Shown piece after piece: positions 1 through 37,996 of a stretch of DNA of 37,996 bases (position 1 is its first letter; every line of letters begins with the position of its first letter). The notes beneath the pieces were generated by a model that saw only the letters and a program-made list of their open reading frames with translations, was not told the origin of the DNA and ran no database searches. Origin of the DNA: a virus; the IMG/VR virus record IMGVR_UViG_3300023184_000287, positions 1 through 37,996 of that record. One strand, 5' to 3'. A program made the position numbers and the translations under genes.

Positions 1-10
1 GTTAATAAAA

Positions 11-214
11 ATGTATGATGCGATGCCTCACTTCACACGCCAACAAATAGACGAATCGCAACCTGACTATTGGCAGGCGAGACTCGGCAGGCAAGCCAAT
101 CTACAAATGATGGCAGGCGGTGCAGGTTGGGCGCATCTCGAAGCCCTAGACCAAATCGGTGTATTACAACCTATGATTCAAGCGCAACAAGAAAAAGTAA
201 AGGAACTATTATGA
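11..214 (+). CDS. Hypothetical protein, 67 aa
   Basis: I do not recognise this protein. It is small and rich in Gln and Ala (residues 20-60), with a probable helical C-terminal half ending QQEKVKELL. Its stop overlaps the ATG of the next gene (ATGA, 4 nt), which supports a real translated frame. The frame is also open upstream to the window edge, so an earlier start outside the window cannot be excluded; TAA triplets at 3-5 and 6-8 are in other frames. It is the first gene of the rightward block leading to the terminase. Confidence 0.55.
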   Translation: MYDAMPHFTRQQIDESQPDYWQARLGRQANLQMMAGGAGWAHLEALDQIGVLQPMIQAQQEKVKELL

Positions 215-483
215 AATATGCACAGTGGACAATCAAGCGACCTGAAGGCACAACTCCAGAGGATTTAATTCGTAGTCGTGGCGGTCAAGCATGGGGTGGG
301 TTTATGAAAGACGCAAACACAGTTGTTGGCTATGTTTGGTCAGATTGTGACCTCACAGGTTTGGACAAGTGGAACTTTGAAACTATGACACATCTTGAGG
401 CTATGGCTATTGCACAGAGTTTGAATCCTGAGTGTTTCTTCGGTGATGATGGAACGATTCAAGCACCACAAGTTGCGGTATAA
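211..483 (+). CDS. Hypothetical protein, 90 aa
   Basis: Unknown function. The start is the ATG at 211, which overlaps the previous stop and follows AAAGGA at a normal distance; the frame is open further upstream but without a comparable ribosome-binding site. The product begins MKYAQWTIKRPEGTTPEDLI and holds one Trp-rich segment (WSDCDLTGLDKW) and two separate Cys residues, with no signal peptide or membrane segment. The coupling to the 67-aa gene suggests joint expression. Confidence 0.65.
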   Translation: MKYAQWTIKRPEGTTPEDLIRSRGGQAWGGFMKDANTVVGYVWSDCDLTGLDKWNFETMTHLEAMAIAQSLNPECFFGDDGTIQAPQVAV

Positions 484-583
484 ATGTTGCCTAAGTTGCG
501 GTATTGTACCCCTAAATATCGTTTAACGTTATTATAGTTACATTAATAACACTAGTATTCCGGAAACGGAAGGAAAGAGAAAT
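484..583 (+). promoter_or_regulatory. Candidate promoter/operator region with two inverted repeats
   Basis: This 100-bp non-coding gap precedes the holin-like gene. It is AT-rich around TATTATAGT (possible -10) but has no convincing -35. It holds a 7-bp inverted repeat, GTTATTA at 528-534 with TAATAAC at 544-550. A second small hairpin, TTCCG-GAAA-CGGAA at 558-571, has a GNRA-type loop and overlaps the beginning of the purine-rich ribosome-binding site for the 584 start. It could be an operator or an RNA element that modulates translation; that is inference. Confidence 0.35.
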
Positions 584-775
584 ATGAAAAACAATCAAAT
601 AAAGGCGATGGTGAAATCCTATGTCCGTAGTCTCCTTGTGGCATGTAGTCCTCTACTTGCTCTTAATAATGTTGACCCGAAAACTTATGCGATAGCTATA
701 GTTGCAGCATTTGTTGCAGTCACCACACGTTACCTAGACAGTTCAGATACAGGATTTGGAAAAGGAGTTAAATAA
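584..775 (+). CDS. Small membrane protein, holin candidate
   Basis: 63 aa with a short basic N terminus and one or two hydrophobic stretches: LLVACSPLLALNNV at about 17-30 and YAIAIVAAFVAVTT at about 35-48. The tail is polar (RYLDSSDTGFGKGVK). Size and hydrophobic pattern fit small phage holins, which pierce the inner membrane to release endolysins, but small membrane proteins are poorly diagnostic. It has a strong GGAAGGAAAG ribosome-binding region and sits just before the terminase instead of beside the M15 peptidase. Holin is a guess from topology. Confidence 0.5.
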   Translation: MKNNQIKAMVKSYVRSLLVACSPLLALNNVDPKTYAIAIVAAFVAVTTRYLDSSDTGFGKGVK

Positions 776-777
776 TT

Positions 778-942
778 ATGGTTAACAAAAAAATGGCATA
801 CAAAATGGGAGAAAATATGGAATCTCCAGCAATGAAGAAAAAAGAAGCAGCTATGGGAAAAAAAGCTATGCACAAAATGCCTAATGGTAAAATGATGTTG
901 AATAGCGCAATGAAAAAGAGTAAGGGTAAAAAGAAGAAGTAA
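778..942 (+). CDS. Lys/Met-rich 54-aa basic protein
   Basis: A short gene with AAAGGAG 10-14 nt before the ATG. Its stop TAA overlaps the terminase ATG (TAATG). The product is almost entirely Lys, Met, Ala, Gly and Asn, with repeated blocks such as KMAYKMGENM, AMKKKEAAMGKKAMHKM and a C-terminal KKSKGKKKK. The strong positive charge suggests nucleic-acid or capsid-interior association, but no family is recognised. Position and overlap make translation credible. Confidence 0.6.
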   Translation: MVNKKMAYKMGENMESPAMKKKEAAMGKKAMHKMPNGKMMLNSAMKKSKGKKKK

Positions 943-2537
943 TGGAACTTTCAGACCTTCTCAACGAGAAGGAATGGAGAAAATGTAAAGGTCCAGAGAA
1001 CGCAACCCTGCAAGAGCAGGTTGCGGCATTTGAACATTTCTGTTCCAACTATTGGATGATACGCCACCCTGAGCGGGGTCGTATCAAATTTGAGTTGCGT
1101 GACGCGCAACGAGAAACAATAGAAACATGGCTATCCACAAGATACTCAATTGTACTGAAAGCACGACAAATAGGGTTCTCGACTCTTGCATCTGCTTATT
1201 CGTTTTGGTTGGCTTTCTTTTGGCCTGACAGATTTATTGTTATGCTTTCACGCACAGAGCGTGAAGCAGCCAAGTTGCTACAGAAATCCAAGTACGGCTA
1301 CAAGATGCTTCCTGTGTGGATGCGACAACATGGACCAGAGTTGTTATCAGATAATCAACTAAAGATTGTGTTCGCTAATGAGTCGGCTGTGGAATCACTA
1401 CCTTCTGGTAATGACCCTGCTCGTGGAGAATCTGTATTTTTAGTAATCATTGACGAGATGGCGTTTCTACCAAACCCTAGTGAAGCGTGGGCATCTATCG
1501 AACCCATCGCAGATGTCGGCGGTCGTGTCATCTGTCTGTCTACGGCTAACGGTGAGGGCAACATATTCCATGAACTGTGGGTTGGTTCTCAAACCAACAC
1601 AAACAGGTTTACTGGCATCTTCTTCCCTTGGTCTGCTGGCGACCGTGACGAAGAATGGTATGAAGCAAAGAAACGTGACTTACCTGACTGGCAGCTGGCA
1701 CAAGAGTATCCATCTGACCCTGATGAAGCGTTTATCCGTTCTGGGCGTCCTGTGTTTGATTTGGAAGCCTTACGCGCGTACGAGCCTGTGGAACCTAATC
1801 GTGGGTACTTGCACAAAATCCCCGGCAAGGGAATGTATGAGTTCCGTGAAGATGGTGGTGAGCTTTGTGTGTGGGAGTTTCCGCAACCTTTAGAAGTTTA
1901 TGTTATGGGTGCTGACGTTGCCGAAGGTTTGGGGCATGGTGACTTTAGTACAGCACATGTAATCAATGTTGAAACTGGTATGGTTGCCGCACATTGGCAT
2001 GGTCATGTGGACGCAGACATCTATGGTGAAGAAGTGCTACACGCTTTAGGTTGGTGGTATAACCATTGTCTTATTGGTGTTGAGTCTAACAACCACGGGT
2101 TAACAACCTTGAAAGGGTTGCAAAGGGTTGGTTATAAGAACATGTTTCGTCAAAGGCGTTTGGGTCAGCGCAACCCAACGATTAGCGAATCTTTGGGTTG
2201 GCGCACAACCTCAGTATCTAAGCCGTTGGCTATTGATGAGTTGAATGGCAATATGCGTGATGGTGCTATTGAGATTATGTGCAAAGCCACTATTGCTGAG
2301 TTGCGTACTTTTATCCGTGAACAGAACGGCAAGATGCATGGTTCTCCGCATGATGACAGGGTTATGTCTTTAGCTATTGCTAATCAGATGCTTAAGTATG
2401 TTTGGTTACCAGAGTACCGTTCCGAGATGAAGGTTAAAAAGAATACTTTTGATTGGTGGGCTACAAAGATTCCCAAAGTGACAAAACCTGGCCGAATACC
2501 AATTGGTTCGGATAATATTCGCAAAGTAACGATTTAG
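942..2537 (+). CDS. terL: Terminase large subunit (DNA-packaging ATPase/nuclease)
   Basis: 531 aa, normal for the family. The N-terminal ATPase carries a Walker-A-like KARQIGFST (about residues 73-81) and Walker B LVIIDE (about 167-172). An LSTANG-type coupling motif follows. The C-terminal RNase-H-like nuclease domain shows GADVAEGLGHGD near 323 and HDDRVMSLAIA near the end, giving the acidic metal-binding residues. The enzyme pumps DNA into proheads and cuts concatemers. Its start overlaps the stop of the Lys/Met-rich gene. The TerS candidate is not adjacent but lies at 35561, which is unusual unless the genome is circularly permuted across the window ends. Confidence 0.95.
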   Translation: MELSDLLNEKEWRKCKGPENATLQEQVAAFEHFCSNYWMIRHPERGRIKFELRDAQRETIETWLSTRYSIVLKARQIGFSTLASAYSFWLAFFWPDRFIVMLSRTEREAAKLLQKSKYGYKMLPVWMRQHGPELLSDNQLKIVFANESAVESLPSGNDPARGESVFLVIIDEMAFLPNPSEAWASIEPIADVGGRVICLSTANGEGNIFHELWVGSQTNTNRFTGIFFPWSAGDRDEEWYEAKKRDLPDWQLAQEYPSDPDEAFIRSGRPVFDLEALRAYEPVEPNRGYLHKIPGKGMYEFREDGGELCVWEFPQPLEVYVMGADVAEGLGHGDFSTAHVINVETGMVAAHWHGHVDADIYGEEVLHALGWWYNHCLIGVESNNHGLTTLKGLQRVGYKNMFRQRRLGQRNPTISESLGWRTTSVSKPLAIDELNGNMRDGAIEIMCKATIAELRTFIREQNGKMHGSPHDDRVMSLAIANQMLKYVWLPEYRSEMKVKKNTFDWWATKIPKVTKPGRIPIGSDNIRKVTI

Positions 2538-2547
2538 AGTTGTATTG

Positions 2548-2772
2548 ATGTTAAACATAACTTGTACTGGCTGTTCAACAGCATTTTATGCACCAGAATT
2601 ACCTAGAAGGGGTGCTATTTGTTTTAAGTGCCACATTCGCACCGTCAATCTAGGATTTACTTATGGTAAAGAAGATTTTCATGGTCCAACAATTAAACAG
2701 CGTCAGGACAAACAATTGGCTGACGCCAAATCGGCAGGTATTAACGCCGAGCCTGTGACAAATTGGATTTAA
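2548..2772 (+). CDS. Zinc-ribbon small protein, 74 aa
   Basis: The product starts MLNITCTGCSTAFY and has CxxC (TCTGC) and a second CxxC (ICFKCH) separated by about 17 residues, a classic zinc-ribbon spacing. The rest is polar with a conserved-looking tail (KQRQDKQLADAKSAG). Small zinc-ribbon proteins in this position, between TerL and portal, occur in many phages without a known role. A TTG codon lies immediately upstream, but the ATG at 2548 is preferred. Metal binding is inferred from the cysteines. Confidence 0.7.
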   Translation: MLNITCTGCSTAFYAPELPRRGAICFKCHIRTVNLGFTYGKEDFHGPTIKQRQDKQLADAKSAGINAEPVTNWI

Positions 2773-2776
2773 TGAC

Positions 2777-2992
2777 ATGTCCGAAATTGTGGTTCCCATT
2801 CTTGTAGCAATCATCAGTGGGCCACTATTGATAGTTATGAATAAGGTTCGTAAAGAGAATAACGCTCAGCATGGAGAGGCACAAATCTTGATGCGTATTC
2901 TTGGTCGTAAGGTTGACAGGATAGGCGAGAAAATTGACAACCATGTTGGTTGGCATGATGGCGTAAAGGACAAAGATGGCACGAATAACTAA
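2777..2992 (+). CDS. Small membrane-anchored protein, DUF2746-like
   Basis: 71 aa. The N terminus is a single hydrophobic helix (VVPILVAIISGPLLIVMNKV, about 5-24). A charged, probably coiled segment follows (AQILMRILGRKVDRIGEKID), then HVGWHDG. This arrangement resembles small actinophage membrane proteins annotated DUF2746. Its 3' end overlaps the portal start by 17 nt. A role in lysis or as a virion membrane anchor is possible but unproven; with the 584-775 product it is the second holin-like candidate. Confidence 0.6.
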   Translation: MSEIVVPILVAIISGPLLIVMNKVRKENNAQHGEAQILMRILGRKVDRIGEKIDNHVGWHDGVKDKDGTNN

Positions 2993-4838
2993 CACAGAAC
3001 TTTTAACCAAGTATCGCAACAAATTAGAGCAATCCCGGCGTTGGCGCAAAGAAGAACGGTACGACGACTTGTGGAGTCGTCTGATTGATTTGTATCGAGG
3101 CAAACATCACCGTACCGATATTAAAGAAGACCAACTGTTGGTCAATATTGCTTTTGCAACTATTAACGTTATTTCACCTGCCGTATCTATTAACCATCCA
3201 AAAATTACAGTTAACGCTAAGCGTCCAGAAGATGCAGACAAAGCAGTTGTTACAGAAGCCATCATTAACTATTGGTGGCAACATTATGGTTGCCAAGCAG
3301 AGTTTCGTCGTGCAGTAAAAGACTTTCTTATTGTTGGACATGGTTGGGTTAAAACTGGTTACCGTTATGTTGAAGAAGAAAAAGCTAAAGATGAAACACC
3401 AAACTTTGATTCTTATGACGAACTAGTTACACCCGGTCCTGAAGCTGCTGTTGAGTCAGAATTAATCATCAAGGAAGACAGGGGTTTTGTTGAACGCATA
3501 TCGTGCTTTGATATGTATGTTGACCCTGATGCTACATCTATTGATGACATTCGTTGGATAGCACAACGAGTACGCCGTCCTTTAGATGAGGTAAGAAAAG
3601 ATAAACGATATAACTCTTCCGCTCGCGCGGAAGCGTCACCATCGCATTATTCTAAATGGGGACAAGACCAATTTCGCCCTCGAATGTCAACAGACAAAAA
3701 TGATGCCTATGTAGAGATTTGGGAATGGTACGATATTGACCGAAACACGATGTCTGTGTTTTGTGATGGTTCCGACAAATTCCTTGTCTCACCAACCAAA
3801 ATGCCGTTTGCATTTGGTCATCCGTATGTGATGATTCGCAACTACGATGTGCCAGACTATTTTTATCCAATGGGTGAACTGGAAGCAATTGAGCCTTTAC
3901 AGCACGAATTGAACCTTACCCGTACACAGATGATGAGTCACCGTAAACGGTATTCCCGTAAGTGGCTATACAAGGAAACAGCGTTTGATACTGATGGTCG
4001 TAGCGCCCTAGAAAGCGACGAAGACAATGTGATGGTGCCTGTTGTCTCGGAAGATAACATCAACAACATTATTGTGCCAATGCCAGCAGTTATTAACCCG
4101 CCCGAGTTTTATAATCAGTCTCAACTCATTTCTGACGATATTCGTTCAGTTTCTGGACTTAACGAATATCAGGGTGGTGGAATGCCAGAGATTCGTCGTA
4201 CAGCCACAGAAGCAGCAATCATTCAAGATGCCGCTAATGCCCGTGTCTCGGACAAGTTAGCCATTGTCGAAAAGAGTATTGGTGAATGTGGTCGTCGTCT
4301 TATTATGCTTGCACAACAGTACATGACTGGTGAACAAGCTGTGCGTATTGTTGGTTCGGAAGCTCAACCTATTTGGTTAAATTTTGACCGAGATTTCATT
4401 CAAGGTGAGTTTGACTTTGTTGTTGAGGGTGGTTCAACTCAGCCTGTTAACGAGTCGTTTCGTCGTCAGATGGCTATGCAGGTTGTGGACGCTATGGCTC
4501 CGTTTGCTGGTGCCGGTATCCTTGATATGCCTAAGTTGGCCACATACATTTTGCAGTATGGTTTTGGTATTCGTGGGGCAGCATCGTTTGTGACTCCACA
4601 ACCGATGATGCCTGTACCTCCTGGAATGGGTCCTGATGGTCAACCTTTACCACAGCAACCAATGCCACCACAGGGAATGCCACCACAAGGTCCACCTATG
4701 CAACAGGGTCCTCCAGTTGATTTGGGACAAATGCCACCAACGGGTGGTGTGGCTATGCCATCAAATATTCCACCAGAAATTTTGGCACAACTTCTTTCTC
4801 AAGGCGCACCTTTGCCAAATACTCAAGGTGGTATGTAA
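2976..4838 (+). CDS. Portal protein
   Basis: 620 aa, in the size range of P22/SU10-like podovirus portals. The portal is the dodecameric ring at the capsid vertex through which DNA enters and leaves. Supporting features are the N-terminal KLEQSRRWRKEERYDDLW helix, FDMYVDPDATSIDDIRWIAQ, YFYPMGELEAIEPLQHELN and the mid-protein helix-rich region. The C terminus (about 535-620) is a low-complexity Pro/Met/Gln/Gly tail. Position between TerL and the scaffold is canonical. Assignment is by sequence character and synteny. Confidence 0.88.
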   Translation: MARITNTELLTKYRNKLEQSRRWRKEERYDDLWSRLIDLYRGKHHRTDIKEDQLLVNIAFATINVISPAVSINHPKITVNAKRPEDADKAVVTEAIINYWWQHYGCQAEFRRAVKDFLIVGHGWVKTGYRYVEEEKAKDETPNFDSYDELVTPGPEAAVESELIIKEDRGFVERISCFDMYVDPDATSIDDIRWIAQRVRRPLDEVRKDKRYNSSARAEASPSHYSKWGQDQFRPRMSTDKNDAYVEIWEWYDIDRNTMSVFCDGSDKFLVSPTKMPFAFGHPYVMIRNYDVPDYFYPMGELEAIEPLQHELNLTRTQMMSHRKRYSRKWLYKETAFDTDGRSALESDEDNVMVPVVSEDNINNIIVPMPAVINPPEFYNQSQLISDDIRSVSGLNEYQGGGMPEIRRTATEAAIIQDAANARVSDKLAIVEKSIGECGRRLIMLAQQYMTGEQAVRIVGSEAQPIWLNFDRDFIQGEFDFVVEGGSTQPVNESFRRQMAMQVVDAMAPFAGAGILDMPKLATYILQYGFGIRGAASFVTPQPMMPVPPGMGPDGQPLPQQPMPPQGMPPQGPPMQQGPPVDLGQMPPTGGVAMPSNIPPEILAQLLSQGAPLPNTQGGM

Positions 4839-4850
4839 CGCTTTTGCGTT
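4837..4850 (+). other. Small hairpin at the portal stop codon
   Basis: AACGC-TTTT-GCGTT spans the portal stop codon in the 41-nt gap before the scaffold gene. It is only 5 bp and has no U tract, so it is more likely a local RNA structure than a terminator. Confidence 0.3.
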
Positions 4851-4879
4851 AGGTATAGAGCAAACCGTTGGAGGACTCT

Positions 4880-5665
4880 ATGAGTAATGATAACACCGTT
4901 GATAGTGCAGTTGAAGCCCCAATAGCAGAAACTATTGGACAAGCAGAGGTAAGCACGGAAATAGGTGAAGCCCCTGAAGTAACAAAAGATTATTTTTCTT
5001 GGGACGAATATGCTGACAGAAATGTCAAGCTAAACGTTTCTGGCGAAGAAATTGATGTGCCACTGAAAGAGGCGCTTGCTGGATACCAGCGTCAAGCGGA
5101 CTATACCCGTAAGACGCAGGAATTGAGTGAGCAACGGAAACAGGTACAGTTTGGTGCTGCTTTGCAAGAAGCCTTGCAAAACAATCCAGGCGATACTTTG
5201 GAATTGTTGAAACAACATTATGGGTTAAACGAGCAGCAATCATCTGAAGATGAACTGTTATTGGACCCAGTTGAAAAACAGTACCGACAACTAGAAGTCC
5301 GAATGAAAGCATTTGAGCAAGAAAAAGCAATGCGAGATTTGGAAAAAACAGTTGAGTCTCTGTCACGGAAGTATGGTAATGCGTTTGATGCAGATGAAGT
5401 AATTGCTAAGGCTTTGGCTACAGGCAATTCTAATCTGGAAGCCGTCTATAAACAGACAGCGTTTGACCGAATATATGAACAAAGTTTAACTACTTCGCAG
5501 GTGAAAGCCAAAAAAGCGGAGGAGGAACAAGCTATTGTTCAATCTAAACGGGATGCCGCTGTTGTGTCAAAGGGCGCTTCTTCAAAAAGCGCAGACGTTG
5601 CTTCCAAACCCATAACCACATTACGCGAAGCTTATGAGTTGGCTCAACGCCAAGTTAACGGCTAG
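4880..5665 (+). CDS. Capsid scaffolding protein
   Basis: 261 aa from the ATG at 4880, chosen because GGAGGA (4870-4875) sits at ideal distance; an in-frame TTG at 4868 would overlap that site. The protein is acidic and helical, with a phage-scaffold signature VSGEEIDVPLKEALAGYQRQ followed by ADYTRKTQEL (about 50-80). Gln/Glu/Lys-rich coiled-coil segments follow (about 80-230) and then a disordered Ser/Ala tail. Scaffolds guide prohead assembly and leave or are degraded before packaging. Position immediately before the major capsid gene is canonical. Confidence 0.85.
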   Translation: MSNDNTVDSAVEAPIAETIGQAEVSTEIGEAPEVTKDYFSWDEYADRNVKLNVSGEEIDVPLKEALAGYQRQADYTRKTQELSEQRKQVQFGAALQEALQNNPGDTLELLKQHYGLNEQQSSEDELLLDPVEKQYRQLEVRMKAFEQEKAMRDLEKTVESLSRKYGNAFDADEVIAKALATGNSNLEAVYKQTAFDRIYEQSLTTSQVKAKKAEEEQAIVQSKRDAAVVSKGASSKSADVASKPITTLREAYELAQRQVNG

Positions 5666-5690
5666 CACTAAACAACAGGAGTAATCAATC

Positions 5691-6629
5691 ATGGTGTCCC
5701 CAAATAGTAATTTTGACACACTTTTATCAACAACGCTTGCGAACTATCGCTCGACGTTGACCGACAACGTGTTCACCGCACGTCCTCTGACTTATCAGTT
5801 GATGGAAAAAGGGCGTATTCGTATGCTCAACGGTGGCACAAAAATCGTGGAACCACTCATCTACGGACTCAACGACACAGTTGGTTCGTACTCGGGTTTT
5901 GACACGATTGCCCTAACACCACAAACTGGCATCACAGCTGCTGAGTTTGAGTGGAAGCAGTATGCTGCTTCTATCTCAATTAGCGGTATTGAGGAAGCCA
6001 AGAACAATGGTGAGCAAGAAATTATCAACTTGTTGGAAGCCAAAATCATGCAAGCCGAGGAATCGCTTCGTGAAGGTTTCAACCAAATGTTTTTCAGTGA
6101 CGGAACTGGCAACAGTTCAAAAAACTGGAATGGTTTGTCAAACCTTGTAGATAACACTGGTACTGTTGGAAACATTGATTCCAGCACGTACACATGGTGG
6201 AAGTCATACAAGGAATCAACATCAACTGCTTTGACACTTGCCCAAATGGCAACTGCTTACAACACAGTTTCTGTTGGTAACGACCATCCAGACGTTCTTC
6301 TTACAACTCAAACATTGTTTGAAAAGTATGAAGCATTGCTACAACCACAACTACGTTATACAGATACTAAGACAGCAGATGCTGGTTTCCAGAACCTTCT
6401 GTTCAAAGCTGCTCCTGTAATGTACGATGTTCAATGCACAGCAGGAAACTTCTTTTTCCTAAACAGCAAATACATCACATTGTGTGGTCACTCAGCTAAA
6501 TGGTTCCAACAGACAGAATTTATTCGTCCAGAGGACTTGGATGCTCGATATGCGCTTATTATGTGCTACGGAAACTTAACTGTCCGTAACCGTTTTAAGC
6601 AAGGTAAATTGACAGCTAAGACCGCCTAA
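5691..6629 (+). CDS. Major capsid protein (HK97 fold)
   Basis: 312 aa, full length for the HK97-fold major capsid proteins of this phage type. The N terminus (FDTLLSTTLANYRSTLTDNVFTARPLTYQLMEKG) resembles capsid N-arms. The E-loop/P-domain regions include GGTKIVEPLIYGLN and EFEWKQYAASISISGIEE, and the C terminus has FIRPEDLDARYALIMCYGNL. The start has a CAGGAG ribosome-binding site. It forms the icosahedral shell. Identity is inferred from family resemblance plus position after the scaffold. Confidence 0.9.
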   Translation: MVSPNSNFDTLLSTTLANYRSTLTDNVFTARPLTYQLMEKGRIRMLNGGTKIVEPLIYGLNDTVGSYSGFDTIALTPQTGITAAEFEWKQYAASISISGIEEAKNNGEQEIINLLEAKIMQAEESLREGFNQMFFSDGTGNSSKNWNGLSNLVDNTGTVGNIDSSTYTWWKSYKESTSTALTLAQMATAYNTVSVGNDHPDVLLTTQTLFEKYEALLQPQLRYTDTKTADAGFQNLLFKAAPVMYDVQCTAGNFFFLNSKYITLCGHSAKWFQQTEFIRPEDLDARYALIMCYGNLTVRNRFKQGKLTAKTA

Positions 6630-6657
6630 TCAACTTAACTAACAAGGAGAAAATATA

Positions 6658-7080
6658 ATGCCACTATTAGGAAACGATACAGACGGTGCTGTTACCCGCA
6701 AGCGTCTTGAGACATGGGCTGCTCTTCGTGAGAAGGCAACTATTGTTGCCGCTACCGACGCTGCAACCGTTCAAACAGCAGCACAATTGGCTGGTGCAGG
6801 TCGTGTAGTTTACACGATGACACCAACAACCGGTCGTACTCTGACAACGCCAACAGGTGCACAATTGGGTGCGGGCCTTACCGACGAAGCAACAGGGACC
6901 TCGTTTGAGTTCACTGTTGTTAACGTCGCAGCAGCTACACACGCAATCACATTGACTGCTGGTGCTTCCGGTGTAACACTTTTGGGTGTTGCAGGAATGG
7001 CAACTGTTGCAGCAGCAACATCAGCAACTTTTGTTGGTGTGTTCACTGCAGCAGACACGGTAAGTATCTACCGAAAGTAA
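6658..7080 (+). CDS. Probable head-decoration or capsid-associated protein
   Basis: 140 aa, very rich in Ala, Thr, Val and Gly with alternating beta-type patterning (for example VVYTMTPTTGRTLTTPTG and THAITLTAGASGVTLLGV). It lies 28 nt after the capsid gene with a strong AAGGAG site. Capsid-stabilising decoration proteins commonly sit here and are small beta-rich proteins, so that is the likeliest role, but no diagnostic motif was seen. A 13-bp hairpin follows its stop directly. Confidence 0.5.
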   Translation: MPLLGNDTDGAVTRKRLETWAALREKATIVAATDAATVQTAAQLAGAGRVVYTMTPTTGRTLTTPTGAQLGAGLTDEATGTSFEFTVVNVAAATHAITLTAGASGVTLLGVAGMATVAAATSATFVGVFTAADTVSIYRK

Positions 7081-7087
7081 TTCAACT

Positions 7088-7120
7088 ATTGGGTGAGGGG
7101 ATAAAAGCCCCTCACCCAAT
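7088..7120 (+). terminator. Strong 13-bp hairpin after the capsid genes
   Basis: ATTGGGTGAGGGG (7088-7100) and CCCCTCACCCAAT (7108-7120) pair perfectly around a 7-nt loop ATAAAAG. It starts 7 nt after the stop of the decoration-like gene. No U tract follows (CATGATAATAAAGG), so it could be a U-less terminator, an attenuator reducing downstream expression, or an RNA 3'-end stabiliser that favours capsid mRNA. Confidence 0.6.
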
Positions 7121-7143
7121 CATGATAATAAAGGAAAAATGTA

Positions 7144-7566
7144 ATGGCATATTTGGATGGTCCACCACCAGAACAAGGCATGGGCGGCAAAAAACGTCCA
7201 AACACCAAAGCTAAAGTTGCTGCACGTCAGACTGCTCGTAAAGCGTCTGGTATGTCGGCACAAAAGTTTTATGTTAAGACTCGTATGGCAGAAGCCGCTA
7301 AGAGTGGTAAAACACTTGACAAAGCTGCTTTGCGTAAGAAGTTTCAGTCAGGTGATGTATCTCGTAAGGGTTTTGGTGCACCTAAGAAAAAAGATGCTGG
7401 TTACACAAATAATTCTGGCAAACCACTTACGGCAGAACAAATAGCAAGACGAAAAGCATATCGTATTGCTTCTGATAAAAATGAAGCAGATTTAAAAAAA
7501 TTGATGAAAAACACTAAGTCATCTACTGGGCCATGGGCTGTTAAACCTACAAAAATAGCGCCTTAG
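7144..7566 (+). CDS. Basic hypothetical virion-module protein, 140 aa
   Basis: Strongly basic, Lys/Arg/Ala-rich, with disordered termini (GGKKRPNTKAKVAARQTARK at about 15-34) and helix-prone middle segments (KTLDKAALRKKFQSGDV and QIARRKAYRIAS). It lies between two hairpins in the structural block. The composition would suit a DNA-binding or capsid-interior protein, but nothing diagnostic was recognised. Confidence 0.6.
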   Translation: MAYLDGPPPEQGMGGKKRPNTKAKVAARQTARKASGMSAQKFYVKTRMAEAAKSGKTLDKAALRKKFQSGDVSRKGFGAPKKKDAGYTNNSGKPLTAEQIARRKAYRIASDKNEADLKKLMKNTKSSTGPWAVKPTKIAP

Positions 7567-7590
7567 AAATTATTAATTCGTAATTTGGGG

Positions 7591-7613
7591 TGCGTCCACC
7601 CTTTTTGGACGCA
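7591..7613 (+). terminator. Hairpin between structural genes
   Basis: TGCGTCC (7591-7597) pairs with GGACGCA (7607-7613), loop ACCCTTTTT. It follows the stop of the basic 140-aa gene by about 24 nt. The T run is inside the loop, so terminator function is doubtful; RNA processing or attenuation is possible. Confidence 0.4.
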
Positions 7614-7641
7614 TCTCAAGTAACGAAAAGGACAGGTAGTG

Positions 7642-7857
7642 ATGAAGAACGCACAATTGTCCCATGAATACTATGGAACTCCAGTCCAAGGTATCCGACC
7701 TTCAGCAAATGTGCCGGGGTCTAAATTAGCGTCAGCAAGTGCCCCTTATCTAGGGCGAGGTAACTTTTGTTCCGCCAATGATGACACCTGTGAAGGTCGA
7801 AAAGCAAAGGGCACAGATTTGTGCATGGGTCATTTACGTAGTGCAGGTCAAGTCTAA
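7642..7857 (+). CDS. Small Cys/His zinc-binding-like protein, 71 aa
   Basis: The start at 7642 (ATG) follows GGACAGG; the adjacent GTG at 7639 is also in frame. The C-terminal half carries NFCSANDDTCEGRKAKGTDLC followed by MGH, that is C-x6-C-x9-C-x2-H, a compact metal-site pattern seen in small head-region proteins of actinophages. The N terminus is polar (MKNAQLSHEYYGTPVQGIRP). The stop overlaps the adaptor start (TAATG). Function unknown; metal binding is inferred. Confidence 0.6.
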   Translation: MKNAQLSHEYYGTPVQGIRPSANVPGSKLASASAPYLGRGNFCSANDDTCEGRKAKGTDLCMGHLRSAGQV

Positions 7858-8558
7858 TGGGAATGAGCCTTACTGACGTTCGGCTCATGGTTCGCAACAT
7901 TTCGGACCTAGATACCACGGACCTACCAAACGCAGTTCTTGACGATTTTGTAAAAGAAGCATTTCAACGCATTATTGTGCTTGAACGCCGTTGGCCCACA
8001 TACCAACAAACATACACATTTAGTACTGTTGCTAATCAACGAATATATCCAATATCCGCTATTGGAGATATTCGAGAAGTTATTTCATTAATAGACACAT
8101 CTAGTTCTGGTGTTCGTTTAACAATGATTCCTTACGATAACGCTGAGGAAATATGGTTGGGTACAACAGATGTTGCTATGCGTCCATACTTTTACGCAAT
8201 ATGGGATGGTGCCATACATTTGTATGCAAAACCAAATATTGTTTATCCAATTACTTTGCGTGGTTACCGCAATCCCGTTTATACATGGTTAACAACCATT
8301 ACTGAAACAATTGATTGTGATGAATGGTTTCACATTTTGCTTGTGTATTTTGTGCTTTCGCGCGTTTATCAGCGTCAGGAAGACCCTGAGCTTTCTCAAA
8401 TGTACTTAAAATCATTTGAGGAAGGTGTTGCTATGGCACGTCGCGACTTGATGAAAACACCTAGCGCACGGCCTTTGTTGCTATCTGGTGGTACACAATA
8501 TCCTACTATGCGTCGATGGATGCAAACTATTGGTAAAACTTTAAGGAACTACAGTTAA
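7857..8558 (+). CDS. Head-tail adaptor (SU10/P22 gp4-like)
   Basis: 233 aa. The N terminus, MSLTDVRLMVRNISDLDTTD followed by LPNAVLDDFVKEAFQRI, matches the helical start typical of podovirus adaptor proteins that bind under the portal. Beta-rich (VANQRIYPISAIGDIREVI) and helical C-terminal segments (YLKSFEEGVAMARRDLM) follow. An alternative start is the ATG at 7863. Genes overlap on both sides by 1 nt, and the downstream neighbour is nozzle-like, matching portal-adaptor-nozzle order. Confidence 0.72.
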   Translation: MGMSLTDVRLMVRNISDLDTTDLPNAVLDDFVKEAFQRIIVLERRWPTYQQTYTFSTVANQRIYPISAIGDIREVISLIDTSSSGVRLTMIPYDNAEEIWLGTTDVAMRPYFYAIWDGAIHLYAKPNIVYPITLRGYRNPVYTWLTTITETIDCDEWFHILLVYFVLSRVYQRQEDPELSQMYLKSFEEGVAMARRDLMKTPSARPLLLSGGTQYPTMRRWMQTIGKTLRNYS

Positions 8559-10165
8559 TGAGTCAAATAATTCTTGAACGCTACGACGACTTTACTGGTG
8601 GCTTGAATCTTCGAGCCGACCAATTTCAGTTGGCCCGTAACGAGTCACCTGACATGCTGAATGTTGAGATTGACCCTAGAGGTGGCGTATTTAGTCGTGG
8701 TGCTATGCAACGGTTAAATACAACAGCTGTTGCTGGTACTTGGGCTCCAAACAAATTGCACGCATTTTATGGTGACACTTCAACAGTTATGTTGGCTAAT
8801 AGTACAAAAGTTTATCGCTCCACTGGCAATGCCTTTACAACGCTTGCCTACTCATCTGGCAACGACATCGCCACGGCTAACGCCGATGGCGCGTCGTTTG
8901 CCAACTGGGGAAACACTTTGTATATCAGCACAGGAGCAACAGGAACAGCAGGATACAAATGGACTACAGGTTCCACATACGCAACTGCATTAACAGCATC
9001 CGGACCTACATGGCAAGCGTTAGTAAGTCCGGTTGGTGGTTATATGCCAAAAGCAGAACACAACATTGTGCACGCAAACAAAATGTTTGTGGCGAACACA
9101 AAAGAAAACGGAACAGCTTATCCTGACCGAGTGCGATGGTCGCACGAAGGTTTACCAGAAGACTGGCTAGAAGACGACTACATTGATGTCAAGGGTGGTG
9201 GCAGTGGGATTAATGCTTTGGCTGTTGTCCAAGGTCAGTTAGTTATTTTTAAAACTAATGCCATCTATTTGTTGGTTGGTACAGAAACTGCAAACTTTTC
9301 TGTTGTTGAATTAACCTCTAGTCTTGGTGCATCTAGTCGAAATAGTGTTGCAACAGCAGAACAAGGAGTGTTTTTTTATTCAACTCCAGAAGGTTTGTTT
9401 TACTATAATGGTTCTTCTGTTGAAGATATTTATGCACCAATACGCCCTATTGTGCTTGATAGAAAATTAAGTGCCTTAAGTACAGAACCTTATAGCGTTT
9501 CTTATGTTGGTCGTCGTATTTGGTTGGCATTACCATACGATGTAAATAATGCTGCAACTTCTCCAACTGTTAATTTTGTTTTTGACCCAACGATTGGACC
9601 AAAAGGCACATACATGCAATTTGCCACCCATGACAGCAAAGGTGTCATTGGTGGCATAGATTGGTCTGATTCAAACAATGATAACTATCGTTTGTTAATT
9701 CATCCAACACAACCTTATGTGCTTAAAGTTGATTTATATAACGAAGAAAAAGATAACATAACTGGTACCGCAACTGGTTTTACTTCTTATTATAGAACTG
9801 GTTGGGTTGATGGCAAAACTTATGCTCAAAAAAAAATGTTTCGCAGACCAGACATTGCTTTTAAGCAAGTTGATACAGCACGACTTATTAATATAAAAGT
9901 GTTTCACAATTATGAAGAGTCTTCTGGTTCGGAGCGCAAACAGTTCAACGCATCGTTAGGCGCTTCCGGTAGTGGCATGTTATGGGGTAGTGGCAATTGG
10001 GGTGCTGGTTTGTGGGGCAAGAAATCAATTGGTGTGCAAGTTATACATGGTTCAACTCTTGGTTTAGCTCGTTCTATTCAATTATTATTTACTGGCCCTG
10101 TTGGCAACGACTGGGGTTTTGACTCTATTGCTTATAAATACAACAACCGAAAGATGACAGGCTAA
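8558..10165 (+). CDS. Tail nozzle / hub-like protein
   Basis: 535 aa. The N terminus (DDFTGGLNLRADQFQLARNE, then SPDMLNVEIDPRGGVFSRG) is a recurrent signature of podovirus nozzle or packaged-DNA-stabilising proteins attached below the adaptor. The body is beta-rich with repeated Tyr/Thr/Gly strands suggestive of a propeller (GVFFYSTPEGLFYYNGSSVED and YVGRRIWLALPYD). A Gly/Trp cluster (GMLWGSGNWGAGLWGKK) is near residue 480. Predicted role: closing the tail channel. Exact family is inferred from sequence character and synteny. Confidence 0.65.
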   Translation: MSQIILERYDDFTGGLNLRADQFQLARNESPDMLNVEIDPRGGVFSRGAMQRLNTTAVAGTWAPNKLHAFYGDTSTVMLANSTKVYRSTGNAFTTLAYSSGNDIATANADGASFANWGNTLYISTGATGTAGYKWTTGSTYATALTASGPTWQALVSPVGGYMPKAEHNIVHANKMFVANTKENGTAYPDRVRWSHEGLPEDWLEDDYIDVKGGGSGINALAVVQGQLVIFKTNAIYLLVGTETANFSVVELTSSLGASSRNSVATAEQGVFFYSTPEGLFYYNGSSVEDIYAPIRPIVLDRKLSALSTEPYSVSYVGRRIWLALPYDVNNAATSPTVNFVFDPTIGPKGTYMQFATHDSKGVIGGIDWSDSNNDNYRLLIHPTQPYVLKVDLYNEEKDNITGTATGFTSYYRTGWVDGKTYAQKKMFRRPDIAFKQVDTARLINIKVFHNYEESSGSERKQFNASLGASGSGMLWGSGNWGAGLWGKKSIGVQVIHGSTLGLARSIQLLFTGPVGNDWGFDSIAYKYNNRKMTG

Positions 10166-10521
10166 TGGCTCTTACCGTACCGTATACATTTACTACCGCA
10201 ACTGTTGCTGAGGCAGGTGAAGTTAATAGTAACTTCACCGCCGTCAAGAACTTTGTGGACGCATTGCAAACTGGCGTCAACATTAACACTGACGCAATCA
10301 TTACAGCCAAAATACAAGACAACGCTGTAACTACCGCAAAGATTCTAGATGCCAATGTGACAGCAGCGAAGCTTGCTGCCACCGCTGTTACTCCTGGTTC
10401 GTACACAACAGCAAGTATTACTGTTGACCAGCAGGGTCGTATTACTGCGGCAGCTAATGGTACTAGTGGTGTTGCTGGTGACAGTGACCAATTGGTTTTG
10501 GGTTCGCAGGTGTTTGGCTGA
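10165..10521 (+). CDS. Tail fibre-like protein, 118 aa
   Basis: The N terminus (YTFTTATVAEAGEVNSNFTA) is typical of short phage fibre or attachment proteins. It is followed by hexad-like repeats (ITAKIQDNAVTTAKILDANV, then TAAKLAATAV) that form trimeric fibre stalks in many phages, and a SITVDQQGRITAAANG strand. It is too short to carry a receptor-binding tip, so it may be a fibre base; the receptor-binding part may be the protein starting at 36703. It overlaps the next gene by one base. Confidence 0.65.
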   Translation: MALTVPYTFTTATVAEAGEVNSNFTAVKNFVDALQTGVNINTDAIITAKIQDNAVTTAKILDANVTAAKLAATAVTPGSYTTASITVDQQGRITAAANGTSGVAGDSDQLVLGSQVFG

Positions 10522-10694
10522 TGACTGTTTGGACTCCACCACAAATCAATGCTTTGAAGACTACTGATGCACGTACTTTGCAACAAATCTTTTTTTCGTT
10601 ATCTCAAGAGCTTGGCAAAATGGGTAAAGAGATTGAGCAACTAAAAATTGATGTAAGCAAGAACGATAGACAACAGTATCAAAGGATTAAGTAA
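10521..10694 (+). CDS. Small coiled-coil protein, 57 aa
   Basis: The ATG overlaps the fibre stop (TGATG) and its own TAA overlaps the next ATG. The product (MTVWTPPQINALKTTDARTL...) becomes a heptad-like helix from about residue 20 (QQIFFSLSQELGKMGKEIEQ, then LKIDVSK). Coupling on both sides supports reality. It could be a fibre chaperone or structural peptide; unknown. Confidence 0.6.
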   Translation: MTVWTPPQINALKTTDARTLQQIFFSLSQELGKMGKEIEQLKIDVSKNDRQQYQRIK

Positions 10695-11128
10695 TGGCAT
10701 ATAATCCAGCCGATTACGAAGCTCGCAGGCGTGGGTATACGCAACAGTATGCAGCTACGGGTGCGATGAATGCGTACGCTAATTTTCTTTCTCAACAGCG
10801 TGGTACACGCGACAGAACAAACATGATGCAACAATACGACAAGGCACAGCCTCAGATTGCTGCTGGTTATGCTCGACGTGGACTTCAAGGCCCTAATGTT
10901 AAGTCAGGTATTTTTGCTGCTGGTTTGCAAGACTTTGCAAAACAGCGAGCTCAGGGTTTGCAACAGTTTGACCAAGGACAAATGGAATCAAATCGTGCAT
11001 ACGATTTGACTGAAGCCCAACGACTTGAAGCGTTCAGAAATCAGTTAGCTGACATGGAATCAGAGAAGGCACAAACTATTGCTGATGCTGCTCGTCAGTT
11101 ATTTGCCAACAGAGTAGGAGCAGTTTAA
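10694..11128 (+). CDS. Internal-virion-like protein, 144 aa
   Basis: Gln/Ala/Arg-rich and predicted helical, with YNPADYEARRRGYTQQYAAT at the start, an ARRGLQGPNVKSG turn and the long helix FAKQRAQGLQQFDQGQMESN onward. Proteins of this character occur between tail and giant ejection genes of podoviruses and may be packaged inside the head. No enzymatic motif. The start overlaps the preceding stop, and the end overlaps the next ATG. Confidence 0.5.
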   Translation: MAYNPADYEARRRGYTQQYAATGAMNAYANFLSQQRGTRDRTNMMQQYDKAQPQIAAGYARRGLQGPNVKSGIFAAGLQDFAKQRAQGLQQFDQGQMESNRAYDLTEAQRLEAFRNQLADMESEKAQTIADAARQLFANRVGAV

Positions 11129-12426
11129 TGGCTACAGATGCAATGGGAAATCCTATTGGAAATACAGTTACGCAGTCAGGTGTTACAAAATGGGACCCTA
11201 CAAAAATTACAAACTGGGACCCAACAAAAATGGGTGTAGCTGTACCTGGTATTGGTAAAACCGCAGAAGGATTAATTAGTAATCCTTCTGACCAAATGGC
11301 TACAAATTATGCTACTTATTTTGACCAAAACACTAACAAACTTATAAATCCAAATTCTACCCCAACAATTAACTCTGCTTATAATTTGTTTCCGTCACAA
11401 ACAAATACTTCTCCATCAGGTTTTGATATGAATTCTTTAATAAGCGCTTTATCTAGTGGTAGTGGTAGTGGTAGTGGAAATAAAGCAAGTGATGTATTAG
11501 CTAGAGATAAATTTAATTACGAAAAACAACAGGATGCTGTTTCTGCTGCACAAGCAGCAAAAGCTCTTGCTGCTCAACAAGGTTACTACGATTCTGGTGC
11601 CGCTAATAAAGGTTTTGATGCTCTTTTAAAAATGATTGGCGACCAAGGCGCTGTGTCCGAAAACGCCGTAAAAGGTGCTTATGGTAATGCAATAACAAAC
11701 CTTAATCAAGGTTATGACGCTGCTCAAGGTTTGGGTAATCAGGGTTATGATGCCTTAAACGCCTATCTAGGAGCAAACCAAAACAACCCCTATGCCGGGA
11801 TGAACGCAACCGTAGGTAGCGCCCCAGATGCCCTTACACAGTATCTAAGCGCGTATGGTGTGTCTGACCAACCTGTGCAGGGGCAAATACAGGCCGACCA
11901 ATTACAGGCTCAACAAGGGGCTGGTAATTATCAGAATCTTATTAACTTGCTTAGTTCTATTGCTCAAAGTGGCGCTTCGTCGCGTGGCGCCGAAAGCGCC
12001 ATGGGACAAAACCTGTTTAACACTACTCTTGGACAAGAACGTGCCGGTTATCAAACTCGAGCCGAAATGGCGCAAGCTGATGCTATGCGCCAAATTCAGG
12101 AACAGATGTATCAACAACGATTGGCTAATGAGTCTTCCCGTAATGCTCAAATGCAACAGTTGGCGCAAGCATTAGCTGCGGCTGGTGGTCAAACTGGTAG
12201 CGGAGGCGTAGCACCTGTAGCACCTGTAGCACCTGTAGCACCTACGACTGGCGGCAATAATAATGGTTTTGTATCTACATCTTATGACGTTAACCAACCT
12301 GTGCCGTGGAGCGCAAACCCATTAGAAAACATTCAGTTACAAAATCTTGCTACCAGTCAATCAAACGCTGGTCAAACAGTAGACCCATACGAATTACTTC
12401 AAGCGCTTAATGCTCGACGTGGATAA
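11128..12426 (+). CDS. Internal-virion-like protein, 432 aa, Gln/Gly/Ser-rich
   Basis: Low-complexity N-terminal part with WDPTKITNWDPTKMG repeats (about 22-36) and a (GS)n stretch (SSGSGSGSGNK, about 109-119). A helical Gln/Ala-rich region (about 130-350) contains YDAAQGLGNQGYDALNAYLG and RAEMAQADAMRQIQEQMYQQ. Near residue 363 there is a VAP tetra-repeat. Composition resembles podovirus ejection proteins that leave the capsid with the DNA. No catalytic motif seen; the function is inferred from context before the giant gene. Confidence 0.5.
   Translation: MATDAMGNPIGNTVTQSGVTKWDPTKITNWDPTKMGVAVPGIGKTAEGLISNPSDQMATNYATYFDQNTNKLINPNSTPTINSAYNLFPSQTNTSPSGFDMNSLISALSSGSGSGSGNKASDVLARDKFNYEKQQDAVSAAQAAKALAAQQGYYDSGAANKGFDALLKMIGDQGAVSENAVKGAYGNAITNLNQGYDAAQGLGNQGYDALNAYLGANQNNPYAGMNATVGSAPDALTQYLSAYGVSDQPVQGQIQADQLQAQQGAGNYQNLINLLSSIAQSGASSRGAESAMGQNLFNTTLGQERAGYQTRAEMAQADAMRQIQEQMYQQRLANESSRNAQMQQLAQALAAAGGQTGSGGVAPVAPVAPVAPTTGGNNNGFVSTSYDVNQPVPWSANPLENIQLQNLATSQSNAGQTVDPYELLQALNARRG
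12208..12243 (+). repeat. Four tandem 9-bp repeats (GTAGCACCT)
   Basis: Four perfect in-frame copies encode VAPVAPVAPVAP inside the 432-aa protein. Perfect codon identity indicates recent slippage expansion. It acts as a proline-rich linker. Confidence 0.9.
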
Positions 12427-12452
12427 TAAGGTAACAAAAGGATTATAAAAAT

Positions 12453-13706
12453 ATGAGCATGAACGACCCTGGGCAATACCAGAATATTGACCCACAAATG
12501 TTACAAATGTTTATAGCAAACGCTATTGGCCCTAAAAAACAGGGTGTAACACAAAGCGACATTAACCCTATTCAGGACATCATAATGTCGCAAATGTTAG
12601 GCATGCCAGTAAATAAACCAGTGAACGAAAATTTGATTCGTTCAATTAATGCTCCACAGTGGTCAGCTATGGCTAATTATACTTACAAAGATACAGACAT
12701 CGAACCAAAAATAATGCAACTAATTGGACAAGGCATCCCGTTAACTGAAGTAAAGAAAAAAATTAAAGAAGAACTAGCGTTGCAGGGTCTTCCTACGGAT
12801 TCTAAAAATGAGCAAGTAAAAAATTTGTTAAAGTTAAGTGACACACTTTATAGTGAGTTTACTAATTCTAATTCAAAAATATTGGAAGCTAAACAGGCTT
12901 CTTTAACAAATAGTCCTTACACTAAATTTGGTGTAAGCGACCCAAATGATTACAACAGAATTGATGATGCTACTTTGGCACAACTTGGTGGACCGAACGC
13001 TGCGGGTTCTGTTGGGCAAACTTTAGGACTTAATCAAATAGTTGACAAATCAAAAGAGTTAGCTAAAGAGTTAGCTCCTGGGGAAAAACGTCAAGGATTG
13101 TTTAACCAAGACCAAACCAAACTTCAAAAATTTCTTGGAAAACCTAGTATAGGAATACCTTTATTTCCTATTGCTTTGCCTCTTGATTCTATTATTAGAT
13201 TTGCTAATAGAAATAAAATTGTTGGAGCTGATGGAAAACTTGTAAAAAATAAATCAGAAAAATGGCAACCAAAAACTCAAGCAGAACGTCAATGGGTCGA
13301 AATGCTTCGTTCTGCACAAAATGAAAAATTGCCAGTTCAATATCAAAAAAGTTCATTAGAAAATCCTGTTTATCAAAATCCCGGCAAAATACCAATACCG
13401 GGTCTTGATAAAACATCTAAACAAACTAAATCAAAAATTCCAAATGTTAACGAACTAAGTTCTGCAGATATTGTAGATTTAAATACTAATTCTACTTTGG
13501 CTCTTAATAAAATGAATGCAGCCAAATCGGCAACTATTGCTCAAATGGTTGCCGAAAACAGAAGACAACAAATTGACGCAAATTCTGCCAACACAGCAAG
13601 CAACAAATCAAATCAAGACATTATAAAAAAACTTGTTTTAATGAAAGTAATGGGTAATCCTAAATTGTTGGCTAATCCAGCAATTCAACAAGTTTTAGGA
13701 AGTTAA
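12453..13706 (+). CDS. Internal-virion-like hypothetical protein, 417 aa
   Basis: Starts MSMNDPGQYQNIDPQMLQMF. Mostly helical, Gln/Lys/Asn-rich, with a hydrophobic segment (GIPLFPIALPLDSIIRF, about 234-250) in an otherwise polar protein. The C terminus is Asn/Ser/Gln-rich with many Ala helices (MNAAKSATIAQMVAENRRQQ). No known domain. It overlaps the giant gene start by 1 nt (TAATG). Probably virion-associated by position. Confidence 0.5.
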   Translation: MSMNDPGQYQNIDPQMLQMFIANAIGPKKQGVTQSDINPIQDIIMSQMLGMPVNKPVNENLIRSINAPQWSAMANYTYKDTDIEPKIMQLIGQGIPLTEVKKKIKEELALQGLPTDSKNEQVKNLLKLSDTLYSEFTNSNSKILEAKQASLTNSPYTKFGVSDPNDYNRIDDATLAQLGGPNAAGSVGQTLGLNQIVDKSKELAKELAPGEKRQGLFNQDQTKLQKFLGKPSIGIPLFPIALPLDSIIRFANRNKIVGADGKLVKNKSEKWQPKTQAERQWVEMLRSAQNEKLPVQYQKSSLENPVYQNPGKIPIPGLDKTSKQTKSKIPNVNELSSADIVDLNTNSTLALNKMNAAKSATIAQMVAENRRQQIDANSANTASNKSNQDIIKKLVLMKVMGNPKLLANPAIQQVLGS

Positions 13707-16700
13707 TGGTTCAAGATAATAGTTCTTTTCTTGATAAGTTAAACAAAATTAGTCAAGGAGTTCCTGTTTCAAATAATACAAGTGGTTGGAAACTGCCACA
13801 AATACAACCAACTGTTCCAGTTGCTCCACCAAAAGGTAGTTCAACTCCGTTATCAATTCTTGGAAATGTTTTAAAACCATTAACAGTTTTAGACACACCA
13901 CGTCGAGCAGTCATATCCGGCGTTAGAGAACTTGTAGATGTGTTGGACTCTGACCCAAACACAAACGCATCATTAGGTGACTGGTGGAAACAAACCAAAA
14001 ACGCTTCATATGGTTTTGGTACAGCGTTCCCAATGGGTGGATGGGGCGGCAAGATAATAGGTTTTGTAGGTGATGTTGCACTAGACCCGCTAACCTATGC
14101 AACACTTGGTAGCACTGTGAGCGCTAAAGCAGTTGTTAAAGGTGCTGTAAACGAAGCAGGAGAAGCTCTTACTACACGTGCCGCATTAGGTGGTTTAAAA
14201 AATGTTAGTGGTCGAGAAGGACGAGAAGCGCTCGCCAATTTGGCTAGACAACGATTAAAAAAATTTCAAGCCGAAGGCATGAAATTTGCAGATAATGAAA
14301 TTGAAACTTTAGTTAAAGATATTGCAGCTAAAGGAAAACAGGCTTTACCAGGTTTTCTTGCAGACGACATTGGTATTAGAGGTCCTGGTATTTACTATTT
14401 TGGTAGTCGAGTAAAAGTTCCTGGTTCTGATGTTATTGGAAAATTTGTTGAACGTGGTTTAACTAAAACCCGTTTAGGTCTTGTTAGCCCTAAATTCAAA
14501 TTGAATCCTGGACAATACTTACACAATATTAAAACTCCGGAAGGAGTTGGTAATATTGCTGACCTTGGACCTGACCAGATTCGTAAATGGAGAGTTGGTT
14601 TAGCTAACGGAACGCTAACTCCTAAGGAAGCAGATTTTGCAATAGTTGGTTTGCATGCTACTGAAGCACAAAGATTGGCTGCTGCTAAAGCTACCGAAAA
14701 TGCAACACAGATGGCTTGGCCTGTTATGCAGGACCGAAATGTTACTATTCATAAAAATATTTTGCATAAAGTTCTTGAAAATCAACCTTATGAGGTAGTT
14801 GATGAATCGATGCGTCCATCGTTGGAGTTGGCTGCTCAATCGGTTCGGAATCTATTTGACGCATTTTATGATGACCTTGATAATACTTTTAGGGCAATTG
14901 ACCCAAATTATCCTTTACGCAAAAAAGGAAGTTATGTTCCTTTAATGGAATCTGACGATGCCATTAAAGCCAGAATCCGAGTTGGCGAAGAACAATTTGA
15001 TGAATTAATAGGTAAACAACCTTTATCTGATTCGCAAAGAACTGCTTCAAGTTTTAGAGGACGCTCAACACAGCCAGGCGACAACTTTTTTGGGCACATA
15101 TTAAAAGAAGAAGACATTAACCATACTACTTTAAATCAAATGGCTCGCAATTCTGTTGACCCATTAAAACCTTCGTTGACTTACGATTTGTTTGAAACAG
15201 ACATACAAGCAATTTTAGGAAAATATGTTCGGCACTATTCTCAACAAAAAGGTGTTGCCGGTTTAATGGGAGATGTTTTAAGTAACGGGCCTGAATATAT
15301 GAAGCGTTGGGACCAGATGCTTCCAATAGATGCTGAACATGCTGCTATGTATGCTGACAAGTTGCCAAAAGATTTGAATGTAATCCATGTAAACACCAGC
15401 AAGATGAGTAACGCCATATTAACTCCTTCTATGGAAGGAGTTAATATATCTAATGTAATAAATGATGTAGTTGAACAAAACGACAAAATTAATAAATCAT
15501 GGCAAATATTTGGCGAACAACTAGAAAATAATGGACCCGATAGTCCATTTGGAAAAATTACAACTCGACGCAATGATTTAAATGACCAACTTAAAGCTAT
15601 TGCTGCTAATCCAGAATCCCTAGACAATGCTGAATTGTTACAAAAATTTGCACTTGAACATCAACAACTTGTGGACGAACAAAGAAAAATTGTTCAAAAT
15701 GCTTGGAGACAAACAGAACCTCAAGTTACGGCAGTTTCTATTAGAAAACCAGATATACAATATACACCAAATCAAAAAAGTCATTTAGAGGTAATTCAGC
15801 AAACACAAAATGGCAACGATGCTTATTTGCCTAATTTAAATAATACGCTTGATGGAGCATATAGCAAACTTGATGAAGTTTCTAAAAAACAACTTGATGA
15901 TATCGCGCAAGGACCTCAAACACCAAAAGAATATGGCGCTGTTTATAATCGTCCTCCAGAAAATGTAGACAAAAGACTTGCTAACACAGTAAAAACAGAA
16001 GAAGAACAATTTGCCAAAGAACTTAAGTTAAAAAAAGAACGACTATCTACAATACCTAAACTTATTGATAAAGCTAGAGACAAAATAGCTAAAGCAAAAG
16101 AAACATCTGAATTAATTCCTTTATATGTTTTTGATGTTGCAAAAAAAAGTTATGTTAAAAAAGGTGAAAATTTTGTACCAATCAATGCTGTCAAACGACA
16201 ACTACGAACTGTAGAGGCTTCACATGCTGTGCAGGATGTGTTAATACATCAAAGTGCGTATGCTGAAATTAATCTTGAAATAGCTGCTGGTAGAACTCTT
16301 AGCGATAACCAAATAGCTGATATTTTTAAAAAACATACTGAATATTTTGTTCGCAAAAATGAAACTGATAAATTTGAATTACGTATATTAAATAAGTTAT
16401 TTTCTTCCATAGAAGAAAATAATTATTTAACACAATACCCACCATATAAAAATATGAGTAATAAACAAAAATTAGAATTTGCTATGGAAAACATAAGTTT
16501 TCCCAAAACAGTAAATGGTGACGAAATTATTGATACTGAATATGTAGAAAATGCTTTAGTTAAACATTATCTTACATTAAGCAAACCTTCAAATGAAAAT
16601 AAAAAACTTACACAAGAGTTGCTTAATTTAAACGATAACAGAACAAAAGATTTAGAACATATTGTTGCATTTAGAGAACCTGAAAAAAAATCATCTTGGC

Positions 16701-19700
16701 TTGCACAAGCCGATAAGACTGAGGAAACTCTTGCGCAAAACCCAGCAGTAGTGCAACATGCAAGAAATGTTAAAACTGGACCAATAAAATCTGTTTTAGA
16801 AAAACGGGTAAAGTTTTTTCAAAAATATAAAACAGAAAATGGTTCTGTTTTAGAAAGTAGTTTTAACAATTATCTTAAAGAAATAAAAGTTAAAGCTCAA
16901 GAGTATCGAAACAGAATTAGTAATCAAGGGCCTATTCGCGCTAAACTTTTAGAAAAAGAAGAAGCATTTAATACTTTTGTTACAAACCATAATAATGCTA
17001 TACAAAATTTTCAAAATTCTGTAGTTAACTTTAATTCAAGAAAATCATTAGAAACAGCGTTTTACAAATCTTTTCCTCAGTATAAAGAAAACGGTGTAGG
17101 CGAACGTTTTCTTCAAGCTTTCTTTAACGAAAACGAAAATTATCTTACTTTTTTAAATCAAATTCCTTTTAGTAATCCAGATGCAATTATGACTTATGCC
17201 GATATAGAAATAGCTATACATGTGTTGGAAAAAAATTCTAAATTTTCCACAAAACAAACGCAGAAATTTAGAGAACTTCTTTCCGGAGTGCAAGGTTTGT
17301 CGGAAAATAAAGTTAAATATATGGATTTTAAATCCATGATGGACGAAACTTTAAAAATTAAAATGCTTACGCATATTGACAAAGCAAGCGAAGCGTCTAA
17401 ATTGTCTTTGTTAGAACAAGTGAATCAACAAAGACAATACATACTTCGAATACAATCTCAAGCAACAAAACTTGAACAAGAATATTTATCATTAACTCCA
17501 GAAAACTTTTTTAGACAACCAAAAGGAAGTTTGGTTGTTGACAAAGCTACAAACTTGGGCGAAGTACCACAAAGAACACTTGTACCAAACATAGAAGATG
17601 TGGTTGACTCAAAAACAAAACCGCATTGGACAGAAGCAAAAATAACTAGCATGGAAGAAAATGAGTTTTATCCACAAGCAAAAGCTGTAGAAAAACGTGC
17701 AAACCTTCTTCTCCATTTATCTAACATAAATGGAGAATCAGTTGACTGGTCATTAGCCAACACAGCACCCCCATTGTTGCATAGGGGTAAGCCAATGTCC
17801 GTTAGTGAAGGCAAATGGTCATCTTTAATAAACACACAAGATTTAACATATATGCCAGACGATGAAATCAATTCTATTCTTATGTGGTTAAGAGAACCTG
17901 CAACTATGGCAGCAATTGCTCCAGAAGAATTAGCAAAAAATGCTGGATATATTTCTGATGAAAAAAGAATGAATCTTTTTGTTGATTATATTTACAAAAA
18001 TCAAACTCATGCTATTGCTAATGAAACAAGAGTTGCTTCTCGCAAAAACTTTGTTACAACAGCGTGGAATAAGTCGGATTCAAATAAATTTTTATCAACA
18101 ATAGATGAAAATAAAAGAATTCTCGAACTATATCATTCAAAACAAAATAAAGCAAATCCTGTAAGCGTAATTCATTCGGCTCTTTCAGAGTCCGAATTTA
18201 CTAGCAACATGCGTAAGGCGGAGTTGGTTCAAGCTAATGATTGGGATTCAAGTTTTGGTACAAATTTGGATAATGAAATGGAAGCTTTGGTTGCTAAAAG
18301 AAATGAAACTGTTAAATTGTTAAGTGCTACTGACCAATTTGAACCTTTTACTGATTTAAATCGACCAAAACTTAATGAAGATAAACCTATTTTGGGAAGT
18401 TCTAGGAAGGGTAGTAAAATTAATCGTGTTCAAGGCATACAAATTGAAGGAACAAATTTTACACCAAACAATAGTGATTATTTATATTATCTTAGAGTAG
18501 TTAAAGTTCCTAAGGAAATCTTGGATGGTCCACTTGAAAATTTAAATAATTATATAGCTACATTGGATACTAATTCAGTTTCTGGTTTAAATAAAATGGC
18601 AGCAAGTATTGATGATGTATTAAGAACTCCATTGGAGTCAAAATCTGTTGAACAAATTAAAAAAGAAATAGAAATACTTCGCACTATTAGAATAGAAAAA
18701 ATTGATACTCCATACACTACAAAGAATAAGATTATTAATCTTATTCGAGAAAGAGAAAGTATTCTTTCTGTTATTGAACCATCAAGTTATAAACCTAGAA
18801 TTGCTCCTACGGTCGATGAAATAAAAATTGCAAATAAAAAAAGTGCTGAAATAAAATCTAGTTGGAAATCAATTCGTAATCGTGCACGAACTACTGAACA
18901 ACAAAAAAATATTGATAAATGGTATACAGACAAAATGATGCAATGGACAACATTGGATATTAGAGAAAAACAAAAAGTAGCGGAATATTTTAAAAATTAT
19001 GCTGATAACCCTGATTTTGAAGCTGCATATTTTGAAGCAAAAAGATTTGTAAAACCAGAAACACAATATATTGAAGGCGCAAATGCAACACCAACAAGTG
19101 AGGTTTCAAGCGTAGCAAACCCATCTAGCGGTTACTATGAACGCCCTCTTGATGTTCCTAGTACGGATGAAAACATATATGATTCTTTTGGCCCTACGGG
19201 AACTGAGTCTCAAGATTTAAGTAGAGCCACTGGTGAACCTTTGCGTCAGTTGCCGGCAACTCCTGAAAACATGGCAAGATACGAACCTGTTTCTGGTTAT
19301 GACCCAAATTTGAGTTATATGGAAAATTTGAAAGCAACTGGTAAGGAAGTACCGGAACCAAACCCAACTAATTTACCTTCGGCTAAACCGTATGTTAGAC
19401 CATTGGAAGAAATTCTTAAAGCAGAAAAACAAGCAAAAGTAAATGCAAATATTCAAGGGCTTAGGTCTATTGAAACACGAGCGGCTGCGACTGATGTGTG
19501 GCAGCAAACAATGGCTGAAACCAGAGAAACATTATCGGCGTCGCTTCGCACGCCGATAATTGGTGTAGGTAATCAAGACAAAGTACTTACAGAAAAAATA
19601 CAGGTTGCTTTAAATTTGTTACAAGATGTTGAAAAACGTGGCTCAATGACACCAATTGAATCTGTGTTAATCGAGAATGGTTTACATGAAGCAAACTTTA

Positions 19701-21052
19701 TTACCAACACAGCAGGGGTGTCTGAAACAGAAATTGAAAAACGGTTAATGGATGGACTATCGGGTGTGTCTTCTGAACCTGCTGGTTTTAGGGTTATTGA
19801 TAGACAAACTGGCGAAATTATTCCACAAAAATATAAACTGTTAGATAACCAAATGCCTATGTACGAGGATTTTCCAACTACTAATGCTGTGTCTGGACCT
19901 TTACCTAACATCGGTGAAGCAACAAGAGTTGCTCTCACGGATGGTTGGTCGCAGCTTGGTCAAAAATATCCATCACTTGTTGTTAGCCAAGAGTTTAAAG
20001 ATGTTTGGGGTAATGCCCAATACTTTTCTAACCCTAAATTTGTTTCAGAACTATCACAATACATTGGTGGGTTTACCAAATTCCATAAAGCTTATGCAAC
20101 ACTAACACCAGGCTTTCATGTTCGTAATGCGATAGGTAATGCTTTTCAATATGTTCTTGCCGGTGGCAAAATGGAAAACATTAAAGTAGCAACAGATATT
20201 CACTTCAAATGGATTGAAGCATACAAGAAAGGTATTCCATGGGAAACCTTTCTTAAAACCGAAGTTCCTTTAGAACATCATGCTGCAGCAATGATTGGTC
20301 GAGATGCAATGCTTGGTTCTGGTGGTGGCATTTATGGAGACATTTTTCATCAAGTTGTTAAAGGCAGCAAACTTTATGACAACAAACTGACACGTTTCTC
20401 ACAAAAATGGGGTCAACAGTCAGACAACTTTTCACGTTTCCTTCTTGGTTTTGACGGTGCCAAACAAGGCATGAACCGTGAATTTGCTACAGCTAGAGTT
20501 CGTAAGTTTTATTTTGATTACGAAGACTTGTCCAAGATGGATAAAGTAGCAAAACAATTTGTTCCGTTCTGGTTGTGGACTTCAAGAAATTTGCCTTTAC
20601 AAATTGAAAACATGTATCTAAACCCTAAACCATATTTGATTTACAACAGTATGGTTCGTAATCTTCGAGACAAAGAAGCAGAACAGCGTGGACCTTTGCC
20701 ACAATGGTTAACACAAGTTGGAGCATTCAGAATCCCGGGTGTTGGGGCTTACGCTGCACCGGACTTAAACTTTACAAGAGTTCAACAACAATTAGAACAG
20801 TTCCAGAACCCTAAAAAATTGGGAACAAACCTTAACCCATTATTTAGAGTTCCAATTGAACAAGTTATGGGACAAAACTTGTTCAATGATAAAGAAATTG
20901 CAACACCTCAAGATAGGCTTGTAAATTTTTTGCAAGGACTTGTTGTGCCTGTAGCAACTGGCGATAGATTGCTTAACTCTTATGGTGATGCCAAAATTAA
21001 TGCGTGGTTAAGTTTCTTTGGAAGTCCAATCAAAAAAATTAAGGAGCCATAA
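13706..21052 (+). CDS. Giant virion protein, 2448 aa (ejection / polyvalent-type)
   Basis: The longest gene, about 19% of the window. The N terminus (TVLDTPRRAVISGVRELVDV at about 52-71, GFVGDVALDPLTYATLGS near 115-135) and C terminus are the recognisable parts. The C-terminal region (about 2130-2330) contains LTPGFHVRNAIGNAFQYVLA, then KFYFDYEDLSKMDKVAKQFV and PFWLWTSRNLPLQIEN. It resembles the conserved C-terminal module of large podovirus internal proteins and phage polyvalent proteins (LPD38-like). About 600-1800 is Lys/Asn/Glu-rich, coiled-coil-like and noticeably more AT-rich. No lytic transglycosylase, helicase or methylase motif was seen. Likely role: ejected structural protein helping DNA entry. 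Confidence 0.6.
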   Translation: MVQDNSSFLDKLNKISQGVPVSNNTSGWKLPQIQPTVPVAPPKGSSTPLSILGNVLKPLTVLDTPRRAVISGVRELVDVLDSDPNTNASLGDWWKQTKNASYGFGTAFPMGGWGGKIIGFVGDVALDPLTYATLGSTVSAKAVVKGAVNEAGEALTTRAALGGLKNVSGREGREALANLARQRLKKFQAEGMKFADNEIETLVKDIAAKGKQALPGFLADDIGIRGPGIYYFGSRVKVPGSDVIGKFVERGLTKTRLGLVSPKFKLNPGQYLHNIKTPEGVGNIADLGPDQIRKWRVGLANGTLTPKEADFAIVGLHATEAQRLAAAKATENATQMAWPVMQDRNVTIHKNILHKVLENQPYEVVDESMRPSLELAAQSVRNLFDAFYDDLDNTFRAIDPNYPLRKKGSYVPLMESDDAIKARIRVGEEQFDELIGKQPLSDSQRTASSFRGRSTQPGDNFFGHILKEEDINHTTLNQMARNSVDPLKPSLTYDLFETDIQAILGKYVRHYSQQKGVAGLMGDVLSNGPEYMKRWDQMLPIDAEHAAMYADKLPKDLNVIHVNTSKMSNAILTPSMEGVNISNVINDVVEQNDKINKSWQIFGEQLENNGPDSPFGKITTRRNDLNDQLKAIAANPESLDNAELLQKFALEHQQLVDEQRKIVQNAWRQTEPQVTAVSIRKPDIQYTPNQKSHLEVIQQTQNGNDAYLPNLNNTLDGAYSKLDEVSKKQLDDIAQGPQTPKEYGAVYNRPPENVDKRLANTVKTEEEQFAKELKLKKERLSTIPKLIDKARDKIAKAKETSELIPLYVFDVAKKSYVKKGENFVPINAVKRQLRTVEASHAVQDVLIHQSAYAEINLEIAAGRTLSDNQIADIFKKHTEYFVRKNETDKFELRILNKLFSSIEENNYLTQYPPYKNMSNKQKLEFAMENISFPKTVNGDEIIDTEYVENALVKHYLTLSKPSNENKKLTQELLNLNDNRTKDLEHIVAFREPEKKSSWLAQADKTEETLAQNPAVVQHARNVKTGPIKSVLEKRVKFFQKYKTENGSVLESSFNNYLKEIKVKAQEYRNRISNQGPIRAKLLEKEEAFNTFVTNHNNAIQNFQNSVVNFNSRKSLETAFYKSFPQYKENGVGERFLQAFFNENENYLTFLNQIPFSNPDAIMTYADIEIAIHVLEKNSKFSTKQTQKFRELLSGVQGLSENKVKYMDFKSMMDETLKIKMLTHIDKASEASKLSLLEQVNQQRQYILRIQSQATKLEQEYLSLTPENFFRQPKGSLVVDKATNLGEVPQRTLVPNIEDVVDSKTKPHWTEAKITSMEENEFYPQAKAVEKRANLLLHLSNINGESVDWSLANTAPPLLHRGKPMSVSEGKWSSLINTQDLTYMPDDEINSILMWLREPATMAAIAPEELAKNAGYISDEKRMNLFVDYIYKNQTHAIANETRVASRKNFVTTAWNKSDSNKFLSTIDENKRILELYHSKQNKANPVSVIHSALSESEFTSNMRKAELVQANDWDSSFGTNLDNEMEALVAKRNETVKLLSATDQFEPFTDLNRPKLNEDKPILGSSRKGSKINRVQGIQIEGTNFTPNNSDYLYYLRVVKVPKEILDGPLENLNNYIATLDTNSVSGLNKMAASIDDVLRTPLESKSVEQIKKEIEILRTIRIEKIDTPYTTKNKIINLIRERESILSVIEPSSYKPRIAPTVDEIKIANKKSAEIKSSWKSIRNRARTTEQQKNIDKWYTDKMMQWTTLDIREKQKVAEYFKNYADNPDFEAAYFEAKRFVKPETQYIEGANATPTSEVSSVANPSSGYYERPLDVPSTDENIYDSFGPTGTESQDLSRATGEPLRQLPATPENMARYEPVSGYDPNLSYMENLKATGKEVPEPNPTNLPSAKPYVRPLEEILKAEKQAKVNANIQGLRSIETRAAATDVWQQTMAETRETLSASLRTPIIGVGNQDKVLTEKIQVALNLLQDVEKRGSMTPIESVLIENGLHEANFITNTAGVSETEIEKRLMDGLSGVSSEPAGFRVIDRQTGEIIPQKYKLLDNQMPMYEDFPTTNAVSGPLPNIGEATRVALTDGWSQLGQKYPSLVVSQEFKDVWGNAQYFSNPKFVSELSQYIGGFTKFHKAYATLTPGFHVRNAIGNAFQYVLAGGKMENIKVATDIHFKWIEAYKKGIPWETFLKTEVPLEHHAAAMIGRDAMLGSGGGIYGDIFHQVVKGSKLYDNKLTRFSQKWGQQSDNFSRFLLGFDGAKQGMNREFATARVRKFYFDYEDLSKMDKVAKQFVPFWLWTSRNLPLQIENMYLNPKPYLIYNSMVRNLRDKEAEQRGPLPQWLTQVGAFRIPGVGAYAAPDLNFTRVQQQLEQFQNPKKLGTNLNPLFRVPIEQVMGQNLFNDKEIATPQDRLVNFLQGLVVPVATGDRLLNSYGDAKINAWLSFFGSPIKKIKEP

Positions 21053-21546
21053 TGAAAAAAGTATACACAGGCAACAGCGACGGAGTCGGTTCAGGTGAAC
21101 GGCCTGGATTAACTGAACTAATTAAACATCTTGTTTATTTCAGCGAAGGTGCGTTGTGGAACAACGGCACCTTCGTAAACAGGCCCATGAGAGGGTCAGA
21201 CAACCTATCTGTGCACGCTACAGGACGTGCAGTGGACCTTAGCTATCGTAAAACACCAACTAAAGGGCGACGTGATGGGCGTAAGATGGCAGAACACATT
21301 GCAGACTTTCTTGTCCGACACAACGATGTGTTGGGTATCGAGATGATACTGGACTACAACCCTAAGCCTTTTGGGCGTGGGTTTAAGTGGACTAGGAATA
21401 CTTGGGAGAACTACACTAAGCTAACAATTCATGGTGCGCCAGACGGTGACTGGCTCCACATAGAACTCAGTCCGCTTTTATCGGACTCGAAGGTGAAGGT
21501 TCGGGAAGCGTTTCTGAAACTGTTTCCTCAGGATTTAAAAAACTAA
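21052..21546 (+). CDS. M15-type peptidase, probable endolysin
   Basis: 164 aa. Zinc-ligand motifs of M15 (D-Ala-D-Ala carboxypeptidase-like) enzymes are visible: SVHATGRAVDLSY with H55 and D62, and GDWLHIEL with H136 and catalytic-type E138. The N terminus (YTGNSDGVGSGERPGLTELI) and NRPMRGSDNLS match phage M15 lysins that cut peptidoglycan cross-links. There is no signal peptide, so release would need a holin. It is the last rightward structural-block gene, overlaps the giant gene stop (TAATG), and its 3' end overlaps the convergent gene by 80 nt. Confidence 0.8.
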   Translation: MKKVYTGNSDGVGSGERPGLTELIKHLVYFSEGALWNNGTFVNRPMRGSDNLSVHATGRAVDLSYRKTPTKGRRDGRKMAEHIADFLVRHNDVLGIEMILDYNPKPFGRGFKWTRNTWENYTKLTIHGAPDGDWLHIELSPLLSDSKVKVREAFLKLFPQDLKN

Positions 21547-21859
21547 TAATTTCAGGGCGTTGAGAAAACTTGCCTTTTAGATACTCTTGGAAATGCATAT
21601 CATCTCCATACCGTGGTTGGAGTATGCCCATACTTAACGGTGCAACATAAATAATCATTTCATGTGGTATTGCCATAGTACCGCAGAAGTTACTGCCGTC
21701 TTGGTCGATTGTGGACGCAACATGTAGATAGTTGTTTTGGTCATGCACAATGTAGCCAATGGTGACATTGGGTGTTTCCGGTTTAGGTGAGTAAGCATCT
21801 AAATTCATCCACTCGTCTTCCGAATATGCATCTGTCCATAGCACAATTACTGGTCTCAT
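21467..21859 (-). CDS. Hypothetical protein, 130 aa
   Basis: Last gene of the leftward replication operon. The N terminus (MRPVIVLWTDAYSEDEWMNL) and core (NVTIGYIVHDQNNYLHVAST, then FCGTMAIPHEMIIYVAPL) look like a compact beta-rich domain found as an uncharacterised small phage protein. The C-terminal 30 residues are a Pro/Ser/Glu tail (SETLPEPSPSSPIKAD), and that tail is what overlaps antisense to the lysin gene. The start has GGAG nine bases upstream. Function unknown. Confidence 0.65.
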   Translation of the reverse strand: MRPVIVLWTDAYSEDEWMNLDAYSPKPETPNVTIGYIVHDQNNYLHVASTIDQDGSNFCGTMAIPHEMIIYVAPLSMGILQPRYGDDMHFQEYLKGKFSQRPEIISFLNPEETVSETLPEPSPSSPIKAD

Positions 21860-21880
21860 ATTGTATTACTCCATTTTGTA

Positions 21881-22162
21881 TTATTCATAGGGGTTAATAT
21901 CTTCCTGAACTAAATGTTGTTCAACTGCTCCAATAAAAGAATCCATAAATTGAACAATGTGCATCCAATCTTTGATGCTTCCATGTTTGCCTTTAGCGTA
22001 CGAACGGCAAAGTTTAATTGCACTATCATTGCTTGCACTAAGAACAATGTTGACTCCATTGTTTAAGTTGCGCTCAACGACTTCTGCACTGGTTTCCATT
22101 TCCTCAATTTGATTGGCTGGAATAATGTCATATATCCAGTCTTGAGAATTTTCACTTGACAT
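21881..22162 (-). CDS. Hypothetical acidic protein, 93 aa
   Basis: The start is placed at the ATG at 22162 (MSSENSQDWIYDIIPANQIE) because it overlaps the 3' end of the upstream 47-aa gene by 11 nt, giving normal coupling; the frame is open to 22189. The protein is acidic and mixed alpha/beta, with ASNDSAIKLCRSYAKGKHGS in the middle and no known motif. Confidence 0.6.
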   Translation of the reverse strand: MSSENSQDWIYDIIPANQIEEMETSAEVVERNLNNGVNIVLSASNDSAIKLCRSYAKGKHGSIKDWMHIVQFMDSFIGAVEQHLVQEDINPYE

Positions 22163-22295
22163 GTTTTTTCTTTTTAGCATTATGAACATACAAACAATTA
22201 GTGTTTAATCCATTTTCCATTATGCCTTGCCCAACATCTACTGGACCATAATGTTCAGTTAATATTTTAGCAATCTCTGCAACATTGACCGGCAT
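22152..22295 (-). CDS. Hypothetical 47-aa protein
   Basis: A short gene filling the gap between two longer ones. TGAAATG links the stop of the HTH-Nmad1 gene to this ATG. The product begins MPVNVAEIAKILTEHYGPVD and ends with NTNCLYVHNAKKKKHVK, a basic tail. Tight packing with both neighbours and a sensible amino-acid make-up support translation; function unknown. Confidence 0.55.
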   Translation of the reverse strand: MPVNVAEIAKILTEHYGPVDVGQGIMENGLNTNCLYVHNAKKKKHVK

Positions 22296-22296
22296 T

Positions 22297-23151
22297 TCAA
22301 ATCCAATCACCAATTGACTCGTTCGCATAATTTTCTCCTAGTTCTAAACTAAATGTTTCATCGTTAAGCATCAATGCCACTACACAATAGCCAACAATGT
22401 CTCGTAACGTGTCTAGAAGGGATTCATTTTTTGCTTCAAATTTATGTGTTTTTAAATTAATTAACCGCTCAATTTTGTCAGACAAACGAACAAGAACACC
22501 CTGCATGCCAAACTTAAGAATATTTTTATGGCCATAATCATGTTGTTTTCGAGCCAACAATGTACTCATTTCACCAGAATCCCATTCATTTTTTAAACGC
22601 AACTCCTGAATTGCCTGTATTGCTATCTCTGTCCAAAGCAACGAAACAGGAGTTTCGTTTGCTTCAAACAAACATATTCTTCCAGAGTTGCACAACGTAT
22701 CCAACTTTTTGGTATCTGCTTCTTTTGGTTCTCCAGCAAATGATGCAATATGCATTACCCATTGACTAGCTGATTGTTCCCATGTGTTAACCACTCTGAC
22801 CTTCTTTCTAATTAAAGGATGCATTGTTAATAATTGCTGCAGTCTAGCATAGGCATTGTTTTTTAAACGCCATGCGTGTGGCTTGGAAACGCCAAGGCGT
22901 TTGCCAAGCTCATCAAAAGATATGAACTCACTGTTTACTGCGTTCACAATGAATTGGTCCTGTTCATTGAGTTGTTCAATGCACATGGCGACAGCTTCTC
23001 GTAACGGCTGTAATTCCTCAATTGACTCTTCTACTACATCAGATATTGAAAGCATTAACGCTTCCATCATCGTCTGTGGACGTTGTTTATTTAGATAAGA
23101 TGTGATGAAGACATTGTTGTCTTGAGGTATATCACTCTTCGACATTGCCAT
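22297..23151 (-). CDS. Sigma-region-4-like HTH fused to an Nmad1 (DUF1599)-like domain
   Basis: 284 aa with two recognisable parts. Residues about 58-108 (LNEQDQFIVNAVNSEFISFD, then ELGKRLGVSKPHAWRLKN) have the pattern of a sigma-70 region 4 helix-turn-helix. Residues about 198-268 carry RKQHDYGHKN, VRLSDKIERLINL and ESLLDTLRDIVGYCVVAL, the pattern of DUF1599/Nmad1, a domain linked in comparative genomics to phage nucleotide modification. About 125-165 is an unassigned linker domain. It overlaps the upstream nuclease gene by 20 nt. Start at 23151 or 23145 is unresolved. A DNA-binding regulator or a nucleotide-metabolism enzyme with an HTH are both possible. Confidence 0.6.
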   Translation of the reverse strand: MAMSKSDIPQDNNVFITSYLNKQRPQTMMEALMLSISDVVEESIEELQPLREAVAMCIEQLNEQDQFIVNAVNSEFISFDELGKRLGVSKPHAWRLKNNAYARLQQLLTMHPLIRKKVRVVNTWEQSASQWVMHIASFAGEPKEADTKKLDTLCNSGRICLFEANETPVSLLWTEIAIQAIQELRLKNEWDSGEMSTLLARKQHDYGHKNILKFGMQGVLVRLSDKIERLINLKTHKFEAKNESLLDTLRDIVGYCVVALMLNDETFSLELGENYANESIGDWI

Positions 23152-23572
23152 CGTGTGCGGAATGATAAAGAAGTGGCATCACTTCTTCAGGTAACAACAA
23201 ATAACCTTTCGCTGGGTTATTGCTGCCCTCCGCAAACAATCTTATTCTTGATTCTGGTAATGTCTTAATATAACGCTTCAATCTATCGGTTGATATAACA
23301 ATCATTGCTTCATTTAAAGTATACACATAGACCCACCACTGTGCTTCTGTTACCATTAACCCAGAGTCTTTCCAACCATGCTTTCTAGGGTTTTGAGCTA
23401 TTTCTACAACCATTCTGCCATTACGGTAACGGTCAGACTTAACCTCAAATGAACCGTTAACGATTCCCTGCAGGAATCGTTTAACTTGGTCTTCACCTTT
23501 CTTGCCAAAAGCCAAGTCAGTTTTGAAGTTGTATTTACCTGTAGCCGGGATATCCCATCTAGATTCTTTCAC
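23132..23572 (-). CDS. PD-(D/E)XK-type nuclease
   Basis: 146 aa. The catalytic core is suggested by DLAFGKKGEDQVKRFLQG (N-terminal helix with Glu), then FEVKSDRYRNGRMVVEIAQN (E-x-K of the PD-(D/E)XK fold, about 42-61) and SGLMVTEAQWWVYV. This order is typical of small phage endonucleases or resolvase-like enzymes that process recombination or replication intermediates. It overlaps RusA by 4 nt. Two resolvase-type nucleases side by side suggests different substrates. Confidence 0.7.
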   Translation of the reverse strand: MKESRWDIPATGKYNFKTDLAFGKKGEDQVKRFLQGIVNGSFEVKSDRYRNGRMVVEIAQNPRKHGWKDSGLMVTEAQWWVYVYTLNEAMIVISTDRLKRYIKTLPESRIRLFAEGSNNPAKGYLLLPEEVMPLLYHSAHDGNVEE

Positions 23573-23910
23573 AACTTCCTCAATTCCAAACTAACAATTT
23601 GTCTATCATCTGTGTACGCTACACCATTTAGCCCGTCAAGAACCGACTTAGCGTAATTGTCTATATCTCCACGCAATTTTGATGGATTACTTTCGTTCTG
23701 CATTGACTGAATAGTTATTTCAGTTTTATCGTTATCAAATATTAAAGTAATATGAAGTGGCCCTTCGGCAAACAGAACACCCGAATAAGCGTCAGCAATA
23801 CTTTGTTCATATTCTTTAGTTTGTGTAGGCGTATATGTACGACCTGTTCGAGTCATACGTGGACGTTGTTTAGCTTTAGGTCTAAAATTAAAAGTTTGTT
23901 TGTGAATCAT
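23569..23910 (-). CDS. rusA: RusA-family Holliday junction resolvase
   Basis: 113 aa, normal for RusA. Motifs are KQRPRMTRTGRTYTP (N-terminal basic strand) and RGDIDNYAKSVLDGLNGVAY plus TDDRQI, with the acidic cluster (D-x-D and the following TDD) that coordinates magnesium in RusA. It cuts four-way junctions formed during replication and recombination so that DNA can be packaged. It overlaps both neighbours by 4 nt (ATGA), so it is in a coupled operon. Confidence 0.88.
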   Translation of the reverse strand: MIHKQTFNFRPKAKQRPRMTRTGRTYTPTQTKEYEQSIADAYSGVLFAEGPLHITLIFDNDKTEITIQSMQNESNPSKLRGDIDNYAKSVLDGLNGVAYTDDRQIVSLELRKL

Positions 23911-24788
23911 TCGCCGTACACATCGGAAATAATTTTCATTAGATGTTCTTCTCCATCTTCTCTATTATGAAATTTACCCCATTGCATATCTGCTGTACGG
24001 ATAATACCATAAGCCAACTGTAGTGGCACACCATCAGACCTAAGGCGATACGCAAGCCTTACAAGCGTTCCTGAACGGTCTGAATCAGCCAATGGCCCAT
24101 TAAGAAACATTTTTAACGTGTAAGGAGTCAACAACGTTTTTGCTATATCAACTGGCATTGGTGGGGTAGAGCCACTAATTATTGCTGGTTGCTTAGGCAC
24201 ATACATGTTTGCCAAAGGTGTCAACAACTCTTGAACTGTTCTGCTTTGCATTGCATCTATAAGAAAAACTTCAAGACTCATACGATTGTCGTTACTATCC
24301 AACATGTATCGAACTTTTGCTGATTCAAACAAATCACCCGGATATGGTAAACGAACATAGTTCCCATAACCTGATGCTTCTTCTTGTTTGGGGTTGATTT
24401 CTTTTGCAGGTACTTTAACTGCGTTATGTGCGGCGAGTAATGCTCGCCGCATAATCCAAGCTTCTATTGGTTTGTCAACAAACACCCACACATGAAAACC
24501 TTTAACAGTTTGCTCAACCCAAGATGTTATCCCTTTTATTTTTAACGCAAGCTGTATATTACGCGCCTGGTCAATGTCGTTCACATCAATGTCTGAACAC
24601 CCCCACATCACCGTGTTGTTATCTAACAGCGGATATATGCCGATGTATTCTTGACCCCACAGATGTTTTGTGAACCGCGACTCATCAACAGGTTCTTTAA
24701 TACAACCACCTTCCCAAGAGCCGTACACATCTGTACGGCCTTGGAACAAGGTTGCAAAGTCCTGAATTAAAACAGAGTTATCTTTCAT
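23907..24788 (-). CDS. Archaeo-eukaryotic-type primase (AEP)
   Basis: 293 aa. AEP signature residues are visible: WGCSDIDV (metal-binding D-x-D at about 66-68), TVKGFHVWVFVD (about 94-105, with the nucleotide-binding His) and EINPKQEEASGYGNYVRLPY, the pattern seen in TOTE/phage AEPs. The C-terminal ~90 residues are helical and could be a primase C-terminal domain. It would synthesise primers for replication, possibly extending them as a primase-polymerase. It overlaps the helicase gene by 11 nt. Confidence 0.8.
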   Translation of the reverse strand: MKDNSVLIQDFATLFQGRTDVYGSWEGGCIKEPVDESRFTKHLWGQEYIGIYPLLDNNTVMWGCSDIDVNDIDQARNIQLALKIKGITSWVEQTVKGFHVWVFVDKPIEAWIMRRALLAAHNAVKVPAKEINPKQEEASGYGNYVRLPYPGDLFESAKVRYMLDSNDNRMSLEVFLIDAMQSRTVQELLTPLANMYVPKQPAIISGSTPPMPVDIAKTLLTPYTLKMFLNGPLADSDRSGTLVRLAYRLRSDGVPLQLAYGIIRTADMQWGKFHNREDGEEHLMKIISDVYGE

Positions 24789-25809
24789 GAAAGTTTCTTA
24801 AATACTGTTCAGGCAAATCACCATTTGTTAAAGCTGACAAACGACCAGTTCTCAAATCTATTTCAAAATCAATATCATCTAGCAACTGACCTGCTGGCCT
24901 TTTGTTTTTTAACAAGTTTATAGTAAGAGTGTACTCATGTATCTTGGCATCATACCTTAACGAATCTAACCGCTCTAATGTTTTCTCTGAATGAGTTTTA
25001 TCTAACTTAAACATCAACTCATTTATTTCAGCCATGATTTGGTACTTTTTGCGCCTGACACCAATAACAGCAGTGGCTTGTTGTTCACCACCAAAAGCAC
25101 CAGATGACATAGTGAGCTTTGCACCATCTGAACCAGCATGACGAGATGTTTGATGCAACACCAAAAGTGGAATATCATGTCGTCTGCCAAACGACTTGAG
25201 AAACACTGCTTTGTCAGGAACTGTTTCCCCTGCTTGCACAAGGTCTAGATAGTCCACAACAAGTAGGTCAGGGATTTGTCCCCACACATCACACACTTCG
25301 TTATACGCGCGTTCCATATCTAAAGCCGTTAATGGCTGGTCAAAGACTGCTAGATGTGGGAAATTTTCTTCTGCGGTTTGCCTAAGCAAATCTATTGCTT
25401 CTCTATCGTCCATTGCAACACGACGCTCAAGTTCTCGAGCATCGATGCCGTGAAACATGCATGTAAGTTTAGTTAACACTAATTGGCGTGGTTCATCAGG
25501 GATAAACATTGCAATGTGTTTGTCACGGTTCTGCTGTAAAGAATGTAGTAGTAGCAATGTCTTGCCACCATGCGCAAACCCCAACATCATTGCCATTTCG
25601 CCTGCAGCAATGCCACGCATCTCTGCATCTATTTCTGCTAACCCTAGGTGCACTCGTTCTTGCGGGCTTTGTGCCCACCGTACAAAAGAATGAGCCGCCT
25701 CTGAAAGCGGCTCATACAATCTGTACTCTGGTGGAGGACTAATCGGTGGGGAACTTTGATTCCCCACCGTGTCCCAACCCGCAGATATTTGTTCTGCGGT
25801 TAATTTCAT
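24778..25809 (-). CDS. DnaB-like replicative helicase (RecA-fold ATPase)
   Basis: 343 aa. Walker A is GFAHGGKT (about 77-84), Walker B LLVVDYLDL, and a downstream sensor/arginine-finger region is SSGAFGGEQQATAVIGVRRK. It lacks the long N-terminal domain of host DnaB, as is common in phage helicases. It would unwind DNA ahead of the fork, working with the adjacent primase. The ATG directly abuts the upstream stop (TAAATG). Confidence 0.82.
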   Translation of the reverse strand: MKLTAEQISAGWDTVGNQSSPPISPPPEYRLYEPLSEAAHSFVRWAQSPQERVHLGLAEIDAEMRGIAAGEMAMMLGFAHGGKTLLLLHSLQQNRDKHIAMFIPDEPRQLVLTKLTCMFHGIDARELERRVAMDDREAIDLLRQTAEENFPHLAVFDQPLTALDMERAYNEVCDVWGQIPDLLVVDYLDLVQAGETVPDKAVFLKSFGRRHDIPLLVLHQTSRHAGSDGAKLTMSSGAFGGEQQATAVIGVRRKKYQIMAEINELMFKLDKTHSEKTLERLDSLRYDAKIHEYTLTINLLKNKRPAGQLLDDIDFEIDLRTGRLSALTNGDLPEQYLRNFHER

Positions 25810-26250
25810 TTACGCTCTAGTCTTTGGAGCCCAATAAGCTTTTTCACCTTCAACAGACTTGAACCAAGGACGTTTTGCATTAACTGCTAGCCCGTCACGG
25901 TTGTCATACACCTTGGTTACACCATCACGTTTGCACGCTTTGATAAGCCAATCAGGTAAATCACCATGCTGTTTTCCAATAATCTGCAACGCCTCGCCAG
26001 AGGTAGAAGGGGAACCACTTTCGACTGGCGTTGCATTAAATGTTTTCTTAACCATCTCATACACATTTGCTTGTGTTTGTGCTGGTGCTTGAGCGCTCAT
26101 CTCATCAATGGCCTCAAAAATAATTTCTTTAACACTTGAAAACAACGTTGCAAACTCGCCAACTTTTGCATCAGTGTTTCCTTCTTTACTAACCAAGTCT
26201 GCAGCGATTTTAGCTGCAACTTGCGTGATAATTGCCCTGTCCTTATCCAT
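25810..26250 (-). CDS. Replication-module hypothetical protein, 146 aa
   Basis: The N-terminal half is helical and acidic (IITQVAAKIAADLVSK onward), followed by a Ser/Thr/Pro linker (about 78-88). The C-terminal compact part is LPDWLIKACKRDGVTKVYDN, then RPWFKSVEGEKAYW. It lies between helicase and nuclease, where single-stranded-DNA binding or loader proteins often sit, and the aromatic C-terminal module could bind DNA. That is inference; no family is recognised. The start overlaps the nuclease stop (TAATG). Confidence 0.55.
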   Translation of the reverse strand: MDKDRAIITQVAAKIAADLVSKEGNTDAKVGEFATLFSSVKEIIFEAIDEMSAQAPAQTQANVYEMVKKTFNATPVESGSPSTSGEALQIIGKQHGDLPDWLIKACKRDGVTKVYDNRDGLAVNAKRPWFKSVEGEKAYWAPKTRA

Positions 26251-27086
26251 TATTCAACCTCCGGTTGATTGTCTGGCTCACTTATGTGAGCACCCTTACA
26301 TACTGACCACCACGGACACCAGCGCTGAGAGCACAAGTAGTGTTGGTCATTTATTAGCCAACGCTCATCCGTTGGTATGCCTGTATTATTTGTCATCGCA
26401 AAACTATAGGCAACAGCCGACAGTGCTTGCTTAACGACAAAATCACCGTGAGCTTTTGAACGGCTCACAGAAACTATTTGACCGTACGGATTATTTGTAC
26501 GAATCATAACACCAAATTTGAAAACTGACTTTTCTTGTATAACACCCAATTTGTTGCCAGCATAAGTATATATCGAAGACTGAATATCTTGCGACTGTTT
26601 TTCCAACAAAGAATATTTACGGGCAGAAGTTTTCCAATCCCACGCACCATCTTGATGCAAATAATCCATAGTGCCCTCAAACCAAAGTTCGTACCCATTA
26701 ACGAACTGACCTGTTGGTACTTCAAATTTTACTTCAGATGCACCACCCGAAGGAACTTGAGGCATAATATCATTAACCCAAGCTTGTGTAAGTCCAACAA
26801 CATATTGATGCCAAGACTCAGGATTAACATTTGTATGCCGAACACCCTCTTGTTCCATTTCTTTAAAACGAATTAGAGACACATCTGGTGCGTCAGCAGC
26901 AGAACACCTTTGAGTTAAAACTGCTTCAATACCTGCGTGCACAGCAGTACCGATAGCTGCGCTATCGTTCTGCGTTCTGAACTCAGGTTGAACAACACTG
27001 AAACGGGACCTTTCCGGACACAGCAACATATCTTTTAACCAAGATTGTCTAACCAACACACGCTTGTTAGTTTCATCAATTTTCAT
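26250..27086 (-). CDS. RecB/Cas4-like PD-(D/E)XK exonuclease
   Basis: 278 aa. Family markers are LLCPERSRF (first Cys, C23), IGTAVHAGIEA (the conserved His), FEGTMDYLHQ then AWDWKTS (D and D-x-K catalytic residues), and a C-terminal cluster LCSQRWCPWWSVC with three Cys. One N-terminal plus three C-terminal Cys is the iron-sulfur arrangement of Cas4/AddB-type nucleases. It probably resects DNA for recombination-dependent replication. It is first in the replication operon, with AGAAAGAAGGGG before the ATG and a strong promoter about 85 bp upstream. Confidence 0.8.
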   Translation of the reverse strand: MKIDETNKRVLVRQSWLKDMLLCPERSRFSVVQPEFRTQNDSAAIGTAVHAGIEAVLTQRCSAADAPDVSLIRFKEMEQEGVRHTNVNPESWHQYVVGLTQAWVNDIMPQVPSGGASEVKFEVPTGQFVNGYELWFEGTMDYLHQDGAWDWKTSARKYSLLEKQSQDIQSSIYTYAGNKLGVIQEKSVFKFGVMIRTNNPYGQIVSVSRSKAHGDFVVKQALSAVAYSFAMTNNTGIPTDERWLINDQHYLCSQRWCPWWSVCKGAHISEPDNQPEVE

Positions 27087-27114
27087 AGTCCCCTTCTTTC
27101 TGTTAGTACACTAT

Positions 27115-27142
27115 ATCACGCCGACCCTACGGTTGGCGTGAT
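27115..27142 (-). promoter_or_regulatory. Leader hairpin of the replication operon
   Basis: Arms 27115-27126 and 27131-27142 form a 12-bp inverted repeat with a CTAC loop and one imperfect pair (G.U if read on +, A.C mismatch if read on -). It lies inside the transcribed leader between the promoter and the AGAAAGAAGG ribosome-binding site. It may be an operator or an mRNA structure. Confidence 0.5.
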
Positions 27143-27157
27143 GATTGTTTTGTTGTG

Positions 27158-27171
27158 GCCCCCTAAGGGGC
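27158..27171. promoter_or_regulatory. GCCCC-CTAA-GGGGC palindrome at the transcription start
   Basis: A 5-bp-arm palindrome directly downstream of the -10 box of the leftward promoter, covering the expected initiation site. This position suits a repressor operator; the binding protein is unknown. Confidence 0.4.
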
Positions 27172-27200
27172 AGTATAACAATGCTGTGTAGGTCTGTCAA
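27172..27200 (-). promoter_or_regulatory. Consensus sigma-70 promoter for the replication operon
   Basis: On the minus strand the sequence reads TTGACA (27200-27195), a 17-bp spacer, then TATACT (27177-27172). This is a perfect -35, optimal spacing and 5/6 match at -10. Transcription should start near 27165 and run leftward through the nuclease, helicase, primase and resolvase genes. It lies in the 120-bp gap immediately after the lysozyme stop. Confidence 0.8.
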
Positions 27201-27206
27201 GCATTC

Positions 27207-27719
27207 TTACGGATTCCATTGCTCCCATGTGTTATCGCTGTACTCAAACAATGCATATGCAGCGGTTAAGTTTAATATAGGATTAAAAAGGTCATCACAA
27301 GTTTTTATGATACCGAGCTGTTGTAAGTAGCCTTTTGCGTAATATTTATTAGGTTTACACCAAGACCAATCGTTGATTTGCATCAACCCATAGTCTTCAG
27401 AGCCATCTGTATTTCTTGTCTTGTTGTACGCCTTAGGTGCGCACCTCGATTCCCGATTAGCAATCTTGACCAATGTGTCTAATTCTTTTTTAGGCCAACC
27501 AACTAATCGAGCCAACTCCCGAACTTTTTCACACGGTGTCATAATCACGATAGGTCTTGTTGCAGACATGGTCGTTGTTGTGCTGGGGTCCGGGTCAATG
27601 TATCCTTCCGTAGAAGGATACACAGGGTCAGGTAACTCATCTGCTGGTATAGCCAACGAAAAAACCATACTGCTTACACTCATAACCGTTACAAAAATTA
27701 CTGATAATACGTATTTCAT
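27207..27719 (-). CDS. Exported lysozyme / lytic transglycosylase-like protein
   Basis: 170 aa. Residues 1-24 are a signal peptide (MKYVLSVIFVTVMSVSSMVF, SLA). A Pro/Thr linker follows (about 28-55). The catalytic domain has VKIANRESRCAPKAYNK (Glu90 is the likely acid) and EDYGLMQINDWSWC, the E...GLMQIN pattern of lysozyme-like transglycosylases, with Cys pairs. It degrades peptidoglycan. A secreted form suggests holin-independent access to the wall or a role other than final lysis. It overlaps WhiB by 4 nt and is last in its operon. Confidence 0.82.
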   Translation of the reverse strand: MKYVLSVIFVTVMSVSSMVFSLAIPADELPDPVYPSTEGYIDPDPSTTTTMSATRPIVIMTPCEKVRELARLVGWPKKELDTLVKIANRESRCAPKAYNKTRNTDGSEDYGLMQINDWSWCKPNKYYAKGYLQQLGIIKTCDDLFNPILNLTAAYALFEYSDNTWEQWNP

Positions 27720-28027
27720 ACTGCATTCTCCTTTATTTTTACATTGGATAAGCCAATTAAGCTAAAGTAACGTCCGCCCCAAACGCCGACACATTCGTGG
27801 GCTAATGCAAAGTTAAAACACTCTTCTTTAACAACGCATTCGTTACATATAGTGAACGCTTCATGTAACGGTTTACCAGGTTGTACTGAAGGCATCCCTT
27901 TACCTTGTACTGGAAAAAATATACTATTATCTTTTCCTTTACAATTAGCTTTAGCATAAATTGGTTCTAGTTCTCTAGAAACATTTTCATCTCTAAATCT
28001 TATTGCTTCTTGATATGAACTACTCAT
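27716..28027 (-). CDS. WhiB-family transcriptional regulator
   Basis: 103 aa from the ATG at 28027, chosen because GAAGGAG lies 6 nt upstream. WhiB hallmarks are ANCKGKDNSIFFPV (Cys29), ICNECVVKEEC (Cys61, Cys64, Cys70, spacing C-x2-C-x5-C) and the GVWGG turn (81-85). These four Cys hold a [4Fe-4S] cluster in WhiB proteins, which bind host sigma-A and alter transcription. In actinophages they can reprogram host genes or influence superinfection. It is the best evidence for an actinomycete host. It is coupled to the 41-aa gene upstream by an 8-nt overlap. Confidence 0.92.
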   Translation of the reverse strand: MSSSYQEAIRFRDENVSRELEPIYAKANCKGKDNSIFFPVQGKGMPSVQPGKPLHEAFTICNECVVKEECFNFALAHECVGVWGGRYFSLIGLSNVKIKENAV

Positions 28028-28145
28028 CATCATCTCCTTCGTTGCTGTGTTCTTCTTCCCACTCACAATATGAACAAGTGCCATCATCGTTATTCCATTC
28101 AGCACACAAACATCTGCGATAAGGATTAGTGATTTCTTTAGTCAT
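28020..28145 (-). CDS. Cys-rich 41-aa acidic micro-protein
   Basis: The sequence begins MTKEITNPYRRCLCAEWNND and continues through TCSYCEWEEE to a very acidic tail. CxC plus CxxC gives four Cys suited to a zinc knuckle. It starts inside the end of the 74-aa gene and ends inside the WhiB start, and its coding sequence contains the WhiB ribosome-binding site. The gene-packing pattern supports translation; function unknown, possibly a WhiB partner. Confidence 0.6.
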   Translation of the reverse strand: MTKEITNPYRRCLCAEWNNDDGTCSYCEWEEEHSNEGDDDE

Positions 28146-28362
28146 AATACATTTTTTCTTGCGACTCTTGATACTTTGCACCTTCAATGCCCCAACCTTC
28201 GTTATGCAAGAGTTGGGACATTATTTCACAACCTGCTTCACGCAGATATGAAGTTAATAATTCATCAATAGATGACAATGCAATGTTGGAGAGTATGCCC
28301 TTTAGATGTGGCATACACGCTGTCGCATCTTCTCCGTCGAATCCTACGCTGATAATAGTCAT
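28138..28362 (-). CDS. Hypothetical protein, 74 aa
   Basis: The ATG at 28362 is favoured over upstream in-frame ATGs because AAAGGAG is 5-8 nt upstream and it overlaps the previous stop (ATGA). The product (MTIISVGFDGEDATACMPHL...) is acidic, with a helical centre (SSIDELLTSYLREAGCEIMS) and a polar C terminus. No family recognised. Confidence 0.6.
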   Translation of the reverse strand: MTIISVGFDGEDATACMPHLKGILSNIALSSIDELLTSYLREAGCEIMSQLLHNEGWGIEGAKYQESQEKMYYD

Positions 28363-28574
28363 TCCATCTCCTTTATTTTTTGATTGAGCCATACACTGCA
28401 TCGCATAACCCAGTTACGAATGTTTAATATTTCATCATCGTCATATGGGCGACCACCACTATTTTCAATGTAGTCACCTAACCCATCATGAAGATAATCA
28501 ATTATACCAAACACATCACCTTTGGTTATTTTTCCTGATTCGTTATTTTCTAGACAATCTTTATTGGTTATCAT
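28359..28574 (-). CDS. Hypothetical protein, 71 aa
   Basis: MITNKDCLENNESGKITKGD at the start, then DVFGIIDYLHDGLGDYIENS and a C-terminal helix with Trp (RNWVMRCSVWLNQKIKEME). Small, acidic and probably helical. It overlaps the 58-aa gene upstream by 14 nt and the 74-aa gene downstream by 4 nt. Unknown role in the WhiB/amidoligase operon. Confidence 0.6.
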   Translation of the reverse strand: MITNKDCLENNESGKITKGDVFGIIDYLHDGLGDYIENSGGRPYDDDEILNIRNWVMRCSVWLNQKIKEME

Positions 28575-28737
28575 TTGTGTTTTCTTTGTTTATTTCGTCA
28601 ATAGTTCTAACTAACATTTCTATTTTTTGTGCTTTAGTCATATACGCTTCATCAAAAGTTAATGGTGTTATCTTTATATTAAACTTAGCAAACGCTTCAG
28701 TAAACTCCCGAACAAACTTTTCTTTAGTTGACTCCAT
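28561..28737 (-). CDS. Hypothetical helical protein, 58 aa
   Basis: Translation from the ATG at 28737 gives MESTKEKFVREFTEAFAKFN, then IKITPLTFDEAYMTKAQKIE and a Lys/Asn/Asp-rich end. It looks like two amphipathic helices. TGATG couples it to the 155-aa gene (1-nt overlap) and it overlaps the next gene by 14 nt. Without it there would be a 160-nt gap in an otherwise gapless operon. Confidence 0.6.
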   Translation of the reverse strand: MESTKEKFVREFTEAFAKFNIKITPLTFDEAYMTKAQKIEMLVRTIDEINKENTNDNQ

Positions 28738-29204
28738 CAAACACCTTCCCTTTTTATATAATAATTTACTTTTTTATCCATCAAATCCATAACAGCTTCA
28801 GCCAAAGAACCTCTAGCTTCACCATCATCAGTAACAATTTCATCTGCTTTATCTTTGAAACGCATAACACTTGCAACACCAAATTCGGTTGCGTGCACAA
28901 TCAACCTAACCCGACGTTTTTGTGGATGCTGTGAAGGCGGTGTATCATCATCGGTTTTACTTAATGGTGCAGCCCAACCAGCAGTAAGAATAGTAAAAGA
29001 TGCACAATCTTTGATACTTTCTAAAGTATCAAAATCATTGAGCATGTCATAAACATCATTATTTTCTTTTACAGACTTAATTTTATTGTTATCATCTAAA
29101 AGCCACAAAGAAGCTTTAGTAACACCAAAAGGGTCTTTTTTACGTGACAATTTAGCATTAATTTGTTTTTCTATTTTGATTGCGTTTTTTAATATGAATG
29201 TCAT
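28737..29204 (-). CDS. Hypothetical protein, 155 aa
   Basis: The N-terminal third is basic and helical (LKNAIKIEKQINAKLSRKKD). The core contains FTILTAGWAAPLSKTDDDTP, the basic HPQKRRVRLIVHATEFGVAS, and SLAEAVMDLMDKKV. The C-terminal part looks like a compact alpha/beta domain with an acidic loop. Proteins of similar character occur in actinobacterial genomes without function. Overlaps its neighbours by 1-3 nt. Confidence 0.6.
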   Translation of the reverse strand: MTFILKNAIKIEKQINAKLSRKKDPFGVTKASLWLLDDNNKIKSVKENNDVYDMLNDFDTLESIKDCASFTILTAGWAAPLSKTDDDTPPSQHPQKRRVRLIVHATEFGVASVMRFKDKADEIVTDDGEARGSLAEAVMDLMDKKVNYYIKREGV

Positions 29205-29488
29205 TATTGTTCCTCTAGTTCAATATGCATAGTGATGTAATATCTACCTTCAATTAACATGATGTGTCCGTCAAGACGCATCATGTCCAACCTTATTTTT
29301 GTTTCATTCATTTTGATTCTGTCCTCAGATTTGGCACACTCAATAAGAGTTAAACCAAATTCCGAATCAGAAATACGTTTAAACAACTCACCCATAAGTA
29401 AATTGCCATTTTCTATCATCCGCAAAGTATTTAAATACTTTGTATGGTATAATTTTTCTTTACTAAAAGATTTAATCTTTATAGACAT
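29204..29488 (-). CDS. Hypothetical protein, 94 aa
   Basis: Basic N terminus (MSIKIKSFSKEKLYHTKYLN), helical middle and beta-type C terminus (LDGHIMLIEGRYYITMHIEL). No cysteine cluster and no membrane segment. Start and stop abut or overlap the neighbours (TAAATG upstream, TAATG downstream). Unknown function. Confidence 0.6.
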   Translation of the reverse strand: MSIKIKSFSKEKLYHTKYLNTLRMIENGNLLMGELFKRISDSEFGLTLIECAKSEDRIKMNETKIRLDMMRLDGHIMLIEGRYYITMHIELEEQ

Positions 29489-29866
29489 TTATGCTTCTCC
29501 TTCCTGATTTTCTAACCTAGTAGTTACCCGCTCAACAGTTTCATCAATAAACCCAATAGTTGCAGTATTGATACCACGTTGAAATAAAGTTTTGAAACGC
29601 TCATCTTCTAAAAGAGCTGCAATAATATGTGTTTTGCTGTATTCAATAACACGCCGATAATCGAGATGTCCGGCAATATTGTTGTAATCAATACATTGTG
29701 CAACTCTGGCTATTATTGCGTCACCTATTGCATTATTGACAATAGATTGCGCATACTCTATGGTTGAATCCATAACTTTGTTAGTAATATCACGAACAAT
29801 ACGATTGTATGTTTCAACATCAACATCAAACCGAATTTGCTCTTCCGAAACTAATCTAATAGACAT
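29489..29866 (-). CDS. Hypothetical protein, 125 aa
   Basis: The start is the ATG at 29866, with GGGAGG 9 nt upstream; the frame is open to a TTG at 29893, but that lies inside the preceding gene. Mostly helical, Ile/Val/Asn-rich, with DVETYNRIVRDITNKVMDST and a C-terminal TVERVTTRLENQEGEA helix. No recognised domain; possibly a multimeric coiled protein. Confidence 0.6.
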   Translation of the reverse strand: MSIRLVSEEQIRFDVDVETYNRIVRDITNKVMDSTIEYAQSIVNNAIGDAIIARVAQCIDYNNIAGHLDYRRVIEYSKTHIIAALLEDERFKTLFQRGINTATIGFIDETVERVTTRLENQEGEA

Positions 29867-29867
29867 A

Positions 29868-29996
29868 TTACTTACCTCCCTTGATGTCTTCAACAGTTAT
29901 TTGAGCCAACACTTCCGGCCAATTAGCATCCATTCTTTTAACTTTACGACGCATTTTTTTGCGTCGTTTATAATTTATTTTATTTCTTTTTGACAT
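29868..29996 (-). CDS. Highly basic 42-aa protein
   Basis: The start at the ATG at 29996 (AAAGGG upstream) lies inside the 3' end of the amidotransferase gene, a 17-nt overlap. The N-terminal half is almost all Lys/Arg (KRNKINYKRRKKMRRKVKRM), suggesting RNA, DNA or membrane-phosphate binding. The C-terminal half (DANWPEVLAQITVEDIKGGK) is a short folded-looking segment. Its last codons contain the ribosome-binding site of the next gene. Confidence 0.55.
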   Translation of the reverse strand: MSKRNKINYKRRKKMRRKVKRMDANWPEVLAQITVEDIKGGK

Positions 29997-30987
29997 CAAC
30001 TTGCCCTTTCTTTTCATCCCACATAAGAAACGATTGCTCATACTCATAGTTATTCCAACAATTACATTTATCACCAGAACACGCTAAACATTGTTTGCAA
30101 TCACCACAATGCGTAGCACTATGGTCTAAAGCATCAACATAATAAATTGCACCACAGTTATAACAAGTAACTTTAGCAAAATCAGGATTTGTGTATTCTG
30201 TAAAAATATGAATCTTGTCTAATATGTCATCATCGTCATACAACTCATTTTCTACATACTGCATAACTTCTTGTTGACTAAAATTATGGGCGTTATAAGA
30301 GTCAAATTCTTCTTCATCATCTAAATCCCAAGTAGCAGTACCATAACCCCCGTATCCCTTTGTGTACGAACTAGCAGAAGTTGTATAACCAGAACCTGTA
30401 TAACCATAATTGACATAAGATATTGGATAAGTTTTTTTGTACGAACTATTAGACCACCACATTCCCTCGAACCAATGACCGGCAGGTTCATTAAGAATAT
30501 ACCAATCAGCTTGAGAACTAGGATTAACAGTCAACACCGCCAACTTAGAACCAGTAGCCCATGTTTCAATTTCTTTAAACGTTGTTTCGTTATCTAATGC
30601 GGTAACACCACCCAATTTTGGTAACACATATTCTGCAAACAACTTTGTATCAGAACGTTTATCATGAACAGGCATAGTTATTGGCAACATACCGTTATGA
30701 CCCAACACTGTTTTATCATCATCACCAACATTAAATGGATGACAATTATCAATAGAAGTTGTACCATGAGTTGAAATACGCCAATGAAACAACGCAGCAC
30801 CCGTATAAGTTTGTCTCAAATCAACCCACCGAAGCCACAACTTTTCAAAATCCATATCATGGTCTTTGATAATTGCAGTTTTAGCATGAATAGCGAAACC
30901 AAATCCGTCAGGATTTGATTTTGCGGCTTGACGCGCTTTATCATAATCAATATTTACACCATCAGGCATTAAAGTTAACAAACACAT
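29980..30987 (-). CDS. Class-II glutamine amidotransferase with Cys-rich C-terminal domain
   Basis: 335 aa. Residues 1-180 are a class-II (Ntn-type) glutaminase: Cys2 as the nucleophile after Met removal, NPDGFGF (25-31), HWRISTHG (68-75), NCHPF (81-85) and LGHNG (95-99). This domain frees ammonia from glutamine. A Tyr/Gly/Ser linker (about 183-215) and acidic segment follow. A Cys cluster (C275, C278, C294, C297, C300, C303, C308, C310) probably binds zinc. No synthetase domain is attached, so ammonia would be passed to the adjacent amidoligase. The start overlaps the amidoligase stop (TAATG). Confidence 0.85.
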   Translation of the reverse strand: MCLLTLMPDGVNIDYDKARQAAKSNPDGFGFAIHAKTAIIKDHDMDFEKLWLRWVDLRQTYTGAALFHWRISTHGTTSIDNCHPFNVGDDDKTVLGHNGMLPITMPVHDKRSDTKLFAEYVLPKLGGVTALDNETTFKEIETWATGSKLAVLTVNPSSQADWYILNEPAGHWFEGMWWSNSSYKKTYPISYVNYGYTGSGYTTSASSYTKGYGGYGTATWDLDDEEEFDSYNAHNFSQQEVMQYVENELYDDDDILDKIHIFTEYTNPDFAKVTCYNCGAIYYVDALDHSATHCGDCKQCLACSGDKCNCWNNYEYEQSFLMWDEKKGQVDVKKK

Positions 30988-32081
30988 TATTTATTCTCCT
31001 TTTTATCTTTACTAGGTTTATCTACCCAACCATCAGGTGCTTTAGACACATTAGGCCGCGTATGCATTTTCCAAATAAAATTTGGATAAACATCAGGAAA
31101 ACTACGAGCATAATTAGCCAAACCATCAAAATTATTAATAGCATTCTCTTTAACAACTTGATGAGCAGTAATTTCCTTTGTGTACTCAAACAAACAATAC
31201 ACAAACTCGATATAAGACAACAAAGTCTCATAACGCAAAGAAGGTCTAAAAATACGCAACTCATGCGTATGCTCATTCAACCTATTAACAGCCAAATTAC
31301 GGTAAGTTTGACCGGGAACATAATCACCATTCTTGCGAACACCTTTAGCAACTTCCATCAAAGTTGGCTTAGGCCCATGCCAATACTCATCACTAGCACC
31401 AAGAAAAGCATCCAAATCATATTGCGCATACTGAGAATTACGACCAACAAAATTGATTAAAGTTTCTTTATTTCTAAAAATGAAATACAAAAACTTCATC
31501 TCATGTTGAGGATTGATAAATGAATTTTTAGATATATGGATGTGTTGGCCACAATTAGATGTAGTCCATGCACGATAACCTTTTTTACGCAAATAACGCA
31601 AAGACTCACGAATAGACTCTGTGTTATTGTGAACAAAATTAAGCGACATTGGATGCGAAACCATTTCGAAACCATTACGCAAAGAACAATCATCTTTAAC
31701 ATAAATTAATCCATTAGTCAAATTACTTACATAACTTGCATCCCTGTTTAACGAACACCCACCATTGTCTTTATCTTCAGTTTCAAGTTCAATACCAACA
31801 TAAGGTTTAATTTTTGTGGCATTAGAGTTCATGGATACTGTTGTGTTATTATCAACAAAATCCCAAAACCTTGGAGTAGGATGATAACCATAAGAATTGA
31901 TTGAACTCTCATTATCATCACTTGAATTGTCATCATCTGATTCATAATCAGAATCAGAATCCATATTGTCATAACAACCTTGACAATACCAACTGCCACC
32001 AGAATACACTGCATCATTTCTGTCTACTGTGTCGGAACAATCCCAACAATCGATAGGACCTCTATTTTCTATACCTGGCAT
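30987..32081 (-). CDS. Amidoligase (COOH-NH2 ligase) with N-terminal zinc ribbon
   Basis: 364 aa. Residues 12-36 form a zinc ribbon (Cys12, Cys15, Cys33, Cys36). A very acidic disordered linker (about 40-60, Asp/Ser/Asn) follows. The glutamine-synthetase-like amidoligase fold spans about 90-300, with GIELETE (96-102), CSLRNGFEMVSHPMS (132-146), CGQHIHIS (177-184) and ELRIFRPSLR (274-283) as metal/ATP-binding strands. Such enzymes join an amine or ammonia to a carboxylate of a peptide or protein. The partner amidotransferase is directly downstream and coupled. Ribosome-binding site AAAGGGG. Substrate unknown. Confidence 0.85.
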   Translation of the reverse strand: MPGIENRGPIDCWDCSDTVDRNDAVYSGGSWYCQGCYDNMDSDSDYESDDDNSSDDNESSINSYGYHPTPRFWDFVDNNTTVSMNSNATKIKPYVGIELETEDKDNGGCSLNRDASYVSNLTNGLIYVKDDCSLRNGFEMVSHPMSLNFVHNNTESIRESLRYLRKKGYRAWTTSNCGQHIHISKNSFINPQHEMKFLYFIFRNKETLINFVGRNSQYAQYDLDAFLGASDEYWHGPKPTLMEVAKGVRKNGDYVPGQTYRNLAVNRLNEHTHELRIFRPSLRYETLLSYIEFVYCLFEYTKEITAHQVVKENAINNFDGLANYARSFPDVYPNFIWKMHTRPNVSKAPDGWVDKPSKDKKENK

Positions 32082-32120
32082 ATATACCCCTTTGTTTATC
32101 TAATGTTTATATGATGATGA

Positions 32121-32160
32121 CATTTGCTTGTCCCCGCGGAACGCGGGGGACAAGCAAATG
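32121..32160 (-). terminator. 18-bp GC-rich hairpin between the 79-aa gene and amidoligase
   Basis: Arms 32121-32138 and 32142-32160 pair over 18 bp (one bulged G), loop GAA. It begins 2 nt after the stop of the 79-aa gene. There is no U tract on the transcribed strand. The stem resembles that at 33105-33132. Confidence 0.7.
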
Positions 32161-32162
32161 GA

Positions 32163-32402
32163 TTACTCAGGCTCAATAACAGTAAGCTTTGGGAACTTAC
32201 CAAACGTTTCAACCTCAACTAATTCATTATTAACTAACATATATCTTTTTTCATTACTATTTATGTAATGCCACATAGCATTTTTGGCATCAGCATTATT
32301 TTGCCCTAACGAAGCTTCACCAGCTTTACCTAATGCTTCATTAAAACTATTTGCCTTAATTTCGTATTGAACTAAAAGTCGTATTCTGTATGTAAATGCC
32401 AT
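32163..32402 (-). CDS. Hypothetical protein, 79 aa
   Basis: Begins MAFTYRIRLLVQYEIKANSF. A beta strand then an Ala-rich helix (NEALGKAGEASLGQNNADAK) and a C-terminal beta part (MLVNNELVEVETFGKFPKLT). GAAAGGA gives a good ribosome-binding site. It sits alone between a 308-bp non-coding stretch and a strong hairpin. No family recognised. Confidence 0.65.
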   Translation of the reverse strand: MAFTYRIRLLVQYEIKANSFNEALGKAGEASLGQNNADAKNAMWHYINSNEKRYMLVNNELVEVETFGKFPKLTVIEPE

Positions 32403-32417
32403 AACATCCTTTCAAAT

Positions 32418-32471
32418 AAATTGCAACACCCGAGTAAAATAAAGTCCTTGACAAAAATTGCAACACCCGAG
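32418..32471. repeat. Two 17-bp direct repeats upstream of the 79-aa gene
   Basis: AAATTGCAACACCCGAG occurs at 32418-32434 and again at 32455-32471, start-to-start 37 bp. They lie just upstream of the leftward 79-aa gene. The spacing (about 3.5 helical turns) and position suggest paired operator or activator sites. No clear -10/-35 could be placed. Confidence 0.6.
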
Positions 32472-32710
32472 CAAATGAACCCCGACCGCAAAAAGAGCAA
32501 AGGGGCTGGTGTTGCCCTGCTCTGCTCTGGTGTTGGTGTTGGTGTTCCCTAGACATTACACGCAACTTGCTGTCAGGTGTTGTCGTCGTCGCTTTAGCGA
32601 CCCAAGACGACAACAATAGCAAACCGCAGTTTTCCAAGTTAGCAAAAGATAAACGGGCCGGGTTGAGCTTACGCCCAACCCAACCCGCTGTCATCTTGTT
32701 CTGGTGTTTA
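32472..32710 (-). other. Non-coding stretch with two hairpins
   Basis: No gene is supported here. It contains a compound hairpin at 32580-32613 (outer 8 bp TTGTCGTC/GACGACAA, inner 5 bp GTCGC/GCGAC with TTTA loop). Another stem, CGGGTTG (32659-32665) with CAACCCG (32681-32687), lies about 23 nt after the stop of the 113-aa gene. A GGTGTT triplet repeat lies near 32528-32545. It could hold a small RNA or a long 5' leader. Confidence 0.4.
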
Positions 32711-33052
32711 TCAAACAACAGTCAATTTACTTACCGCCACAAACTCTGGCTGAGTAATGCTCATCTGACCGCCAAGCATAAGTTGTTGCTTAGGTGTCTT
32801 GAGTTCATACTCAATACCGTCAGATGTGTATGTTGATTGTGTGTCACCCATAGCAACCACTTCGGTCACATTCAGTGTCACTCCAGCACGGATATTGTGC
32901 GCGGTTACCAACTCGTTTGGTAACCAAGCCCAAGGGCGTACACCATCAACAGTAACAAAAGATACTGAAGTTGATTTCGGACCTTGTTTGCTAACTCCAG
33001 CCACAATTAAAGTGGTTGTTTCTGTCGTTTTCTGTTTTTTGTTCGCTGACAT
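32711..33052 (-). CDS. Hypothetical beta-rich protein, 113 aa
   Basis: Lys/Thr-rich N terminus (MSANKKQKTTETTTLIVAGV), then alternating beta segments (STSVSFVTVDGVRPWAWLPN, AGVTLNVTEVV, TYTSDGIEYELKTPKQQL). An OB-like or other small beta barrel is possible but not demonstrable. AAAGGAG precedes the ATG. Unknown role; possible nucleic-acid binder. Confidence 0.62.
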   Translation of the reverse strand: MSANKKQKTTETTTLIVAGVSKQGPKSTSVSFVTVDGVRPWAWLPNELVTAHNIRAGVTLNVTEVVAMGDTQSTYTSDGIEYELKTPKQQLMLGGQMSITQPEFVAVSKLTVV

Positions 33053-33104
33053 TATGTTCTCCTTTCAAGAGAATCTATTTTTTGTTTATTACTATTTTCT
33101 TTGA

Positions 33105-33132
33105 CTTGCCCCCGCGCACGCGGGGGGGCAAG
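33105..33132 (-). terminator. GC-rich hairpin after the 108-aa gene
   Basis: CTTGCCCCCGCG (33105-33116), CA loop, then CGCGGGGGGGCAAG (33119-33132) with two extra Gs. It starts 9 nt after the stop of the 33142-33468 gene and has no U tract. The stem matches the 32121-32160 hairpin except for compensatory T-A to C-G change. Confidence 0.7.
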
Positions 33133-33141
33133 GCGAAGAAC

Positions 33142-33468
33142 TTATTCAGCCTTAGTTACGGCTCGTTTCTTGCCCATAGTCCAACCCAAAGCAACCAAGT
33201 GAGGGTCTTGACAAATGTGTGAACCTGAACTAATAGGTGGACAATACAAGTCCAAATAGTCAGGCTCAACATTCTGATTCAGCATCGCCCTGAGTTCATC
33301 AGGTTCGTCAGCAGGCTTAGAGTTGACAAGTAACTCATCAACTTCGTGAACAACATCGCTGTCGTCAAGCCAACGCTGTCTGCTCTTAGCATCACGCTCG
33401 AAAGCGTCATCAGACTTAACTGTGGCACGCTTAGGGATTCTCTTGATGTTAGATAAATCAAGTTTCAT
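33142..33468 (-). CDS. Hypothetical protein, 108 aa
   Basis: The N terminus is basic (MKLDLSNIKRIPKRATVKSD) and the middle acidic (SDVVHEVDELLVNSKPADEP). The C-terminal part has VEPDYLDLYCPPISSGSHIC. The Cys-Pro-Pro and His-Ile-Cys motifs could form a metal site but the pattern is not diagnostic. Preceded by AAAGAAAGG. Unknown. Confidence 0.62.
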   Translation of the reverse strand: MKLDLSNIKRIPKRATVKSDDAFERDAKSRQRWLDDSDVVHEVDELLVNSKPADEPDELRAMLNQNVEPDYLDLYCPPISSGSHICQDPHLVALGWTMGKKRAVTKAE

Positions 33469-33491
33469 AACAACCTTTCTTTTAGGATTGA

Positions 33492-33528
33492 ATTGGTGGG
33501 TCGCGCCCCAAAGGGGCGACCCACCAAT
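33492..33528 (-). terminator. Hairpin after the 81-aa gene
   Basis: A 12-bp perfect stem (33492-33503 with 33517-33528) continues into CCCC-AAA-GGGG with a 2-nt CG bulge. It begins 11 nt after the stop at 33540 and lacks a U tract. Confidence 0.7.
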
Positions 33529-33539
33529 GGATGGCAGTT

Positions 33540-33785
33540 CTACAGCAAGTTCGTTGGGTCTTGCTGACCGAGGATTAACTCAAACGCACCAACAGCGCCG
33601 TGTTCATCAACATATGACCATAGAGTCTGTGTTGGATACTGGTCAATGATACGGTAAAGCCACTCGCCGTAATGCTCATCAAGCATCTCAATCAAGTCAG
33701 CCATTGGCTCATTAGATGACACTTCAGTTGAATCCAACTCATATTCGTCAATCGTGTATTCTTGTTCTAGCAGGTACTCCAACAT
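33540..33785 (-). CDS. Hypothetical acidic protein, 81 aa
   Basis: The ATG at 33785 is chosen because AGAAAGAAGG lies 6 nt upstream; the frame is open to 33899 but would cover the structured leader. The product (MLEYLLEQEYTIDEYELDST...) is rich in Glu/Asp, with EMLDEHYGEWLYRIIDQYPT and a C-terminal AFELILGQQDPTNLL. Such acidic small proteins can be inhibitors or DNA mimics, but this is a guess. Confidence 0.6.
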   Translation of the reverse strand: MLEYLLEQEYTIDEYELDSTEVSSNEPMADLIEMLDEHYGEWLYRIIDQYPTQTLWSYVDEHGAVGAFELILGQQDPTNLL

Positions 33786-33888
33786 TACTATCCTTCTTTC
33801 TACGGACGAATCCGTGTTTTGGCTGTCACAACCGAATTGTTGTAACAGTAACCTTGAACCGTGGGGTAAGGTATTAAAATCCCCCACG
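33786..33888 (-). promoter_or_regulatory. Structured 5' leader A (hairpins plus AGAAAGAAGG)
   Basis: Minus-strand order: a box GGGGGATTTTAATACC... (33885-33865), a 10-bp hairpin (33848-33823, loop AATTCG, one G.U that only forms on the minus-strand RNA), a 5-bp hairpin ACGGA-TTCG-TCCGT (33815-33802), then AGAAAGAAGG (33801-33792) and the ATG. A further stem, CGTGGGG/CCCCACG (33860-33888), encloses the box. The parts recur at 34502-34581. Possible regulatory RNA leader. Confidence 0.55.
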
Positions 33889-33948
33889 AAACCAATCAAT
33901 TAAAACCATAACCAACACAGGAACCATAAAAGCCCAACCGATATTCAT
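33874..33948 (-). CDS. Candidate 24-aa membrane micro-protein
   Basis: MNIGWAFMVPVLVMVLIDWF then RGGF. The ATG overlaps the stop of the DUF4326 gene (TGATG) and follows AAAGGGGGTGAG, an excellent ribosome-binding site. The peptide is one hydrophobic helix with a basic end. The stop lies inside the leader A structure. Very short genes are easily accidental, but site and hydrophobicity favour it. Confidence 0.45.
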   Translation of the reverse strand: MNIGWAFMVPVLVMVLIDWFRGGF

Positions 33949-34214
33949 CACTCACCCCCTTTCTCAACAAATTCAACCAATACATCAGCGTGGCACGCTT
34001 TAGGAGCACACCAACACACCAAATCCTTACCTTTCAATTCACCTAATTGCTTCAGCAATTCTGGTGAATTCAAGAGATATTGACGAAACTCGGCAATAAC
34101 TCTTGCTCTATCACCTTCACCACGCATAGTGAATGGATTACCCCACTTACTTGGGCGACCCACATACACAGCAGAGTGTGGCACATTCGACTCTCGTTTA
34201 TTGAATACCTTCAC
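33948..34214 (-). CDS. DUF4326 family protein, 88 aa
   Basis: The start is GTG at 34214, preceded 5 nt upstream by AGAAAGAAGG, which decides the start. The family pattern is clear: VYVGRPSKWGNPFTM, FRQYLLNSPELLKQLGELKG, KDLVCWCAPKACHADVL. Several Cys and His at the C terminus (CWC..., CHAD) may bind metal. DUF4326 occurs widely in phages and bacteria; its function is not established. Confidence 0.82.
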   Translation of the reverse strand: MKVFNKRESNVPHSAVYVGRPSKWGNPFTMRGEGDRARVIAEFRQYLLNSPELLKQLGELKGKDLVCWCAPKACHADVLVEFVEKGGE

Positions 34215-34229
34215 AACAACCTTCTTTCT

Positions 34230-34244
34230 GCCACCAATGGTGGC
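34230..34244 (-). promoter_or_regulatory. Hairpin abutting the ribosome-binding site of DUF4326
   Basis: GCCACC-AAT-GGTGGC, 6-bp stem with 3-nt loop, directly upstream of AGAAAGAAGG. The same hairpin-then-AGAAAGAAGG arrangement is seen before the 33785 and 34501 starts. Confidence 0.6.
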
Positions 34245-34249
34245 TTAAA

Positions 34250-34277
34250 CCCAACCCCACACGATTGTGGGGTTGGG
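34250..34277 (-). terminator. 12-bp perfect hairpin after the 71-aa zinc-ribbon gene
   Basis: CCCAACCCCACA (34250-34261), loop CGAT, TGTGGGGTTGGG (34266-34277). It begins 8 nt after the stop at 34286. On the transcribed strand only three U residues follow, so it is a weak intrinsic terminator by the classic rule. Confidence 0.72.
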
Positions 34278-34285
34278 GATAGCAA

Positions 34286-34501
34286 TTATCGGTCTGACTC
34301 AGGAACGCCGTTCACATATCCGTAGCAGTTGCCACAATTAGGCGCACTAATCCAACAGCCTTCAACGCCGATAGGAAAACCTGCACCAACAAACTCGCCA
34401 CCACATTCAGAACATTCCTGAACAAGACGTGCGATTTCAAGCAACTCGTCCTCACCAACTTCACTTGGTGTGAACGCTTCCATAGTTTTGTCTCCGAACA
34501 T
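34286..34501 (-). CDS. Zinc-ribbon-like protein, 71 aa
   Basis: The start is the ATG at 34501 with AGAAAGAAGG 6 nt upstream; a second ATG at 34483 also has GGAG, so the start is not certain. An acidic helix (SEVGEDELLEIARLVQECSE) leads into ECSECGGEF and, later, APNCGNCYGY, giving C-x2-C ... C-x2-C, a zinc ribbon. First of the small leftward genes with a structured leader. Function unknown. Confidence 0.62.
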   Translation of the reverse strand: MFGDKTMEAFTPSEVGEDELLEIARLVQECSECGGEFVGAGFPIGVEGCWISAPNCGNCYGYVNGVPESDR

Positions 34502-34581
34502 AACTGTCCTTCTTTCTGCCCACAGGCAATAGTTCAGTAACCACCGAATAGTGGCACTGCGGTAAGATATTAAAATCCCCC
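34502..34581 (-). promoter_or_regulatory. Structured 5' leader B
   Basis: The box at 34561-34581 is identical to leader A in 20 of 21 positions. Next on the minus strand is a 9-bp hairpin with one bulged U (34559-34535, loop TATTCG), then TGCC-TGTG-GGCA (34528-34517), AGAAAGAAGG and the ATG. The leader is about 20 nt shorter than leader A but has the same element order and a near-identical loop. Confidence 0.55.
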
Positions 34582-34990
34582 TAAACAAACCCTTGCCCTT
34601 GACCTTGACCTATAGGTAGACGCCAACGCACAGACGACTCACTGCCGTTGGTGACGCACGGGTGTGGGTTATTGCACCGCACGCTTCTCTTGGTTTGTGT
34701 TGGTGTCGGCTCACTTGCGGGCGGTGCGGACGGTGCGGTCACATACGTGTATGAGCGTATGCTCATTAAGCGTATGTGGGCGCATCGTAAGGGGTCTGGG
34801 TGGGGGACGGGGTGGTCTGGTGTTCCCGCTACGAGCAGATGGGGGGCACTGGGGGGGCACGGCTACAGTTAGCATATGGATGGCATCGGCGCATCCGCGT
34901 CTAACTAGTTTTTAAAAATATTGATACCCCAAAGGGGGGCACCTAGCAACTTAAAAGGGTACCTTAATTAAAAATATTACACGTTATTTT
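34582..34990. other. Non-coding region: GC-rich island then AT-rich tract
   Basis: About 34600-34910 is clearly richer in G and C than its surroundings, with G-runs near 34800-34860 and repeated GGTGCGG near 34722-34738. Frames open across it look accidental. About 34905-34990 is AT-rich (two copies of TTAAAAATATT-like sequence) with CCCC-AAA-GGGG near 34926-34937. Candidates are a replication origin, regulatory hub or structured RNA gene. No evidence distinguishes them. Confidence 0.4.
34740..34778. repeat. Compound palindrome
   Basis: Outer arms CACATACG (34740-34747) and CGTATGTG (34771-34778); inner arms ATGAGC (34751-34756) and GCTCAT (34761-34766) around GTAT. It can form a cruciform or an RNA hairpin with a small internal loop. 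It is central to the GC-rich island. Confidence 0.65.
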
Positions 34991-35149
34991 TTAGTTTTTT
35001 GATGCCCACATATTATCTACAAGATTTGGGTAGCGTCTTCCTGCTTTTGCGGCTCGAGTTTTTGCTGCCGATATTTTTGCTGGTGATAATTTTTTAGATT
35101 TGCCTAAAGATTTAGGTCTTTCTTTTTTCCACACAGGTTTTGACGCCAT
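34991..35149 (-). CDS. Small basic protein, 52 aa
   Basis: MASKPVWKKERPKSLGKSKK, then LSPAKISAAKTRAAKAGRRY and PNLVDNMWASKN. Lys/Ala/Arg-rich, with a conserved-looking C-terminal PNLVDNMWA motif found in small phage proteins of this type. Its ATG overlaps the stop of the DUF6321-like gene (TAATG). Probably DNA- or capsid-associated; unknown. Confidence 0.65.
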   Translation of the reverse strand: MASKPVWKKERPKSLGKSKKLSPAKISAAKTRAAKAGRRYPNLVDNMWASKN

Positions 35150-35421
35150 TAACAGTTCCATTTCTTTAACGCCAACGCTTTGCGTGTTGGCTTACCGTTT
35201 GGTTTTGTCATTGGGCCTGGCATGCCACCCATTCTGGCGCAAAATGATTTACGACGGTTGGCTGCTTTTGACCCCGGCTTAAGTTTGCTAGGTTTTGTTG
35301 TTACTGCCATCTTTAACTTAGACCCAGGGTTTGCCGCACGATAGGACGCAACGCCTTTAGCGTTGAGTCCGCCTGCTGGGTTCTTTCCTTCTTTGCGTTG
35401 CCAAGCTGCTGTTTTTGCCAT
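35149..35421 (-). CDS. DUF6321-like basic protein, 90 aa
   Basis: MAKTAAWQRKEGKNPAGGLN, then a disordered basic segment with KLKPGSKAANRRKSFCARMG and a C-terminal ALALKKWNC. The AWQRKEGKNP(x)GGLNAKG start, the SFCARM motif and the KWNC ending are characteristic of the small phage DUF6321 family. Two Cys and many Lys/Arg. Transcribed away from TerS from the divergent gap. Function unknown. Confidence 0.8.
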   Translation of the reverse strand: MAKTAAWQRKEGKNPAGGLNAKGVASYRAANPGSKLKMAVTTKPSKLKPGSKAANRRKSFCARMGGMPGPMTKPNGKPTRKALALKKWNC

Positions 35422-35560
35422 AGTTATTTAACCTTGTGTACGTCTCAATCGCCAACGCTTAAGGCGTTGTCGATTGACAGAAACAGGAAACGTGGTGTTT
35501 TCGTTTCCCCCCCCTATAGTCCCCCCCAAGCGTTACATGTAACAGTTCGTACACATAGTG
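35422..35560. promoter_or_regulatory. Divergent intergenic region with hairpin, palindrome and C-tracts
   Basis: Between leftward DUF6321 and rightward TerS. It holds an imperfect hairpin at 35446-35476 (two 6-bp stem parts, one mismatch), TTGACA on + at 35474-35479 without a good -10 at 17 bp, C8 (35507-35514), TATAGT (35515-35520), C7 (35521-35527), and the 12-bp palindrome GTTACATGTAAC (35532-35543). No ribosome-binding site precedes the TerS ATG. Likely promoters and operator, but their exact positions are uncertain. Confidence 0.45.
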
Positions 35561-35992
35561 ATGGCAAACAACGAAGAAATGACTCTAACGGTTCCGCAAC
35601 AAAACTATTTAGACTGGCTGTGCACCGCTCCATCGGAGCGTGTGCCAGTTTCAAAAGCAAAGTACGCGCTAGAACACACAATAGACGAAACCACACTACG
35701 ACGCTGGCAAAAGAAAGAAGTCTTCCTCAACGAATGGAAGAAACGGGTAGATGACATACAAGGCTCACCAGAACGCACACAAAAGCTTCTGGACACACTT
35801 TACGACAAAGCCCTAGAAGGAGACACAAAATCTGCGCAACTCTATCTGCAGGCCACAAACCGCATGTTACCGCCTACGGTAACGCTTCAGTCTACTAAGA
35901 AGACAAACGAATTAACTGATAGAGAACTCGACGAGCTGATTGGGCAAATTGCTGCACATGAGAAATCTAGAAGAGGATTAAAGGTGGTGTGA
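35561..35992 (+). CDS. Terminase small subunit-like DNA-binding protein
   Basis: 143 aa. The N-terminal part (LTVPQQNYLDWLCTAPSERV, then DETTLRRWQKKEVFLNEWKK) looks like a helix-turn-helix of the small terminase type. A helical oligomerisation part follows (RTQKLLDTLYDKALEGDTKS AQLYLQATNR) and a C-terminal ELTDRELDELIGQIAAHEKS. TerS recognises phage DNA and regulates TerL. The ATG at 35561 follows a GTG at 35558 and no Shine-Dalgarno is visible, so leaderless translation is possible. Separated from TerL unless the map closes. Confidence 0.65.
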   Translation: MANNEEMTLTVPQQNYLDWLCTAPSERVPVSKAKYALEHTIDETTLRRWQKKEVFLNEWKKRVDDIQGSPERTQKLLDTLYDKALEGDTKSAQLYLQATNRMLPPTVTLQSTKKTNELTDRELDELIGQIAAHEKSRRGLKVV

Positions 35993-36297
35993 TGGCTACG
36001 ACAACTAACGACGCAATCTATCTAAGACTCGTTGACCTGTATCCTGATGCTGGCAAGACGCTTGGCGACTTGCTATACACGTTTTGGGTTGAGCGTGGCC
36101 TAGAGAACCGTGGTACTTTGGCTTACCAGTACCTCAAAGACCAAGGTGCCACTGGTGACACCTTGGGCGACCTGTTTAACAGCTACTTCAACGATGAGTC
36201 ATTCTTTGCCGGTTTCGATGAGGGCGACATCATGGACTGGTTGGAGCTAGAAATATTCGGTGACTACAATGTTGAAGAAGAAGTTCTATTCGGATAG
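35992..36297 (+). CDS. Hypothetical acidic protein, 101 aa
   Basis: The start is the ATG at 35992, sharing a base with the TerS stop, with AAAGGTGG upstream. The protein is acidic and aromatic with two repeated-looking parts: LYPDAGKTLGDLLYTFWVER and DQGATGDTLGDLFNSYFNDE, sharing TLGDL. The repeat suggests internal duplication of a helical hairpin. Located between TerS and tail genes; function unknown. Confidence 0.65.
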   Translation: MATTTNDAIYLRLVDLYPDAGKTLGDLLYTFWVERGLENRGTLAYQYLKDQGATGDTLGDLFNSYFNDESFFAGFDEGDIMDWLELEIFGDYNVEEEVLFG

Positions 36298-36330
36298 TAA
36301 CGGTTTAACCATTGATTAGGAGACAATAAC

Positions 36331-36696
36331 ATGGCAACGACTTTCACTAAAAAAATTCTTTCAGGCAGCACAGATGGCAAAGCCGTCAAGGTTGCTGCAA
36401 CTGCTACGGCTGGTACAACGATTCATACAGGTTCGGCTACGGCTACAACTCTTGATGAGGTTTGGATTTACGCAGTAAACAGTTCTGCTTCGTCAGTTAA
36501 GCTGACGATTGAGTGGGGCGAGGCTACTGCCCCTGATGGCAACATCGAGTTGACTGTTACGGCTGAGTCGGGTCTTGTTCTGGTCATTCCTGGTTTGTTG
36601 ATTAAGGGTAATGCAACTCCGCTTGTTGTTAAAGCGTTTGCTGGTACAGCAAACGTTATTTGTTTGCATGGGTATGTAAACCAGATTACTGTTTAG
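36331..36696 (+). CDS. Small beta-rich virion-type protein, 121 aa
   Basis: MATTFTKKILSGSTDGKAVK, then alternating Thr/Val/Ala strands (DEVWIYAVNSSASSVKLTIE, VLVIPGLLIKGNATPLVVKA) ending with FAGTANVICLHGYVNQITV. A single beta-sandwich domain is likely. TAGGAG ribosome-binding site. Small proteins of this type sit directly before fibre genes in many phages and may be tail or head accessories. No definitive family. Confidence 0.6.
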   Translation: MATTFTKKILSGSTDGKAVKVAATATAGTTIHTGSATATTLDEVWIYAVNSSASSVKLTIEWGEATAPDGNIELTVTAESGLVLVIPGLLIKGNATPLVVKAFAGTANVICLHGYVNQITV

Positions 36697-36702
36697 GTTT
36701 TT

Positions 36703-37996
36703 GTGCCAAGACCGCACGCACCTCGTACTAGGGTTTCAACATATCTAAGCGACTGGATTAGTCGTGTTAATACTGTTGATTATCTCGTAGTTGCTGGTGG
36801 CGGTTCAGGCGGTCAAGAAAACTTTACTAACGGTTTTGCTGGCGGTGGCGGTGCTGGAGGATTACTTTATGGCACAACAAAAATAGTTTCAGGTTCTCCA
36901 TACACGATTACTGTCGGAACTGGTGGTGCACAAGTCAGTGCAGGTTCGGTTGGCAACGATGGTTCTTCCTCATCAATAATCGGTATTGGTGTATCTTTTT
37001 CCGCAACAGGCGGTGGCGGTGGTGGCGGAGGCGGTAGCGGTGTTTGTAGTGGTCGCAACGGTGGTTCGGGTGGCGGTGCATCAGCAGTAACAAGTTCAAT
37101 AGCAGGAACAGGAGTTAGCGGTCAGGGTAACGCAGGCGGTTCACAAACAACTAGTGCACCGTCAGGTGGTGGCGGTGCTGGAACAGTTGGCTCGTCAGGG
37201 TATAGAACCTCAGTTGCCGAAGGTGGCAACGGTGGTGACGGTATTGCAATAAACATTACTGGCTCAAATGTTTATTACGCAGGTGGTGGTGGTGGTGGCA
37301 AACAAAACACGGGAGAAGGAACAGCGTCAGGCACAGGCGGTTTAGGTGGTGGTGGAAATGGTGGCATAAATAGCCCTGATACGAGTCCACAGGCTGGTGG
37401 TGTAAATAAAGGTGGCGGTGGTGGTGGTGGAACAAACGGTAATAGTTATTTGATTGGTGCTGCAGGCGGCTCAGGTGTGGTCATTTTAAGTTATCAAAAA
37501 AATATGACTCTGACTATCGGTTCAGGCTTAACATACACTTCTGCTTCGGTTGGTACTCGTACCGTAATAACTTTTACTGCTGGCACTGGTTCTGTTACTT
37601 TTAGTTTTGCTGATACCTCACCGTATGCAAGGTCAGGATATTATGCTGGTGGCTTTAACGCTACATATTTGACAGGAGTAGATAAAATTGCATTCCCTGT
37701 AGATAGTAAAACTGTTTCAAGTGCAGTTCTAAGTCCTGCTCGTGCCAATGCAGGTGGCTTTGCTAACTCAGGTGTCGCTGGGTATATTGCTGGTGGTAAT
37801 AGCCCTGATTTTTCTTCAATACAAAAAATTACTTTTCCTGCCGATAGCACAAGCATTATTAGTGCAACTTTAACTACAGCAAAAAATGCTTGTTTTGCAA
37901 TGGCTAACTCAGGTGTCGCTGGTTATGTTGCTGGTGGATACGATTCAAATTACTCCGCCACAGTTGACAAAATCACTTTCCCTGCGGATACGAAAA
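36703..37996 (+). CDS. Glycine-rich tail protein with propeller-like repeats (partial)
   Basis: No ATG is near; GTG at 36703 (AGG 6-8 nt upstream) is the best start, and the frame runs open to the window end (431 codons, no stop). After 25 residues comes the phage glycine-rich domain (DYLVVAGGGSGGQENF..., about 25-265, with many GGGGG runs). From about residue 310 there are repeated blades: GYYAGGF..., GVAGYIAGG...KITFPADS, GVAGYVAGG...KITFPADT, period 47 residues. Glycine-rich domain then kelch-like blades is a common tail-fibre/host-recognition layout. The C terminus lies beyond the window. Confidence 0.75.
   Translation, partial: MPRPHAPRTRVSTYLSDWISRVNTVDYLVVAGGGSGGQENFTNGFAGGGGAGGLLYGTTKIVSGSPYTITVGTGGAQVSAGSVGNDGSSSSIIGIGVSFSATGGGGGGGGGSGVCSGRNGGSGGGASAVTSSIAGTGVSGQGNAGGSQTTSAPSGGGGAGTVGSSGYRTSVAEGGNGGDGIAINITGSNVYYAGGGGGGKQNTGEGTASGTGGLGGGGNGGINSPDTSPQAGGVNKGGGGGGGTNGNSYLIGAAGGSGVVILSYQKNMTLTIGSGLTYTSASVGTRTVITFTAGTGSVTFSFADTSPYARSGYYAGGFNATYLTGVDKIAFPVDSKTVSSAVLSPARANAGGFANSGVAGYIAGGNSPDFSSIQKITFPADSTSIISATLTTAKNACFAMANSGVAGYVAGGYDSNYSATVDKITFPADTK
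37762..37922 (+). repeat. 141-bp-period blade duplication in the tail protein
   Basis: GCTAACTCAGGTGTCGCTGG is exactly repeated at 37762-37781 and 37903-37922, 141 bp apart (47 codons). The flanking protein sequence is similar but diverged, so this is a duplicated propeller blade with one conserved nucleotide core. Confidence 0.85.

Follow-up and report, generated by a model that had tools for sequence, protein, structure and literature searches.

Which reaction is carried out by two adjacent, enzyme-like phage genes, and what their cysteine-rich additions are for, is the question raised by IMG/VR virus record IMGVR_UViG_3300023184_000287, whose 37,996 bases were analyzed as one stretch (hereafter, the window). 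The proteins encoded in the window include terminase, portal, capsid, helicase, primase, exonuclease, and the product of a WhiB-like gene, the last of which suggests an actinobacterial host; a nucleotide search with the first 25 kb of the window against phage records gave no match. All features described below lie on the minus strand and are given in window coordinates. The first gene of the pair (30987..32081) encodes a 364-aa amidoligase, assigned to the glutamine-synthetase-fold COOH-NH2 ligases (Pfam Amidoligase_2), and the second (29980..30987) encodes a 335-aa class-II glutamine amidotransferase (GATase). The last A of the amidoligase TAA stop codon is the first base of the GATase ATG, and this one-base TAATG overlap makes translational coupling of the two genes plausible. 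An earlier interpretation of the letters alone (the sequence-only reading) had described such a coupled pair, and both open reading frames were found exactly where it had placed them, with the motifs it had named; Cys2, the eight cysteines of the tail, and the linker of acidic residues are likewise present. Matches to Pfam and PHROG families, homologs in the same gene order with 45-62% identity to the window pair, and confident predicted folds place the pair beyond chance. Attention to phage amidoligase/GATase pairs dates back at least to 2009-2012, and relatives, usually paired, occur in hundreds of other phages and in some gut-bacterial mobile elements.

The amidoligase matched PF12224 (Amidoligase_2) with E=4e-6 (27.3 bits, above the curated cut-off of 22) and the unnamed PHROG family phrog_16683 with E=4e-31. 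AlphaFold2 models of both proteins were built on alignments of 82 amidoligase and 65 GATase homologs, a diverse set drawn from viral contigs, and conservation was counted in the same homologs. The amidoligase model (mean pLDDT 88.1) gave, in VIA-align comparisons, Z 12.0 to 1tt4 (rmsd 4.1 over 224 residues), Z 11.9 to YbdK 1r8g, and Z 11.4 to human glutamine synthetase (186 residues aligned), and its fold neighbors according to Foldseek and VIA-align comprise YbdK, its Salmonella homolog, glutamine synthetases, and plant glutamate-cysteine ligase, with the pupylation enzymes Dop and PafA as weaker neighbors. Those of the matches that were listed (Z about 10-12) extend over 170-230 residues, with the putative zinc-binding parts outside the matched region. 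Because the similarity is confined to the core, TM-scores of the whole models against solved relatives reach only 0.3-0.4 for both proteins. On these models, membership of the glutamine-synthetase/gamma-glutamyl-ligase fold is nearly certain at the level of the enzyme class.

Four motifs mark the predicted active site of the ligase: GIELETE (residues 96-102; 31776..31796), predicted to form a metal/ATP site equivalent to the glutamine synthetase ExE, GFEMVSHP (residues 137-144; 31650..31673), CGQHIHIS (residues 177-184; 31530..31553), and ELRIF (residues 274-278; 31248..31262), the last being the start of the longer ELRIFRPSLR (residues 274-283). Within them, Gly96, Glu98, and Glu100, then Glu139, His180 and His182, and finally Glu274 and Arg276 are invariant in 82/82 ligases, as are Lys129, Asp131, Arg214, Ala264, and Asn266. 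The order and identity of these residues correspond to the ExE, E, HxH, and ExR pattern of glutamine synthetase.

The partner protein is assigned less finely. Its match to Pfam GATase_4 (PF13230; E=2.8e-4, 20.3 bits) falls just below the curated cut-off of 23, and the protein is therefore filed at the superfamily level only; it also matched the unnamed PHROG family phrog_25883 (E=2e-30). Its AlphaFold2 model (mean pLDDT 84.7, residues 189-233 disordered) comprises an Ntn glutaminase domain (residues 1-186; 30430..30987) with Cys2 and the motifs NPDGFG, FHWRIST.G, NCHPF, HNG, and SDT. Unvarying in 65/65 homologs are Cys2, Asn25, Gly28, Gly30, His68, Arg70, Thr73, Gly75, His83-Pro84-Phe85, His97-Asn98-Gly99, Asp113, and Lys148, a set which we take to match the Cys1, Arg, HNG, and Asp glutamine site of class-II glutaminases. 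VIA-align gave Z 14.2 to the GlmS glutaminase 3ooj (rmsd 3.8 over 173 residues), and other class-II amidotransferases, PurF and 1te5 among them, matched as well. As judged from the predicted structure, assignment to the class-II (Ntn) glutamine amidotransferase superfamily is nearly certain for the enzyme class. The sequence-only reading had staked its proposal on a glutamine-synthetase-like fold, an Ntn fold, and the conservation of the GIELETE acids and of Cys2, and all of these are found, the folds in the predicted models and the residues in every homolog counted.

The same comparisons raise a different division of labor between the two proteins. EgtC, a gamma-glutamyl hydrolase, matched the Ntn domain with Z 13.5, a tie with the 14.2 of GlmS, and the EgtA/EgtC steps of ergothioneine synthesis are a model for gamma-glutamyl ligation followed by removal. 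The ligase would then add glutamate, another amino acid, or a peptide to its substrate, and the Ntn partner would act as a gamma-glutamyl hydrolase removing the adduct later; the presence of YbdK and plant glutamate-cysteine ligase among the closest solved ligase folds speaks for such a scheme. EgtB, EgtD, and EgtE were not encountered among the window proteins scanned, no other biosynthetic gene recurs beside the pair, and the partner can be exchanged for GATase_6 (see below), which is more easily explained by a supply of free ammonia. We consider the ligation-and-removal scheme decidedly unlikely.

The association of the two genes was examined by profile searches of viral contigs, which found 436 ligase and 313 GATase relatives, 80 of each being fetched. 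After reduction of the viral ligases at 85% redundancy, 87 non-redundant ligases remained, and 82 of these are followed immediately, on the same strand, by the homologous GATase; the reversed order was not seen among the 87. This search, suggested earlier for actinophage genomes and run here on viral contigs, bears out the partnership proposed in the sequence-only reading. The median gap between the genes is 12 bp (some contigs were fetched, and counted, more than once). A natural ligase-GATase fusion, which could have served as proof of a complex, was not found among the viral loci. Evolutionary distances of the pair, corrected for helicase and primase in a mirror-tree analysis, gave a partial r of 0.60 as compared with 0.34 for helicase-primase; this lends weak support, as neighboring genes have a history in common and linkage may account for the correlation.

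Five viral ligases remain. In three of them (L013, twice, and L023), a GATase of a different class-II subfamily, GATase_6, is located downstream, and in L020 a diverged GATase is annotated directly after the ligase. In the fifth, from Clostridioides phage AR1086-1 (L021), the place of the GATase is taken by an ORF that reads as nucleotidyltransferase-like, and the gut-type GATase (that of L013) had no match anywhere in the AR1086-1 genome. That the GATase can be replaced by GATase_6 with the ligase retained suggests that a glutaminase activity, not merely a neighbor, is kept, and we regard this subfamily swap as the strongest argument that glutaminase activity is what the ligase needs.

Adjacency was also counted in bacteria. 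Searches of bacterial genomes gave 502 ligase matches, of which 80 were fetched, and a GATase adjoins the amidoligase in 73 of these 80 sampled loci, several of the seven exceptions lying near contig ends. Near-obligate adjacency in both viral and bacterial loci makes the pair a conserved unit. Many of the bacterial loci are from Ruminococcus, where a related, finger-bearing (LIM-like) amidoligase stands beside a class-II GATase as in the window; unlike in the window, the GATase there belongs to another subfamily (GATase_6), a DUF960 gene lies just upstream (a DUF960-like gene precedes the ligase in 55 loci of this type), and the neighbors are relaxase, resolvase, or integrase genes and not phage genes, which suggests that these loci are parts of integrative mobile elements rather than phages.

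Amidoligase and GATase genes had been described together in phages before, so that the class-level precedent assumed in the sequence-only reading holds. The pair was reported in OM43 phages (PMC10580990), and that report cites Iyer 2009 for a phiEco32 cell-wall change directed against superinfection and, for the occurrence of the pair in mycobacteriophage Marvin, the paper on that phage. In podoviruses, a peptidoglycan modification cassette comprises a gamma-glutamyl amidoligase, a second amidoligase, an ATP-grasp protein, a cyclotransferase, and a GATase (PMC5498523), and for Phage-ZRK32 a role of the amidoligase/GATase in nitrogen metabolism was proposed (PMC10945688). None of these three papers makes a biochemical substrate assignment.

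The closest published counterpart in architecture is the gp105/gp106 pair of Marvin (Marvinvirus, infecting M. smegmatis), for which an annotation as glutamine amidotransferase domain proteins already exists. Its two genes are ordered and adjoin each other as in the window, with CxxC units preceding the ligase core and a Cys-rich tail on the GATase; identity to the window is about 31% in the ligase core and 37% in the GATase domain. Marvin differs in having a longer ligase and in the spacing of the genes, which are 79 bp apart, whereas those of the window overlap. The OM43 phages MEP401 and MEP402 and the Manatee Spring podovirus MW202733 likewise carry a ligase followed directly by a class-II GATase, in MEP402 as the opening genes of the early block upstream of primase/helicase, but the GATases of this group lack the eight-cysteine tail of the window protein. 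In the cassette of LUZ24, phiEco32, and PSA-HP1, an amidoligase is followed by a class-II GATase just upstream of primase/helicase, in the order seen in the window. The LUZ24/phiEco32 cassette contains in addition a PF14395 ligase, an ATP-grasp protein, and a gamma-glutamyl cyclotransferase (PF06094), and the window lacks all three. PF06094, PF14395, and the LUZ24 ATP-grasp protein were recovered in the positive controls LUZ24 and phiEco32 and in 0/48 window-group records, the window included (some records being fragments). The absence of the cassette genes excludes membership of the window pair in the LUZ24/phiEco32 cassette and places it with the stand-alone pairs typified by Marvin, a kind already published; judged from gene content, it is a reduced relative of that cassette. 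In the tree, the LUZ24/phiEco32 ligases, which show little sequence similarity to the others, are split from the rest with support 100/100, and finer placement is unsure because the branches are long.

Another comparison is offered by the MurT/GatD system of peptidoglycan amidation. Its glutaminase is of class I, whereas that of the window is of class II, and the window ligase has a predicted glutamine synthetase fold, so the pair is not of the MurT/GatD type. MurT/GatD is described as Mur-ligase related (PMC3267633).

Outside the catalytic cores, the sequence-only reading had expected zinc ribbons. The N-terminal four-cysteine unit of the ligase (residues 12-36, CWDC...CQGC; 31974..32048) does contain the two CxxC pairs, but in the model they are arranged as a CxxC, a beta-hairpin (24-33), and a second CxxC where a helix (34-46) begins, and the N-terminal region of the ligase family profile matches LIM proteins (best E=0.0045). 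Given this hairpin-helix order and the LIM matches, the ribbon label was dropped in favor of a predicted treble clef, or half LIM, which the unit resembles. The cysteines are near-invariant: Cys12 and Cys15 occur in 80/82 ligases, Cys33 in 81/82, and Cys36 in 77/82, with histidine instead in four, a replacement expected for a metal ligand; the unit probably binds zinc. An acidic Asp/Ser linker follows at residues about 47-60 (31902..31943), with low pLDDT at 47-54. The GATase ends in an eight-cysteine tail (residues 275-310; 30058..30165; Cys275, 278, 294, 297, 300, 303, 308, and 310), predicted to hold two metal ions; each cysteine is present in 61-65 of 65 homologs, and four CxxC occur in 62/68 GATase tails.

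The zinc parts vary much more than the active sites. In most of the family, the number of CxxC before the ligase core ranges from about two to nine; the window ligase has one four-Cys unit and relatives have several. Zinc parts are absent from the AR1086-1 ligase and from the GATases of MEP402 and MW202733, so they do not appear essential to the chemistry, and in the simplest reading they would dock the enzyme on its substrate or make subunit contacts. With both active sites strictly conserved and the zinc-finger array as the variable part, target recognition becomes the question to ask of this family.

The reading that we favor, at a probability of roughly 0.55 for the whole statement, is that the two proteins are subunits of an amidating enzyme that depends on glutamine and ATP and whose fingers direct the choice of substrate; of its parts, the enzyme classes are nearly certain, and transfer of glutamine-derived ammonia onto a carboxylate is the most likely reaction. 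The GATase would lose its initiator Met, and Cys2 would hydrolyze glutamine and release ammonia. At the ExE/HxH/ExR site of the amidoligase, with ATP and Mg, the substrate carboxylate would be converted to an acyl phosphate, from which ammonia would displace phosphate to give the amide. The treble clef of the ligase and the eight-cysteine tail of the GATase may dock the enzyme on a macromolecule or hold the subunits together, and the leading substrate candidates would be precursor peptides of peptidoglycan and host proteins. Counting against this explanation are the GATase_4 score under the cut-off, the low TM-scores of the whole models, the tie of EgtC with GlmS, the AR1086-1 ligase with no adjacent GATase, the chance that linkage produced the correlated distances, and the relatives that lack zinc parts.

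The first of these candidates matches what has been conjectured in print for such gene pairs in phages (PMC10580990, PMC5498523, PMC11318856): the same chemistry would be directed at the D-Glu or diaminopimelate carboxylates of peptidoglycan precursor peptides, and the resulting wall change would serve superinfection exclusion or lysis timing. Synthesis of these precursors takes place in the cytosol, the compartment expected for the enzyme, and peptidoglycan is common to all the hosts concerned, which span mycobacteria, OM43 Proteobacteria, and Firmicutes. Against this stand the absence of the cassette genes tied to wall-peptide chemistry from the window and 47 other pair- or ligase-bearing records, the lack of any obvious reason for zinc-finger arrays with a low-molecular-weight precursor, and the lack of an experiment behind the hypothesis in the phage papers proposing wall modification. 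A wall substrate is possible but less likely than not, its probability overlapping with that given to the amidating enzyme as a whole. A protein substrate would allow a broader view, namely a phage post-translational amidation system in which variable finger arrays direct one shared amidating core to selected host proteins (such as transcription, translation, or defense factors), with bacterial mobile elements using related pairs in conflicts of the same kind; this extension is speculative and rather unlikely. The Marvin/M. smegmatis system provides a tractable host for a clean experiment on the pair.

The pair is the head of a gene block leading to exonuclease, helicase, and primase, which suggests an early function. 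Recurrent neighbors in the 87 viral loci, named after the members present in the window, are a small WhiB-like protein (50 loci), an exonuclease (37), a helicase (36), a primase (35), and small unknowns; clustering of these neighbors yielded phage housekeeping genes only and no recurring gene that would name a substrate.

Phages use amidotransferases in base modification, and the pair might place an amide on a modified base or otherwise act on nucleic acid bases or nucleotides; the fingers could bind nucleic acid, the replication block is near, and in two window proteins DUF4326 was found, together with a match below threshold to 'nucleotide modification associated domain 1'. Thymidylate-synthase-like, QueC/TGT-like, and hydroxymethylase genes were absent among the window proteins searched, and no base-modification gene recurred in the neighbor clusters, as inspected by sequence, which leaves this alternative improbable. 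The idea that the genes are auxiliary metabolic genes aiding nitrogen handling by the host, as proposed for Phage-ZRK32 (PMC10945688), derives from growth effects of the whole phage, and LIM-like finger arrays and a conserved two-gene unit on small phages do not resemble bulk nitrogen metabolism; we give it hardly any weight. The pair alone, without the other LUZ24/phiEco32 cassette genes, is a conserved unit in many phages and many bacterial loci.

The main points of the sequence-only reading are right and its interpretation is partly supported: enzyme classes, active sites, and partnership stand, and a targeting role for a basic micro-protein encoded in the same operon does not. The Marvin and OM43 precedents, the kinship with the LUZ24/phiEco32 cassette, and the bacterial loci beside mobile-element genes had escaped that reading. 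The micro-protein itself is real, a clade-restricted 42-aa ORF (29868..29996) overlapping the GATase end and recognizable in at least four close relatives (L016, L030, L109, and L111). In a crude scan of 30 loci, limited to ORFs taken from the first ATG with a Lys/Arg content of 20% or more, most other loci had the pair with no micro-protein detected; absence elsewhere is not proven by such a scan, and as a targeting factor the micro-protein is not supported, the pair apparently having no need of it elsewhere.

The next gene in the operon encodes a 134-aa protein (29489..29893) of a family common to 32 compared loci in the neighbor clustering. A promoter scan showed no excess over shuffled sequences. 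In the gap before the amidoligase start, a G+C-rich hairpin (32119..32160; -30.1 kcal/mol, z -8.6) could be a terminator/attenuator or an RNA-processing element. A second, shorter amidoligase-like protein, absent from the window, is encoded upstream in about a dozen of the fetched loci; it has no zinc units and forms a clade of its own.

About a dozen of the fetched phage loci encode, upstream of the amidoligase/class-II GATase pair, an additional, shorter amidoligase-like protein that lacks the zinc units (the N-terminal CxxC units predicted to be treble clef or LIM-like), and in the tree these shorter proteins form a separate clade. Examples lie at L024:4508-5221, L049:3118-3954, L065:3062-3937, L082:6682-7539, L123:5596-6444, and L162:3635-4429. 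Another locus, L013, carries two amidoligase/GATase pairs on a single contig (2175-4235 and 11845-12978 onward), with about 10 kb between them.

In many Ruminococcus genomes (loci L175-L253), a gene for a LIM-like amidoligase occurs in a cassette with a DUF960 gene and a gene for GATase_6, a class-II subfamily other than that of the window (example, L234:7438-10813). Resolvase, relaxase, or integrase genes adjoin this cassette, which is multicopy in R. flavefaciens, with several copies per genome. The DUF960 protein could be a third component or the substrate.

Three other window proteins are encoded on the minus strand. The gene for a DUF4326 protein (33948-34214; E=6e-27) lies upstream of the pair and on the same strand. 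A 284-aa protein (22297-23151) is sigma-factor-like in its N-terminal part and at its C-terminus matches 'nucleotide modification associated domain 1' with a score below the threshold. The gene for a lysozyme/transglycosylase-like protein (27207-27719) is located in the replication block, between a WhiB-like gene and the exonuclease gene, and not among the structural genes; neighbor clustering of 87 loci showed this family to be common to 29 of them.

Gaps between the early genes of the window hold G+C-rich hairpins within an otherwise A+T-rich region, at 32119-32160 (fold, -30.1 kcal/mol; z, -8.6), 33100-33134, and 34250-34277. Near the window's right end, outside the gene blocks studied, GGTGGCGGTGG-type repeats occupy 36777-37430 and 37762-37937 and, if translated, would yield Gly-rich sequence.
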